A stretch of 64,000 nt of DNA from Verrucomicrobiota bacterium (GTDB lineage Bacteria > Verrucomicrobiota > Verrucomicrobiia > Opitutales > Opitutaceae). Positions 1 through 64,000 of this stretch are shown here, piece by piece. The first letter of the stretch is position 1. Each line of letters begins with the position of its first letter. Below the pieces are notes generated by a model. That model ran no database searches. It saw nothing but the letters and a program-made list of their open reading frames with translations, and was not told where the DNA came from. Both the position numbers and the translations under genes were made by a program. Location: contig JACRKC010000009.1 of the NCBI GenBank assembly GCA_016235555.1, positions 1 to 64,000 of the forward strand. Reading direction: 5' to 3'.

Positions 1-91
1 ACGCGCTTTGCCGATGCGCGAGTCCTGAAAGCGCGTTGGGGTCAACGCGCTCCACCTCAATGCAGCTGGCTTTGGTGGCGTTCATGTTCAT
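1..91 (-). CDS. nuoC: NADH-quinone oxidoreductase subunit C, N-terminal fragment
   Basis: Only the first 30 codons are in the window; the gene runs off the left edge. It opens at an ATG whose last bases overlap the nuoB stop in an ATGA arrangement (88-91), the usual sign of translational coupling inside the complex I operon. The visible peptide starts [20 protein letters not shown]. The fragment is too short to show family motifs, so the name rests on position directly after nuoB, where nuoC normally lies. A second ATG two codons in is an alternative start. Confidence 0.6.
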
Positions 92-738
92 TCCGCTCGG
101 ACGATCGTCGGCGCCTGCCAGACTTCGGGATTGGCGGACGGCTCGAGGTCGTGTTCGCCGAACTTCGGCACGGGGTATTCGCAGGTGGTGTCGGCCTGGA
201 GGTGGCGCGGGGCGTCGGGACCGGTGAGTTTGAAGCCCTTGATCTTCTTCTGGAGCTCGACGAGGCCGTGGAGCAGCGCCTCGGGGCGGGGCGGGCAGCC
301 GGGGATGTAGATGTCGACCGGGATGTAGCGGTCGATGCCCTTGAGGACGTTGTAGCCCTGCTTGAACGGGCCGCCGGAAATCGCGCACGCGCCCATCGCG
401 ATGCAGTATTTCGGCTCGGGCATCTGGTTCCAGAGGCGGACGACCTGCGGGGCCATTTTCTTGGTGACCGTGCCGGAGACGATCAGGAGGTCGGCCTGAC
501 GGGGCGACGGGCGGAAGACTTCGGAGCCGAAGCGCGCGATGTCGAACTTGGCCATCGACGCCGCGATCATCTCGATGGCGCAGCAGGCGAGGCCGAAGTT
601 GAGGGGCCAGACGGAGTTGCTGTTGCCCCAAGTGTAGAGCTCCTGGAGGCTCGTGAGCAAGATGCCGTGGCGCCGGAGCTCGTCGCGCTCGGCGTCCGTG
701 ATCATGCCCGGGGTGTCGGGGGCCGCGGTGTCGCTCAC
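88..738 (-). CDS. nuoB: NADH-quinone oxidoreductase subunit B (complex I, N2 cluster)
   Basis: Peripheral-arm subunit of complex I that holds iron-sulfur cluster N2, the last electron carrier before quinone. From the chosen GTG start (216 aa) the four expected N2 ligands are visible: tandem Cys52-Cys53 in [10 protein letters not shown], Cys118 in [10 protein letters not shown] and Cys148 in [10 protein letters not shown]. The GTG at 738 is preferred over the upstream ATG at 768 because a strong GGGAGG ribosome-binding site lies just before it, and because the ATG falls inside a palindromic repeat (764-845). It overlaps nuoC by ATGA. Length and motifs fit the family well; the start is the only uncertainty. 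Confidence 0.95.
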
Positions 739-763
739 ACAGCAATCCTCCCGAACATTTTTG

Positions 764-845
764 ACCACGGATTACACGGATCGACACGGATAGAAACCAG
801 CAAACGTAGGGCTTGATCCGTGTTCATCCGTGTAATCCGCGGTTA
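764..845. repeat. Inverted repeat of the CACGGATTACACGGAT type
   Basis: ACCACGGATTACACGGAT and its imperfect complement ATCCGTGTAATCCGCGGT face each other across about 45 bases between nuoA and nuoB. The palindrome could form a long hairpin in the operon mRNA. It pushes any nuoB start into the coding region downstream of it. The same motif type is common as an interspersed repeat in several bacterial phyla (recalled, not searched). Confidence 0.7.
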
Positions 846-852
846 AAGTTCA

Positions 853-1224
853 TTACTTCCATTCGAGGTGCCCGCGGTGCCAGGCCCAGACGAGGCCCTC
901 GGCCAGCAGCAGCATGAACACGAGCATCGCCAGCAGGGCGCCGGTCGAGAGGATGTTGAACGCCGCGGCGAACGGCAGGAGGAACAGCACCTCGACGTCG
1001 AAAATCAGGAAGAGGATGGCGTAGAGGTAGTAGTGGGCCTTGAACTGGATCCACGAGTCACCGGTCGGCTCGACGCCGCACTCGTAGATGGCGTTCTTTT
1101 CGGCGCTGGGCTTGGCCGGCTGAAAAAACCGGCGCCACAACCACGCGACCGACAACAGCACCAACGGAATCGCGACGGCCACCGCCACGAAGAGGGCGAG
1201 GACGGCGCGGGGGTGTTCGGTCAT
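853..1224 (-). CDS. nuoA: NADH-quinone oxidoreductase subunit A
   Basis: Small membrane subunit of complex I, 123 aa from the ATG at 1224. Three hydrophobic helices are visible at about residues 8-30, 66-89 and 95-114. The conserved loop motif YECGVEPTG lies at 47-55 and the membrane acidic motif FDVE at 75-78. An in-frame extension upstream of the ATG is not family-like and overlaps repeat sequence, so it is excluded. It is the first gene of the nuo operon seen here, followed by nuoB after an 84-114 bp spacer that contains a palindrome. No good ribosome-binding site is seen before it. Confidence 0.93.
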   Translation of the reverse strand: MTEHPRAVLALFVAVAVAIPLVLLSVAWLWRRFFQPAKPSAEKNAIYECGVEPTGDSWIQFKAHYYLYAILFLIFDVEVLFLLPFAAAFNILSTGALLAMLVFMLLLAEGLVWAWHRGHLEWK

Positions 1225-1327
1225 AAACCGGAAAACTAAAAGGTCCGGGGCACCGGCGAACAGAAAAAACTCAATTTCGCAGCGCACGTGCTGCGACCTA
1301 TTAGCGCGGCCGCCGGCCCGGATGTCG

Positions 1328-1412
1328 CAGACGAAGCGTCCCGCTTCGTGGCTCGCGGCGGTGCGCGCCTGCACCCAAGGCTTGAAACGAGGCGGGACGC
1401 CTCGTCCACGAC
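1328..1412. repeat. REP-like inverted repeat (GACGAGGCGTCCCGCCTCG family)
   Basis: Two facing arms, CGAAGCGTCCCGCTTCG and CGAGGCGGGACGCCTCG followed by TCCACGAC, lie between nuoA and moaE. Related arms occur at 24106-24177 and inside the miniature element at 38494-38586. No coding potential is seen. Confidence 0.65.
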
Positions 1413-1416
1413 TCGC

Positions 1417-1872
1417 TCAGCGCGTCGCGCCGGCGTGGTCGCCGCGGGTGGCGCAGTTGATCCAGGCCGTGGCGCCGCTCGCGTAGTGCTCCTTTTTCCA
1501 GATCGGCAGCCGGGCCTTGGCCTCGTCGATGAGGTAACGGCAGGCATCGAACGCCGCGCCGCGATGCTCGGCCGTCACGCCCACCCACACGGCGAGTTCG
1601 CCGAGCTGGAGGTGGCCGGTGCGGTGCACGCAAACGGCCCCGAGCAACGCAAACTTCCCGCGGGCCTCGGCCAGGATGCGCGCGCCCTCCTTCTCGGCGA
1701 GCGGGGCGTAGGCCTCGTATTCGAGGGAGAGGACGGGCTGGCCTTCGTTGCGGTTGCGCACCCAGCCTTCGAACGTCACGCACGCGCCGGCGCGGATGTC
1801 GGCGAGCGCGCGCTGGAGCGCGGCGGGGTCGAGGGGGGTGGCGGCGAGGCGGAAGCTCATGGGGAAACTCAC
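1417..1872 (-). CDS. moaE: Molybdopterin synthase catalytic subunit MoaE
   Basis: Large subunit of molybdopterin synthase, which transfers sulfur from the MoaD C-terminal thiocarboxylate onto cyclic pyranopterin. The 151 aa product shows the MoaE pattern: FEGWVRNRNEG near 35-44, HRTGHLQLGE at 83-92, and the catalytic-lysine region PIWKKE at 123-128. The GTG at 1872 overlaps the moaD stop (GTGA); the ATG four codons downstream is an alternative. Together moaD and moaE form a coupled pair downstream of moaC and moeA on the same strand. Confidence 0.93.
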   Translation of the reverse strand: MSFPMSFRLAATPLDPAALQRALADIRAGACVTFEGWVRNRNEGQPVLSLEYEAYAPLAEKEGARILAEARGKFALLGAVCVHRTGHLQLGELAVWVGVTAEHRGAAFDACRYLIDEAKARLPIWKKEHYASGATAWINCATRGDHAGATR

Positions 1873-2111
1873 CCGCCCGCCACCGGCGGGATGAACACGA
1901 CGCGGTCGCCGTCGCGCAGCGGGGCGTCGGCGGCGACGAATTCGTCGTTGACAGCGGCGCGCACGCGATTGGCCGGCAGCGTGAAGCCGTGGCGCGCACG
2001 CAGCTCCTCGTAGAGCACGGTGGGCGTCGCGGCGGATGTCGTGAGTTTCTCCTCGGTGAGGCCGCGCTGCTCGCGGAGGATGGCAAAATATTGGACGGTG
2101 AGGGTCGGCAT
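1869..2111 (-). CDS. moaD: Molybdopterin synthase sulfur carrier subunit MoaD
   Basis: Ubiquitin-fold sulfur carrier of 80 aa. It ends in Gly-Gly (residues 79-80), the residue pair that is adenylated and thiocarboxylated before sulfur transfer in MoaE. The run DGDRVVFIPPVAGG at the C-terminus is typical of the family. Its stop overlaps the moaE start, so the two subunits are probably made in equal amounts. A REP palindrome separates it from moaC upstream. Confidence 0.93.
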   Translation of the reverse strand: MPTLTVQYFAILREQRGLTEEKLTTSAATPTVLYEELRARHGFTLPANRVRAAVNDEFVAADAPLRDGDRVVFIPPVAGG

Positions 2112-2123
2112 GCGGTCTTTCTG

Positions 2124-2171
2124 GTAGGTCGGGGTTTATCCCCGACGTGTCGGGCGTAAAGCCCGACCTAC
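2124..2171. repeat. REP palindrome, GTAGGTCGGGG family
   Basis: GTAGGTCGGGGTTTATCCCC is followed by GAC, a short spacer and the mirrored unit GTCGGGCGTAAAGCCCGAC ending in CTAC. Each half is a GTAG foot next to a small hairpin, the layout of REP elements. The distal CTAC supplies the TAG stop codon of moaC on the minus strand. The same core sits inside the compound elements at 29362-29494 and 45241-45378. Confidence 0.8.
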
Positions 2172-2650
2172 TCCTCGGCGTCGGCGCGGTAGTCTTTCTT
2201 GCCGCCGGTTTTTTCGAGGAGGCGGATTTCGCGGATGACCATGCGGGGCGAGACGGCCTTCGCCATGTCGTAAAGCGTGAGTGCGGCGACGGTCGCGCCG
2301 GTGAGCGCCTCCATTTCGACGCCGGTCTTCGCCTCGGTGCGCACGCGGCAATGGATCGCCACCTCGCTGCGCGCCGGCTCGGGTTTGATCTCGATCTGGC
2401 AGTCTTCGAGCGGGAGCGGGTGACAGAGCGGGATGAGTTCGCCGGTTTTCTTCGCGCCCATCACGCCGGCGAGCACGGCGGCGTGAAAGATCGGCCCTTT
2501 CTTGGTGACGATTTCGCCGTCCTTGAGGAGCGCGGAGAGTTCGAGGGGCAGCGAGACGACGGCCACGGCGTGCGCCGTGCGTTTAGTCACGGGCTTGTCG
2601 CCGACGTTGACCATCGCGGGGCGGTTTTGCGCGTCGAGATGCGTGAACAT
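2168..2650 (-). CDS. moaC: Cyclic pyranopterin monophosphate synthase MoaC
   Basis: Converts the MoaA product into cyclic pyranopterin monophosphate. The start at ATG 2650 gives 160 aa, the normal family length. With this numbering the residues known as catalytic in the E. coli enzyme fall exactly in place: Lys51, His77 in LCHP, Glu112 and Glu114 in GVEMEALTG, Asp128 and Lys131. That register is the reason for rejecting an in-frame extension of 12 residues. Its stop codon lies inside a REP foot. It lies downstream of moeA across an inserted miniature element. Confidence 0.96.
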   Translation of the reverse strand: MFTHLDAQNRPAMVNVGDKPVTKRTAHAVAVVSLPLELSALLKDGEIVTKKGPIFHAAVLAGVMGAKKTGELIPLCHPLPLEDCQIEIKPEPARSEVAIHCRVRTEAKTGVEMEALTGATVAALTLYDMAKAVSPRMVIREIRLLEKTGGKKDYRADAEE

Positions 2651-2701
2651 TTCCGTCACTCTCACCCGGCGCGCTGCAACTCTCAACCCCTATCCTCACA
2701 C

Positions 2702-2841
2702 GGGTGTGACTCAAACTGAGGTCAGCAATAGCAGCGGCGGTCTATGACCGCCGAACGAATGCCATTGGCGCAACGTCGGCGGTCATAGACCGCCGCTACA
2801 GCCGAGGCCTTCGAAAACTGACCTCACTTTGAGTTGCACCC
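2702..2841. mobile_element. Miniature inverted-repeat element with 11-bp target duplication
   Basis: A 140-bp segment without an open frame sits between moeA and moaC. Its ends match as inverted repeats of 24 bp with three mismatches: GGGTGTGACTCAAACTGAGG on the left against GGGTGCAACTCAAAGTGAGG read from the right. The sequence TATCCTCACAC is present on both sides (2691-2701 and 2842-2852), as expected for a target-site duplication. The right copy covers the moeA stop codon. The interior (2730-2802) is a palindrome of the GCGGCGGTCTATGACCGCC type that also occurs alone at 6787-6856. No transposase is present. Confidence 0.8.
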
Positions 2842-2846
2842 TATCC

Positions 2847-4055
2847 TCACACCCACCGCCAGAACGGCACGAGCGAGCCGGCGGGAAATTCCGTCGGGTC
2901 GGCGGGCAGCTCCACGAACCCGTCCGTGGCCACGAGGCCGGTGAAATCGCCCGACGTGTTGCTCGGATCAGGCACCGCGAGCGACTCGGCGGCGGGACCC
3001 GCGGCGAGTTTCACCGGGAGAAAATAGGTGAGCTTCGGCTTGAACGTCACCGGCGCCGCCAGCGCGACGGGGCGCGGTGCGACCGGCGCGGCGGCGCTGG
3101 CGTGGGCGAGCGCGGGCAGGACGTAACGGTGCAGGCAGGTGTAGGCCGAGACCGGGTTGCCCGGCAGCGCGAAGACCGGCGTGCCGCGCGCGCTCATGCC
3201 GAACCAGAAGGGTTTGCCGGGGCGCTGCGCCACGCCCTGGAAAATCTTTTTCACGCCCTGCCGCTCGAGTTCGGCGGGCAGGTAGTCGAACTTGCCCTTC
3301 GACACGCCGCCGGTCACCAGCACCACGTCGAACTCCGCGATGATGTGCCACAGCATGTGCTCGATCTCGTGGCGCACGTCGCGCAGGTGAAACCGGCTGC
3401 TGTTTTCGTAGCCGGCGGCGGCGAGCGCCGCGCACAGCGCGTAGTCGTTGCTGCGGCGGATCTGGTGCGCGGCCACGCGGGCGTCGACTTCGACGAGCTC
3501 GTCGCCCGTGGCGATGACGCCGATTTTCGGTTTCTGGCTGACCGTGAGGGTGGAGTGACCGCAGGCCGCCGCGACCGCGATCTCGCGACCGGTGAGCCGC
3601 CGGCCGGCCTGCACGATCACGTCGCCCGCGCGGTGGTCGCTGCCCCGCCGGTGAAGCGCTTGGCCGGCGGCGGGCGGCTGGCCGGTCACCGTCAGGTGCG
3701 ATGCGCCGCTGTCGCGGGTCGTTTCCTCGTAGGGCACGACGGTATCGGCGCCCTCGGGGAGCACCGCGCCGGTGGCGATCTCGATGCAGGCATCGGGCGC
3801 GGCGCCGAGCTTGAACGGCCGCATGCCGGCGGCCTGCACGCTTTCGACGCGAAACCGCCGCTGCCCCGCCGCCAGATTCGCCGCGCGCAGCGCGTAGCCA
3901 TCCATCGTCACCCGGTCGAACGGCGGCAGATCACGGTCGGCGCGGATATCGGCCCGGAGCACGCGGCCGTGCGCCTGCGCGAGGGGGCAATCCTCGCGAT
4001 GATACAGGCTGAGCTGGGCGCGGATGAGTTTTTCGGCTTCGGCGGGGGTAAGCAT
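2847..4055 (-). CDS. moeA: Molybdopterin molybdenumtransferase MoeA
   Basis: Inserts molybdate into adenylated molybdopterin. The 402 aa product carries the family landmarks in order: PPFDRVTMDGYA at 44-55, ATGAVLPEGAD at 94-104, GVIATGDEL at 179-187, TGGVSKGKFDYLP at 248-260 and ALPGNPVSA at 296-304. It is the first gene of the minus-strand Moco group (moeA, moaC, moaD, moaE) and is divergent from moaA. The central motif reads VSKGKFDY where many homologues have VSxGExDY, a minor variation. No mogA or moaB partner is visible in the window. Confidence 0.94.
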   Translation of the reverse strand: MLTPAEAEKLIRAQLSLYHREDCPLAQAHGRVLRADIRADRDLPPFDRVTMDGYALRAANLAAGQRRFRVESVQAAGMRPFKLGAAPDACIEIATGAVLPEGADTVVPYEETTRDSGASHLTVTGQPPAAGQALHRRGSDHRAGDVIVQAGRRLTGREIAVAAACGHSTLTVSQKPKIGVIATGDELVEVDARVAAHQIRRSNDYALCAALAAAGYENSSRFHLRDVRHEIEHMLWHIIAEFDVVLVTGGVSKGKFDYLPAELERQGVKKIFQGVAQRPGKPFWFGMSARGTPVFALPGNPVSAYTCLHRYVLPALAHASAAAPVAPRPVALAAPVTFKPKLTYFLPVKLAAGPAAESLAVPDPSNTSGDFTGLVATDGFVELPADPTEFPAGSLVPFWRWV

Positions 4056-4069
4056 CGCTCTTTTTCTTT

Positions 4070-4141
4070 AACACGGAGGACGCAGAGCGCACGGAGAAAT
4101 CTCGATTCTTTTGACTCTGCGCTCTCCGCGCCCTCTGTGTT
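4070..4141. repeat. Inverted repeat in the moeA-moaA divergent intergenic region
   Basis: AACACGGAGGACGCAGAGCG faces CTCTGCGCTCTCCGCGCCCT followed by CTGTGTT across a short AT-rich loop. The palindrome fills most of the 96-bp gap between the two divergent starts, so any moeA or moaA promoter must lie within or beside it. It looks like a dispersed repeat rather than a specific operator. Confidence 0.6.
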
Positions 4142-4151
4142 GCAACCATTC

Positions 4152-5171
<1,020 letters not shown>

Positions 5172-5185
5172 GACGCCCTGCCGCG

Positions 5186-5599
5186 TCACGGCGCGATGAG
5201 CGAAATCCGCTCGGTGCGGTGGCGGCGGTAGATCGCGAAATCGGCACGATCCGTGGTGAGCACCTGACTTCTGGCGTGCAGTTCGCTGAGGCGCACGAGA
5301 CACGCATCGGCCAGCTGCATCCGTTCGCCGTAACGTGCGATCAGGGCCCGGATGCTGGCATTCTCCTGCGGGAAAAGCGGCGCGATCTCCAGTGCGCCGG
5401 CTGCGATCATTTCAAAAACATGTTCGGTGGCCTGTCCGCCACCGAGCAGGTAGGTGGCCTCCGACAACACGGCTTCGCAGGTGAGCATCGGCGTCGGCAG
5501 TCGGCCAAACTGCTCGACCGACCAGGCATGCCACTGGTCGCTGGCGTCAAGGTAGCCGACGAGCGGGCCGGCATCGATGATGATCCTAGCGGCGGCCAT
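5186..5599 (-). CDS. PIN-domain ribonuclease, VapC-like toxin
   Basis: 137 aa with a PIN fold: IIIDAGPLVGYLD at 6-18 holds the first acidic residue (Asp9), the second is in TCEAVLSEA at 40-48, then DACL with Asp98 and TTDRADF with Asp117 or Asp120. These four acidic positions bind metal in VapC RNases. It overlaps the upstream small gene by 14 bases, the usual antitoxin-toxin layout. It lies tail to tail with moaA. Its RNA target cannot be read from the sequence. Confidence 0.82.
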   Translation of the reverse strand: MAAARIIIDAGPLVGYLDASDQWHAWSVEQFGRLPTPMLTCEAVLSEATYLLGGGQATEHVFEMIAAGALEIAPLFPQENASIRALIARYGERMQLADACLVRLSELHARSQVLTTDRADFAIYRRHRTERISLIAP

Positions 5600-5807
5600 A
5601 ACCGGCCAGCGATTTCACGCGCTTGCCGGTTTGCACGCTGCCCGCCAAGTGGCCGATCACGTCGGCCATCGTGCGAACAGGCGCATCCACGCGTTTGAAC
5701 ACATACGTCTGGCCGCGGGCATCCTGCACGAGAACTTCGCGACCGCTGGCCGCGGCCCGGCGATGGCGGGCGAGGTTGCGGCTGAATTCGCGAAGGGTCG
5801 TGGTCAT
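5586..5807 (-). CDS. Small antitoxin-like protein paired with the PIN toxin
   Basis: 73 aa basic protein, upstream of and overlapping the PIN gene. The start MTTTLREFSRNLARHRRAAA and the following REVLVQDARGQTYVFKRV resemble Phd/VapB-type antitoxins that pair with PIN toxins: an N-terminal DNA-binding part and a C-terminal toxin-binding part. Gene order, overlap and size support the role; the family match is by eye. Confidence 0.6.
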   Translation of the reverse strand: MTTTLREFSRNLARHRRAAASGREVLVQDARGQTYVFKRVDAPVRTMADVIGHLAGSVQTGKRVKSLAGYGRR

Positions 5808-5898
5808 CTTTGTCTGACAACCGTGTCGGACAGATTCCTCCGCGCAAGGCGGAAGTCGCCGTCAAACCCAAGGCGGCGCGGAGGGCCGGCGCCGCCTT

Positions 5899-6777
5899 TC
5901 ACTCATACCGCGCCGAGCGGCCGAGGTAGTTGAGCATCCAGATTTCCTTCCACACGCGGTAGCGGCCTTCGTGGGTGATCTTGCCGAGTTCCTCGCGCTC
6001 GGCGTGGGCATGCAGGAAACCCAGCTCGGTGTTGAGCGCGTCGAGTTCGCTTTGCGCCGCGTTGAGATCGGCGAGGGGTTCGCTCGTGAAGGGCACGGTC
6101 GTGACCTTGGCCGCGGTGAGGCGGGCGCGGTGGCGGGCGAGCAATTTCGGCAGCGAGCGGCGCCACGGGCTGCGCTCGACGAACCAGTTCTCCGGGTAAA
6201 AACCGGCGAAGGGGATGTAGAGGTTGTCCGTCAGGTAGCGTTCGCCCTCCGCCGTGATCGAGGTGACGGCGAAGCACACGGAGATCGCGCCGGTGGCCTG
6301 CGGAAGGAAAGTCACCTGCACGCGCATCGTGGCGGAGGTGTCCTGGTAGACCGACACGCGCAGATAAATGCCGCCGCCGATCTCGGCCTTGAGCGCCTGC
6401 ACCTGGCGGAAGCCCTCGGCGCGCAGCCATTCGCGGATTTTCAAGAGGCGCGGCTGCACCGGCCATTCCTCGCCGCTGGTGTTGGTGGCGTAGCGCGGGA
6501 ACAGCGGGAGCGGGCTCACGCTGAGCGCGGAGATCGCGAGCCAGTTGTAGAGGGTCTCGCCGATGAACCAGACGATGAAAAACACGCTCACCAGCACCCA
6601 GAACGGCCGGTCGATGAGCTGGTAGTCGCGGCAAAACATCGCCCCGCCAAAGGCAAACACCAGCCACCGCAGCCAGCGGTCGGCGATCGCGAGCAGCGGC
6701 GAGGCCATGCGCTGGTTCACCTGCATCAACAGCAGCGACACGAGCACGGCGGCGATGATGAGATAGGAGGGTTCCAA
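5899..6777 (-). CDS. Conserved-type membrane protein of unknown function
   Basis: 292 aa. Two or three hydrophobic helices occupy roughly residues 4-20, 36-50 and 57-84. They are followed by a soluble domain of about 190 residues with mixed sheet and helix, ending in MLNYLGRSARYE. A helical stretch rich in Glu, Leu and Ala (about 235-270) could be a coiled coil. I do not recognise a named family. It stands alone between the VapBC-like pair and dnaN, separated from dnaN by a REP palindrome. Confidence 0.65.
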   Translation of the reverse strand: MEPSYLIIAAVLVSLLLMQVNQRMASPLLAIADRWLRWLVFAFGGAMFCRDYQLIDRPFWVLVSVFFIVWFIGETLYNWLAISALSVSPLPLFPRYATNTSGEEWPVQPRLLKIREWLRAEGFRQVQALKAEIGGGIYLRVSVYQDTSATMRVQVTFLPQATGAISVCFAVTSITAEGERYLTDNLYIPFAGFYPENWFVERSPWRRSLPKLLARHRARLTAAKVTTVPFTSEPLADLNAAQSELDALNTELGFLHAHAEREELGKITHEGRYRVWKEIWMLNYLGRSARYE

Positions 6778-6786
6778 GGTGACAGC

Positions 6787-6856
6787 TGTAGCGGCGGTCT
6801 ATGACCGCCGTCGTGAACGTTGGGTATTCATTCGGCGGTCATAGACCGCCGCTACA
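6787..6856. repeat. REP palindrome, GTAGCGGCGGTC family
   Basis: GTAGCGGCGGTCTATGACCG, then CCG, a short spacer, then the mirrored CGGCGGTCATAGACCGCCGC ending in CTACA. Each side is a GTAG foot plus a hairpin. It fills the gap between dnaN and the membrane protein gene and abuts the dnaN stop. The same palindrome forms the core of the element at 2702-2841. Confidence 0.8.
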
Positions 6857-6859
6857 AAA

Positions 6860-7984
6860 TCAGCTCAGCCGCACGGGCATGATGACGCAGACGAAGTTTT
6901 CCAGCGTCTTGAACACGCCGGGGCTGACCTCGTCCTTCACCTCGAAAAACACCTCGTCCTTCGCGAGGGCGCGCAGCGGATCCATGAGGAACTGCGGGTT
7001 GAACGCGACCTGTAGATCCGGCCCGCTGTAGCCGATCGCCATCGATTCATGCGCTTCGCCGAAGTCGGGGCTCTGCGCGGTGATTTCGAGGAGGTTGCTG
7101 CTGAGCTTGATCTTGATCGAGTTGGATTTCTCCGAGCACACGAGTGCGGCGCGGTGCACGCACTGGAGGAGGAGTTCGCGCTCCAGCTTGATGCGCTGGT
7201 GCGTCTCCTTGGGGATGACCTGCTGGTAATTCGGGTAGTTGCCCTCGACGACCTTGGAGTAGAGGTAGACGTGATCGACGAGGCCGCTGGTGTCCTTGTC
7301 GGTGGCGATCTGGAACGCGGCGCGGCGGTCGTTGAAGTTGATCCTGGCCTTGGTGCCCTTGTCGAGGAGGCGGGTGAGTTCGCTGACCGTCTTGGCCGGG
7401 AGGATGATCGCGCCGGCGCTGGAGGCGGGGACTTCCATTTCCTTCGAGACCATCGCGAGACGGCGGCCGTCGGTGGCGACGAGGGAGAGCTTGCCGTCGC
7501 GGAAGTTGAAGTAGACGCCGTTGAGGATGTAGCGCGTCTCGTCGCTCGACTGCGCGTAGGCGACGCTCTTGAGCATGTCGGCGAGTTCGGACTGCTCGAG
7601 CGCGTAGGCTTTCTCGTCGCCAAACTCGGGGAGCGGCGGGAACTCGTCCTTGCCGATGCCCATGATGCGGAAGGTGGAGCCGCCGGAGGTGAGCTTGACG
7701 GAGTGGTTGGGCGAGGCGTCGAAGGTGACGTCGAGGTTGGGCAGCTCCCGCACGATGCCCGCGAGGCGCTTGACGGGAAGGGTGACGGCGCCGGTTTCCT
7801 TCACCTCCGCCTTGATGCGGCAGCGGATGCCGAGGTCGAGGTTGGTGGTGGTGAGGGAAATCTGATCTTTCTCCGCCTCGATGAGGACGTTGCTCAGGAT
7901 GGGCATCGTGGCCTTGGAGCCGACGACGTTGAGCACTTGGGCGAGGCCGTTGGCGAAGTGATCGCGGTTGATTTTGAATTTCAT
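6860..7984 (-). CDS. dnaN: DNA polymerase III sliding clamp, beta subunit
   Basis: Ring-shaped processivity factor for the replicative polymerase. The 374 aa length is normal. It begins [20 protein letters not shown], contains the typical LNGVYF and ATDGRRLA regions in the second of three repeated clamp domains, and ends with VMPVRL, the conserved C-terminal strand. dnaA, recF and gyrB are not adjacent, so this is not the classic oriC-type neighbourhood. About 225 bases separate it from pssA upstream; the proximal part of that spacer is AT-rich and probably holds the promoter. Confidence 0.95.
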
Positions 7985-8209
7985 GCGGGGTGGCGGTGAA
8001 GCCTTGGAGAAGCTAACAAAGGATAAAAGGATAGGAGTTCAATTAGGAATTATATCCGTAATCTTATGCGGAGCCAATAACTCCAACAACCCGGAGTTTT
8101 CCCTCGTAAACGGGCCCGAAAAACACCGTGAAAAACTCCCGTCCACGCTGCGGGCAACCACCGGGTTGTTCGCAGCCGCCGGGGTGTTGGCGGGCGGTCC
8201 GCAGCTTCC

Positions 8210-9130
8210 TCACAGGTTGCTGGCGGGCCGGTCCGGATGCGGTTTGTGGGGCGGCGGCGGGCGCCAGTGGCGGTAGAGGCCGGAGAAAATATAGGCGAGG
8301 CAGGCCACCAGGAAGGCGTATTCCTTGTAGAGCACGACCAGCCCGATGAACACCACCACCGCCACGAACTGGCGCACCCTCATGCGCGTCTGCAGGTCGA
8401 CCTGCTTGCCGCTGGGATAGCGCACCCGGCTCATCATGAGCAGCGCGATCAGGAGCATGAGAAACGGCAGCGCGAGGGCCCAGTTTTTGAGCGACTTGTC
8501 GTGCTCGGCGAGGTTGAGCAGGAAGAGCACCATCGCCGCCACGGTGCCGGCGGCGGCTGGCACGGGCAGGCCGACAAAGTCCTTGCTGAGCTCCTTGGTG
8601 CCGTGGTGGAGCAGCGGGTTGGTGATGACATTGAAACGCGCCAGCCGCATCGCCGCGCACAGCAGATAAACGAAACCGATCGCCCAGCCCACATAGCGGA
8701 ACCACAGGATGCCCTGCGTCGGCGAGAGGATGAGGTAGAACATCAGCAGCGTGGGTGCCACGCCGAACGACACCACGTCGGCGATCGAGTCGAACTCCGC
8801 GCCGAACAGCGACTCGCGCCCGCCCATGCGGGCGAGTCGGCCGTCGAGCGCATCGAACGCCGCCGCCGCAAAGATGAACCACACGGCGTGGCGGTAGTGC
8901 TCGGCATTGGTGGCGCCGAGGTATTCGCCCGTCAGCGAAGTCTCCGCGAGCCGCGCCTGGATGCAGTTCACGATCGCGAGAAAGCCGCAGAAGAGGTTCC
9001 CCGCCGTCATCAGGTTCGGCAGGAAATAGATGTGGCTCGCCTGCGTGACGTGATAGGGATTCTCGCGGTGGGCGAGATCGTGTTCCGCGGCGGACTGCGC
9101 GGCGGGATCGTGCGGATGCGGGGCCTTCAC
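8210..9130 (-). CDS. pssA: CDP-diacylglycerol-serine O-phosphatidyltransferase
   Basis: Integral membrane enzyme making phosphatidylserine from CDP-diacylglycerol and serine. The CDP-alcohol phosphotransferase signature is complete: Asp93, Asp96-Gly97, Ala100-Arg101, Gly110, Asp114 and Asp118 in DALDGRLARMGGRESLFG and the bases following it. Several hydrophobic helices follow up to about residue 290. The N-terminal 30 residues are hydrophilic and the C-terminus is Pro-rich. Its start overlaps the upstream RelE-fold gene by ATGA, so the two are probably translated together. No psd gene is adjacent. Confidence 0.88.
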   Translation of the reverse strand: MKAPHPHDPAAQSAAEHDLAHRENPYHVTQASHIYFLPNLMTAGNLFCGFLAIVNCIQARLAETSLTGEYLGATNAEHYRHAVWFIFAAAAFDALDGRLARMGGRESLFGAEFDSIADVVSFGVAPTLLMFYLILSPTQGILWFRYVGWAIGFVYLLCAAMRLARFNVITNPLLHHGTKELSKDFVGLPVPAAAGTVAAMVLFLLNLAEHDKSLKNWALALPFLMLLIALLMMSRVRYPSGKQVDLQTRMRVRQFVAVVVFIGLVVLYKEYAFLVACLAYIFSGLYRHWRPPPPHKPHPDRPASNL

Positions 9131-9477
9131 TTCGTCAGGCTTTCGAGGTATTTCCAGAACTTGGAGTGTTGCTCCACCAACTGCTGCTCCGACACCGGCA
9201 GCTTGTTGCGCAGCAGGAAGTCTTCGAGCGAATTCTTGTGCAGGATGTAGTCGACGTGGAGGCTCTCGCCCTTCGCCTGGAAATAAAAGCGGAAATCTCC
9301 CGCGCGCAGCCGGTAGAACTCCCGCTGGCCGCGATGGAACCGCCCCAACGGTTCGCGCGGCTGGGCCAGGTCGGCCGGCTTGAGCGAACCGATCGGCTCG
9401 ATCACCTCGAGCTGCGCCAGCTTGTCGAGCCGGTTGAGCTCCCGCATCGCCTGCTCGGAGAAAGTGACTTGATACAT
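9127..9477 (-). CDS. RelE/ParE-fold protein translationally coupled to pssA
   Basis: 116 aa. It opens MYQVTFSEQAMRELNRLDKL, followed by basic residues, then GQREFYRLRAGDFRFYFQAK and VDYILHKNSLEDF, the strand pattern of the RelE/ParE toxin fold. No antitoxin gene lies next to it. Its stop overlaps the pssA start by four bases, which is odd for a toxin and suggests a housekeeping or regulatory role. The tail after residue 95 extends beyond a minimal RelE domain. The fold call is by eye. Confidence 0.6.
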   Translation of the reverse strand: MYQVTFSEQAMRELNRLDKLAQLEVIEPIGSLKPADLAQPREPLGRFHRGQREFYRLRAGDFRFYFQAKGESLHVDYILHKNSLEDFLLRNKLPVSEQQLVEQHSKFWKYLESLTK

Positions 9478-9633
9478 CTCAGCTCCTTGGGGCGAAAAAG
9501 ATCTGCCGACTGCGGTGGTCCTGCCCGCGGTCGGGCCATCCGAGCGATTTTACGATGTCGTGCCCCATTGAACCGCCCGGTCTATCCCCCACCCTCCGCT
9601 CGGCAACGCTATTCCGTGCCGGCGCGAGCCGTG

Positions 9634-9749
9634 GGGCGCATCTCAGATTCTTGCAGTCCCGCGAGAGCGACGGAGCGGCGGTTTTCAACCGCCGGGCTTG
9701 GGCGCTTGGAAAAGCGCCCCTCCGCAGTGCACGAAAGTGAGATGCGCCC
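9634..9749. mobile_element. Miniature inverted-repeat element, GGGCGCATCTCA family, copy 1
   Basis: 116 bp with ends GGGCGCATCTCAGATTC and, read from the right, GGGCGCATCTCACTTTC. It is flanked by CGAGCCGTG (9625-9633) and CGGGCCGTG (9750-9758), a 9-bp duplication with one mismatch. Two hairpins lie inside, around CGGCGGTTTTCAACCGCCG and GGGCGCTTGGAAAAGCGCCC. No coding capacity. It occupies much of the 324-bp gap between the RelE-fold gene and the threonine ammonia-lyase gene; the rest of the gap shows nothing recognisable. Copies 2 and 3 are at 38494-38586 and 44588-44703. Confidence 0.88.
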
Positions 9750-9801
9750 CGGGCCGTGTTTCAGCCTTCAGTCTTTTCGCCCTTCGGCCCTTACTGCGGC
9801 C

Positions 9802-11016
9802 ATGTCCGTCACCCTGTCCGACATCCGCGCGGCCCGGCGCCGCATCGCGGAGGGCGTGAGCGTCACCCCCTGCGCGGAATCCATCCCGCTCAGCGAGATC
9901 ACGGGCGCCCGCGTCTTCTGCAAACTCGACAACCTCCAGCGCACCGGGTCGTTCAAGGAGCGCGGCGCCCGCAACGCCCTCCTCCGCCTCGCCGCCGGGC
10001 GGAAGAAGCGTGGCGTCATCGCCGCCTCCGCCGGCAACCACGCGCTCGGCCTCGCCTACCACGGCCGCCTCCTCGGCATCCCCGTCACCGTCGTGATGCC
10101 CGGCTACGCCCCGCTCATCAAAATCACCACCTGCCAGCGCCTCGGCGCGCGCGTGCTCCTGCGCGGCCGCGATTTCGCCGAGGCCCGTGCTGAAGCCGAC
10201 CGGCTCGTCGCCGCCGAGGGCCTCACCTACATCCACGGCTTCGACGACCCCGACATCATCGCCGGCCAGGGCACGCTCGGTCTCGAAATTCTCCGCCAGA
10301 CGCCCGACCTCGATGCGATCGTGTGCCCGATCGGCGGCGGCGGCCTCATCGCGGGCATCGCCGTGGCCGTGAAGGCCCTCCAGCCGCGCGTGAAAGTCGT
10401 CGGCGTCGAGAGCACGCACACCGGCAACTTCGCCGCCGCGCTCCGCGCCGGGAAACCCACGCTCGTCCCCCGCCGCGCCACCCTCGCCGACGGTCTCGCG
10501 ACGCTCACGGTCGGTGCCAACGCCTTCGCCCTCGCGCGCGACCGCGTCGACGAAGTCGTGAGCGTTTCCGAAGACTGGATCGCCCTCGCGATCCTGCGCA
10601 TGGTCGAGCTGGAGAAAACCGTCGTCGAAGGCGCCGCTGCCGCCCCGCTCGCCGCGCTCATGGCGGGCAAACTCCCGCGGTTGAAAAACCAGCGCGTCGC
10701 CCTCGTCGTCTGCGGCGGCAACATCGACCCCGCGATCCTCAGCCGCGTGATCGAAAAAGGCCTCGTGCACGACGGCCGCCTCACCCGCTTCACCGCGAAG
10801 ATCAGCGACCGCCCCGGCGGCCTCGCGACCCTCGCCCGCGCGATCGCGGACGCCGGCGCCAGCATCAAGGACATCGCGCACGACCGCGCCTTCAGCGGCG
10901 CCGACGTGAGCGCCGTGAACGTGATCTGCACCGTCGAAACCCGCGACCGCCCCCACATCGCCGCTCTGCACCGCGCGCTGAAGAAGCACGGGTTTCCGCT
11001 GGTGATTGAAAGGTAG
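9802..11016 (+). CDS. Threonine ammonia-lyase with C-terminal ACT domain
   Basis: PLP-dependent deaminase converting threonine to 2-oxobutanoate, the entry step to isoleucine. The ATG at 9802 gives 404 aa. The PLP-binding lysine is Lys52 in GSFKERGARNAL. SAGNHALG and the glycine-rich phosphate loop IGGGGLIAG follow. Residues from about 330 form a single ACT domain starting FTAKISDRPGGLATLARAI, as in the shorter TdcB/IlvA-like enzymes, not the double-ACT form of E. coli IlvA. A long in-frame extension upstream crosses the miniature element and is excluded. The stop TAG lies in a REP foot. Serine may also be a substrate. Confidence 0.9.
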   Translation: MSVTLSDIRAARRRIAEGVSVTPCAESIPLSEITGARVFCKLDNLQRTGSFKERGARNALLRLAAGRKKRGVIAASAGNHALGLAYHGRLLGIPVTVVMPGYAPLIKITTCQRLGARVLLRGRDFAEARAEADRLVAAEGLTYIHGFDDPDIIAGQGTLGLEILRQTPDLDAIVCPIGGGGLIAGIAVAVKALQPRVKVVGVESTHTGNFAAALRAGKPTLVPRRATLADGLATLTVGANAFALARDRVDEVVSVSEDWIALAILRMVELEKTVVEGAAAAPLAALMAGKLPRLKNQRVALVVCGGNIDPAILSRVIEKGLVHDGRLTRFTAKISDRPGGLATLARAIADAGASIKDIAHDRAFSGADVSAVNVICTVETRDRPHIAALHRALKKHGFPLVIER

Positions 11017-11115
11017 GGGCGGCTCTCCGAGCCGCCCTGAGTTCCGAGCCAGATTCGTCGACCAAACGATCGCCCACCCATCAACCCAGGCCCGCCCGGA
11101 GGTCGGGCCCTCCCA
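11013..11115. repeat. Degenerate REP palindrome, GTAGGG-CTCTCCGAG family
   Basis: GTAGGGGCGGCTCTCCGAGC continues CGCCCTGAGTTC, with a weaker mirrored arm CCCAGGCCCGCCCGGAGGTC near 11086-11105. The GTAGG foot supplies the TAG stop of the threonine ammonia-lyase gene. Better-preserved members are at 13292-13392, 23101-23180 and 52987-53068. The remaining bases to 11210 show no feature I can name. Confidence 0.6.
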
Positions 11116-11210
11116 CCAAACCGCGCCACCACTTTTCTGTAACTTCCCCTCGCCCCCGCGGGTAAGACCGCGACTATTCTCCGTCTCGGTTTCCAGTTTT
11201 CCGCCTCACC

Positions 11211-12185
11211 TTGAACGCCCCCGCTCCCACTGCGCCGCCGGCCGTGCCGCCTGTCCTGCCGGCGGGCGACTGCATCATCGAGGCGGCCGGGCTCGGCAAA
11301 ACCTATGGCACGCAGCGCGCGCTGCGCGACGTGACGGTGCAGGTGCCCCGTGGCACCATCGGCCTCCTCGGGCCCAACGGCGCCGGCAAAAGCACGTTCA
11401 TCAAGTGCCTGCTCAATCTGGAAACACCCACCACCGGCTCCGCGAAAGTCCTCGGCGTCGACATCCGTGCCGCCAACCGCGCCTCGCGCGAAAAAGTCGG
11501 TTACAGCCCCGAGCAGGATTGCCACATCGCCGGCATGGCCGGCTGCGAATACGTCACCTATTGCGGCCAGCTCTCCGGCATGCCGTTCCGCCAAGCGCGC
11601 CAGCGCACGCACGAGATCCTCGACCTCGTCGGCATGGGGCAGGAGCGCTACCGGCTCGTCGACACCTACTCCACCGGCATGAAGCAGCGCGTGAAACTCG
11701 CGCAGGCCCTCGTGCATGATCCCGAGGTCGTCTTCCTCGACGAGCCCACCAACGGCCTCGATCCCTCCGGTCGCGAGCACATCCTCAAGCTCATCGGCTC
11801 CCTCTGGCGCGACCTCGGCATCAGTGTTGTGATGTGCTCGCACCTGCTGCGCGACATCGAGCGCGTCTGCGACCGCGTCATGATCATCGGTCATGGCCGG
11901 TTGCTGGAGCACGACAGCATCGTCGGCCTCAAGGCCCGCCACCGTCGCATCGTCGAGATCGCCCCGGCCCGCGATACCGAGCGGTTCCAGGCGGCGTTTG
12001 CCGGCGCCGGTCTCACGGTCGTGAAACTTTCCAACGGCAAACTCCGCGTCGAATCCGCCAGCGACTCGATCGAGTGGGTGCTCGAGCTCATGCGCACGCA
12101 CGACCTCCCGCCGGCCGAGATCGTCTCCAACCCCGACGCGCTGCACGAGTTGTTCATCAAATCCATCTCCGCCGACCATGGATAA
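11211..12185 (+). CDS. ABC transporter ATP-binding protein, system 1
   Basis: 324 aa from a TTG start. Walker A is GPNGAGKS at 54-61; the signature is YSTGMKQRVKLAQAL; Walker B is VVFLDEPTNGLDP, followed by a histidine switch in MCSHLL. The C-terminal 90 residues form an accessory domain typical of ABC-2 type exporter ATPases. It is followed by a permease gene after a REP palindrome, then a second ATPase-permease pair in the same orientation. The substrate cannot be inferred. The N-terminal 20 residues are Pro/Ala-rich and may not all be translated. Confidence 0.88.
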   Translation: MNAPAPTAPPAVPPVLPAGDCIIEAAGLGKTYGTQRALRDVTVQVPRGTIGLLGPNGAGKSTFIKCLLNLETPTTGSAKVLGVDIRAANRASREKVGYSPEQDCHIAGMAGCEYVTYCGQLSGMPFRQARQRTHEILDLVGMGQERYRLVDTYSTGMKQRVKLAQALVHDPEVVFLDEPTNGLDPSGREHILKLIGSLWRDLGISVVMCSHLLRDIERVCDRVMIIGHGRLLEHDSIVGLKARHRRIVEIAPARDTERFQAAFAGAGLTVVKLSNGKLRVESASDSIEWVLELMRTHDLPPAEIVSNPDALHELFIKSISADHG

Positions 12186-12207
12186 CTTCGTTCGCAAAGC
12201 CCACGCG

Positions 12208-12253
12208 GTAGCGGCCGAGGTAACGAGGCCGGCCTCCTCACGTCGGCCGCTAC
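12208..12253. repeat. REP palindrome, GTAGCGGCCGA family
   Basis: GTAGCGGCCGAGGTAACGAG then GCCGG, mirrored by CCTCCTCACGTCGGCCGCTA ending C. It sits between the first ABC ATPase and its permease. A fuller copy is at 14378-14444, between the second ATPase and its permease, so both pairs carry the same repeat at the equivalent place. Confidence 0.75.
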
Positions 12254-12268
12254 GGTCGACCGCCGATC

Positions 12269-13267
12269 ATGGATAGCCCCGCCCAAACCCTCGACCTCAG
12301 CCGCTGGCGCGAGCGGCCCCTCGGCGTCGGCTACCGGCGCTGGGTGATCGTCGTCGCCGGATTGCGCGAGCTGTTCCGCACGCGGTTCGCGAAGTTCCTC
12401 CTCAGCGTGGCCTGGTCCGCCGGCCTCATGATTGCCCTCGCGGGTTTTGCATTCAGCCAGTCGCTCGCCGAAGGGGGCTGGCTCCAGACGCTCGCGATCA
12501 AGGCCGGGCCGCGCATGGAGGCCATGTTCACCGTGGTCACCGGACTCGTCGCGATGTATCCCGACGTCCTCGTGAACGGCGTGTTCACCGCCGTGTTCTG
12601 GGCGCACTCCTACCTCGGCCTCTGGCTCAGCCTGCTCGCGCTCAGCTCGGTGGTCCCGCAACTCATCACGCGCGATCGCTCGAGCAACGCCCTCATCGTC
12701 TACCTCTCGCGACCGCTCACCTCGACCGACTACCTGCTCGGCAAACTCGGCATCATCGTGGGCGTGCTCGTGCTCGTGTGGACCGGGCCGCTGCTCGTCG
12801 GCTGGTTGCTGAGCATGCTCTTCGCCACGGACCGCGACTTCATCGTCTACTCGTTCGAACCGCTGCTGCGCGCGCTGGCCTTCAACGGCATCGCGCTCGT
12901 CGCGCTCGCGTCGCTCGCCCTCGGCGTCTCGGCCCTGGTCCGCCGCCCGCAGCTCACCGTCGCGATCTGGATGGTGATGTGGATCGGACTCGGGACCGTG
13001 GCGCAGCCGCCGCGCGCGCCGGCGTGGATCAAGCGCACCAGCATCACCCGCAACCTGAATGAAGTGCGGCAGGAATTTTTCCGGCTCGACGCCGCGCTCA
13101 CCGACGCCGGCGCCAAGCTCCCGCTGCTCGACCAGCGTTTCATCGGCAATCTCAACGGCGCCGCGAAGAAGGCCGAGGCGGCCGATTTCGACGGCGCGCT
13201 GCTCGGCCTCGGCGTGATGGCCGTGCTCTCCTCGTGGGTGTTCTTCCGCAAACTCCGACCCGAATGA
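12269..13267 (+). CDS. ABC-2 type transporter permease, system 1
   Basis: 332 aa with about six hydrophobic helices: roughly 40-60, 90-110, 118-135, 165-190, 205-230 and a last one near 305-325. Between the fifth and sixth helices lies a hydrophilic loop of about 70 residues. The cytoplasmic run ITRDRSSNALIVYLSRPLTS is typical of ABC-2 permeases that contact their ATPase. It follows its ATPase in the same orientation and is followed by a REP palindrome and the second ABC pair. Substrate unknown. Confidence 0.8.
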   Translation: MDSPAQTLDLSRWRERPLGVGYRRWVIVVAGLRELFRTRFAKFLLSVAWSAGLMIALAGFAFSQSLAEGGWLQTLAIKAGPRMEAMFTVVTGLVAMYPDVLVNGVFTAVFWAHSYLGLWLSLLALSSVVPQLITRDRSSNALIVYLSRPLTSTDYLLGKLGIIVGVLVLVWTGPLLVGWLLSMLFATDRDFIVYSFEPLLRALAFNGIALVALASLALGVSALVRRPQLTVAIWMVMWIGLGTVAQPPRAPAWIKRTSITRNLNEVRQEFFRLDAALTDAGAKLPLLDQRFIGNLNGAAKKAEAADFDGALLGLGVMAVLSSWVFFRKLRPE

Positions 13268-13291
13268 AAACGAGCATTCCATGTTCCGGCG

Positions 13292-13392
13292 GTGGGGCCG
13301 GCTCTCCGAGCCGGCCTGAGTTCCCGCGGGGTTTGCTCCCGCCATGGAAGGATCGGTCTCAGCCCAGGCCGGTTCGGAGAACCGGCCCTACC
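13292..13392. repeat. REP palindrome, GGGCCGGCTCTCCGAGCCGG family
   Basis: GTGGGGCCGGCTCTCCGAGC followed by CGGCCTGAGTTC, a spacer, then the mirrored arm ending GAGAACCGGCCCTACC. Foot plus hairpin on both sides. It separates the two ABC transporter pairs and creates a false in-frame extension for the downstream ATPase. Confidence 0.78.
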
Positions 13393-13400
13393 CTCGACCC

Positions 13401-14330
13401 ATGACTCCCATCGCCCAGGCCGAAAACCTCTCGCGCTTCTACGGGATGATCCTCGGGTTGAACAACGTCTCGTTCACCCTCCGCCCGGGCATCACCGGCA
13501 TCGTCGGCCCCAACGGCGCGGGCAAGACCACGCTCTTCCGCCTCCTGCTCGGCCAGATCCGCCCGAGCTCCGGCGAACTCACCGTCTTCGGCGAGCGCCC
13601 GTGGAACAACCCCGCCGTGCAGGCGCGCCTCGCGTATTGCCCGGAGAGCGAGGTCATGCCCGCCGGTCTCCGCCCGCTCGAGTGGCTCACCGGTCTCGGC
13701 CAGATCTCCGGCCTCTCCGCCGCCGAGGCCGACACCCGCGCCCGTGCCGCGCTCGACCGCGTGAAGCTGCTGCCCGAGCACTGGAAAAAACGCGTGACCG
13801 CCTATTCCAAGGGCATGAAGCAGCGCGTGAAACTCGCCCAGTGCCTCCTCCACGGCCCGCAACTTGTGATCCTCGACGAGCCGATGAACGGTCTCGATCC
13901 CATGGGCCGCGAGGACATCGCCAACATCCTCCGCGATCTCGCGCACGATGGCGTGAGCGTGCTCATCTCCAGCCACATCCTGCACGATTTGGAGGCGTTG
14001 TGCGCGGAGTTCATTTTGCTGCGCTGGGGGCGCATCCCGCGCTCGCTCAACGAAACCGCCTCGCCCGATGCCCGCGCCCGCTGGCCGGAAGCGACCACGT
14101 TCCGCTGCGAATCCCCCGAAAAACTCGCGCGCTTCCTCTTCGATCGCGACCTGCTGCGTGGCTGCGACATCGTCGCCGAGACCGGCTCGCTGCACGCACG
14201 CTGGCGCGACCCGGAGAAGTTTTTCCACCAGTATCACCAGCTGTTGCTCGAGAGCGGCGTGCGCATCTTCGAGGTGCAGGACACCGAATCGTTCCTCGAA
14301 AAGGCGATCGATCACAGCGCCTCGTCATGA
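13401..14330 (+). CDS. ABC transporter ATP-binding protein, system 2
   Basis: 309 aa from ATG 13401, chosen because the upstream in-frame codons derive from a REP palindrome. Walker A is GPNGAGKT at 36-43, the signature YSKGMKQRVKLAQCL, Walker B LVILDEPMNGLDP, and the switch histidine lies in ISSHIL. The C-terminal domain continues to EKAIDHSASS. It resembles the first ATPase in the signature region, so the two pairs may come from an old duplication or form one four-part exporter. Confidence 0.88.
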   Translation: MTPIAQAENLSRFYGMILGLNNVSFTLRPGITGIVGPNGAGKTTLFRLLLGQIRPSSGELTVFGERPWNNPAVQARLAYCPESEVMPAGLRPLEWLTGLGQISGLSAAEADTRARAALDRVKLLPEHWKKRVTAYSKGMKQRVKLAQCLLHGPQLVILDEPMNGLDPMGREDIANILRDLAHDGVSVLISSHILHDLEALCAEFILLRWGRIPRSLNETASPDARARWPEATTFRCESPEKLARFLFDRDLLRGCDIVAETGSLHARWRDPEKFFHQYHQLLLESGVRIFEVQDTESFLEKAIDHSASS

Positions 14331-14377
14331 AGTGCCCATCTGTTTATTTCCTCGGGGCGGTGTGCCACGCCCGATTC

Positions 14378-14444
14378 GTAGCGGCCGACGTGAGGAGGCC
14401 GGCATGCGCGAGTCCAGCTCCGGCCTCCTCACGTCGGCCGCTAC
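14378..14444. repeat. REP palindrome, GTAGCGGCCGA family, fuller copy
   Basis: GTAGCGGCCGACGTGAGGAG continues GCCGG; the mirrored arm CCGGCCTCCTCACGTCGGCC ends GCTAC. Two GTAG-footed hairpins in inverted order across about 20 bases. It lies between the second ABC ATPase and its permease. Confidence 0.8.
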
Positions 14445-14472
14445 CACGTTGCGCGATGCACACCGCCTGCTC

Positions 14473-15261
14473 ATGACTTCCACCGCCGCCCAGTCCGCGC
14501 CGCGCGTCGCCGCGAATCTCTCCCACGCCTTCGCCGGCGTCTGGCAGCTCACCCTCCGCCGTTATCTCCTCCCGTCGCGCTGGATCACGGTCGGCATCGG
14601 CATCGTCGTGCTTGCGCTGCTCAGCCTCGGCTCGGGCCATCCGTTCGACGAGCCCGGCCGCTACACCGGCTGGGCCATCCAGTTCTACATCACGTTCCTC
14701 GTGCCCGCGATCGCCTTCATGGCGGCGGGCGGCGCGCTCCGCGACGAGATGAAATCCGGCACGGTCGACTACGTGCTCACGCGACCGTTGCCGCGGCCGG
14801 CCTTCGTGGGCTTCAAGTTCCTCTCCCACCTCGTCTGCGCGCAACTGGATCTCCTGCTCGCGTTCGCCGTGGTGGTCGGCGTCGGGCTGTTCCGCCATGC
14901 GCCCGGTCTCGCGCTCGCCGCGCTGCCCATGCTCGTCGCGCAGGGGCTGCTCGTGACCGCGTTTTCCGCGCTCGGCTTTCTCTGCGGGGCGATTACGACG
15001 CGCTACGTCTTCATCGGGCTCGGTTACGCCGCGATCATCGAGGCGGGCGTCGGACAGATTCCCACCCAGCTCAGCCGGCTCTCGATGACGCACCAGGTGC
15101 GCGATCTGCTCGCACCGCATTTTGAGCGCGCCGCGGAGCAGGTTACCTTGCTCGGGTGGGTCGGCACCGGCGCGATCGTCGCCGTCTTCACCGTCCTGTT
15201 CCTCGGGGCCGCCGCGGCGGTCTTCACCGTGCGCGAACTCGCCGGTCCCGCCGACGCGTGA
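14473..15261 (+). CDS. ABC-2 type transporter permease, system 2
   Basis: 262 aa from ATG 14473; the longer upstream frame is antisense-like read-through of the ATPase gene and a REP. About six hydrophobic helices are visible, and the cytoplasmic run EMKSGTVDYVLTRPLPRPAF matches the ABC-2 permease loop. It ends with a transmembrane helix and ELAGPADA. It completes the second ATPase-permease pair. About 60 bases follow before the secreted-protein gene. Confidence 0.8.
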   Translation: MTSTAAQSAPRVAANLSHAFAGVWQLTLRRYLLPSRWITVGIGIVVLALLSLGSGHPFDEPGRYTGWAIQFYITFLVPAIAFMAAGGALRDEMKSGTVDYVLTRPLPRPAFVGFKFLSHLVCAQLDLLLAFAVVVGVGLFRHAPGLALAALPMLVAQGLLVTAFSALGFLCGAITTRYVFIGLGYAAIIEAGVGQIPTQLSRLSMTHQVRDLLAPHFERAAEQVTLLGWVGTGAIVAVFTVLFLGAAAAVFTVRELAGPADA

Positions 15262-15321
15262 GCGGTTTGTAACCACCGCGGCCCGGGCCGTGTAGCAGGG
15301 ACAACCAATCATCCCAATCTC

Positions 15322-16785
15322 ATGAAAACCCGTTTCCTCCGCCACCTCGCGCTCCTCGCGCTGCCGCTCCTGCCGATCTCGCCCGCCGCCGCCACCGTCA
15401 ACCCGGCCATCGTCGCCGCTGACGCCCAGTGGCTGGTCCACGTCGACCTCAACGCCCTGCGCGAAAGCGCCATCGGCAAGGAGCTGATCGCCATGGCCGA
15501 GAAGGCCCAGCTCGACACCGCCGGCGGCAAGGTCGGCATCGATTGGAACAAGCTCTCCGCCACCATCGGCACCGCCACCGCCTACGGCACCACGCTGACG
15601 ACCGATCCGAAGCAGCTCGATGGCGCGCTGCTCTTCCAAGGCACCCCCGAACTCCGCAAGATCGCCGAGAGCATCCTGATCCAGGCCAACCTCACCAACC
15701 CGAAGGAAGTCGCCGAAATCACCGACCTCCCGTTCCCCGCCTACGCGCTCCGCGAGAGCAAGAAAGCCCCCGCGCCCAAGCCCGCCGCCGGCGCCGAGGA
15801 AAAACCCGCCGCCGAGTCCGCTCCCAAGGCCAAGGCCGCCGATGCGCCGCCGTTCGAAGTCGTCATCGCGTTTCCCCCCGAGCCGGTCGTGCTCGTCAGC
15901 AAATCCAAGGCGCACCTCCTGAAAGCCCGCGACGTGTTCCGCGGGGCCGCCCCTTCGCTCGCCAAGAACTCCGGCTCGGCCCTCGGCAAATTCCTCAAGA
16001 GCTCCGACGGCGCCTACCTTTTCGTCGCCAGCATGATCCCCGCGGAAACCCTCGTCAAAGGCGATGGCCCGCAGACGCGCATCCTCAAGATGGCCAGCTC
16101 CGGCTCCCTCGCGATCGGCGAGCGCAGCGCCGACACCTTCGCCCGCGCCGACCTCATCGCCAGCAACGATCAGATGGCCGAAAAGCTCCTGAAAATCGTG
16201 CAGGGCATGACCGCCATGATGTCGCTCGCCGAGACCAACGACAAACAGCTCGCCGAATTCCTCAACTCCGCCGCCGTCAGCCGCGAAGGCAAGACCGTCT
16301 CCCTCAGCCTCGCCTACAACAGCGCGCGCCTCGCGCAGATGATCAAATCGCTCCAGCAGACCCAGGCGAGCCCCGCCGCCCGCCAAGGCCCGGCGCCGAT
16401 CACCAGCGGCAAAGCTCTCGCCCAGTGGACCGCCGAGGCCGCGCCAGCCGGCACCCCGTTGCAAATCGCCACCCGCACTCTCGAAAACGTCGCGCTCACC
16501 AACGGCGCCATGATCTCCCTCGGCCGCGCCAGCAACGGCGGCAAAAATGTGAAGTTCGACCGCCTCGAAATCTCGTCCCCCGCCGGTGGCCCGCCCATGA
16601 TCTTCAAGTCCGAGTTCATGCGCGCCGGCGGCCCCCGCGGCAACCTCCAGCAGGTCCAGTTCCCCGGCGCCGATGGCGACTACACGCTCAAAGTTTCCTA
16701 CCAGAATGACCCCGACGGCAAGGCCGCCTACGCCGTGAGCGTGCGCAATCCGCCGCCGGCCGCGCCCGCCGCCAAGCAGCAATGA
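15322..16785 (+). CDS. Secreted protein of unknown function, co-transcribed with an ECF sigma factor
   Basis: 487 aa. A clear signal peptide (MKTRFLRHLALLALPLLPIS, cleavage near PAAA-TV) directs export. Residues about 150-180 are a Lys/Ala/Pro-rich linker (APAPKPAAGAEEKPAAESAP) between two globular parts, and the C-terminus is again Pro/Ala-rich. I do not recognise a family with certainty. Its stop overlaps the start of the ECF sigma gene by ATGA, so the two are probably translated together. This suggests that the protein is either a target of the sigma factor or part of its sensing chain. Confidence 0.75.
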   Translation: MKTRFLRHLALLALPLLPISPAAATVNPAIVAADAQWLVHVDLNALRESAIGKELIAMAEKAQLDTAGGKVGIDWNKLSATIGTATAYGTTLTTDPKQLDGALLFQGTPELRKIAESILIQANLTNPKEVAEITDLPFPAYALRESKKAPAPKPAAGAEEKPAAESAPKAKAADAPPFEVVIAFPPEPVVLVSKSKAHLLKARDVFRGAAPSLAKNSGSALGKFLKSSDGAYLFVASMIPAETLVKGDGPQTRILKMASSGSLAIGERSADTFARADLIASNDQMAEKLLKIVQGMTAMMSLAETNDKQLAEFLNSAAVSREGKTVSLSLAYNSARLAQMIKSLQQTQASPAARQGPAPITSGKALAQWTAEAAPAGTPLQIATRTLENVALTNGAMISLGRASNGGKNVKFDRLEISSPAGGPPMIFKSEFMRAGGPRGNLQQVQFPGADGDYTLKVSYQNDPDGKAAYAVSVRNPPPAAPAAKQQ

Positions 16786-17372
16786 CCTTCCTCGCCGCCG
16801 AGACTCCGTCCGCCGCCACTGCGATCCAGCCGGATCCGGTGGCGTCGGCGTGTCCCGACGAGACCGCGCTGATCCGCGACGCCGCGGCCGGCGACTCGCA
16901 CGCCTTCGGCCAGATCGTCCGCCTGCACCACGCCCGCGTCTTCAATTACCTGCGCCAGATGACGCGCCACCACCAGGACGCCGAGGACCTCACCCAGCAG
17001 ACCTTCATCAAGGCGCACCGCCACCTCGCGAGTTTCGATCGCGCCCGCCCGATCCTCAACTGGCTGCTCACCATCGCGCGCAACTCCGCGCTGAATCATT
17101 TCCGCGACACGAAAAAATGGGACGAATTGCCCGCCGACTCCGCCGCCACCGGCCCCTCGCCCGCGCGCGTCGTCGAACGCCGCGAGCAGGAGGAAAACCT
17201 CTGGGCCCGCGCCCGCGCCCTGCTCGGCCCCCGCGAATACGAGGTGCTCTGGCTCCGCTTCGCCGAGGAAATGTCCGTGCGCGAAACCGCCGCGGTCGTC
17301 GGCCTCACCGAATCCCACGTCAAAGTCATCATCTTCCGCGCCCGTCAGGCGCTGCTCGCCCGAAAGGAGTGA
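16782..17372 (+). CDS. RNA polymerase ECF sigma factor
   Basis: 196 aa. Region 2 lies at about 40-110 (FGQIVRLHHARVFNYLRQMT, then HQDAEDLTQQTFIKAHRHL). Region 4 lies at about 140-192 (LGPREYEVLWLRFAEEMSVR, then LTESHVKVIIFRARQAL), with the helix-turn-helix recognising the -35 element. The first 25 residues are extra and weakly structured. It overlaps the upstream secreted-protein gene and precedes a zinc-motif anti-sigma gene by seven bases. Its promoter recognition sequence cannot be derived from one locus. Confidence 0.92.
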   Translation: MTFLAAETPSAATAIQPDPVASACPDETALIRDAAAGDSHAFGQIVRLHHARVFNYLRQMTRHHQDAEDLTQQTFIKAHRHLASFDRARPILNWLLTIARNSALNHFRDTKKWDELPADSAATGPSPARVVERREQEENLWARARALLGPREYEVLWLRFAEEMSVRETAAVVGLTESHVKVIIFRARQALLARKE

Positions 17373-17379
17373 AGCCCCC

Positions 17380-18033
17380 ATGAAAACCTCGACCCACGAA
17401 TCCCCCCGCTTCACCTGCCGCCTCGCCCGCGGCCTGCTCTCGACCTTCGGCCGCACCGACGCCGGCGAACCCCGCGGCCCCGGCTCCGCCCACGTCGCCA
17501 CCTGCGAATCCTGCCAGGCTTTTTTCGCCACGTGCGACGAACTCGACCTCGCCCTCACCCGCTCCGCCGCCCGCGAGTGGTCGGAGCCGCCCGCCAATCT
17601 CGAGCAAAACATCCTCCGCGCCGTGCGCCTGGACGGTAGCCGCGAGCGCCAGCGAGTGGAATCCGCCCCGCCCCGCCTCGCCCTCTGGTCTCTGACCGGC
17701 GCCGTCGCCTGCGCCGCCCTCGCACTGGTCGCGCTCCAAGATCGCTTCGTGCCCGCGCGTCCGGCTGCGCCCGCGCCGGTGGCCCGCGCCACGGTTCAAC
17801 CCGCCGCCGACGCCGCCACGTCAAACGACCCCGCCGTGCTCGCCAAAGCCCGCGAGCTGATCGCGTCCGTGTCCCTATTCAGCGAGATCCGCCCGCGCAC
17901 CGCCGCCCTGCTGCAACAGGACCCGCTGCAACACGAAGTCGACGCGCTGAAAGCCGACGCGCGTCACGCCGTGCGCTTCCTCGCGATGAATTTCCTCCCC
18001 GCGTCCGCCGACGAGCTGACGCGCGGCGAGTGA
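17380..18033 (+). CDS. Zinc-type membrane anti-sigma factor
   Basis: 217 aa. The N-terminal domain has the H-x3-C-x2-C zinc anti-sigma pattern at His38, Cys42 and Cys45 (HVATCESC). One transmembrane helix lies at about 103-121 (LALWSLTGAVACAALALVAL), followed by an Ala/Pro-rich linker and an outer domain of roughly 75 residues. This fits an anti-sigma factor that holds the preceding ECF sigma at the membrane and releases it on an envelope signal. It lies seven bases downstream of the sigma gene. Confidence 0.82.
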   Translation: MKTSTHESPRFTCRLARGLLSTFGRTDAGEPRGPGSAHVATCESCQAFFATCDELDLALTRSAAREWSEPPANLEQNILRAVRLDGSRERQRVESAPPRLALWSLTGAVACAALALVALQDRFVPARPAAPAPVARATVQPAADAATSNDPAVLAKARELIASVSLFSEIRPRTAALLQQDPLQHEVDALKADARHAVRFLAMNFLPASADELTRGE

Positions 18034-18157
18034 CGGCGTAATCGGATTTGCATCGGTCGCAGCGGCCAAGCACAACGCGCAGCAACCTCGCCGCGCGGAT
18101 CGGTTGCACGCATCGCGCGGGATTTTCCGCGTTTGCTCCTTACCGCCATGATCGAAC

Positions 18158-18547
18158 TCATGCCTCCTCGATCTTGGCATTTGGCGTGATGAAAAAAGCG
18201 CTCCCCCGGCGCGCGCGTTCGGCGTTGGCGATCAGATCTGGGAAGACTTTGGCAAACTTCCACGCCTGATCCCAGAATGGCAGGTCAATCCAACCTTTCT
18301 TTAGAAAAAAGGTGGTATGCCCGGCCTCCTGCCACGCTTTGATTTCGTGAGGATTCTTCCGAATTTGTAGATCGCCGGAAACAATCACCCAATCGGGCTC
18401 GGCGGCGAGCGCCCGCATCCACACTTCGTCAGCGGTATGGGCGGCAAACCGTTCCTTGAGATGAACCACACGATGCTCCGGCTGCACCAACGCATCCAGA
18501 CTGCGGGCGAGCTTCGGCGAAAGGTTGTTGTCGAAGAAAAGCCTCAC
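18158..18547 (-). CDS. DUF5615-type PIN-like protein, probable toxin
   Basis: 129 aa. It begins MRLFFDNNLSPKLARSLDAL and continues VVHLKERF, DEVWMRALAAEPDWVIVSGD and IRKNPHEIKAW, the pattern of DUF5615 PIN-like proteins, which often pair with DUF433 antitoxins. Asp6 and Asp59 are likely metal ligands. Its start overlaps the upstream DUF433 gene by ATGA. Together they form a compact toxin-antitoxin style pair. The 124 bases between it and the anti-sigma gene hold nothing I can name. Confidence 0.75.
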   Translation of the reverse strand: MRLFFDNNLSPKLARSLDALVQPEHRVVHLKERFAAHTADEVWMRALAAEPDWVIVSGDLQIRKNPHEIKAWQEAGHTTFFLKKGWIDLPFWDQAWKFAKVFPDLIANAERARRGSAFFITPNAKIEEA

Positions 18548-19227
18548 GCGGCCAGCGTTCGCTCGAACTCCACGGCGTCGTGCACCTCCTCGGGCGCGAC
18601 TTCAAACCAGCGAACAACCGACTCGATCGAGCCGTTGGCTTTTACGCTGCGAGCCAATACTCGCGTCGGAACACCCGAGCGATTCACGGTGGGCTGGCCC
18701 AGATTTCTGATGGGATCAACAACCACCGCGCGCTCCCGGCCCAACGGCCACCAACGCGTAACGCCATCGTCGAATTCGAGCTCTTTGAGAAACGGCGCGA
18801 CGATACGCTCAAACTCACGCTGGTCATCGGTGATATTGACCAGGCAAACATCGCCGGATTCCTGGGCTTGCTGGAGCAGTATGGCCCGGCCGTCGGTGGC
18901 AAACCGGTGAGCACAAAATGGGTGGTCGGTTCCGAGCTTCGCTTTCGCAGCGATGTGAGCATCGCGCATGGTCTTCCAGCTCACGCCGTGTTCGAGAAAC
19001 GCCCGGACAAAGCGAATCTCCATCAAATCCTTGAAACCGACTGCAAGCTTGTCTTCCAACGCGCCGAACTGACCAGTCCAAACGGGTTTCGAATGGTGCC
19101 GGTCCCGCTTCGATTTGAAATCGTAACCCTTAAGCCAACGCCGAATCCGCGCTGAACTCACCCGAGTGAGGCGGGATGCCTCCGGGACGGTATAAATGCC
19201 AGCGCCGAGTAACCGCGAATCGCTCAC
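18544..19227 (-). CDS. MerR-like/DUF433 antitoxin-type protein
   Basis: 227 aa. The N-terminus GIYTVPEASRLTRVSSARIR is a MerR-like helix-turn-helix. The C-terminal part GVPTRVLARSVKANGSIESV, then VVRWFEVAPEEVHDAVEFE, is a DUF433 domain. This architecture is known for antitoxins of DUF5615 PIN-like toxins. The gene overlaps its partner by four bases. The middle region (about 60-150) is an extra domain that probably binds the toxin or a regulator. Confidence 0.78.
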   Translation of the reverse strand: MSDSRLLGAGIYTVPEASRLTRVSSARIRRWLKGYDFKSKRDRHHSKPVWTGQFGALEDKLAVGFKDLMEIRFVRAFLEHGVSWKTMRDAHIAAKAKLGTDHPFCAHRFATDGRAILLQQAQESGDVCLVNITDDQREFERIVAPFLKELEFDDGVTRWWPLGRERAVVVDPIRNLGQPTVNRSGVPTRVLARSVKANGSIESVVRWFEVAPEEVHDAVEFERTLAA

Positions 19228-19355
19228 GATGGAAAAATGTGCAACAGCGTGACCAAGCGCAAGGCTCAGGATGCAAGTTCGTCGAGATGGAGCGGTCGCG
19301 GTTGGTGCGGAAATAGCCCGCTTTACCCGCGGGGTTTCTGCGGTAGATTCATGGC

Positions 19356-20660
19356 ATGCCCCGTTCCGGTTATTACCTCGCCCTACTATTGGGATCGCTC
19401 ACCCCCGCCATCGTCCACGCCGCCTCTGCCCCGCGCCCGCCGCGCAACACCGACGAGAGCAAGGTCGGCGCGTATGTGTTGCCCGAACTGCTCGTCGCCA
19501 AGGACGGCCGACGCATCGCCACGCCTGCGCAGTGGCGCGACATGCGCCGTGGCGAGTTGCTCGCGGATTTCGCGACCAGCACCTACGGCCGCACGCCCGC
19601 GCTGCCGTTCCGCGTGCGCGCGCAGACGCTCGCGACCCGCACCGACGCCGTCGACGGCCTCGCCACGCGCACGCTTGTCGAGCTGCGCCTCTTCGACGAT
19701 CCCGCCGCATCGAAGATCACGCTGATGCTCTACGTGCCCAACGCCGCGCGCGGTCCCGTGCCCGCACTGCTCGGGTTGAACTATTTCGGCCACACGAGCG
19801 TCGAGGCCGATCCCACGCTGCCGCTCACGGACCAGTGGCAGCGTCCGATGGCCGACATGGGCATTGTGAAGAACCGGCAGACCGAGGCCACGCGCGGCAA
19901 ACACGCTTCGCGCTGGCCGCTGGCGCTGGCGTTGCGCCGCGGCTACGCCGTCGCGACGTATTTCTACGGCGATCTCGAACCCGATCACCTCGAAGGCTGG
20001 CGCGACGGCCTGCGCGGTTACCTGATGAAAAAAGAAGGCCGCACCGAACGCGCGCCCGACGAGTGGGGCGCGATCGGCGTGTGGGCGTGGGGGCTGAGCC
20101 GCTCGCTCGACTACCTGCTCACCCTCCCCGCGATCGACGGGAAGCGCGTGGCGGTGTTCGGCCACTCGCGTCACGGCAAGACCGCGCTGTGGGCCGGCGC
20201 GCAGGATGAGCGCTTCGCCGCGGTGTATTCCAACGACAGCGGCGAGGGCGGCGCTTCGCTCGGCCGCCGCAACTTCGGCGAGACGGTCGCGGACTCCGTG
20301 GGCGTGAACCCGTTCTGGTATTGCCCCAACTACGCGAGCTACGTCGGCCGTGCCGAGGCACGTCCGGTCGACCAGCACATGCTGATCGCGCTGGCCGCCC
20401 CGCGTCCGCTCTACGTGGCCAGTGCCACGCTCGACCTCGGTGCCGATCCGCGCGGCGAATTTCTCAGCGCCGTGCACGCCGCGCCGGCTTACACGCTCTA
20501 CGGACTCACCGGCCTCGGCACCGAAACGATGCCGCCCCCCGACACGCCCGTGGGCAAACGGCTCGGCTATCACGTGCGCACCGGCGCGCACGACATCACG
20601 GCCTACGACTGGGAGCAGACGCTGAATTTTCTCGACCACGAAGTGGCCGGCAAACGATAG
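19356..20660 (+). CDS. Glucuronoyl esterase-like alpha/beta hydrolase (CE15)
   Basis: 434 aa with a signal peptide ending near HAASA. CE15 enzymes cleave ester bonds between lignin alcohols and glucuronoyl groups of xylan. The nucleophile elbow is VFGHSRHGKTALWAGAQDER, with Ser271; YSNDSGEGGASLGRRNFGE follows, then the substrate-loop segment DQHMLIALAAPRPLYVAS. His412 in RTGAHDITAYDW is the likely catalytic base. The length and these motifs fit the family, which is well known from Opitutaceae. Neighbours are other secreted enzymes rather than a clear xylan operon. Confidence 0.85.
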   Translation: MPRSGYYLALLLGSLTPAIVHAASAPRPPRNTDESKVGAYVLPELLVAKDGRRIATPAQWRDMRRGELLADFATSTYGRTPALPFRVRAQTLATRTDAVDGLATRTLVELRLFDDPAASKITLMLYVPNAARGPVPALLGLNYFGHTSVEADPTLPLTDQWQRPMADMGIVKNRQTEATRGKHASRWPLALALRRGYAVATYFYGDLEPDHLEGWRDGLRGYLMKKEGRTERAPDEWGAIGVWAWGLSRSLDYLLTLPAIDGKRVAVFGHSRHGKTALWAGAQDERFAAVYSNDSGEGGASLGRRNFGETVADSVGVNPFWYCPNYASYVGRAEARPVDQHMLIALAAPRPLYVASATLDLGADPRGEFLSAVHAAPAYTLYGLTGLGTETMPPPDTPVGKRLGYHVRTGAHDITAYDWEQTLNFLDHEVAGKR

Positions 20661-20673
20661 CGAAACGGTTTTC

Positions 20674-20765
20674 GAGGTGGGCGGGCACGTCCCCGTGCCC
20701 GCATGGGTTTGTCGTTACTGTTTTCGCTTTCGCAATGCGGGCGCGGGGACGCGCCCGCCCACCTC
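20674..20765. repeat. RAYT-flanking REP pair, left
   Basis: GAGGTGGGCGGGCACGTCCC then CGTGCCCGC, a spacer, then the mirrored GCGGGCGCGGGGACGCGCCC ending GCCCACCTC. Each half is a GTGG foot beside a GC-rich hairpin. The right half overlaps the last 15 codons and stop of the RAYT gene. The near-identical partner is at 21260-21352 on the other side of the gene. Confidence 0.85.
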
Positions 20766-21218
20766 TTCGGCCAGAGGTTCGCAGATCCATGGCCAGTCTT
20801 CAGCGCGAACGCACAGGCCTTTCACGACGGGATTCCGCCGGATGTAGTTCGCTTTCAGTTCGAACTCATGGTCGTTGCGGATGCGGTGGTCGAAATAGCC
20901 GTCCTGCCACTCGATCCGGTGGGTGCGTTTGTGCCAGGCCTTCCAGTCGTGCATCACCGCCGACATTTCTTCAGATGCTGGAAAGGCGATGACGGCGTGC
21001 CAGTGATCGGGCATGAGGAGAAACAGAAAGCAGCACCACCGGCGTCGAGCATGATAGAACCGCGCTGAGTCCAGCAAGGGGTGTCCGAGCGAGGGCGCGA
21101 TCAGGTTGGCGCGAGCCAGTTGTTCCAATGCGCAGCGCACGCGGATATGAAAGATCGCGCCGTCCGGCACCCAATCCGGCACACGATGGTGCAGGCGGTC
21201 CTTGAATGTGGGCGACAT
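20715..21218 (-). CDS. REP-associated tyrosine transposase (RAYT)
   Basis: 167 aa Y1 HUH-family protein. The HUH motif is MPDHWHAVIAF with His72 and His74. The tyrosine helix region is WQDGYFDHRIRN, with Tyr108 the candidate nucleophile, and YIRRNPVVKGLC at 125-136 is the typical C-terminal RAYT motif. RAYTs nick and rejoin REP hairpins as single strands and are thought to spread them. Here the gene is flanked by two near-identical REP pairs, and its last residues (VGGRVPAPALRKRKQ) are encoded by the left REP itself. No second transposon gene is present. Confidence 0.92.
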   Translation of the reverse strand: MSPTFKDRLHHRVPDWVPDGAIFHIRVRCALEQLARANLIAPSLGHPLLDSARFYHARRRWCCFLFLLMPDHWHAVIAFPASEEMSAVMHDWKAWHKRTHRIEWQDGYFDHRIRNDHEFELKANYIRRNPVVKGLCVRAEDWPWICEPLAEEVGGRVPAPALRKRKQ

Positions 21219-21259
21219 GGTGCAATGAGGCGATCGGTGTAGGTTTCAGTCAAACCTTC

Positions 21260-21352
21260 GGGGTGGGCGGGCACGTCCCTGTGCCCGCATTTAGTTTGTC
21301 GCTGCTCTCTCCGCTTTCGCCATGCGGGCGCGGGGACGCGCCCGCCCACCTT
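21260..21352. repeat. RAYT-flanking REP pair, right
   Basis: GGGTGGGCGGGCACGTCCCT then GTGCCCGC, a spacer, then GCGGGCGCGGGGACGCGCCC ending GCCCACC. It matches the left pair at 20674-20765 in order and orientation, differing in the spacer and a few bases. It lies upstream of the RAYT start and before the FAD oxidoreductase gene. Confidence 0.85.
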
Positions 21353-21408
21353 TGTTGCGCCGATGTTTGCTCGCCTGATCGGGCAGGCTTGTTCTGAAGT
21401 GGTGGCCT

Positions 21409-23082
<1,674 letters not shown>

Positions 23083-23100
23083 GCGAAGCAATCGTTCGAG

Positions 23101-23180
23101 GTAGGGCCCGCTCTCCGAGCGGGCCTGAGTTGGGGGAGTCGCAGGCTGGAACTCAGGCCGGCTCGGAGAGCCGGCCCCAC
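23101..23180. repeat. REP palindrome, GTAGGGCCCGCTCTCCGAGC family
   Basis: GTAGGGCCCGCTCTCCGAGC then GGGCCTGAGTT, spacer, then AACTCAGGCCGGCTCGGAGA ending GCCGGCCCCAC. GTAG or GTGG foot plus hairpin on each side. It lies between the converging ends of the FAD oxidoreductase gene and the DUF4350-like gene. Confidence 0.8.
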
Positions 23181-23190
23181 CAGTGAGCGG

Positions 23191-24186
23191 TCATTCAATC
23201 ACTCCCGCGAGCCAGCGCACGACGTTGAGCAGAAACTGCGGATTCTGCTTCGCCGCGGGATCGTTCATGCCCATCGGGCGCTGGGTGGGGCCGGCGAGCT
23301 GGGCGGAAAACATCGCGGCTTCGCCGAACACCGCCACGCGGCCGCGGCCGACTTTCAGCACGGCGCCTTGCGACCATCCGGAGACATCCACGCGCGGCGT
23401 GTCGGGTTCGAATTTCGCGGCGACCTTGCACTCGAGCGACACGGAGCCCGATGGCAGGGTCAGCAACGGGACCGCTGCGGGCGGGCAGCGGAATGCGCTG
23501 CCGGTGAAGTTGCGCACCGCGTCGATCGCCTCGGCGGCGGAACGACCGCGGGTGATCGCGTGGTCGGCGAGGCGCGGTCCGGTCTCGCGGCGGAAGGTGA
23601 GCTGGCTGCTGCCGGTCGCATCCTGCGTATAACCGTTGCTGAACGTGAAGCCGAACCCGGCGGCGAGCGTGGCGTTGGCGCCGGGGAAGGGCATGTGATC
23701 GACGATGAGGAAGAGCGCGCCGCCGTCCTTCACCCACGCGGCGACGGCGGCGATTTCCTCCCCGGAAAAAGCCGGTGGCGTCGGCAGCGACCAGTCGCCG
23801 GCGGCGTTGCGCGGATGGAGCGCGTTGGCGATCACGAGCACGCGCAGAGCGCGGAGCGTGGTGGCGGAGAATTTTTCCGCCGAGCCGCGGACCACGAAGC
23901 CGTCGCGGCGGACGAGATTCGCAAACGCGAGGTAACGTCCGCCGGCCGTGTGAAAGTTGCCGTGCGCCTCGTCGATCGCGACGACCGGCCCGCGGCCCTC
24001 GGCAAAAGCCGGCGAGGCGATCGACGGGGCGAAGGCCGTGTCAGGGATTTGCTGGGCGCGGGCCGCACAGGTGACGGCGAAAACGAGCGCGATCGTGCAG
24101 CAGTCGTGGACGAGGCGTCCGGCCTCGTCGCGTGCGTGTCTCCAGCGACCACTGAGGCGGGACGCCTCAGCCACGACCCGGTTCAT
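23191..24186 (-). CDS. Secreted DUF4350-like protein with a repeat inside its signal region
   Basis: 331 aa from the ATG at 24186, which overlaps the stop of the upstream PQQ-propeller gene (ATGA). The body (VVAIDEAHGNFHTAGGRYLA, then FVVRGSAEKFSATTLRALRV and LVIANALHPR) resembles DUF4350/GATase-like folds, ending in an AVFGEAAMFSAQL region. The hydrophobic signal segment TIALVFAVTCAARA only begins at about residue 31: residues 4-27 are encoded by a REP-like palindrome that reads through in frame. This gives an unusually long, basic N-region. Function unknown; the coupling suggests it works with the PQQ protein. Confidence 0.7.
   Translation of the reverse strand: MNRVVAEASRLSGRWRHARDEAGRLVHDCCTIALVFAVTCAARAQQIPDTAFAPSIASPAFAEGRGPVVAIDEAHGNFHTAGGRYLAFANLVRRDGFVVRGSAEKFSATTLRALRVLVIANALHPRNAAGDWSLPTPPAFSGEEIAAVAAWVKDGGALFLIVDHMPFPGANATLAAGFGFTFSNGYTQDATGSSQLTFRRETGPRLADHAITRGRSAAEAIDAVRNFTGSAFRCPPAAVPLLTLPSGSVSLECKVAAKFEPDTPRVDVSGWSQGAVLKVGRGRVAVFGEAAMFSAQLAGPTQRPMGMNDPAAKQNPQFLLNVVRWLAGVIE
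24106..24177. repeat. REP-like palindrome inside a coding region
   Basis: GTGGACGAGGCGTCCGGCCT then CGTC, a spacer, and TGAGGCGGGACGCCTCAGCC ending ACGAC. It belongs to the same family as 1328-1412. It lies within codons 4-27 of the DUF4350-like gene and keeps the frame open. Confidence 0.75.
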
Positions 24187-25430
24187 GGCGCCTTCACATC
24201 GTAGCAATAGATGAGATCCTGGTCGCGCAGGTAGAGGCGGCCGTGGCTGATGACGGGGTGCGTCCAGATCGCGCCGCGGGCGCTGCGAATCTTCGTCTGC
24301 GGGCTGAGCGTGAAGCGGCCCTTTTCGGTCCAGCCTTTCGGCGTGGCTTCGACGAGCACGACGGCGCCCGATCTTTCATCGAGACAATAGAGCATGCCAT
24401 CGGCGGCGCTCACGGCGCCTTTGCCGAGTTTCTTGTCGTTCCAGACCGACTCGCCGGTTTTCCAATCCTGACAGACCCAGCCGGGGTCAGCGTGGCCGTA
24501 GACGTGATCGCCGATCAGCACGACGCCGCCGTGGTGGTTCTTGATGACCTTGTTTTCGTAGACGGTGGTGACCTTGTTGCCGGGCTCGACGCGCACCATC
24601 AGGCAGCCGGCGCCGTAGCCGGCAGTCACGTAGATTTCGTTGCCGCGCACGATGGGCGTGGGAATGACGGCGGTGCGGCCGTTGAAATCCGCCCGCCAGA
24701 GGAGCGCGCCATCCGCCGGGGAAATGCCGAAGACGCTCTTTTCGTTGCGCTGCACGTATTGGGCCTGGCCGTTGAGGGTGGCGGGGACGATGGAGGAGTA
24801 ATGGGCGAATTCCGTGAGGCCCTTCGATTGCCAGATCACTTTGCCGGTGAGCTTGTCGAGCGCGACCATCGTGCCCTTCGCGCCGCCGGGGGTGCAGAGG
24901 ACCTTGTTGCCATCGACGAGTGGCGATTCGGTGTAACCCCAGTTGGGTCGCTTGCCGCCGAGTTCGGTCATGCTGGCTTTCCAGCGCACCTTGCTGTCGG
25001 CGACGTTGACACACACGAGCTCGCCGATGCCGGTCATCGCGTAGGCGCGATCGCCGTCGATCGCGGGCGTGCCGCGCGGGCCGTCGCCCCAGTCGTTGTC
25101 GAGGACGGCGCCGAGTTTGGCGGTCGAGAGCTCCTTGCCCGTGGCGGCGTCGAGCACGAGGAGAATCTCGGCGCCGTCGCGCGTGCCGACCGTGAAATAT
25201 TTGCCGCCGGCGATGGCGGCGCCGGAGTAGCCGTGGCCGGCGTTTTCGAACAACCACAGGCGCTTCGGGCCTTCGGCGGGCCACGACTTGAGCAGGCCGG
25301 TTTCCTTGGAGACGTCGGTGCGGTCGGGTCCGCGCCATTGGGGCCAGTCGAGGCCGGGGGCGGCGATGGCGCCGGAGGTGGTGACGATCAAACCAGCGAG
25401 CGTGGCGAGGAGGTTGAGGCGAGGCATCAT
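24183..25430 (-). CDS. Secreted PQQ-like beta-propeller protein
   Basis: 415 aa. Two adjacent ATGs at 25430 and 25427 start a signal peptide (MPRLNLLATLAGLIVTTSGA, cleavage near AIA-AP). The mature part opens LDWPQWRGPDRTDVSKETGL, the hallmark of Verrucomicrobiota/Planctomycetes PQQ-like propellers, and repeats blades of the form VLVLDAATGKEL, MVALDKLTGKVIWQ and CLDERSGAVVLVE. Such proteins resemble BamB or alcohol dehydrogenase propellers, but the catalytic role is unknown. An open frame continues far upstream but has no protein-like character. It overlaps the next gene by four bases. Confidence 0.87.
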   Translation of the reverse strand: MMPRLNLLATLAGLIVTTSGAIAAPGLDWPQWRGPDRTDVSKETGLLKSWPAEGPKRLWLFENAGHGYSGAAIAGGKYFTVGTRDGAEILLVLDAATGKELSTAKLGAVLDNDWGDGPRGTPAIDGDRAYAMTGIGELVCVNVADSKVRWKASMTELGGKRPNWGYTESPLVDGNKVLCTPGGAKGTMVALDKLTGKVIWQSKGLTEFAHYSSIVPATLNGQAQYVQRNEKSVFGISPADGALLWRADFNGRTAVIPTPIVRGNEIYVTAGYGAGCLMVRVEPGNKVTTVYENKVIKNHHGGVVLIGDHVYGHADPGWVCQDWKTGESVWNDKKLGKGAVSAADGMLYCLDERSGAVVLVEATPKGWTEKGRFTLSPQTKIRSARGAIWTHPVISHGRLYLRDQDLIYCYDVKAP

Positions 25431-25652
25431 AATGCGGGGGTGGTGGTGCGTCTGACGCGCCGGGCGGGGTGGAGTTGCAGGATGGAGTGGATGGGGGTCT
25501 GCGCAGGCGTCAAGCGGGAGCATGCGCGAACGCGGTTTTGCCGGCTCGGCCCCCGCGTGCGCAACGTGGCGGTCCCCCCACCCTCCGCGCCGGCGGCTTT
25601 GATCGCGCGCTCGGGCCCGAGGCGGCTTGATGCCGGTTTCAGGCCACCAAAA

Positions 25653-25688
25653 CGACGGCCGGACAAAAATCCGGCCGTTCTTCTTTGT
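25653..25688 (+). terminator. Intrinsic-terminator-like hairpin
   Basis: ACGGCCGGA (25655-25663) pairs with TCCGGCCGT (25670-25678) around a CAAAAA loop, followed by the T-rich TCTTCTTTG. It lies in the 378-453 bp gap between two divergent genes, where no terminator is expected. It could end a short leader or an unseen small RNA. Apart from it, I see nothing in the gap 25431-25808. Confidence 0.5.
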
Positions 25689-25883
25689 CCGGCGCAACAG
25701 GTCGCGGCATGGCGCGTCGCTATTAGGCGCTGGCGTCCCTTTCGGTTGATCGGCTGATACCCGGGCCGGGCCCGTAAACGCACGATCGGCTCGCGCGTCT
25801 GCCAGCGCATGCCCCTTGCGTCTCCTTCGTTGCATCGCCGCGGTTCGTGCCGTCCCGGGCGGACCGCTGGAGTGGATTCGTCC

Positions 25884-27437
25884 GTGAAAGCTGGTTTGCT
25901 GATCCTCCTGCTCGGGTCCGCGCTGGGCGTGGCCCCGGGCCTCGCCGCGGCGGCGCAGCGCACCGTGCCCACCGACCGCCCGGTCAATTACGAGGCGTTC
26001 GGTGCGATCGGCGACGGTGTGGCCGACGACCTGCCCGCCATCGTCGCGGCGCACGCGTTCGCCAACACCCACGGCCTGCCGGTCCAGTCCAGGCCCGGAG
26101 CCACGTATCACCTCGGCCGCCGCGCGCTCACCGCCATCATCGCCACCGACACCGACTGGGGCACGGCGCGATTCATCATCGACGACACCCATGTCGAGAA
26201 CCACCGCGCGTCGCTCTTCGCCGTGCGCTCGTTGCTGGAACCCGTGACGCTCGCGATCCCGCGGCTGGCCCGCGATCAGCAGCGCCTCGACCTCCAACCG
26301 CCCCGCGATTGCTGGGTGCGCGTGGAAAACAGCCGCAAGCGCGTCTACATCCGCCGCGGTCTCAACCAGAATAACGGCACGCCGCAGCGCGACTGTTTCA
26401 TCCTGCGCCGCGACGGCACCATCGCGGGCGCCATCGACTGGGATTACGACACCATCACGCGCGTCGAGGCGCGCCCGATCGACGAGCGACCGTTGATCAT
26501 CAAAGGCGGAGTCTTCACCACGACCGCCAACCGGATGAAGCAGGACAAGGGTTACAACTACTGGTCGCGCAACATCGCCATCACCCGCTCCAACACCACC
26601 GTCGCGGGCCTGACCCACCACATCGTCGGCGAGACGGACTTCGGCCACCCCTACGGCGGATTTCTCGCCGTCAGCAGTTGCGCCGATGTCACGTTGCGCG
26701 ACTGCTTTGTCACCGGCCACAAGACCTACTCGACCATCGGCTCGGCCGGCAAACCCGTCAGCATGGGCACCTACGACCTGAGCGCCAACGAGGTCGTCAA
26801 CTTCACGATGATCGGCGTTCGCATGGACAACATCTGCGACGGCACCCGCTGGGGCGTGATCGGGACGAACTTCTGCAAGAACATCCTGCTCGAAAACTGC
26901 ACCCTGTCGCGCATGGACACGCACCAGGGCGTCTCGGGCACCTACACGATCCGCGGCTGCACGCTGGGCCACGCCGGGCTCAACGCCATCGGCCGCGGCA
27001 CGCTGACCGTGGAAAACTCCACCTTGAACGGCCGCTCGTTCATCAGCCTGCGCGGCGACTACGGCAGCACGTGGGAAGGAACCATCGTGATCCGCCACAG
27101 CCGCTGGATCCCCGCCTGCGGCGCGCCGGTGCAACCCTACCTGCTCGGCGCGAGCAACGACGGTCAGCACGACTTCGGCTACCCGTGCTTCATGCCGCGC
27201 GAGATCATCATCGATGGCCTCGTGATCGACGACGCCAAGCACCCGAAGGACTACGCGGGCCCCTACCTCTTCACGGATCCCGATGGCGGGGCGCCGGCGG
27301 CGGCCGCGCGGCCATTTCCCTCCCGGCTGACCGAGCAGGTCACGATCCGCAACCTGACCACGACCAGTGGACGCAAACTACGGATCTCGCCCGACGCCGA
27401 GTTCAACCAGCGCGTGCGGGTGAGCGGCGGGAATTGA
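25884..27437 (+). CDS. Secreted right-handed beta-helix protein (pectate-lyase superfamily)
   Basis: 517 aa from GTG 25884, which places a normal signal peptide (KAGLLILLLGSALGVAPGLA) at the N-terminus; GTG 25872 and ATG 25809 are in-frame alternatives. The segment NYEAFGAIGDGVADDLPAIV is the classic opening of Pectate_lyase_3 proteins. Later repeats such as CADVTLRDCFVTGHK, CKNILLENCTLSRMD and TYTIRGCTLG are beta-helix rungs. Family members cleave or bind polysaccharides; no catalytic residues can be assigned. It follows the divergent PQQ gene. Confidence 0.82.
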   Translation: MKAGLLILLLGSALGVAPGLAAAAQRTVPTDRPVNYEAFGAIGDGVADDLPAIVAAHAFANTHGLPVQSRPGATYHLGRRALTAIIATDTDWGTARFIIDDTHVENHRASLFAVRSLLEPVTLAIPRLARDQQRLDLQPPRDCWVRVENSRKRVYIRRGLNQNNGTPQRDCFILRRDGTIAGAIDWDYDTITRVEARPIDERPLIIKGGVFTTTANRMKQDKGYNYWSRNIAITRSNTTVAGLTHHIVGETDFGHPYGGFLAVSSCADVTLRDCFVTGHKTYSTIGSAGKPVSMGTYDLSANEVVNFTMIGVRMDNICDGTRWGVIGTNFCKNILLENCTLSRMDTHQGVSGTYTIRGCTLGHAGLNAIGRGTLTVENSTLNGRSFISLRGDYGSTWEGTIVIRHSRWIPACGAPVQPYLLGASNDGQHDFGYPCFMPREIIIDGLVIDDAKHPKDYAGPYLFTDPDGGAPAAAARPFPSRLTEQVTIRNLTTTSGRKLRISPDAEFNQRVRVSGGN

Positions 27438-27451
27438 AACGACGCCGTCCG

Positions 27452-27531
27452 GTGGGCGGGGCGCTCCGCGCCCGGCTGCGGCGCGATGGGCTCCGTTCGC
27501 CCTTGGCCACCCACGGAGTGGTCGGTCCACC
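27452..27531. repeat. REP-like palindrome with GTGG foot
   Basis: GGTGGGCGGGGCGCTCCGCG followed by CCCGGC, and about 40 bases later CCACCCACGG and GGTCCACC. The first half resembles the RAYT-flanking REP foot; the second is weaker. It begins a 420-bp stretch that otherwise holds only the UPF0158-like remnant. Confidence 0.5.
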
Positions 27532-27668
27532 TTCAGGTTCGCGGCAGAAATCTCTGACGCGGCTTCACGGTGCCCGTCCGGACCTCCCGGATTGACCACT
27601 CGGCGGATGGGTGGAATGATGCCGGAGTTCTGATCTGCGTTGAGATTTCCGCCGAACTGAACTCCGCC

Positions 27669-27785
27669 ATGAAGAAAGTCCCGGTCGATCTTTCGATGTT
27701 AGCCGTGGCGACCGACAGCCACGATGAAAACGCCTGGTATCTCGATCTCGAAACCGGCGATGTCTTACGTGCTCGCGTGCAGTGA
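27669..27785 (+). pseudogene. Truncated UPF0158-like remnant
   Basis: 38 codons: MKKVPVDLSMLAVATDSHDE then NAWYLDLETGDVLRARVQ and stop. The run YLDLETGDV is typical of the start of UPF0158 proteins, which are normally about 140 aa or more, so this is probably only the N-terminal end. No continuation was found in the other frames downstream. It lies beside the AAA ATPase gene boundary and may have been cut by it. The longer upstream frame is not family-like. Confidence 0.5.
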
Positions 27786-27857
27786 ACAGCCACACGCTGG
27801 CCGCACCCATCATCACGCAGCGCCCTCTCTCTCGTTGCCAAGCGTTCGCTTAGTAAG

Positions 27858-29270
27858 TCAGCCGTTAGCATCATCCCCATAGAGCTGCGGCAGGGCATAG
27901 ATCGCGAGGTCCGGCGGCGCCATGCGCGGTTGGCTGCGCAGGAAAGCCACCGGGCGGACGGTGCGGCCCTTCCCCGGGTAGTGCGCCACGCGCGCCGCGA
28001 GTTCGCGGGCGACGGTGGCCGGGGCGGACCGGCCGTGCCACTTGCACTCGCCGAGATCGATCCAGCCGTCGGCGCGCAGGCCGACGACGTCGATCTGCGC
28101 GGCGCGGTCCCAGTATTCACCGACTGCGAATTTTCCGGCGACTCCCTCGGCCGCGTAGAGCAGCGGCAGGGCCTCGCGACACAGCCGCTCGAAGCTGTCG
28201 CCGCAATAGGCGTCCCATTGCGGCGCGACCAACTGCTCGAAGGCGCGCTCCGGACCGAACCGGCGCAGCGTGCTCCAGTGCGGCTCGATAAACCGGAACC
28301 AGAACCGGAGCAGGGGATCCGCCACCCGGTAGAGCACGGAGGTGCGCGGCGGGCGGCCGGGCATGAGCGGAAACACGCGTTCGAGATAGCCGGGCGCCAC
28401 CAGACTTTTCAGGTGCGGCGCCAGGGCCGCGGTGCTGAGGCCGATGCTGCGCGCGATTTCGCCCTGGCTGTGGCGCCCGCGCGCCGTGGCTTCGAGGACA
28501 CTCGCCGCCTGCTTCACTTCGGCGAGTTTTTCGCGCAGCAGAAAATCCGGCTCCCGCTGGAAAAACGCGTCCACCGCGAAGAACTCCGTCGCGATGTTCT
28601 GCGCCACGGAGCGGTGGGGATCGAACCGGCGCAGATAGGCCGGGATGCCGCCGCAGATAAAACAGGCCCGCGCCTGCTCTTCGCGCGACCAGCGGGGGTG
28701 GAACCGCGCCGCTTCGCGGAAGCCAAAAGGCTCCAACCGCAGCGCGGCGGTGCGCCGGCCGTGCAAGGGCGAGCGCGCGCCGAGCACCTCGCGCTCCATG
28801 AAACCGATGAACGAGCCGCACAGAATCAGGAGCAGGCGTTTGCCGCGCTGCCACTCGTGATCCCAGAGGCGCTGCAACACGGACGGCAGCTCCGGGCTGG
28901 AGGCGCAGAGCCATTGGAATTCGTCCAGCACGAGCACGAGCTTGCGACCGGCAGGAGCGGCGCCCAACACGAGGCGCAGGGCCGCCTCCCACGTTTGGGG
29001 CGCCGCCGCGGCCAGATGCGGCTGCGCCAGCCACTCGGCCGCGACGGCCATGAAGTCGGCGATTTGCGGCGTGCGCAGCTTGTCGCTCGCCGTGAAGCAG
29101 ACGGTCGGCTTCTTCGCGCAAAACCGCAGGATGAGTTCGGTTTTCCCGACGCGGCGCCGGCCGTAGACGGGAATCAGTCCCGATGACGCCGCCCGGTAGT
29201 GGCGCTCCAGCGCCGCCAGTTCAGCCGCCCGGCCGACGAATCCTCCAGGCATGGCGGGGCGGGCAGGCAT
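27858..29270 (-). CDS. AAA ATPase with C-terminal PD-(D/E)XK nuclease-like domain (ATPase_2/DUF234 type)
   Basis: 470 aa from ATG 29270 (29252 possible). Walker A is GRRRVGKT at 37-44; Walker B is LVLVLDEFQWL; a winged-helix segment (RHSQGEIARSIGLSTAALAP) follows at about 270-300. The C-terminal domain has AQIDVVGL followed by DLGECKWHG, the Asp and E-x-K of a PD-(D/E)XK nuclease. This is the archaeal-type ATPase/DUF234 architecture. The gene is bounded by an 11-bp direct repeat (27848-27858 and 29304-29314) and has a perfect 10-bp inverted repeat just upstream of its start. Function unknown; a mobile or defence-related role is possible. Confidence 0.85.
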   Translation of the reverse strand: MPARPAMPGGFVGRAAELAALERHYRAASSGLIPVYGRRRVGKTELILRFCAKKPTVCFTASDKLRTPQIADFMAVAAEWLAQPHLAAAAPQTWEAALRLVLGAAPAGRKLVLVLDEFQWLCASSPELPSVLQRLWDHEWQRGKRLLLILCGSFIGFMEREVLGARSPLHGRRTAALRLEPFGFREAARFHPRWSREEQARACFICGGIPAYLRRFDPHRSVAQNIATEFFAVDAFFQREPDFLLREKLAEVKQAASVLEATARGRHSQGEIARSIGLSTAALAPHLKSLVAPGYLERVFPLMPGRPPRTSVLYRVADPLLRFWFRFIEPHWSTLRRFGPERAFEQLVAPQWDAYCGDSFERLCREALPLLYAAEGVAGKFAVGEYWDRAAQIDVVGLRADGWIDLGECKWHGRSAPATVARELAARVAHYPGKGRTVRPVAFLRSQPRMAPPDLAIYALPQLYGDDANG

Positions 29271-29288
29271 GGGCGCGAGTTGCTCAGG

Positions 29289-29314
29289 ACTTACTAAGTC
29301 AATGCTTAGTAAGT
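29289..29314 (-). promoter_or_regulatory. Perfect inverted repeat before the AAA ATPase gene
   Basis: ACTTACTAAG and CTTAGTAAGT are exact complements separated by TCAATG, and end 18 bases before the ATG at 29270. The size and position suit an operator, perhaps for the winged-helix domain of the same protein. One arm (extended to 11 bp) is repeated right at the gene end, 27848-27858, so a role as an element boundary is equally possible. Confidence 0.6.
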
Positions 29315-29361
29315 GCGGCCCACGAGGAGACAGCCGGGCCCGGTGCGAGGCCGGGATGTCA

Positions 29362-29494
29362 GACCAACGGCTGCTGAAGAATGGACGATTGGGTCGCGTG
29401 GGTAGGTCGGGGTTTATCCCCGACGCCTGCGGTCGGACGAGGTCGGGCGTAAAGCCCGACCTACGATCATCCAAATCTCAACAGCCGGTGGTAT
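29362..29494. repeat. Compound element with ACCAACGGCTG ends and REP core, copy 1
   Basis: Left end GACCAACGGCTGCTGAAGAA, right end CCAAATCTCAACAGCCGGTG then GTAT. The core (29402-29464) is the GTAGGTCGGGG REP palindrome. The same outer frame and core occur at 45241-45378, with other intervening bases, so the outer ends belong to a larger element that carries a REP. It covers most of the gap between the AAA gene and gltD. Confidence 0.75.
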
Positions 29495-29530
29495 CAGGCA
29501 CAGCCCCGATACCCGGACGTCGTTGCCACT

Positions 29531-31021
<1,491 letters not shown>

Positions 31022-31065
31022 TGTGCGTGAGGTCGAAGGTGATGGTTTTGGTGGCGCGAATCGAA

Positions 31066-35736
<4,671 letters not shown>

Positions 35737-35805
35737 GTCGATTTCGGAAAAGTGGAGCGGTTTTCGGGCCAGTTGACGGCGGTGGGTGGGTGTTGGTGTC
35801 GGCGC

Positions 35806-35842
35806 AAAAAAAGGGCCGTCTCGTGCTATGCGAGAGCGGCCC
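35806..35842 (-). terminator. Intrinsic terminator after the glutaredoxin-like gene
   Basis: On the minus strand GGGCCGCTCTCGCATAGCAC then GAGACGGCCC forms a stem with one mismatched position and a short loop, followed by seven T residues. It lies 35 bases after the glutaredoxin-like stop and before gltB, so gltB should have its own promoter between 35737 and 35805. Confidence 0.85.
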
Positions 35843-35876
35843 GGAGTGCGTTATGTGCGGTGAGCTCTCAGCGCGA

Positions 35877-36212
35877 TCAGAAGAAGCGGATCGTTTTGGT
35901 GGCCATTTTGGCGTGTTCCTCGTCCGAGCAACCGAGGTTCGTCGGCACATCGGCCGCGGAGTCGGTGGGTTTCACGAGGTCGTTGCTGAGCAGGTAATTC
36001 TCCACTTCCTCGCCCGAGACGTCGGCGAGCATGACGCCGTCGACTTCGACGCACGGCGAGAGGGGCTGGCCGGACTTCTGGACCATCTCCGCGTAGTTCT
36101 CGCGGTGGTTGATGATATCGATGTCCTCGAACGCGAGGGAGTATTTGCGCATGATGGCCCGGACACCGTTGGACCAGCCACAGTGCGGTTTGAGATAAGC
36201 CTTGATGGTCAT
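35877..36212 (-). CDS. Glutaredoxin-like monothiol protein
   Basis: 111 aa from ATG 36212. The active-site region is LKPHCGWSNGV, with only one cysteine (C-x-x-S), as in monothiol glutaredoxins. The typical LSPCVEVDGVMLADVSGEEV segment follows in place of the usual TVP. About 25 extra C-terminal residues contain another Cys in NLGCSDEEHA. It ends in a strong terminator and is transcribed towards gltB but separately. A longer in-frame extension upstream is antisense to the epimerase gene and is rejected. Confidence 0.8.
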   Translation of the reverse strand: MTIKAYLKPHCGWSNGVRAIMRKYSLAFEDIDIINHRENYAEMVQKSGQPLSPCVEVDGVMLADVSGEEVENYLLSNDLVKPTDSAADVPTNLGCSDEEHAKMATKTIRFF

Positions 36213-36331
36213 GCGAGGAACGAATGCGCGGACAAAAGCGGAGCAAGGTAAAGGGCGCGATTTTCCGCGAGCAAGCACAGTCTCAAGTTTTTTTCGGCCG
36301 GGAATGTCATAGGCGCGCCTGGCCGGCGCGG

Positions 36332-36452
36332 AAGTTTCAAGTGACAAGTGACCAGGGTCAGGAAACTCGCAGTCGCGGCCCGAAATCCGAGCCCCCGAGC
36401 AGCTGTGCATCGGAGACCTTGTCACTTGCCACTTGTTACTTGCCGCTTCGCC
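36332..36452. repeat. Inverted repeat of the AAGTGACAAGTGACC type
   Basis: TTTCAAGTGACAAGTGACCA faces TTGTCACTTGCCACTTGTTA then CTTGCCGC across about 75 bases. It fills half of the gap between the divergent glutaredoxin-like and epimerase genes and ends 16 bases before the epimerase start. The other half of the gap holds an AT-richer tract but no motif I can defend. Confidence 0.6.
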
Positions 36453-36467
36453 GCCTAAGAGGCGGCC

Positions 36468-37508
36468 ATGAAAGTCCTCGTGACCGGCGCGGCCGGGTTC
36501 ATCGGCTACCACGTCGCCCGCCGCCTCGCTGAAACGAAGCGCTGCGCGGTGCTGGGCGTGGACAACCTGAGCGACTACTACGAGGTCGAGCTCAAGCGCG
36601 CGCGCCTCGCGGAGTTGGCGAAGGTGACGGAGGAGGTCGAAATCAAGGAGGGCAAGACCGCGGGCAAGACCTTCGAGACGTTTCGCTTTCTGCAGGCGGA
36701 CTTCGCCGACGCGGAGAAATTCGCGGGGCTGGTGGCGCACTTCAAACCGGACTACGTCGTGCACCTCGGCGCGCAGCCGGGCGTGCGGTTCTCGATGGAA
36801 AATCCCGCCGCCTACACGCGCGCCAACCTCGATGGCTTCGCCAGCGTGCTCGAGGCCTGCCGCCGCACGCCGCCGAAGCATCTCGTGTTTGCCTCCAGCA
36901 GCAGCGTCTACGGTGCCGGGGCGAAACCGCCCTTCCGCGAAGACGACAACACCGACCAGCCGGTGTCGTATTACGGCGCGACGAAGAAGGCCAACGAGCT
37001 CATGGCCCACAGTTACGCCATGGTGCATGGTCTTAATATCACCGGCCTGCGCTTTTTCACGGTCTACGGCCCATGGGGCCGTCCGGACATGGCGCCGACA
37101 CTCTTCGCGCGCGCGATCTGCGAGGGGAAAACCCTGAAGCTCTTCAACGCCGGGAAAAACCTGCGCGATTTCACCTATATCGACGACATCGTCGATGGCG
37201 TGGTGAAGGTGTTGCTCTACCCGCCGCCCACGCCCAACTGGGACGAGCCGAAGCACGTCCCCGCGTTGCGCATCTTCAATCTCGGCCACCACCGGCCGGT
37301 CGAGACCCTGCTCTTCGTGCGCATGCTCGAAGAACTCCTCGGCCAGAAGGCGCAGACCGAACTGCTTCCACCGCAGCCGGGCGACATGTTCGAGACCTGC
37401 GCCGATCTCACGCGCGTCCAGGCCGCGATCCAGTTTACGCCGAAAGTGCGGCTGGAGGACGGGCTGAAGCAGTTCGTGGCGTGGTTCCGCGACTACTATC
37501 GCCTCTAA
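36468..37508 (+). CDS. NAD-dependent nucleotide-sugar epimerase, UDP-glucuronate 4-epimerase-like
   Basis: 346 aa extended SDR enzyme. The NAD motif GAAGFIG is at 7-13; the catalytic Ser lies in FASSSSVYG at about 145; Tyr169 and Lys173 form YxxxK in SYYGATKKANE. HLGAQPGVRFSMENP and FFTVYGPWGRPDMA are typical of the UDP-glucuronate 4-epimerase branch, which makes UDP-galacturonate for surface polysaccharides. The length fits. Its 3' end overlaps the convergent kinase-like gene by four bases. Confidence 0.88.
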   Translation: MKVLVTGAAGFIGYHVARRLAETKRCAVLGVDNLSDYYEVELKRARLAELAKVTEEVEIKEGKTAGKTFETFRFLQADFADAEKFAGLVAHFKPDYVVHLGAQPGVRFSMENPAAYTRANLDGFASVLEACRRTPPKHLVFASSSSVYGAGAKPPFREDDNTDQPVSYYGATKKANELMAHSYAMVHGLNITGLRFFTVYGPWGRPDMAPTLFARAICEGKTLKLFNAGKNLRDFTYIDDIVDGVVKVLLYPPPTPNWDEPKHVPALRIFNLGHHRPVETLLFVRMLEELLGQKAQTELLPPQPGDMFETCADLTRVQAAIQFTPKVRLEDGLKQFVAWFRDYYRL

Positions 37509-38437
37509 TTCAACCCGGCCGGCCGCGGCACCTGGAGGCGGATGCGCGTGCCGACACCGAGAGTCGACGCGATCCAGAAGCGCCCGCCGAACTGTTTGGT
37601 CACAAAAAAAGCCTTCGTGAGCCCGAAGCCGCCGCCCATCGTGCGCACGTTACCCACATTGCTCGCCCGCCGGCCGTAGTGCACGACCGTCGCCAGCTCG
37701 TCCGACGGAATGCCCCGGCCCGTATCCTCGACGACCAGACGCAGCGAGGCGGCATCCTCATAGAGCGCCGCGGTGATGTGGCCGCCGGGCGCCGTATATT
37801 TGCGGGCGTTGGCGACGAGGTCGCGCAACACGTCCTGAAACACGACCGGCATCACGATCCGATCGCCGAGGCTGCTCTCGATCTTGAAATCGAAATAGTA
37901 GTCCCGCGGCTCCTGGAGGGCGGCGTTGTAGGTGATGCGGAAGCGGCCGTGGCTGTTTTTTTCGAAGGCCGAGAACACCTCCAGAAAATCGCAGCGCAAA
38001 TCGGCGATCAGAAACTCGCGCCAGCGGTCCGGCCGTTGGGCCCGCGCCAGCTGCTCGCGCGCCCGCACGCGCAGGATCGAAAAAACCGAGCGGAGATTCT
38101 CCAACGACTCGACGATATCCGGGTGCGCGCGCCGGTCGGCCCGCGGCGCGAGCGCGGCCTCGATGTCGGCGAAGATGACGGCGGCCTGCGCGTCGACCTG
38201 CCGGGCCGTGGCCAGCGCGGCGGCGGGGTCCTGGAGGGAGCCGATCAGCTCGTCGCATACGGCGAGGCTCTCGTGGAGCAGCGTGTCGTCCTGGGCGAGG
38301 TTGATCCCGATGAGGACCAGTTCGCCGCGGAGGACATTGAACACATTGAGCAGCGAGTGCATCGCCAGCAGGGACTGCTCCTTGGGTTGCAGCGGTGGAA
38401 TCTCGGTGATCTCGATTTCGTGCGTCACAAGCGGCAT
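37505..38437 (-). CDS. Histidine-kinase-like protein without a sensor domain
   Basis: 310 aa. An N-terminal helical region contains LAMHSLLNVFNVLRGELVLI, which resembles an H-box with His27. A GHKL ATPase domain spans about 195-305: N box DLVANARKYTA, G1 box VEDTGRGIPSDEL, G2 box GGGFGLTKAF, and the final GVGTRIRLQVP. No transmembrane or sensor domain and no response regulator next to it. It may be a cytosolic orphan kinase. Convergent overlap with the epimerase gene. Confidence 0.75.
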   Translation of the reverse strand: MPLVTHEIEITEIPPLQPKEQSLLAMHSLLNVFNVLRGELVLIGINLAQDDTLLHESLAVCDELIGSLQDPAAALATARQVDAQAAVIFADIEAALAPRADRRAHPDIVESLENLRSVFSILRVRAREQLARAQRPDRWREFLIADLRCDFLEVFSAFEKNSHGRFRITYNAALQEPRDYYFDFKIESSLGDRIVMPVVFQDVLRDLVANARKYTAPGGHITAALYEDAASLRLVVEDTGRGIPSDELATVVHYGRRASNVGNVRTMGGGFGLTKAFFVTKQFGGRFWIASTLGVGTRIRLQVPRPAGLN

Positions 38438-38493
38438 CGGCTACAGGGTCGGGCGGACGAGCGCAAAGCCGATTTGCCGGCTCGCGGCCGGAG

Positions 38494-38586
38494 GGGCGCA
38501 TCTCACTTTTCTGCCATCGCCAAGGCGGGACGCCTCGTCCACGTGGCTGCGGCGTCCCGCCGCAGTCAGAAAACCGAGCTGCGCCC
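38494..38586. mobile_element. Miniature inverted-repeat element, GGGCGCATCTCA family, copy 2
   Basis: 93 bp. Left end GGGCGCATCTCACTTTTCTG, right end read inward GGGCGCAGCTCGGTTTTCTG. It is flanked by CGGCCGGAG on both sides (38485-38493 and 38587-38595), a perfect 9-bp target duplication. The interior is a palindrome of the GGCGGGACGCCTCGTCC type, different from the interiors of copies 1 and 3. It lies between the divergent kinase-like and ion transporter genes. Confidence 0.88.
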
Positions 38587-38643
38587 CGGCCGGAGCACGC
38601 GCTTGCTTCGGCCCCCGGTGGCGCTTCGCTGGGCGGACTGTCC

Positions 38644-39858
38644 GTGAACTGGTTTCAACTCCTCACCGCCGTCCTCATTGTTGTCACCCTCGTGGGCGTG
38701 GCGGTCGGGCGCTACCCGGCGCTCAAGATGAACCGCGCCACGATCGCGCTCGTGGGCGCGACGCTGCTGGTCGCGCTGGGCGTGCTCACGCTCGAGGAGG
38801 CCTACCGCGCGATCGACTGGAACACCGTCGTGCTCCTCCTCGGCATGATGGTGCTCAACGTGAACCTCCGCCTGGCCGGCTTTTTCGAGCTGGTGACGGC
38901 GCACGTGCTGAAGTTCGCCCGCACGCCGCGCCGCCTGCTCGCGCTCATCGTCGCCGTGTCGGGCGCGCTCTCGGCGATTTTTCTCAACGACACCATCGTG
39001 CTCGTCTTCACGCCGCTCGTGCTCGACATCGCGGCCGCGCTCCGGCGCAACCCCCTGCCCTACCTCGTCGGCCTCGTGACCGCCGCCAATATCGGCTCCG
39101 TCGCGACCGTGATCGGCAACCCGCAGAACATGCTCGTGGGCCTCTCGTCGGGCATCCACTTCGTGGCGTTCACCCGCGCACTGGCCCCCATCGCGCTGCT
39201 CGGCCTCGCGATCATCTGGGTGGTGATCGTGCTGGTGTATCGCGCGGATTTCCGCGCGGAGACGTTCGCCGACTGCTACCACCTCACGCCGGAGATCAAA
39301 CGTCCGCGCCTGATCAAGTCACTGTTCGCGACCGGCGTGATGCTCGTCACGCTCATCGCCGGCGGCCCCGTGCCGCTCGCCGCGATCCTCGCCGCCGCGG
39401 TGCTGCTCGTCACGCGCCGCACCGATCCCGCGCACGTGTTTCAGGAGATCGACTGGGCGCTGCTGGTCTTCTTCGCGTCGCTCTTCGTCGTCACCGGTGC
39501 GATCGGCGCGTCGGGTTTCGGTGCGCAACTGTTCGCGTTCCTGCGTCCGTATGCCGACGGCGGCGCGGGTCCGCTCACCGTGGTGTCGCTGGTGCTGAGC
39601 AACCTCGTCTCGAACGTGCCCGCGGTGATGCTCTTCCGCCCGGTGGTGCCGACGCTCGCCGATCCGCAGGGCGCGTGGCTCACGCTCGCGATGGCGACGA
39701 CGCTCGCCGGCAACCTCACGCTGCTCGGCTCCGTGGCCAACCTGATCGTGGCCGAGATCGCGAAACGCCGCGGCGTGCACCTCTCGTTCGTCGAATACCT
39801 GAAAGCCGGCACCCCGATCGCGATCCTCTCGCTGCTGCTCGGGGTGGCGTGGCTGTAG
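38644..39858 (+). CDS. Ion transporter, ArsB/NhaD/SLC13 superfamily
   Basis: 404 aa from a GTG start, with about ten hydrophobic helices. The membrane motif SGALSAIFLNDTIVLVFTPL and the later VLSNLVSNVPAVMLFRPVV form the paired half-sites found in ArsB, NhaD and SLC13-type carriers; VIGNPQNMLVGLSSGI matches the conserved GNPxN loop. The ion (arsenite, sodium/proton or a dicarboxylate) cannot be decided. No arsenic genes are next to it. Confidence 0.82.
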   Translation: MNWFQLLTAVLIVVTLVGVAVGRYPALKMNRATIALVGATLLVALGVLTLEEAYRAIDWNTVVLLLGMMVLNVNLRLAGFFELVTAHVLKFARTPRRLLALIVAVSGALSAIFLNDTIVLVFTPLVLDIAAALRRNPLPYLVGLVTAANIGSVATVIGNPQNMLVGLSSGIHFVAFTRALAPIALLGLAIIWVVIVLVYRADFRAETFADCYHLTPEIKRPRLIKSLFATGVMLVTLIAGGPVPLAAILAAAVLLVTRRTDPAHVFQEIDWALLVFFASLFVVTGAIGASGFGAQLFAFLRPYADGGAGPLTVVSLVLSNLVSNVPAVMLFRPVVPTLADPQGAWLTLAMATTLAGNLTLLGSVANLIVAEIAKRRGVHLSFVEYLKAGTPIAILSLLLGVAWL

Positions 39859-39885
39859 TGCAGCGGCGCCGAGATTTCCTGGGGT

Positions 39886-40085
39886 GTAGCCGCGGGCGTG
39901 ACAGACTGTGTGAGAACGCGACGGTTGTAGCGGAAAGCGTGAGCTTTTCGTCCGAACGCGGGCCAAATCCCACGAAAACCTCACGGTTTCCGCTACACTT
40001 CGCGCGGCTGAACGAATGCCGCCGGGTTTTCACACAGTCTAGTGAGCGAGTGGTTTCCGGGCCACTCGCTCACGCGCGCAGCTAC
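39886..40085. repeat. REP palindrome (GTAGCCGCGAGCGTGAG family) split by an insertion
   Basis: The left piece GTAGCCGCGGGCGTGA (39886-39901) and the right piece GTGAGCGAGTGGTTTCCGGG, continuing to 40085, join into one REP palindrome like the intact copy at 46408-46463. The intervening 140 bp are a separate element. With the element at 39902-40041 it accounts for most of the 334-bp gap between the transporter and SEC-C genes; the rest shows nothing recognisable. Confidence 0.82.
39902..40041. mobile_element. Miniature element nested in a REP, with GTGA target duplication
   Basis: 140 bp. Left end CAGACTGTGTGAGAACGCGA, right end read inward TAGACTGTGTGAAAACCCGG. GTGA is present on both sides (39898-39901 and 40042-40045). 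The interior (39927-39996) is another REP-like palindrome: GTAGCGGAAAGCGTGAGCTT facing CTCACGGTTTCCGCTAC. So three layers are nested. No coding capacity. Confidence 0.82.
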
Positions 40086-40192
40086 CCGGCGTTGCGCTGT
40101 CACGTTTCTTCCGAGCGTTGCAGCAGGCGCGCGATCGATTTCTTTCTTGGCGGTGCGGCGCTTCGGAGGGAGTTTGCACGGAAAGACCACCC

Positions 40193-41077
40193 ATGGCTGC
40201 CGCCAATGCCGACCTTTCCACCCTGCTGGCCGCGAGAAATCGCCTGCGCGACATCGGTCGCAACGCGCCCTGCCCCTGCGGCAGCGGACACAAATACAAG
40301 AAGTGCTGCCTGCCGCTTGATGAGGCGACCACGGCGCGGGCGGCGAGCGCCCTACCGCATTCGGAGTCCACGAACCTGTCGGACCGGCCGGGTGGCACGG
40401 CGGCGGGCTCACGCTTCAACGAGTCAGCCACGGGCATCGACGAGACTCCCGCCTTCACCGCGGAAATCGAGGCCGCGCTCGATCGCGCCTGGGACGACTA
40501 CAAACGCACAATACCGCCGACCGCCGCCGCGATGGACGCGCTGCTCACCCGCCTGCTCGCGCTGCCGCCAGAGGCGACGAGTTGGAGCGACCTGTTTAGT
40601 GAGTTTGCCGCGCACGACCACGCCGATCTGCCGGGCGTTTTCCGCCGCATCGTGGCCACGGTGCCGCCGGCCGGGAACACCAGCCTGGCCTTTCTCCATT
40701 GGGTCGCGGCGGAGCGGTTCGTAAAACAGGGTCGCACCGACCTCGTGGGAGAGATTGTGCGCGGGTTTCGCACGCTCGATGGCACGAGCTACGATCCCGA
40801 CGCGCTTCATCACGTCTGGCTTTGGACGCTCGCCGCCGGCGGCGAGGCCGAGGCGGTGGCGCTGCTGGAGCATTTTCTGCCGATCCAGCGCGCCGCCAGC
40901 GCCGACCATCTCATGGCGCACGTCGTGCCGGAGGCGTGTCGCGGCCTGTTCGAATTGCGCGCCGGCCGGCTCGTGGCGGCCGGTGTCCCGGAGGCTTCCA
41001 CCGGCGCGATCGCGACGGAGCTGCGTCGCGACATCGAGGAGGAAATCAACCCGGAGTTTGCCCTGCGGGCCGCCTAG
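40193..41077 (+). CDS. SEC-C motif protein of unknown function
   Basis: 294 aa from ATG 40193. The zinc-binding SEC-C motif APCPCGSGHKYKKCC lies near the N-terminus, with Cys27, Cys29, Cys38 and Cys39. The rest (about 85-294) is mostly helical, with runs such as TLAAGGEAEAVALLEHFLPI that suggest TPR-like repeats. SEC-C tails are found on SecA and on many accessory proteins. It opens the accessory island. The next frame begins immediately after its stop, so the original gene may have been longer. Confidence 0.72.
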   Translation: MAAANADLSTLLAARNRLRDIGRNAPCPCGSGHKYKKCCLPLDEATTARAASALPHSESTNLSDRPGGTAAGSRFNESATGIDETPAFTAEIEAALDRAWDDYKRTIPPTAAAMDALLTRLLALPPEATSWSDLFSEFAAHDHADLPGVFRRIVATVPPAGNTSLAFLHWVAAERFVKQGRTDLVGEIVRGFRTLDGTSYDPDALHHVWLWTLAAGGEAEAVALLEHFLPIQRAASADHLMAHVVPEACRGLFELRAGRLVAAGVPEASTGAIATELRRDIEEEINPEFALRAA

Positions 41078-41407
41078 GTGATCCGCGGCGAGCGTCCGCC
41101 GCGCAGGTGGAGCCCGGGCGACTTCGACCTGGCCACGGAAAATTTCGAGGAGGGGACCGAGGAGTGGGCGCTGGCGCTGGACCGGTTCGAGGCGTTGTTG
41201 CAGATCGCGCGCGAAGCCGCGCAGCACGACGGGCGTCCGGGTGGCATTGCATTTTACGGCCTCTGGCGGGCCGCCGATGCCCTCGCCAACGACCGCCGCA
41301 ATCGTCGTCGCGCCGGGGACGACGACGTGATCGCGGTCAACCTGCTCGAGTGCCTCGCGCCGAACGGCATGGAGCGCCGCATCTCGCGACATGTTGGGCA
41401 CCGATGA
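41078..41407 (+). CDS. Uncharacterised open frame after the SEC-C gene
   Basis: 109 codons from a GTG directly after the SEC-C stop. The first part (RRWSPGDFDLATENFEEGTE, then EWALALDRFEALLQIAREAA and FYGLWRAADALANDRRNRRR) has normal amino-acid composition and looks coding. I recognise no family. The end probably runs out of the original frame: a second small frame (41391-41549) opens in another register. Likely a remnant of a longer gene. Confidence 0.4.
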   Translation: MIRGERPPRRWSPGDFDLATENFEEGTEEWALALDRFEALLQIAREAAQHDGRPGGIAFYGLWRAADALANDRRNRRRAGDDDVIAVNLLECLAPNGMERRISRHVGHR

Positions 41408-41549
41408 GGCGAAAGCGCGCCTGCAACTCTCCTCCCATGTCGACGTGCTCCGCTTCGCCCGCCGTCACGCGTTGATCGACCCCGAATCCGCCGCCAAGAG
41501 CGAAACCAACATCGCCATGCTGCGGAAGAAGCTGGAGAGCGGCTCATGA
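41391..41549 (+). CDS. Small uncharacterised frame, possible gene fragment
   Basis: 52 codons from ATG: MLGTDEAKARLQLSSHVDVL then RFARRHALIDPESAAKSETN and IAMLRKKLESGS. The composition is protein-like and the end is a plausible helix. It overlaps the previous frame in a different register. It may be the C-terminal end of a decayed gene. From 41550 to 41724 only a short hydrophobic frame is seen (FALILATVYFAVAFKPGG, near 41645-41710), probably another fragment. Confidence 0.35.
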   Translation: MLGTDEAKARLQLSSHVDVLRFARRHALIDPESAAKSETNIAMLRKKLESGS

Positions 41550-41724
41550 TCGCCGTCCCGGGCGGGTCGCGCTCGGCGGGTGACCCGGCGTGAAGATGAG
41601 GTTTGCATGGCCGGTTTTTGGGGAAGCTGATCTGAAAAAACCGCGAGCTTCGCGCTGATCCTGGCCACGGTGTATTTCGCGGTGGCCTTCAAGCCGGGGG
41701 GCGGGCAGTGATTTCACCCCGCCG

Positions 41725-41990
41725 GTGATCTACCTCGACCATAACGCCACGACCCCGCTGCGCTCGAGGCCATGCGCCCGTTTCTCACGGAGCGCTGGGG
41801 CAATCCGAGCAGCAGCTACGCGTTCGGCTCGCAGCTCAAGTCCGTGATCGAGGAGGCGCGCAGCCCTGTCGCTGCTCTCATCGGCGCCGCTGTGCGCGAG
41901 ATCGTGTTCACCAGCAGCGCCACCGAGAGCAACAACACCGCGCTCCACGCGGCGCTCTCCGCCGACCCGGCACGACGCCACGCGGCATAG
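41725..41990 (+). pseudogene. Cysteine desulfurase remnant, frameshifted and truncated
   Basis: VIYLDHNATTPL (41725-41760) is the start of a NifS/IscS-type cysteine desulfurase. After a frame change at about 41760 the next register continues LEAMRPFLTERWGNPSSSYA, then FGSQLKSVIEEARSPVAALI and FTSSATESNNTAL, all typical of the family. A stop follows at 41990 after about 90 residues of a protein normally near 380-400. The PLP lysine and catalytic cysteine regions are absent. A dead gene in the accessory island. Confidence 0.75.
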
Positions 41991-42179
41991 TGCGCTGGGG
42001 TATGCCTCGGGACTGGATACCGATCCCGACCCATGGCAGAAAGGTTACCGCATCGCCGGCGAACTCGACCGGATTGGGATTTGAACGCCGACGGTCGGAA
42101 AATGGGCTCGCGCATCAGCAGAGGCTGGATATCGTCCGAGCAGACTCATGAAAGTGCTCGTTCAAACTGAAAGAACGTC

Positions 42180-42854
42180 ATGGCCGACTCTTCAAGGGCG
42201 CTTGACGCATGCGCTTACCACACGCGAGGAGGCGGTGCGCCAGCTCCAGATCACGATGCAACTAACGCCGCTCGCGACCGGCGTATTGCTGCGGAGCAAA
42301 AACGCCTCATCGCTTGGGCAGAAGAAAACCGCCGGCTGAAGTTTCGCCACCGGCCGCTCCCCGAGTTTGCCCGCGGCGGCGAGCATCGGGTGTTTTACCG
42401 GCAGTCAAACCGGCGCTACTACAAGGCCACCCTGGCCGAGCGACAGAAGGGTTACGGGATTGCGCTGGGCTCTCTGTGCCGTGGCGCCACACCGTCGGAG
42501 TATCTGGACAGACAAGCGCTGCATAATCGGATTTTCGCGGATGACATCCGGCTGGAGTATGTTTTGGAGAACGGAGGTTTTCCGATCATCGTAATCTCGC
42601 AGCCCGGTGTGAAAGGCACGCCGCCTCCTCAGTCCGCGATCGATGCGATGATGTCGCTCAAGGGCTTTGAAAATCTGGCACCCGGCGCCTTCTATGATTG
42701 CGGCAAAGGTCTCCTGATTTTCGATTTGGTGCCGAGAAACGCAATTCAGACATCCGACGGCAGTGTGTTTCCGATTGATCCGGTGATTCAGCGCATCGAC
42801 TCCGACTTCGGCGAATTTCTGCGGGCACAGCCGCATACCATCAATCTGATCTGA
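42180..42854 (+). CDS. Polyvalent-protein kinase-like protein
   Basis: 224 aa. Residues about 60-215 read EFARGGEHRVFYRQSNRRYY, then TPSEYLDRQALHNRIFADDI, RLEYVLENGGFPIIVISQPG and KGLLIFDLVPRNAIQTSDG. This resembles the kinase-like domain found in phage and plasmid polyvalent proteins, in which IFxDDIRLE and ISQP recur. The first 30 residues are low in family character and the start is uncertain. Base composition is lower in GC than its neighbours, fitting transfer. A kinase activity is inference only. Confidence 0.55.
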   Translation: MADSSRALDACAYHTRGGGAPAPDHDATNAARDRRIAAEQKRLIAWAEENRRLKFRHRPLPEFARGGEHRVFYRQSNRRYYKATLAERQKGYGIALGSLCRGATPSEYLDRQALHNRIFADDIRLEYVLENGGFPIIVISQPGVKGTPPPQSAIDAMMSLKGFENLAPGAFYDCGKGLLIFDLVPRNAIQTSDGSVFPIDPVIQRIDSDFGEFLRAQPHTINLI

Positions 42855-43107
42855 CCCGTTTGCTCGAATGGGCCCCGGAAGCATCCGGGTGCGGTTGCCC
42901 GAGTCGCAAATCGAAGCGCTTCGCCGCGACGAAATCCTGAGCGTGCGGAGTCTGGCTTCGCACGGGGCTTGATTCTCAGGTTTCAGCGGGGCCGCGCATG
43001 CGACGCCTCGTGCAAATCATGAAGTCGGTTGAGCAAAAGGACTCAACCACAGCAGGCCGGCAGGCCGGGATATTTGACCCCGATCCGCACTGCGACTTCT
43101 CTAAGCC

Positions 43108-43326
43108 GTGACTGCGACCGAAGTGATAAAAGAAATCGAGGCCTTGCCGCCGAACGATCAGGCCGAAGTCATCCGTTTCGCCTATCGGCTCGACGCGCAA
43201 CGCAAGTTGAGCGGCGCTGAGCTTTCGCACCTCGCTGAACGCATGGTTGCCACTGAAACCCCGGCGGACGCTGCTGTGCTTCGCGCCGAAATCATGCGCG
43301 GGTTTTACGGTGGCCCTCATGCCTGA
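43108..43326 (+). CDS. Small antitoxin-like protein, orphan
   Basis: 72 aa from GTG: MTATEVIKEIEALPPNDQAE, then VIRFAYRLDAQRKLSGAELS, HLAERMVATETP and IMRGFYGGPHA. Short proteins of this pattern commonly precede a toxin. Here an overlapping downstream frame begins MPEVHWPA and stops after eight codons, so the partner toxin seems lost. The 250 bases before it (42855-43107) hold no feature I can defend. Confidence 0.55.
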   Translation: MTATEVIKEIEALPPNDQAEVIRFAYRLDAQRKLSGAELSHLAERMVATETPADAAVLRAEIMRGFYGGPHA

Positions 43327-43329
43327 AGT

Positions 43330-44258
43330 TCACTGGCCCGCGTAGTATCGCATCCGATGTCTTCGGAGGCTCTCCACCGAGGGTCTCAGCTTCGCCTTTG
43401 GATCGAATTGCAGGTGGCGACCAGCGTAGGTGCGGAGCAGCCATGTCTCGGGGCCGGCTTCGCCGAAGCGTGACGTGTGGACGACTATACGAAGATCGGT
43501 ATCCACCGACCAGAGGCCCTCGTCGAACATCCAGTGGGCGGTCTTCGAAAGTGCGAGGCCGTTGGTCAGATCGTCGTTGCGCGTCTCGGCCCAGCTTTCG
43601 ATATGGGCGGCATCCACCACGCTCGCCCCTTCGGTCGTGACACATCGGTAGCCGGTCAGCGCACAGACGTGCCGGTAGTCGTCGACTATTCTTACCTGAA
43701 ATTTGCGCTTCGGCCCTTCTGTTTCGCGGCCTCGAGACCTTCGGCAACCAGCGTTTCGCCGACCGCGGGTCCGAAACCGGGCGGACTGAACCCAAAACTC
43801 TCGTAGAACGCGGCCTGTTCCGTCGGCTCGAAATACCGCGAGATCAGCAGGAGGCGCGCTTTCAGCCGGAAATCCGGATCGGCCAGCAACGCATGGAAAT
43901 CGCGGTCCAGCTCACACACGGCGCAGTCGTCGGGACTTGTCGCTGGACGCATGTCTGCCGTGAAGGCGGACCAGAAGTTCTGGCTGCTCAGGTGAAAAAA
44001 CGGGAGCCGCAGATCGAGTTTCGTCGGCCAGCGGTTCGCCACGAAGCTACCATACATCCGAAAACGCAGCACCAAGCTCGGCGTGCGCACAAAGGTCCGG
44101 CCATCGAGACCGGTCCCGGCCTCCGCCATGTCGATCAGACAAAGCAACAGCAGTGGCTTGTGCGGCGCTTTCCCATGGGTGTTGCCGCGGCCGATGGCGG
44201 GCCGAAGAGCGGTCAGCCGGCCGAGCCAGTGACGGTTTTTTTCGTCGATGTCGTTCAC
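43330..44258 (-). pseudogene. HNH restriction-endonuclease-like gene with a frameshift
   Basis: The N-terminal part (44258 down to about 43692) begins from GTG with VNDIDEKNRHWLGRLTAL and contains KAPHKPLLLLCLIDMAEAG, typical of an HNH nuclease of the COG3440 kind. It stops after QKGRSANFR. In another register the protein continues RKFQVRIVDDYRHVCALTGY, then the HNH core VVDAAHIESWAETRNDDLTN, GLALSKTAHWMFDEGL, and ends RRHRMRYYAGQ at 43330. One missing base near 43700-43710 would restore a single protein of about 310 aa. A sequencing error cannot be excluded. Confidence 0.72.
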
Positions 44259-44405
44259 CGCGCGCGGCGGAGGCTCGCGGGCGGTTTTCCGGAAGGCAAG
44301 CGCCGGGCGCGATTCTGGTGCGCGTGGCAACCGGAGTGAGCGTGGTGGCTGATAAGGCCGAAGCGGCGGCTTGTCTGGGCGGGAAAGCTGTGCACGCTTG
44401 GCCCC

Positions 44406-44588
44406 ATGCCAACCGCGACCTTAGTCAAACCCGGGAAGACGCACCGTCGCCGAGCGAAGAAGCGCATCGTAGGCTTCAGGTTGAAAGCGGTGCCGGGCAG
44501 CCCCCTTGCTGGATTGGAGCACCTCGTCGGGTGCGTTTCCCTGCCCCACGATTCCCGGCCGCGTCGCGAAATCCTCCGTGCCCGCTAG
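44406..44588 (+). CDS. Antitoxin-like small protein, C-terminus cut by a miniature element
   Basis: 60 aa: MPTATLVKPGKTHRRRAKKR, then IVGFRLKAVPGSPLAGLEHL and a tail ending RREILRAR. It lies just before a PIN gene in the same orientation, the usual place for its antitoxin. The stop TAG is formed by the last bases of the target duplication plus the first base of the inserted element. Without the insertion the reading frame would continue with YLADHNT and then stop. Confidence 0.55.
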   Translation: MPTATLVKPGKTHRRRAKKRIVGFRLKAVPGSPLAGLEHLVGCVSLPHDSRPRREILRAR

Positions 44589-44703
44589 GGCGCATCTCAC
44601 TTTCGTGCACTGCGGAAGGGCGCTTTTCCAAGCGCCCAAGCTCGGCGGTTGAACACCGCCGCTCCGTCGCTCCTTCCGGACTGCCAGAAACTGAGATGCG
44701 CCC
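44588..44703. mobile_element. Miniature inverted-repeat element, GGGCGCATCTCA family, copy 3, inside a toxin-antitoxin locus
   Basis: 116 bp, nearly the reverse complement of copy 1 (9634-9749). Ends are GGGCGCATCTCACTTTCGTG and, read from the right, GGGCGCATCTCAGTTTCTGG. It is flanked by TGCCCGCTA on both sides (44579-44587 and 44704-44712), a perfect 9-bp duplication. The site is the GTG start codon of the PIN toxin gene and the last codons of its antitoxin. Confidence 0.93.
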
Positions 44704-45110
44704 TGCCCGCTACCTCGCCGATCATAATACTTGATGCAGGCCCATTGGTGGCGCTGGCCGATGCCGCCGATGCCAGCAACACGTGGGTGGCGCGATGGAT
44801 CGCGGGCGAGAACCGTCCGTTCATCGTCACCAGCGCCGCGATAGCCGAAGCCACCCATGTGCTCGGCAACGGACCTGAAGCGCTGGCCTTCCTGGAGAAA
44901 TTGGTTGCGCGGCTGCGCGTCGAGGATCCAGCACCCGTAGCCGTGCTGGCCGAGATGCGAAAGTGGAACCGACGGATGGACTACGCGGATGCTTGTGCCG
45001 TGCTGCTGGCGCGCAAACACCCGGGGGCCGTCGGCCTCGCGACCGACCATCGCGATTTTTCCGTGTATCGGGTGCCGTTCGTGTCGCCGCGCGGCGAGTT
45101 TCACGGGTAA
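44649..45110 (+). CDS. PIN-domain toxin with its start codon displaced by an insertion
   Basis: The PIN body starts PATSPIIILDAGPLVALADA after the element, with the first Asp in ILDAGP, Glu in AAIAEATHVLG, Asp in MDYADACAVL and Asp in ATDHRDF. With the 116-bp element and one duplication copy removed, the sequence reads GTG CCC GCT ACC TCG in frame with this body, so the native start was the interrupted GTG. The present frame can only begin inside the element (a TTG at 44649), adding about 19 foreign residues. The toxin may be silent or weakly made. Confidence 0.7.
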   Translation: MNTAAPSLLPDCQKLRCALPATSPIIILDAGPLVALADAADASNTWVARWIAGENRPFIVTSAAIAEATHVLGNGPEALAFLEKLVARLRVEDPAPVAVLAEMRKWNRRMDYADACAVLLARKHPGAVGLATDHRDFSVYRVPFVSPRGEFHG

Positions 45111-45137
45111 TGCAGGTTACGAGACGTGTTTGGACGT

Positions 45138-45213
45138 GGGAGGGCCGCCGCTCGTCGGCGGGCCTCGGCTTGCGTGCCATTGGCACGGCCCGGCCACAAG
45201 GGCCGGCCCGACG
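45138..45213. repeat. Degenerate REP-like palindromes
   Basis: GGGCCGCCGCTCGTCGGCGG then GCC, followed by CGGCCCGGCCACAAGGGCCG then GCCCGAC. Small GC-rich hairpins between the PIN toxin gene and the compound element at 45241; family unclear. Confidence 0.4.
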
Positions 45214-45240
45214 GTCCAGAGGTTCTTCGTAGTGGGTATG

Positions 45241-45378
45241 ATACCAACGGCTGCTGAAGAATGGTCTACTGGGTTCCAAGGGTAGGTCGGGGTTTATCCC
45301 CGAGATCCGCCGTCGGCGGAAAAGTGTCGGGCATAAAGCCCGACCTACGATGGTCCAAATCTCAATAGCCGTTGGTAT
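45241..45378. repeat. Compound element with ATACCAACGGCT ends and REP core, copy 2
   Basis: The outer 12 bases ATACCAACGGCT are perfectly inverted at the right end (AGCCGTTGGTAT). The core (45282-45348) is the GTAGGTCGGGG palindrome. Size and order match copy 1 at 29362-29494. No clear target duplication is seen. It fills most of the 322-bp gap before the ThuA gene. Confidence 0.82.
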
Positions 45379-45432
45379 AACTTCGGGGCGCGCCATTCGC
45401 GCGTCTTTGCGCCGACCAAGCGGCGGCCGATC

Positions 45433-46362
45433 CTACTGCTTTTTCTTCTTCGCGGCGGGCGCGTTCTTGGGGTCGAGGTTCGCGGCGAGGTCGGCTTCGG
45501 TGACGGTGGAGGCGACGCCGTCTTTCGGCACTTCGACTTTCGCGAGCCAGAGGATGGCGTTGAGGACGAGTTTGCGCTGGTCGTCCTTCGCCCAGCCGCT
45601 GTGAAAATGGCCGCCGGTGAAACCGAAGCCGCGGCTGCCGTTCGCGTTTTCCGCGACCCACATCACGTGCTGCGGGAGGCGCTGCGCGACCTGCTCCCGC
45701 ACGGCGGGATTGCCGGCGTGCGCGTCGTCCTTGCGGTTCATCGTCTCGGGCGGCGGCACGTCGGTCAGGATGGGCGTCACGCCGGTCAGGCCGGCGCGGA
45801 AGCGCATGTTGAAATACCACTCGTCGCGCGTCGTGAACGGTTTCACCCCGCGCGTGACGGCGTGCACGGGCAGCGTCTTGAAATTGCCGTCCCAGTGCGG
45901 GTTCACCGACCAGTTGATCTCAAACGCGCCGCCCATCCATGCGAGAAACTCGGCCTGGCCGTTTTCGATCGTGGGCTCGACGGCGTAGTGGATGCAGCCG
46001 AAGCCGGCACCGCGCTTGACGCGCTGGCCGAGCGCGGCCAGGCGGGTGCCCTCGAGCGCGGGATGCTTCACCCCGCCGTCGCTGTAGATTACGATCGCAT
46101 CGGCGTCGTCGAGCGCGGCGTGGTCGTCGACGGTCTGCCCACCCACCGGTTTCGTCGGCCAGCCATTGTCGAAGACCACGACCTTCACGCCCGGAAAACC
46201 GGCGAGACATTTCTGGAAGAGCAGGCAACCGGCCCGATGTTCGTGCGCGCCGGGTGGATGGCTGGGGCGCCCGGCGATGAGGACGATTTTCTTATCCGCG
46301 GCCCACGCGCCGAGCGGCAGCGCGAGCAGAAGGAGCAGCGGGCGGAGGAAGGTCGGTTTCAT
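45433..46362 (-). CDS. Secreted ThuA-domain protein, paralogue 1
   Basis: 309 aa from ATG 46362 with a signal peptide (MKPTFLRPLLLLLALPLGAW, cleavage near AWA-AD). The ThuA fold, a class I glutamine-amidotransferase-like fold, runs from KKIVLIAGRPSHPPGAHEHR through ADAIVIYSDGGVKHP, FGCIHYAVEP and ITRG-type HPVT segments (VHAVTRGVKPFTTRDEWYF), to GHFHSGWAKDDQRKLVLNAI. The C-terminus is Lys-rich (APAAKKKKQ). It is the last of three genes transcribed leftwards with a ThuA paralogue and a sugar epimerase. ThuA proteins are linked to sugar metabolism, but the reaction is not settled. Confidence 0.88.
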   Translation of the reverse strand: MKPTFLRPLLLLLALPLGAWAADKKIVLIAGRPSHPPGAHEHRAGCLLFQKCLAGFPGVKVVVFDNGWPTKPVGGQTVDDHAALDDADAIVIYSDGGVKHPALEGTRLAALGQRVKRGAGFGCIHYAVEPTIENGQAEFLAWMGGAFEINWSVNPHWDGNFKTLPVHAVTRGVKPFTTRDEWYFNMRFRAGLTGVTPILTDVPPPETMNRKDDAHAGNPAVREQVAQRLPQHVMWVAENANGSRGFGFTGGHFHSGWAKDDQRKLVLNAILWLAKVEVPKDGVASTVTEADLAANLDPKNAPAAKKKKQ

Positions 46363-46407
46363 GCGTAATGGGTCCAAAAGGTCGAGGCTGGCCGCGAGTT
46401 CGTTGAC

Positions 46408-46463
46408 GTAGCCGCGAGCGTGAGCGAGTGGACGAGCAACCACTCGCTCACGCTCGCAGCTAC
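46408..46463. repeat. REP palindrome, GTAGCCGCGAGCGTGAG family, intact copy
   Basis: GTAGCCGCGAGCGTGAGCGA then GTGG, a short loop, then CCACTCGCTCACGCTCGCAG ending CTAC. GTAG feet with hairpin. It is the intact reference for the copy split by an element at 39886-40085. It lies between the two ThuA genes. Confidence 0.82.
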
Positions 46464-46547
46464 AAGAATCGGAAAACGTGGCGCGGACATGGTGAATGAT
46501 CGGACCGAGCGTCTCGGGCTGCCCCGGAGAAAATTCGTGTCAGCGCG

Positions 46548-47435
46548 TTATTTCTTTTTCGGGGCGGGTTTCGGATCGAGGTTGGCGGCGAGCAGATCGG
46601 CGCTGACCTTCGATTCGACGCCGTTTTTCGGCACGTCGACCTTGGCGGTCCAGAGGATGGCGTTGAGAACGACCTTGCGCTGGTTGTCGTTGCCCCAATG
46701 GGCGTGCGTGTGGCCGCCGGTGAAGCCGAAGCCGCGGCCGCCGTCGGCGCGGTCGATCACCCACATCATGGTCTCGGTGCGGCCGGCGGCGGCGATGATG
46801 TGCTGGTAGGGGCCTTTCGGGTGCACGTAGGTGCCGCCGCGGACCTTGTCGGACGGGACGGCGGTGAGAATGGGCGTGATGCCCTTCTCGTTTTCGTTCC
46901 AGCGCATGTTGAAATACCACTCGTCGTGATTGCTGAACGGCTTCACGCCGCGCGCGACCGGGTGGTCGGGGAACTTCTGATAGTCGGGCGACCACATCGG
47001 ATTGCAGGACCAGTTGGTCTCGTAATAGCCGCCGATCCAGCGCTTGAACTCGCCACCGCCGTTGTCGGCGGGCACCTCGACGCCATAGTGCATGAAGCCG
47101 AGGCCGACGCCTTTTTTCGCGAGCGCGTCGAGCAGTTGTTTGCGCGCGGGCTCGATCGCGGGGTGTTTCGCGCCGCCGTCGCAGTAGATCACCACGGCCG
47201 CGGCGCCGTCGAACACCGCGTCGGAGTCGGGCCAGCCGTTGGTGTAGACCTCGGCCTTGATGCCGGGCGTCTGCGCGAGGCATTGCTGGAGGAGCAACAT
47301 GCCGGCGCGGAACTCATGCATGCCGGGCGGATGGCTCGGCTTGCCGGCGATGAGGACGATACGCTTGTCGGCGGCCTGCACACCGAGGGGCAGCGCGACG
47401 ACGGCGAGGAGCGCGAGGAGATGGCGGAGTTTCAT
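46548..47435 (-). CDS. Secreted ThuA-domain protein, paralogue 2
   Basis: 295 aa with a signal peptide (MKLRHLLALLAVVALPLGVQ, cleavage near QA-AD). The body runs parallel to paralogue 1: RIVLIAGKPSHPPGMHEFRA, AAVVIYCDGGAKHP, LGFMHYGVEVP, VARGVKPFSNHDEWYFNMRW and TGGHTHAHWGNDNQRKVVLN. The tail ends DPKPAPKKK. The two genes are a tandem duplication that has diverged well. A REP lies between them, and an inverted repeat of another type lies upstream. Confidence 0.88.
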   Translation of the reverse strand: MKLRHLLALLAVVALPLGVQAADKRIVLIAGKPSHPPGMHEFRAGMLLLQQCLAQTPGIKAEVYTNGWPDSDAVFDGAAAVVIYCDGGAKHPAIEPARKQLLDALAKKGVGLGFMHYGVEVPADNGGGEFKRWIGGYYETNWSCNPMWSPDYQKFPDHPVARGVKPFSNHDEWYFNMRWNENEKGITPILTAVPSDKVRGGTYVHPKGPYQHIIAAAGRTETMMWVIDRADGGRGFGFTGGHTHAHWGNDNQRKVVLNAILWTAKVDVPKNGVESKVSADLLAANLDPKPAPKKK

Positions 47436-47461
47436 GGCTGCGAAGGAAGTTGTCTGAATTT

Positions 47462-47534
47462 GAACAGGAAGGCCGGGAAGGTCGGGAAGTGCCGGATTTG
47501 GCCTCTTTCCGTTCTTCCCGGCCTTCCTGTTCCA
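47462..47534. repeat. Inverted repeat of the GAACAGGAAGGCCGGGAAG type
   Basis: GAACAGGAAGGCCGGGAAGG faces TTCTTCCCGGCCTTCCTGTT then CC across about 30 bases. It lies between the epimerase gene and ThuA paralogue 2 and could form a long hairpin in their mRNA. Confidence 0.7.
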
Positions 47535-47552
47535 AAATCGGTCAGGTGCGCC

Positions 47553-48398
47553 TCATCGCAGCGCCTTGCGGAGGAACTTCAGGCCGCCGACCGAGATGTT
47601 GTCGCGCTTCGGTTCGATCTTCCGCCAGATGGCGGCGGCGCGGGCGATGACCTTCACGTCGGTGGTGAACGACTCGATGACGACGTCGCCCTTGTAGCCG
47701 ATCGCTTTCAGCGCCTTCACGATCTCGGGCCACGCGATGTGGTCGCCGCCGGGCGTGCCGCGATCGCTGCCGCAGGCGTGGAAATGCGCGAGGTGCTTGC
47801 CGGCTTTGCGGATCGAGGCGGCCTGGTTCTTCTCCTCGATGTTCATGTGGAACGTGTCGAGGTGCAGCTTCACGGCTTTGGAGCCGACGGCCTTGATGAG
47901 GCGGAGACCCTGGTCGCAGGTGTTGAGGAAGTCGGTCTCGAAGCGATTGAGCGGTTCGATGCAGAGGGTGACGCCCTTGGCCTCGGCGTGCGCGGCGAGC
48001 TTCTTCAGGTTCGCCACGACGAGCGCCCATTCGACTTTTTGCTGCGCGGGCTCGACGGCGTCGGCCTTGCCCACGACGGAGTAGATCGGGCCGATCACGG
48101 ACGGGCAGCCCATCGCGGCGGCCTGATCGACGAGGGCCAGGCAGTAATCGAGGCCGGCCTTTTGCTCCTCGGGCGATCCGCGGAAATCGCGGCCCGGGCC
48201 CATGCACGCGCACACGCTGCCGATGGCGAGACCGGCCTTGTCGGCGGCGGCTTTGACCTTCGCGGGATCGATGTGACTCGGGTCCTCGATCGGAATTTCG
48301 ACGGTCTCGAAGCCCCATTGCTTGAACTTCGGGAACAGTTTCACGCTCTTAGTCGTGAACGGGGAGGTGTAGAGGAAGGTATTGATGCCGATTCTCAT
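47553..48398 (-). CDS. Sugar phosphate isomerase/epimerase-type TIM barrel (ketose 3-epimerase-like)
   Basis: 281 aa AP-endonuclease-2-type barrel. The metal and catalytic region shows CIEPLNRFETDFLNT, LHLDTFHMNIEE, HFHACGSDRGTPGGDHIAW and VVIESF, the two Glu, Asp and His pattern of D-tagatose/D-psicose 3-epimerases. It starts MRIGINTFLYTSPFTTKSVK and has no signal peptide. It heads the three-gene group with the secreted ThuA paralogues. The true substrate may be another ketose or an inositol derivative. Confidence 0.85.
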   Translation of the reverse strand: MRIGINTFLYTSPFTTKSVKLFPKFKQWGFETVEIPIEDPSHIDPAKVKAAADKAGLAIGSVCACMGPGRDFRGSPEEQKAGLDYCLALVDQAAAMGCPSVIGPIYSVVGKADAVEPAQQKVEWALVVANLKKLAAHAEAKGVTLCIEPLNRFETDFLNTCDQGLRLIKAVGSKAVKLHLDTFHMNIEEKNQAASIRKAGKHLAHFHACGSDRGTPGGDHIAWPEIVKALKAIGYKGDVVIESFTTDVKVIARAAAIWRKIEPKRDNISVGGLKFLRKALR

Positions 48399-48503
48399 GG
48401 AGGGGATGGGTGAAAGTTGCCGGGGTGCGGTCGAAAGAGAACCTGCGCGGCGCGTGGCTCAAGCTTGAAAGCCTGGCCGCACGCGGGATGCTCGCGCCCA
48501 ACG

Positions 48504-49454
48504 GTGAAACGCCTCCGCTTCGTCTCCTTTTTCGTCTGCGTTCTGGTCGGTTTTGCCGCGCGCACGCACGGAGCCGAACCATCGCCGCTGCTCATCGAGC
48601 GGCAAAGGGTGAGCGATGGTTTCAAGCAGCTCACGCGCGCCGCCAAATGGAGTCTCGTCGAATCGCGGCCGATCCAGTTTCCGACGTTTCACCCGCAGGG
48701 CATGGTGAAGATCGGCGCCGAGTTTTTCGTATCGTCGGTCGAGGTGACGCGGCGGCCGCGCACCTACCCCGTCCCGCAGCAGGGGTTCGATCGCGACGCC
48801 GGCGCGGGGACCGGCCATTTGTTCAAAATCGATGCGCAAGGCCGGCTGCTCGCCGACCTCGTGCTCGGCGAAGGCACGATCTACCACCCGGGTGGCATCG
48901 ATTTTGACGGACGCGACATCTGGGTGCCGGTCGCGGAATATCGGCCGAACAGCCGCTCGATCATCTACCGCGTCAACCCGGCCACGATGAAGGCCACGGA
49001 GATTTTTCGTTTCCCCGACCACCTCGGCGGCCTCGTGCACAACACGGAGCGCCGCACGCTCCACGGCGTGAGTTGGGGCTCGCGTTACTTCTATCGCTGG
49101 ACCCTCGACGAGGCGGGCCGCGTGACCGACGCCACGGCGGCGCCCGAAAAACTGCGCACCGCGAATCCCTCGTTCTACATCGACTACCAGGACTGCAAAT
49201 TCCTCGGTCGCGACGAAATGCTCTGCGGCGGACTGGCCCAGATCGGCGACACCGTGCGCCTCGGCGGCCTCGAGCTGGTCGACCTGCGCACGCACCGCCC
49301 GATCTGGCAGCTCCCCCTCCCCCTCTGGACCAAGTCCGGCCTGCCGATGACGCAAAACCCCTGCTGGATCGAGCCGACCGAAGGCGGTCTGCGGGCCTAC
49401 TTCATGCCCGAGGACGATCGCGCGACGCTCTATGTTTTCGAGGTGAAGCCGTGA
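48504..49454 (+). CDS. Secreted DUF6454 protein
   Basis: 316 aa from GTG 48504, the start that gives a normal signal peptide (KRLRFVSFFVCVLVGFAART, cleavage near HGA-EP). The frame is open further upstream but not signal-like. The body is a beta-propeller-like set of blades: TFHPQGMVKIGAEFFVSSVE, YHPGGIDFDGRDIWVPVAEY, GLVHNTERRTLHGVSWGSRY and FYIDYQDCKFLGRDEMLCGG. I recall this pattern as DUF6454; its function is unknown. It is divergent from the sugar epimerase gene. Confidence 0.78.
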   Translation: MKRLRFVSFFVCVLVGFAARTHGAEPSPLLIERQRVSDGFKQLTRAAKWSLVESRPIQFPTFHPQGMVKIGAEFFVSSVEVTRRPRTYPVPQQGFDRDAGAGTGHLFKIDAQGRLLADLVLGEGTIYHPGGIDFDGRDIWVPVAEYRPNSRSIIYRVNPATMKATEIFRFPDHLGGLVHNTERRTLHGVSWGSRYFYRWTLDEAGRVTDATAAPEKLRTANPSFYIDYQDCKFLGRDEMLCGGLAQIGDTVRLGGLELVDLRTHRPIWQLPLPLWTKSGLPMTQNPCWIEPTEGGLRAYFMPEDDRATLYVFEVKP

Positions 49455-49497
49455 TGCGGAAGCTGGACAGTGCAGCGCATCGAGGTCACCTTTAGGC

Positions 49498-49827
49498 ATG
49501 GTCTCCACTCCTTCCAAACCGCCCGCGCTGCCCGAGATTCGGCGCATCGTGCGTGCCGTTTGTGCGCGGCACCCGGTCGCGCGCGCGGACCTTTTTGGCT
49601 CGGTGGCTCGCGGGGAGGCTCATCCGGGCAGTGATGTCGATCTGCTGGTGGAGTTCGTGCCCGGGGCCGCAGTGGGCTTGCTCGAGCTGGGTGCGTTGCG
49701 TGAGGAGCTCGCCGACGCGCTAGCCTGTCCGGTGGATGTGGTCAGCCGCCGCGCGGTGGAGCGCAGCGCAAATCCCTTTCGCCGCCGCGCCTTGCTCGGC
49801 GCCACCGTCAACGCCTATGCCCGATGA
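49498..49827 (+). CDS. mntA: MNT-type nucleotidyltransferase, MntA-like antitoxin
   Basis: 109 aa. The nucleotidyltransferase signature is LFGSVARGEAHPGSDVDLLV: Gly34-Ser35, then Asp46 and Asp48. MntA enzymes add AMP to the partner HepT and so neutralise it. The downstream HepT gene overlaps its end by 11 bases in another frame. The pair sits between the DUF6454 gene and recA. Confidence 0.85.
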   Translation: MVSTPSKPPALPEIRRIVRAVCARHPVARADLFGSVARGEAHPGSDVDLLVEFVPGAAVGLLELGALREELADALACPVDVVSRRAVERSANPFRRRALLGATVNAYAR

Positions 49828-50155
49828 TCTCCAGCAGGCGCTGCTGCGCGACCTGCTCGATTCCGCCCGCGCGATCCGGCGCTATCTCGATGGCGTGAGC
49901 CGCGAGGCGTTCATGGCGAACGCGGAAAAGCAGGACGCCGTGTTGCGGCGCTTCGAGATCATCGGCGAGGCGGCCAGCCGGCTCTCCCCGGAAACGCAGA
50001 CGCTCTTCCCCGGGCTGCCCTTTCGCGCGATGCGCGGCATGAGAAACATCATCGCGCACGACTACGGCGAGGTGGATCTCGAGCTGGTGTGGCAGACGGC
50101 CACGACCGATCTCCAGTCGTTGATCGCGGCGCTCGAACACCATTTTGGCGGGTGA
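49817..50155 (+). CDS. hepT: HepT-like RNase toxin (HEPN family)
   Basis: 112 aa, all helical. The RNase motif R-x4-H-x-Y is RNIIAHDY, with Arg76, His81 and Tyr83; the Tyr is the residue modified by MntA. The upstream ATG overlaps mntA, so the two are coupled. Start chosen at ATG 49817, the first good codon after the overlap. Confidence 0.87.
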   Translation: MPDDLQQALLRDLLDSARAIRRYLDGVSREAFMANAEKQDAVLRRFEIIGEAASRLSPETQTLFPGLPFRAMRGMRNIIAHDYGEVDLELVWQTATTDLQSLIAALEHHFGG

Positions 50156-50240
50156 CCGTGCCAGCGACCTCAGGCGTGCGCGCGCCGCGCCCGGCCGCGT
50201 GTTTCCCGGCAATCGCGGGATAATTTCCCACAAGCCGGGC

Positions 50241-50280
50241 TTGCATCGCTGCGAACCACCACTAGGTGTTCGCCTGCACA
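50241..50280 (+). promoter_or_regulatory. Probable SOS-controlled recA promoter with LexA-like box
   Basis: TGTTCGCCTGCACA (50267-50280) matches the palindrome TGTTC-N4-GAACA, which I recall as the Verrucomicrobia LexA motif, with one mismatch. A -35-like TTGCAT (50241) and a -10-like TAGGTG (50263) lie 16 bases apart, and the box overlaps the end of the -10. The recA start is 65 bases downstream. No lexA gene is in the window to compare. Confidence 0.45.
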
Positions 50281-50344
50281 GTCCCCACGCCGCCGGCTTT
50301 TTTCTACCGACAAACAACCCTCAACGCTCAACACCTGTCCTCCC

Positions 50345-51424
<1,080 letters not shown>

Positions 51425-51431
51425 GGCTGTC

Positions 51432-51962
51432 ATGTCCGCGCTGGCGCACCGCTGGAGCCATTGGGCGGCCATCATTGGCGCGCTCCTGCTCGCCGGCTGC
51501 GCGGCGACCACCGCGACGTCGGGCGTTTCGACGGGCGATCGCCAGGAAATCAGCACGCGCATCGCGGCCATCCGCGATGCGATTCTCGCCAAGTCAGCGG
51601 CCGGCATCGTGCGGGACTCGACGCCGGATTACGCCTTCACCGGTGCCGATGGCGTCACGTTTGACCGGGACGGATTTGTGCGACGCACGGAAGGATTGTT
51701 CGCCCGGGTGCTCGCCATCGAGTCACTCGACACGCACGTCGATTCGATCGCCGCGCAGGCCGACGGCTCGGCGGCCGTCGAGATCACGCAGACGATGGTG
51801 CGGCGCGAAAAGGCGGCCGACACGGGTGCGATCACGCGGCTCTGGCTGTGCTATCGCGAGCAGCACACGTGGGTGCGCGTGACGGGACAATGGCGCGTGC
51901 GGCGCGTGCAGTTCATCGGCACGCCGGAGCGCAAGGTGCTGCCGGAGTCGGCCGCGCCGTAG
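51432..51962 (+). CDS. Predicted lipoprotein with an NTF2-like domain
   Basis: 176 aa. A lipoprotein signal peptide ends with the lipobox LLAGC at about residue 23. The mature part (REISTRIAAIRDAILAKSAA, YAFTGADGVTFDRDGFVRRT, and LWLCYREQHTWVRVTGQWRV) fits an NTF2/SnoaL or DUF4440-like cone fold. It begins seven bases after recA and is probably co-transcribed with it, though no functional link is obvious. Confidence 0.7.
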   Translation: MSALAHRWSHWAAIIGALLLAGCAATTATSGVSTGDRQEISTRIAAIRDAILAKSAAGIVRDSTPDYAFTGADGVTFDRDGFVRRTEGLFARVLAIESLDTHVDSIAAQADGSAAVEITQTMVRREKAADTGAITRLWLCYREQHTWVRVTGQWRVRRVQFIGTPERKVLPESAAP

Positions 51963-51968
51963 GCGACG

Positions 51969-52103
51969 TCAACCGCGCGCGGCGGGCGGAATCACAAGTT
52001 TCAGCGCCGTGTGCGTGGCGGAAAAGCCGCAGACCTTGTTGTCGATGAGCCCGGCGGCTTTGGCGGCGCGCATGACGTCGACGTCGCTGAAATGAAGGAC
52101 TGC
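51969..52103 (-). pseudogene. C-terminal remnant of a DUF3052-like protein
   Basis: The minus-strand frame reads [20 protein letters not shown], then DNKVCGFSATHTALKLVIPP and AARG. The FSATHTALK run and the preceding VD-K-V pattern are typical of the end of DUF3052 proteins. The N-terminal half is missing: further upstream in this frame the sequence loses protein character and runs into the ABC ATPase start region. Probably a decayed gene end. Confidence 0.4.
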
Positions 52104-52200
52104 GGGCACCGGCCGAATGTGGATTGCAGGGTGCGATGCACCGCGTGGTGGCGCATTGCCTCCGAATGAGGCTTGGGATTGGCTGTCGGGCCTTCTCCCC

Positions 52201-52962
52201 ATGACGACCGCTGTCGAACCCATTGCTTCGCCTCCTGCGCAGCCGCCGATCGAGGCGCGCGAGCGGATGTTTCACGCCCGCGGACTGGCGCGGATTTATG
52301 GCGAGGGCGAGGCGGCGGTGACGGCGCTGGCGGGGGTGGATTTCGAGATGTTCGCCGGGGAACTGATCGTGTTGCTCGGCGCGTCCGGGAGCGGAAAGTC
52401 CACGCTGCTCAACCAACTCGGCGGTCTCGATTCACCCACGCGCGGGATCCTGCACTATCGCGGCTGGGATCTCGGGACGGCCGACGAGGCGGGGCTCACG
52501 CAGTTCCGCCGCAACGCGGTGGGCTTCGTGTTTCAAGCCTACAACCTGATCCCGTCGCTCACGGCGCGGGAGAACGTCGCGCTCATCGCCGAAATTTCGC
52601 GCGACCCGATGTCACCGGAAGAGGCGCTCCACCTCGTCGGCCTCGGCGAGCGCATGGATCATTTTCCGGCGCAGCTCTCGGGTGGCGAGCAGCAGCGCGT
52701 GGCGATCGCCCGTGCGATCGCGAAGCGGCCGGAAGTGCTGCTGTGCGACGAACCGACGGGCGCGCTCGACGTGCGCACCGGCATCACGGTGCTCGAGGCG
52801 ATCGAGCACATCAACCGCGAGCTCGGCACGCTCGCCGTCATCATCACGCACAATGCCATCATCGCCGACATGGCGGGGCGGGTGTTCACGCTGTCGGACG
52901 GGCGGCTCGTGGGCGTGCGGGAAAACACGAGCCGCGCGACGGTGCGGTCGCTCGCGTGGTGA
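52201..52962 (+). CDS. ABC transporter ATPase, MacB/LolD-type
   Basis: 253 aa from ATG 52201. Walker A is GASGSGKS; the signature [15 protein letters not shown]; Walker [14 protein letters not shown]; the switch His lies in [29 protein letters not shown] is typical of the FtsX-partner ATPases. It is the first gene of a three-part exporter with the FtsX-like permease and the adaptor downstream, with a REP between the first two. Substrate unknown. Confidence 0.9.
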
Positions 52963-52986
52963 ACATGGCGCTCGTAATTGAGCCTG

Positions 52987-53068
52987 TGGTCGGGCCCGCT
53001 CTCCGAGCGGGCCTGAGTTCCAGCGTGCGTCACCACAACTCAGACCCGCTCGGAGAGCGGGCCCTACC
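52987..53068. repeat. REP palindrome, GGGCCCGCTCTCCGAGCGGG family
   Basis: GTGGTCGGGCCCGCTCTCCG, then AGCGGGCCTGAGTTC, a spacer, then AACTCAGACCCGCTCGGAGA and GCGGGCCCTACC. Foot plus hairpin on both sides. It lies between the ABC ATPase and permease genes of one operon. Confidence 0.8.
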
Positions 53069-53077
53069 CTGCAGCTC

Positions 53078-55450
53078 ATGAGCCTCCTCGACCGGAAACT
53101 GCTCCGCGATCTCCGGGCGCTGAAGTCGCAGGCGCTCGCCGTGGCGCTCGTGATGGCGTGCGGGCTCGCGATGATGGTCACCACGCGCTCGCTGATTCTC
53201 TCGCTGTCGACCACGCGCGACAATTACTACGAGCGCCACCGGTTCGCGGAGGTGTTTGCGCGCCTGAAGCGCGCGCCGAACTCCGTGCGGGATGAGTTGG
53301 TGAAGATCCCGGGCGTGGCGACGGTGCAGACGGGTATCGCGATCCAGGTGACGCTCGATGTGCCGGGGCTCATGGAGCCGGCGGTCGGGATGATCAATTC
53401 GCTGCCGGAGCGCGGCGCGCCGGTGCTCAACATCCCCTACCTCCGTGCCGGCCGGCTGCCGCAGAGCCAGAGCCGCACCACGCGCGGCGAGCTGGCGGTG
53501 AGCGAGGCGTTTGCCGAGCCGCACGGGTTGAAGCCGGGCGCGAAGCTGTCGGCCGTGCTGAATGGAAGAAAGCAGGAGTTTCTGATTTCCGGCGTCGCAC
53601 TGTCGCCGGAATTCGTGTTCGAAGCGCCGCCCGGCGCGGCCCTGCCCGACAACAAGACCTACGGCGTCTTCTGGGCGCCCTACAAGGAGCTCGCGACCGC
53701 GTTCCAGCTCTACGGCGCGTTCAACAACGTCGCGCTCACACTCGCGCCCGGCGCCTCGGAGGGCGAGGTGATCGCGGCGGTCGACCGGCTGCTCGCGCCG
53801 TATGGCGGGCGCGGGGCCTACGGCCGGACGAACCATCCGTCGCACCGGCGCGTCGACGACGAGATCCGCGTGCTCCAGGGGCTGTCGGTCGCGTTTCCGT
53901 TGGTGTTTCTGAGTGTGGCCGCGTTCATGGTGAACTCGGTGATGAGCCGGCAGATCACGCTCCAGCGCGAGCAGATCGCGATGCTCAAGGCGTGCGGGTT
54001 CAGCAACCGGCAGGTGGGCGCGCACTATTTCAAATTCTCGCTCGCGATCGTGGTGGGCGGCGTGGTGTTCGGCGCGGCGGGCGGCGTGTTTCTCGGCGGG
54101 AAACTCGTCGAGATGTATCACCTGTTTTTCCGGTTTCCGCAGCTGGACTTCATGCTCGACACCCGCGTGCTCGTCGCCGCGACCGCGGTGAGTTCGCTCG
54201 CGGCGTTCGGCGGCGTGGCGGGCGCGGTGCGGCGGGCGGTGAACCTGCCGCCGGCCGAGGCGATGCGCCCGGAGGCGCCGGCGAGCTTCCGGCCCGCGTT
54301 GTTGGAGAATTTCCGCGCGGCGCGGTGGTTCAGCGCGAGTTTCCGCATGGCGCTGCGCAACATCCAGCGCCGGCCCGTGCGGAGCGGGCTCACCTGCCTC
54401 GCGCTCGCGCTGGCGACAGGAATCCTGATCGTGCCGAACACATTTCGCGACGGCATCGCCTACGTGCTGGATTTCCAATGGGACGTGGTGCAGCGGCAGA
54501 CGGTCACGCTCTCGCTCGTCGAACCGCAGCAGGCGCGCGCGATCGCGGATTTCCGGCACCTGCCGGGCGTGGTGCTCGCGGAACCGTTTCGCTACGTGCC
54601 GGTGGAGCTGCGCGCGGGTCCCATCATGCGACGGCTCATGCTGCAAGGGCTCCCGGAGCGCGGCACGCTCAGCCGGGTGATCGATGCGCGGCCGGCGCAA
54701 TTCACGCTGCCGGCGCGCGGGGTGGTGATCTCGGCGAAGCTCGCCGAGGTGTTGCGCGTGAAGCCGGGCGACGAAGTGATCGCGCGCGTGCTCGAGGGTG
54801 AAGAGCGCGAAATCTCCGTGCCGATCGTGGGCCTCGCGGAGGATTTCGCGGGGGTGGCCGCCTACATGCAGCTCGATGCGCTGAACCGCCTGATGCGCGA
54901 GGGCGACCGCATCACCGGCGCGCATCTCTCGGTGGCGGCGGGGCAGTGGGAGGAATTTCTGCGCGCCGTGAAGAACACGCCGCGCGCCGCGGGCTGCATG
55001 ATCAAGGCCTCGATGCGCGATGGGTTTCGCAAGACCACGGCGCAGAGCATCGGGCTGCTCCAGAAGATGTATATGATGTTCGCGGTGATCGTGGCGTTCG
55101 GGATCATCTACAACAGCGCGCGCATCTCGCTGTCGGAGCGCGCGCGCGAACTGGCGACGTTGCGCGTGCTGGGCTTCACGCGCGGCGAGGTGGGCGCGGT
55201 GCTTGTCGGCGAACTCGTGCTGCTCACCGTGGTCGCCTTGCCGGTCGGGCTCGTGATCGGATCGGGTTTCGCGCGCGGCATCCTGACCGCGGTGAACACG
55301 GAGACGGTGCGGCTGCCGCTCGTGCTCACGGCGGCGAACTACGCGTTTGCCGTCGCGGTGGTCGCGGTGGCTTCGGCGTTGTCGGCGCTCTTCGCCGCGC
55401 GCAAGCTCGCCGACATCGATCTGGTGAGCGCGCTCAAGGCGCTCGATTGA
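53078..55450 (+). CDS. FtsX-family ABC transporter permease
   Basis: 790 aa. An N-terminal helix (about 17-40) is followed by a large periplasmic domain, then three helices (about 275-390) around LQREQIAMLKACGFSNRQVG. A second helix-domain-helix module follows (about 435-790), ending in RISLSERARELATLRVLGFT and a last pair of helices. Two FtsX domains in one chain is the layout of the longer MacB-like or LolCE-fusion permeases. With its ATPase and the adaptor it probably forms a tripartite exporter. Confidence 0.88.
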   Translation: MSLLDRKLLRDLRALKSQALAVALVMACGLAMMVTTRSLILSLSTTRDNYYERHRFAEVFARLKRAPNSVRDELVKIPGVATVQTGIAIQVTLDVPGLMEPAVGMINSLPERGAPVLNIPYLRAGRLPQSQSRTTRGELAVSEAFAEPHGLKPGAKLSAVLNGRKQEFLISGVALSPEFVFEAPPGAALPDNKTYGVFWAPYKELATAFQLYGAFNNVALTLAPGASEGEVIAAVDRLLAPYGGRGAYGRTNHPSHRRVDDEIRVLQGLSVAFPLVFLSVAAFMVNSVMSRQITLQREQIAMLKACGFSNRQVGAHYFKFSLAIVVGGVVFGAAGGVFLGGKLVEMYHLFFRFPQLDFMLDTRVLVAATAVSSLAAFGGVAGAVRRAVNLPPAEAMRPEAPASFRPALLENFRAARWFSASFRMALRNIQRRPVRSGLTCLALALATGILIVPNTFRDGIAYVLDFQWDVVQRQTVTLSLVEPQQARAIADFRHLPGVVLAEPFRYVPVELRAGPIMRRLMLQGLPERGTLSRVIDARPAQFTLPARGVVISAKLAEVLRVKPGDEVIARVLEGEEREISVPIVGLAEDFAGVAAYMQLDALNRLMREGDRITGAHLSVAAGQWEEFLRAVKNTPRAAGCMIKASMRDGFRKTTAQSIGLLQKMYMMFAVIVAFGIIYNSARISLSERARELATLRVLGFTRGEVGAVLVGELVLLTVVALPVGLVIGSGFARGILTAVNTETVRLPLVLTAANYAFAVAVVAVASALSALFAARKLADIDLVSALKALD

Positions 55451-55472
55451 ACACCATGCCCGCTTCACCTTT

Positions 55473-55568
55473 TGTCATGCTGAGCGCAGCGAAGAATCCA
55501 TCAGGTTGTTTGCCACCGATGCACGCGGCGGAAATCCAACTGGATTCTTCGCTGCGCTCAGCATGACC
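55473..55568. repeat. Inverted repeat of the GTCATGCTGAGCGCAGCGAAG type
   Basis: GTCATGCTGAGCGCAGCGAA then GAATCCA faces TGGATTCTTCGCTGCGCTCA then GCATGAC across about 40 bases. This motif is a very common interspersed repeat in many bacteria (recalled). It lies between the permease and adaptor genes. Confidence 0.75.
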
Positions 55569-55576
55569 AACCAAAC

Positions 55577-56827
55577 ATGAACCCAACTCCCCCACCCTCG
55601 CCCGCTGCGAAAAAGAAAACGGCACCGACGTGGCGCGGTCGTCTCCCGCTGGCCGGCGGCGTGCTCCTGGTCGGGCTGATCGTGGTCGGTCTCTGGCCGC
55701 GGCCGGTCCCGGTCGAGGCGGCCACGGTGGCCCGCGGGCCGCTGGTGGTCACCGTCGAGGAGGAAGGCATGACGCGGGTGAAGAACCGCTACGTCGTGTC
55801 GGCACCGGTCGCCGGCCAGTTGCGCCGGATCGACTGGAAGGCCGGCGCTCCGGTCGAGGCGGGCCAGACCGTGATCGCGGTGTTGGAGACGGGCGGCGCG
55901 GATTTTCTGGATGCCCGCAGCCAGGCGCAAGCCGAGGCCCGCGTGCGTGCGGCCGAGGCCGCCCGCGAGGCGGCGCGCGCGCAACGGGAGCGCGCGGCGG
56001 CGGCGGCGAAGATGTTCACGACGGATTTGGAGCGGTTGCGGGAGTTGTTCGCGAAAAAGGTGCTGTCGCAGCAGGAGTTTGACGCGGCGCAGATGCGGGC
56101 GGACACGGCCGCCCAGGAGACACGCGCGGCGGAGTTTGCGCTAAAGGTCGCGGAGTTTGAACACGAGCAGGCGCGGGCGTTGCTGATGCGCGGTCGCAGC
56201 GGCGCGAGCGGCGCGGAGCCGCTGATCATCACGTCGCCTGTGAACGGCAAGCTCCTGCGCGTGATGCAGGAGAGCGAGCGCATGGTGCCGGCGGGTTTCC
56301 CGCTCGTGGAGGTCGGCGATCCGACGGATCTCGAAGTGCGCATCGAGATGCTCTCGCGTGACGGCGTGGCGGTGCGGCCGGGCGCGCGCGTGGCGCTGGA
56401 ACGCTGGGGTGGAGCGCAGCCGTTGCAGGCGCGCGTGCGGCTGGTGGAGCCGTCGGCGTTCACGAAAATTTCGGCGCTCGGTGTCGAGGAGCAGCGCGTC
56501 TACGTGATCGCGGATTTCGTCGATCCGGTGGAGCAACGCCCGACCCTCGGCGACAGCTACCGCGTGGAAGCGCGCGTGGTCGTATGGGAAAATGCGAGTG
56601 CGTTGCGCGTGCCGGCCGGGGCGCTGTTCCAGCGCGGCCTGGCGTGGCAGGCCTATGTGATCGCGGGCGGGCGGGCGCGGTTGCGCGCCGTCCAACCGGG
56701 CCGCAGCAACGGAGTCGAGACCGAGGTGCTCGACGGCCTCAAGGAGGGCGACCGGGTGATCGTGTATCCGGGCGACAAAGTCGCGGACGGCACGCGCGTG
56801 ACGGGCATTGACGTGAGCGGTCGTTAA
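55577..56827 (+). CDS. HlyD-family periplasmic adaptor
   Basis: 416 aa. A membrane anchor at about 24-42 ([20 protein letters not shown]) follows a basic start. The lipoyl domain ([20 protein letters not shown] and later [20 protein letters not shown]) is split by a coiled-coil hairpin at about 110-205 rich in Ala, Glu and Arg. A beta-barrel and C-terminal domain follow. It links inner-membrane permease and outer-membrane channel in efflux systems; no TolC-like gene is near. Its end overlaps pdxH on the other strand. Confidence 0.9.
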
Positions 56828-57399
56828 GGGAAGAGCCACTCCGCGCGCCAACCCTCGCCGTCGCGCGTGAAGCGCTGGCGGTCGTGGTGGCGGAACGCGC
56901 GTTGCTGCCAGAACTCGATCACGTCGGGCACGACGCGCCAGCCGGACCAGTGCGGCGGGCGCGGCACGGCGCCGAGCGGGAAGCGTAGGGCTGCCGCTGC
57001 GACGGCCTGTTCGAGGACGAAGCGGCCGGCGATCGGCTGCGATTGCCGGGAGGCCCAGGCGCCGAGCTGGCTGAGGCGGGGCCGCGAGGCAAAATACGCG
57101 TCGGCTTCGGCCGCCGACACGGCGTCGACGCGGCCTTCGATCCGCACCTGGCGCTCGAGCTTCGGCCAGTGCAGGCAGAGCGCCGCGCGCGGGTTGGCCC
57201 GGAGGTCGTGCGATTTCGGGCTGTCGAGATTGGTGTAGAAGACGAAACCGTGCGCGTCGGCGTGTTTCAACAGCACCATGCGCACGGCGGGGCGGCCGGC
57301 GGCATCGGCGGTCGCGACGGACATCGCGGTGGCGTCGAACGGCTCGGCGGCGCGCGCCTCGGCGAACCACGTCTGGAATTGGGCGTGCGGATCGGGCAT
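56824..57399 (-). CDS. pdxH: Pyridoxamine 5'-phosphate oxidase
   Basis: 191 aa from ATG 57399. FMN-dependent enzyme making pyridoxal phosphate. Motifs: [52 protein letters not shown], the conserved [17 protein letters not shown] and the C-terminal [18 protein letters not shown]. Somewhat shorter at the N-terminus than the E. coli enzyme. A long upstream in-frame extension is antisense to mnmE and is rejected. Confidence 0.93.
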
Positions 57400-57516
57400 G
57401 GCGGAGTGTGCGGGATCGGGGGTGGTGGCGCTGCGTGAGGGTTGTAAAACTGCGCGCAGGGATTGTGCGAGGCATTTGACTTGCGCGGCGCGGATGCGAA
57501 GCGTGTCGGCCCGAAA

Positions 57517-58875
57517 ATGCCGCGCTTCGACGACACCATCGCCGCGCTTGCGACGCCCGCGGGCACCGCAGCGATCGCGGTGGTGCGCGTAAGCGGGCCG
57601 CGGGCCGCGGAGTTGGCGCGGGAGATTTTTCGCGCGGAAACCGCGGCGCGAACGATGAGCCACGCGGACTACGTGGATCGCGGCGGTGTGTTGGTGGACG
57701 ACGTGTTGTTCACGGTATTCCGGGCGCCGCATTCCTACACGGGCGAGGATTCGCTTGAGATTTCGTGTCACGGCAACCCCTTCATCGCGCAGAAAATCGT
57801 CGAGGATCTCTTCGCGCGCGGGTGCCGGCCGGCCGAACCGGGGGAATTCACGCAGCGGGCGTTCCTGAACGGTCGCATGGACCTCAGCCAAGCGGAGGCG
57901 GTGATGGATGTGATCCACGCGCGCAGCGAGCGGGCGCTGGCGGCAGCCAATCAGCAATTGCGCGGCGCGCTTGGACGGCGGATGGGTGGGCTCGTCGATG
58001 GACTGCTCGGGGTGCTGGCGCGCGTGGAGGCCTACATCGATTTCCCGGATGAAGACCTGCCACCCGAGGATCGCGGCACGGTGGCGGCGGAGATCGCGCG
58101 CCTGCGGCGCGAGACGGAACGGCTCATGGCGACGAGCCACTACGGGGCGCTCCTGCGCGACGGCATCAAGACTGTCATCGTCGGCGCGCCGAATGTCGGG
58201 AAGAGCAGCCTGCTCAACCGCCTCGTCGGCCAAGAGCGGGCTATCGTGAGCCCGGAACCGGGGACGACGCGCGACTTCATCGAGGAAAACATCATGGTCG
58301 GCTCGCACTGGCTGCGAATTATCGACACCGCAGGGCTCAACCCCTCGCCCGCCCCACTGGAAAAACTCGGCATGGAGAAGACCGCCGAGCGCACCGCTGA
58401 AGCGGATCTCTTTCTGTTGGTGATGGATGCAACGCTCCCCTCCCCTGTCCTCCCCGACGGCGTGCTCGCCCACGCGCGGCCGGAAAATACCATCGTCGTG
58501 ATCAACAAAATCGATTTGGCGACAGCCGACCGGCGGCCGGAGTTTTCTCGGCCGGGTTTTGCGTCCGTGGAGGTATCGGCGCTGACGGGCGCGGGCATCG
58601 AGAAACTGATTGCGACAATTGCGGGCCAGGCCGATCGATTTAAGCAAGAAACTGGTGAAGAGTTAATTGCAATTAATGCCCGCCATGCCCACGCACTGGA
58701 TTGCGCGCTCGGGTCGCTGCGCGAGGCGGAAGGAAAATTGAGTCGTGCGGAGCCAGTTGAGCTGCTCGCCAGCGACCTTCGCGACGTGCTGGCCGCTTAC
58801 GGGGAGATTGGCGGAAAGATTGACAACGAGCGGATGCTCGACCGGCTGTTTGCCTCGTTTTGCATCGGAAAATAG
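57517..58875 (+). CDS. mnmE: tRNA uridine-5-carboxymethylaminomethyl(34) synthesis GTPase
   Basis: 452 aa from ATG 57517. With MnmG it installs the carboxymethylaminomethyl group on U34 of tRNAs. The N-terminal domain starts [20 protein letters not shown]; the helical region has [20 protein letters not shown]. The G domain shows [25 protein letters not shown] and NKID. The protein ends in FCIGK, the conserved C-terminal motif. Followed closely by mnmG. Confidence 0.96.
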
Positions 58876-58924
58876 CAGTGGCGCGCGGGCTTCGAGCCGA
58901 TGCGACGGAACCATTTTAAGAAAA

Positions 58925-60814
58925 TTGATTTATAACGACAGAGTCTTCGACGTGATCGTGTGCGGCGCCGGCCATGCGGGCGTTGAGGCGGCGTTGGCGT
59001 CGGCGCGCATGGGCGCCCCTACCCTGCTCCTCACCGGCAATATCGATACGATCGCCCAGATGAGCTGCAACCCGGCGATCGGCGGCCAGGCCAAGGGCCA
59101 GCTCGTCCGGGAAATCGATGCGCTCGGCGGCGAGATGGCGATCAACACGGATGTGACCGGAATTCAGTTCCGGCTGCTCAATGAGTCCAAGGGGCCGGCC
59201 GTGCGGTCGCCGCGCGCGCAGTGCGACAAGAAGGCCTATCAGTTCCGGTTGAAGCACGTGCTGGAGTTGCAGCCGAATCTCCAGATATTTCAAGCGACGG
59301 TCACCGGGTTGGTTTTCGAGCGCGGTCGCGTCGTGGGCTGCCGGACGAATCTGGATGTCGAGTTTCGCGGTCGGACGGTCGTCGTGACCACGGGCACGTT
59401 TCTGCGCGGTCTGATGCATATCGGCCAAAACAAGAACGAAGGCGGCCGGCTGGGCGACTTTAGCGCGAAAACCCTGTCGGCGAGCCTGGTGGAAGCCGGC
59501 ATCGAGCTGCGCCGACTCAAGACCGGCACACCGCCTCGGCTGCTCGGGCGGAGTATTGATTTCAGCCGGATGCAGGAGCAGCCGGGCGACGCGGAGCCGA
59601 CGTTTTTCGCGTTTCACGACACGCGTGAAGCCGAGGACTTGTTCCACGTGGAACACACGGGCGAGCGCAGGCTAGGGTGGCGGCCCGGTTGTGAACAAGT
59701 TTCGTGCTGGATGACCTACACGACGGAGGAGACGGCGCGGCTCGTGCGCGACAACCTCTCCCGGTCCGCAATGTATGGGGGTGAGATAGAAGGCGTAGGG
59801 CCAAGGTATTGCCCAAGTATTGAGGACAAATTCGTGCGGTTCGCCGACAAGCCGCGGCACCTTCTTTTCCTCGAACCCGAGGGCCGATCGACGAACGAAT
59901 TCTATGTGAATGGCCTGTCAACAAGTCTGCCGTTCGATGTTCAGCTCCAGATGGTGTATAGCATCCCGGGGCTCGAAAAGGCGGTCGTCCTTCGGCCGGC
60001 CTACGCGGTGGAATACGACTTCGCGCCCCCGACACAGCTCTTCCCGTCGCTGGAGTCGAAGAAGGTCGAGGGCCTGTTTTTCGCCGGCCAGATCAATGGG
60101 ACATCGGGCTACGAGGAGGCTGCGTCCCAAGGCCTCATTGCCGGGATCAACGCGGTCAACAAGGTGAGGGGAGTGACACCCTTGCTCGTCCACCGACACG
60201 AAGGCTACATCGGCGTGCTGATCGATGACCTCGTGACCAAGGGAACGAACGAGCCCTACCGCATGTTCACGAGTCGCGCTGAACATCGGCTCTTGTTCAA
60301 TCACGGGAGCGCCGAGCTGCGGTTCATCGACCATGCGCGTGCTTATAATCTATTGCCGACAAGCAGAATAAATAGAATAGAGGCCAAGCGACGCGCGATC
60401 GAGCAGTGGGTCGTGCGCTTGGAAAACGAACGCACGACCGGCGGCACGTGGGGCGATGCGATCCGGCGTGATCGCGAGCGGACCGAGTTGCCGCGGGAAT
60501 TCTTGCGAGAGGGCAGCGCGGTGCGAGATGAAGTTATTTATAGCATTGCTTATCAGGGCTATCTGACGCGAGAATACAGACAGGTCGAGAAACTCGCCCA
60601 CATCGAAAAGATCAAGATTCCGCCGGGTATCGACTACGCATCGATCCGCGGATTGCGTCGGGAGAGCGCGCTCAAACTCGCCGATATCCGCCCGGCGACA
60701 CTTGGACAGGCGAGTCGCATCAGCGGCGTGAATCCCGCCGACATCGGCATCCTTATGATCGTGATCGAAGCGGGGAGGGGAGGGGGCGCCCCTTCGTCAC
60801 CGCCGTCCGCTTAA
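58925..60814 (+). CDS. mnmG: tRNA uridine-5-carboxymethylaminomethyl(34) synthesis enzyme, FAD subunit
   Basis: 629 aa from a TTG at 58925; no in-frame ATG or GTG lies at the right place, and this start gives the family length. The FAD motif is [20 protein letters not shown]. Conserved blocks include [53 protein letters not shown] and [20 protein letters not shown]. The C-terminal helical domain that binds MnmE is complete. A few short AT-rich stretches in its last third stand out against the GC-rich surroundings. Confidence 0.95.
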
Positions 60815-60821
60815 ATGGATC

Positions 60822-61457
60822 ATGGATAATCCCATCCGCACCGCCCAATATCACGCACGCATGGCCGAGCGCAGGCGGGCGTTGCGCGAGCGGCTGCACG
60901 GGTTGTTGCCGGCCGACGCCCACCTCGTTTGGGAACTCGGCTGCGGGCATGGGCATTTTTTGACGGCCTATGCCGAGGCGCACCCGGATCAGCTCTGCGT
61001 CGGCATCGACATCGTGGGCGACCGCATCGACCGCGCCAATCGCAAGCGCGACCGAGCACACCTCGCCAACCTCCACTTTCTCCTCGCGGAGGGCCGGCTG
61101 TTCCTGGAAGAGCTGCCGGCCGGCGCGCGTTTCGCGGAGGTATTCATCCTGTTTCCCGACCCGTGGCCGAAGCTCAGGCATCACAAGCACCGCATCGTGC
61201 AACCCGATTTCCTCGCTGCGGTTGCGCAGCGCGCCGAGCCATCCGCCCGGCTGTGCTTCCGCACCGATTTTGCGCCGTATTTCGAGGACGCCCACGCCAC
61301 GATCGACGCGCATCCCGACTGGCGGGTCGTGGACGAGCCGTGGCCGTTCGAGCAGGAGACGGTTTTTCAGAGTCGCGCACCGAGTTATCGGTCGCTCGTA
61401 GCCCGCCCGCACCCCTTCAGCCATAAGATGCGCACCGCTAAATCGGCCGGCGGCTAA
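60822..61457 (+). CDS. trmB: tRNA (guanine-N7-)-methyltransferase
   Basis: 211 aa. Methylates G46 of tRNA with S-adenosylmethionine. The SAM site is LVWELGCGHGHFLTAYAEAH; VGIDIVGDRIDRANRKRDR follows; FILFPDPWPKLRHHKHRIVQ is the family signature. It starts eight bases after mnmG, forming a tRNA-modification group mnmE-mnmG-trmB. Confidence 0.93.
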   Translation: MDNPIRTAQYHARMAERRRALRERLHGLLPADAHLVWELGCGHGHFLTAYAEAHPDQLCVGIDIVGDRIDRANRKRDRAHLANLHFLLAEGRLFLEELPAGARFAEVFILFPDPWPKLRHHKHRIVQPDFLAAVAQRAEPSARLCFRTDFAPYFEDAHATIDAHPDWRVVDEPWPFEQETVFQSRAPSYRSLVARPHPFSHKMRTAKSAGG

Positions 61458-61562
61458 TTTTCTGGCGCCTCCACTCATCGCGCAATTTCAGGGGTTGACG
61501 GAGAGAGGAGCGGCAGGCTTTCTCTTGCCTCTTTCTCTCGGGCCTCGCCCGTTCCTGCACGC

Positions 61563-62441
61563 ATGACCCGCCTCAAGAAACTCACCGCCCTGCTCGCCAC
61601 TCTCGCGCTGCCGGCTGCTGCTTTGGCCGAAGGCGTGGACCCCAGTGCGGCCAAACTCGTCGATTTCGGTCATGGTTGGGCGATCACCAATAGCATGATG
61701 ACCGGCTGGTGCATTTCCGGCCTGTTGATCGCGCTGGTGCTCGGCCTCGTCGGAAAACCGAAGGTTCTCCCGTCCAAGGGGCAGGCGGTGGTCGAGTCGC
61801 TCATCGAGGCGCTGCGCGGATTGTTCGAGCCGATCGTGGGCAAACACGCGTTTCCCGCGGCGTTTCCGCTGCTCATCACTTTTTTCCTCTTCATCCTTTT
61901 CCACAACTGGATGGGCCTCATCCCCGGCGTCGGCACGATGGGGTGGGGGCATGAGGTCGACGGACACTTCCACATCACCCGCCCGCTGATCCGCCCGCAC
62001 AACTCCGACTTCAACAGCACCATCGCGCTCGCGCTCATCTCGTTCGGCGCGTGGGCGATCATCGTCTTCAAATACACCGGCCCGAAGATGATCATCTGGG
62101 ATCTCTTCGGCAACAAGGCCGACAAGAAGGAGACCCCCGGCTGGCTGTATCCGATTCTCTCGCTCGTGTTCCTCGCCGTCGGCTTCATCGAGGTGTTCTC
62201 GATTGTGATCCGGCCGTTCACGCTGTCGGTCCGTCTCTTCGGCAACATCTTCGGCGGTGAAAACCTGCTCCATGGCACGGGTTTCTTCTTCGTGTTTTAC
62301 TTCATGGAGATGCTCGTCGGCCTCATCCAGGCGCTCGTGTTCACGCTGCTGACGTCGGTTTATATCGGTCTGCTCTGCAACCATGGCGACGACCACGAAC
62401 ACGACGAGGCCCACGGTCACGCGGCCGATTCGCACCACTGA
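61563..62441 (+). CDS. atpB: F1Fo ATP synthase subunit a
   Basis: 292 aa. An apparent cleavable signal peptide (MTRLKKLTALLATLALPAAA) precedes five or six helices. The essential arginine lies in FTLSVRLFGNIFGGENLL. The C-terminus is His/Asp-rich (HGDDHEHDEAHGHAADSHH). It opens the operon a, c, b, delta, alpha. No atpI is seen before it; a TTGACG at 61495 is a possible -35 element without a convincing -10. Confidence 0.93.
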   Translation: MTRLKKLTALLATLALPAAALAEGVDPSAAKLVDFGHGWAITNSMMTGWCISGLLIALVLGLVGKPKVLPSKGQAVVESLIEALRGLFEPIVGKHAFPAAFPLLITFFLFILFHNWMGLIPGVGTMGWGHEVDGHFHITRPLIRPHNSDFNSTIALALISFGAWAIIVFKYTGPKMIIWDLFGNKADKKETPGWLYPILSLVFLAVGFIEVFSIVIRPFTLSVRLFGNIFGGENLLHGTGFFFVFYFMEMLVGLIQALVFTLLTSVYIGLLCNHGDDHEHDEAHGHAADSHH

Positions 62442-62519
62442 TCGCTCAGAATAATTTCCCGTCGGGAGCGTGCCCCGCGTGCGCACGGCGGAACTCCAAC
62501 CAACAAAACCACCATCCAC

Positions 62520-62729
62520 ATGATCACCCTCCTCGCTGAACTCCAGGGCAACATCGCCTCTGCGTTTGGTCTCCTCGGCGGCGCCCTCGGCGTCGGTCTC
62601 ATCGGCCTCAAGGCCGCCGAAGCGGTCGGCCGCAATCCCGCCGCCTCCGGCAAAATCCTCGTCCAGGCCATCATCGGCATGGCGCTCGCCGAAGGTCTCG
62701 GCATTCTCGCGCTGTTCCTCGCCAAGTAA
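62520..62729 (+). CDS. atpE: F1Fo ATP synthase subunit c
   Basis: 69 aa hairpin of two helices. The first has GGALGVGLIGLKAAEAVGRN, the conserved loop is RNPAASGK, and the ion-binding carboxylate is Glu58 in MALAEGLGIL. The residue after the Glu is Gly, and no Gln/Ser/Thr sodium-ligand set is visible, so protons are the likely ion. No ribosome-binding site is obvious. Confidence 0.95.
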   Translation: MITLLAELQGNIASAFGLLGGALGVGLIGLKAAEAVGRNPAASGKILVQAIIGMALAEGLGILALFLAK

Positions 62730-62787
62730 GTCTTCGCCTTGAACCCCGGCAGCGCGACGCCCTCGCGCTGCCACACTCTTTCCTGCC

Positions 62788-63336
62788 ATGACGCTGTCTC
62801 TCTTCCTCGCCGCCGCCGCCGAACACGCCGCCTCTCCCGGCATCGTCGAGAAATTCGGCCTCGAGCCGAAATACATCGCGATCCAGACGTTCAGCTTCCT
62901 GGTCGTCATGGCTGTCCTCTACTTCTTCGGCATCAAGCCGACCGTGGCCGCGATGGAGGAGCGCAACGCCAAGATCGCTTCCGGCTTGAAGCACGCTGAG
63001 GAGATGCAGGCCAAGCTCGCCGCCGCGCAGCAGGAGAGCGCCGCCCTCGTGAAGAAAGCCCAAGGCGAAGCGACCCGCATCATCGACGATGCGCGCAAGA
63101 CCGCGAAGGACTTCCTCGACAAGCAGACCCAGGACGCCGCGGCCAAGTCCAACGACCTGCTGGCGAAGGCCCAGCAGGCCATCGAGCTCGAGCACAAGAA
63201 AATGCTCAACGAAGCCCGCGGCGAAATCGCCCGCCTCGTCGTCACCACCACCGAGCGCGTGCTCGCCAAGAAGCTCACCGACGCGGATCGCGCGGCTTAC
63301 AACGATGCCGCCACCCGCGAGCTCACGAGCGTCTAA
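62788..63336 (+). CDS. atpF: F1Fo ATP synthase subunit b
   Basis: 182 aa. One membrane helix at about 30-48 ([20 protein letters not shown]), then a long charged coiled coil ([20 protein letters not shown] onward) to the C-terminus. It forms the peripheral stalk joining Fo to the delta subunit. Normal place after atpE. Confidence 0.92.
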
Positions 63337-63375
63337 ACACACTCACTAAGCCACTTTCACCCGCCGCCCGCTGCG

Positions 63376-63771
63376 ATGGCCTCCGCGAAAAAACAGATCC
63401 AGACGCTCGCCCGCCAGCTCTTCAAACTGAGCTTCGACAACGGCGCGCTCACCAGCGATCGCGTTGCCGGCGTGCTGGCCTACGTCGAAAAGACGCGCCC
63501 GGCCCACACCACCGCGGTGCTCAAGGCCTACCACCGCCTCGTCGCCGCCGAGTTCGCCCGCGGCCAGGCCGTGGTGGAACATGCCGGTGCCGTCAGCGAG
63601 GCGACCCTCGCCGGTATCGCCGCATCCATGACAAAGAAATACGCTCGTCGCGTTACGACCGTGGCCCGCAAGAACGATGCACTCCTCGCCGGCGTGCGCA
63701 TCCGGGTCGGCGACGATGTTTATGAGTCATCTGTCGCCGGCCAGCTCGCCGTGCTTTCCGCCGCCGTCTGA
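63376..63771 (+). CDS. atpH: F1Fo ATP synthase subunit delta, short form
   Basis: 131 aa, against a usual length near 175-180. The N-terminal helical domain is reduced (ASAKKQIQTLARQLFKLSFD, then VAGVLAYVEKTRPAH), while the C-terminal part is standard: KKYARRVTTVARKNDALLAG and VRIRVGDDVYESSVAGQL. It lies between atpF and atpA, so the assignment is firm despite the length. Confidence 0.88.
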   Translation: MASAKKQIQTLARQLFKLSFDNGALTSDRVAGVLAYVEKTRPAHTTAVLKAYHRLVAAEFARGQAVVEHAGAVSEATLAGIAASMTKKYARRVTTVARKNDALLAGVRIRVGDDVYESSVAGQLAVLSAAV

Positions 63772-63810
63772 TTTTCCAAAAATACCCGCACCCAACCTCT
63801 CTACTCTCCG

Positions 63811-64000
63811 ATGAGCACCGTCCTCGAACAAATCGAACAACAAATCGCCAAGCTCTCCACCAAGGCGGTCAAGAAGAACACAGGCGTGATCCGCACGGTC
63901 GCCGACGGCGTCGCGAAGATCGATGGCCTGTCCGACGTGATGTATAACGAGATGGTGCAGTTCCCCGGTGGCGCCATCGGCATCGCGCTCAACCTCGAAG
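63811..64000 (+). CDS. atpA: F1Fo ATP synthase subunit alpha, N-terminal fragment
   Basis: The first 63 codons before the window ends. They read [20 protein letters not shown], then [20 protein letters not shown] and [16 protein letters not shown], the usual N-terminal beta-barrel of the alpha subunit. It follows atpH by 39 bases, and the gene continues beyond the right edge. Confidence 0.95.

Follow-up and report, generated by a model that had tools for sequence, protein, structure and literature searches.

A putative private operator of 15-bp-spaced iterons in front of a PDC-S27-type ATPase-nuclease gene

The closest described system to the gene considered here is PDC-S27, a PADLOC phage-defence candidate in which an ATPase is fused to a PD-(D/E)XK domain; the excerpted text of the source counts 4562 bacterial and 3503 archaeal systems and describes validation as pending for most PDCs (PMC12988326). 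An excerpt of a second report gives 2865 PDC-S27 in rumen genomes (PMC13356809). As to promoter control, the available part of a third paper describes RptR as a repressor that acts on a phage defence island promoter through tandem short palindromes lying over that promoter (PMC12255303). The PDC-S27 family is a known one; for the widespread cis element that precedes its genes we could not find a description in the open-licence PMC literature (preprints and subscription papers lie outside this scope), neither as repeats before DUF234 or DUF4143 genes nor as arrays under COG1672, SSO1545, PABY2304 or PF03008 combined with iterons. Within the same literature nothing was found on the control of PDC-S27 genes, and its excerpts described no experiment in which a PDC-S27/DUF234 protein was assayed for binding to DNA, for repression or for defence. 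In many archaea the Orc1/Cdc6 gene lies beside its DNA boxes. The DUF4143 ATPases (PDC-S01) form a sister family of ATPase and nuclease fusions, some members of which have upstream repeats.

The gene analysed lies in the window, by which we mean the whole 64-kb stretch of DNA that was studied; it starts with the ATG at 29270, with a second in-frame ATG at 29252, and ends with a TGA at 27860-27858 (Table 1). Its 470-aa product belongs to the ATPase_2/DUF234 family (PF01637 + PF03008), with Pfam matches to DUF234 (2.3e-15) and ATPase_2 (4.8e-14) that lie above the gathering scores (57.2 vs 22.5 and 53.2 vs 33.2 bits) and follow the domain order of the family. The PADLOC PDC-S27 model matches residues 11-414 at 7.3e-59, and NCBIfam profiles gave no match at E <= 0.001. 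In a protein alignment of 99 of 106 candidates (more than 400 aa, no stop; a second alignment held 52 of those 99), both PDC-S27 models match 99/99 members and a PDC-S01 model gives a weak additional match in 69/99. One protein carries, besides an ATPase of AAA/STAND-like type and a winged helix, an intact PD-(D/E)XK site, and the three domains, also named in an earlier, sequence-only reading of this DNA, are seen in an AlphaFold2 model of the full protein (mean pLDDT 95.6, pTM 0.92). The ATPase residues G37, R40, G42, K43 and E117 are invariant in all 99 aligned members. In the model, the winged helix is laid out as helices 252-263, 269-276 and 280-291 with a wing at 296-316; IclR/MarR HTH matches in Pfam are weak and below their cut-offs.

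Over the ATPase and winged helix the best structural match is PABY2304 (2qen; Z 22.3, rmsd 3.3, 301 aligned, 20% identity), followed by SSO1545 (2fna; Z 20.5, rmsd 3.4, 296 aligned, 20% identity); both alignments end at residue 326-327 of the window protein, before the nuclease domain, and are followed by Orc proteins and NLRs at Z ~15-16. The nuclease domain modelled alone (pLDDT 94.3) matches EndoMS (5gke; Z 9.0, rmsd 3.7, 109 aligned), McrC (6hz4; Z 8.9, rmsd 3.7, 118 aligned), AF1548 and Can/Card-type proteins, many of the top rows being nucleases and the Z of 8-9 being modest overall. The D...ExK active site of the PD-(D/E)XK fold is present, with E361, D394 and E408 kept in 98/99 aligned members and position 410 a lysine (K) in 94 and an arginine (R) in 4 of them; since these residues are conserved, the nuclease is predicted to be active. 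The window protein resembles PDC-S27 in its domain pair and in its patchy spread (a protein match at E <= 0.001 in 10/141 genomes, its own included), and the locus differs in that a promoter array is not mentioned in the excerpted text of PMC12988326.

Table 1. Positions of the ATPase-nuclease gene, its domains and the surrounding iteron units in the window
Feature	Position	Strand	Basis
ATPase_2 + winged helix + DUF234 nuclease gene, PDC-S27 type, 470 aa	27858..29270	-	translation, Pfam, PADLOC
P-loop ATPase domain with Walker motif GRRRVGKT and D116-E117, residues 11-240	28551..29240	-	Pfam, alignment, model
Winged helix-turn-helix, residues 252-316	28323..28517	-	AlphaFold2 model
PD-(D/E)XK nuclease domain with E361, D394 and E408-x-K410, residues 340-466	27873..28253	-	alignment, domain model
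5' iteron unit 1, ACTTACTAAGC	29304..29314	-	exact repeat
5' iteron unit 2, ACTTAGTAAGT, 15 bp from unit 1	29289..29299	-	arm of the perfect inverted repeat
TTGACT, -35-like hexamer formed by spacer TTG and iteron ACT	29297..29302	-	TTGAC recurrence in relatives
3' iteron unit, ACTTACTAAGC, sharing one base with the stop codon	27848..27858	-	exact repeat; kept in ortholog L016
Second 3' unit, degraded, GCTTGGCAACG, 15 bp further on	27833..27843	-	read from sequence

The sequence-only reading had reported 11-bp direct repeats at both gene ends and a perfect 10-bp inverted repeat placed 18 bases before the ATG, and both observations hold to the base. The repeat GCTTAGTAAGT occurs exactly at 27848-27858 and 29304-29314, and the arms 29289-29298 and 29305-29314 form the inverted repeat; 6 nt lie between the arms, and 29271-29288, a stretch of 18 bases, leads from them to the start codon. 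ACTTACTAAG has three mismatch-free copies in the window (27849-27858 on the minus strand, 29289-29298 on the plus strand and 29305-29314 on the minus strand), and allowing 1 mismatch brings the count to 5 vs 0.11 expected, a number reached by 0/100 shuffles. Across its own 8.03-Mb genome the bare 10-mer is found without mismatch at 4 sites, three at the locus and one on another contig (C33), and its backward-read control at 5; the 10-mer is therefore not rare genome-wide, and it is the clustering that is unusual. What had been called a palindrome resolves into two units of an iteron NCTTAnTAAGN with a 4-nt spacer, repeating every 15 bp: on the coding strand the 5' pair reads ACTTACTAAGC-ATTG-ACTTAGTAAGT, each 11-bp unit being near-palindromic. 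Even when 2 mismatches are allowed, this two-unit array occurs once in its own genome, and its control not at all. The array with its 15-bp period, the degraded unit behind the 3' copy and the TTGACT inside the array go beyond what had been noticed before.

Repeats of the same period precede many related genes. The 110 bp before the start were scored in 105 of 124 placed loci; duplicates (L002-L004, L049-L054, L061 and L063), 9 loci in which the match starts after query residue 20, and L062 and L096, whose upstream sequence falls short of 110 bp, were dropped. Start codons were set by script to the nearest ATG, else GTG/TTG, by which the second ATG was chosen for the window gene, and the regions before other ORFs of these loci, 144 in all, served as controls. 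An 11-mer repeated at period 15 with at least 9/11 matches was found in 38/105 homologue upstreams vs 7/144 controls (Fisher 2e-10), and with at least 10/11 matches in 25/105 vs 1/144; a period 16 repeat was found in 13/105 vs 1/144, and an inverted-repeat score of at least 9 in 41% vs 5%. Any of the repeat criteria was passed by 71/105 upstreams vs 15/144 controls, and none by the remaining 34/105. With differently placed starts, period 15 was detected in 34% of upstreams; the corresponding share was 0.4% for shuffles, 6.9% for -400..-290 regions and 3.1% for regions downstream. When the five discovery loci are removed from the 105, period 15 is still present in 35/100 upstreams (1e-9). Among representatives below 40% identity it was found in 8/27 and period 16 in 4/27, every other period from 11 to 40 (30 not counted) being found in at most 1/27.

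In the 55 loci with a period-15 array, two units are present in 27, three in 16, four in 10 and five in 2, and the arrays stop 0-68 bp ahead of the start codon. Palindromicity of at least 11 of 15 is seen for the units of 15/55 loci vs 2.6% of random 15-mers, and single-linkage clustering at 12 of 15 divides the unit consensuses into 19 classes, the largest with 28 loci. Six loci at 66-82% protein identity come from MAGs labelled Opitutaceae, Pseudomonadota, Gamma-/Deltaproteobacteria and Acidobacteriaceae, labels that on short contigs may be wrong; two of them (L020 and L021) stop short of the upstream region, and the 4/4 with upstream sequence show, by eye, two to four ACTTAnTAAGT-type units in 15-bp steps. 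A group at ~50% identity, which includes a paralog from the same genome as the window (L015), has by eye ACTTGACAAGT-type units in 15-bp steps, the upstream of L015 itself being below the repeat score threshold. Judging from these sequences, the spelling of the array varies between members and the 15-bp spacing stays. One Deltaproteobacteria-labelled locus (L019, 2986-3144) keeps a 5' array visible by eye and has a frame broken after the Walker motif, as in a decayed gene or through a sequence error, and was left outside the statistics for its broken frame; nor does it count among the scored close members, its scripted upstream having been misplaced. The record of another homologue, L018, is a single 3.9-Mb genome (G486) with seven protein matches at E <= 1e-10, whose upstream repeats differ where seen.

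The array extends to plasmids and to archaea. Among the best 20 of 157 plasmid records with a match, namely 19 haloarchaeal plasmids and Rhodothermus marinus pRMAR01, the period-15 score is at least 9 in 17/20 and 8 in the other three, and any period besides 15 occurs in at most 1/20; several of these best 20 copies have one common unit type and the sample does not represent 20 independent events. The pRMAR01 copy (L157) adjoins csm5 of a type III-A CRISPR system, and two archaeal plasmid copies (L160 and L162) lie near orc1/cdc6 and parA. In viral_contigs, 0 of 20 candidate stretches were confirmed as relatives with a single-protein query that reaches close relatives only. A period-15 tag that stands before many related genes and is spelled by gene type makes self-control likelier than genome jumping, and we regard it as probable, with some reserve, that this ATPase-nuclease of PDC-S27 type regulates its own expression by way of a private iteron operator with 15-bp spacing.

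The array could instead be a loading or licensing site comparable to the Orc1/Cdc6 origin boxes, on which assembly activates or restrains the nuclease and regulation is secondary. The ATPase and winged helix align with Aeropyrum ORC2 (1w5t; Z 15.8, rmsd 3.8, 301 residues), a sequence that varies while its 15-bp spacing stays fixed, in bacteria and archaea alike, would suit such a site, and 2/6 plasmid copies read with 2-3 kb flanks are near parA or orc1/cdc6. However, the closest folds are 2qen and 2fna rather than Orc (Z 22.3 for 2qen vs 15.8), and unlike Orc1/Cdc6 the window protein carries a nuclease domain and its gene is preceded by a short array before the start codon, with no replicon; the gene is chromosomal, and no replication gene was recognised beside it. 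The arrays are in general short, 27/55 having 2 units, and their distance of 0-68 bp from the start codon is that of an operator, all of which makes a loading site unlikely.

The array might also be the operator of an unrelated host regulator of such genes, as could be supposed from the members without a recognisable array. The best upstream 12-mer match reaches at least 11 in 30/40 cross-genome pairs with at least 60% protein identity, in 50/159 at 45-60%, 42/300 at 35-45%, 57/806 at 30-35% and 109/3533 below 30%; for same-genome paralog pairs it does so in 1/13, namely the window and L015, at 48% identity. Because cross-genome matches climb with identity and same-genome paralogs share them so rarely, the upstream sequence follows the protein and not the host; with the two-unit array also unique in its own genome, a host regulator becomes quite improbable. 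In a partial Mantel test over 46 array loci, the recognition helix gave 0.131, reached by 33/2000 permutations, which does not single it out; HTH helix 2 gave 0.187 (5/2000 permutations), and 13-residue windows near residue 203 scored higher.

The sequence-only reading had left the choice between a self-regulated unit and a mobile gene that recognises ACTTACTAAG sites at its borders, and had asked whether paired repeats recur at both borders of homologues. A 3' copy of at least 9/11 within 85 bp of the stop was looked for in the 47 homologues that have a period-15/16 array and reach far enough downstream, and it is present in 3/47: the window, which scores 11 against a background of up to 7; L016, which scores 9 against up to 9; and L118, which scores 9 against up to 10 and is of low complexity. 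The one convincing copy outside the window is that of L016, the 82% ortholog of the window gene. The window gene and L016 each follow, in the same orientation, a gene that we take to be gltD-like and whose start is near-identical in both; this common neighbour points most simply to an orthologous position and not to two insertions. In L016, ~1 kb extra separates the two genes (1900-2960), which by eye presumably holds a PIN-domain toxin, an antitoxin and a Vsr-like remnant. A mobile single-gene unit with ACTTACTAAG repeats as its ends would account for the exact 11-bp copies at both gene ends in the window, for the 66-82% relatives in MAGs labelled as other phyla and for the patchy occurrence in 10/141 genomes; nevertheless the rarity of 3' copies, 5' copies that form a tandem operator-like array instead of a single end, the neighbour common to the window and L016 and a unit sequence that varies between members all speak against it, and we consider it very improbable. 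With paired border repeats in so few homologues, mobility by way of them was rejected.

The 3' array is well conserved between the window and L016 amid otherwise diverged sequence, which makes a role in this lineage probable. The neighbours of the window gene look metabolic by eye. Between the gltD-like and ATPase genes, a REP-like inverted repeat lies at 29395-29470, with 40 scored matches (196 candidates) in its own genome. At the far boundary, the truncated UPF0158-like gene of the sequence-only reading is a plausible call: the 38-aa fragment (27669-27785), which ends ~63 bp short of the repeat, matches a 167-aa open frame of another genome (G006) at 61% identity across 33 aa, but it has no match in Pfam, and in the 3.1-kb locus of that frame no gltD was recognised by eye.

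TTGAC occurs upstream in 13/13 scored members at >=46% identity, the window included, and lies within or touching the array in 7/8 scored-array members at >=46% identity and one step beyond it in the eighth (L055). A -10-like hexamer follows at 16-18 bp in 7/13 scored members at >=46% identity, the window gene not among them. A sigma-70 consensus scan at the window gene gave no -35/-10 pair and no terminator, which leaves the relatives as the basis for placing a promoter there. A folding energy of -16.7 kcal/mol (z -3.19) was obtained for the window leader, as would be expected were the inverted repeat an mRNA-leader hairpin serving as attenuator or translation control, a reading to which we nonetheless give hardly any weight, since the TTGAC within or touching the array in 7/8 close members implies that the array may precede the transcript start and since the 15-bp spacing is maintained in archaeal members. 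The 3' array was also considered as an RNA hairpin and was unconvincing (z -0.48 in the window and -1.76 in L016).

Of the two options raised in the sequence-only reading, the self-regulated unit is the one favoured, though indirectly, by period-15 repeats in homologues and in 17 of the best 20 plasmid copies, by the TTGAC common to all 13 scored close members and by upstreams that follow the protein. We infer that the window protein would bind the array, repress its own gene and act in defence against phage. In the proposed self-control, the protein would bind through its winged helix, with several protomers side by side and one or two per 15-bp unit, and the bound protein would cover the promoter and keep the nuclease scarce; an infection or plasmid signal may then trigger ATP binding, upon which the protein would be released or its nuclease switched on, and the freed or active nuclease would protect the cell from mobile DNA. 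In the window and in L016, the 3' array might be a lineage-specific second binding site. Such an arrangement resembles that of RptR in that a defence promoter would carry tandem short palindromes; it differs in that, according to the available part of PMC12255303, RptR is a small repressor in its own right, with three 9-bp repeats and a TAGCTA core, whereas here the units, spaced at 15 bp and unlike from one member to another, would be bound by the ATPase-nuclease itself. More speculatively, and with a probability that we hold to be low, the nuclease-armed ATPases of this family in bacteria and archaea may in general possess a private tag with fixed 15-bp spacing, on which the assembly of an oligomer would, over and above repression, set the restraint or release of the nuclease, the tag serving as an address that ties each nuclease to its own locus.

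For an abundant putative defence gene such as PDC-S27, an array with fixed spacing and variable sequence in two domains of life offers an entry point to its control. The array would predict the DNA bound by each protein, permitting swaps between paralogs, and may help, as a DNA signature, to find members and to assign them to sub-types. In the DUF4143 ATPases, the sister family, the same principle may apply with a 23-bp period. In a sample of 30 DUF4143 loci, reduced to 27 after leaving out L126, L150 and L153 (no start) and with a few doubtful starts among those kept, period 23 was found in 6/27 upstreams vs 4/144 controls taken from the DUF234 loci, and period 15 in 0/27. Upstream repeats were seen in L144, L140, L137, L139 and other DUF4143 loci, the start codon sometimes lying inside the last unit.
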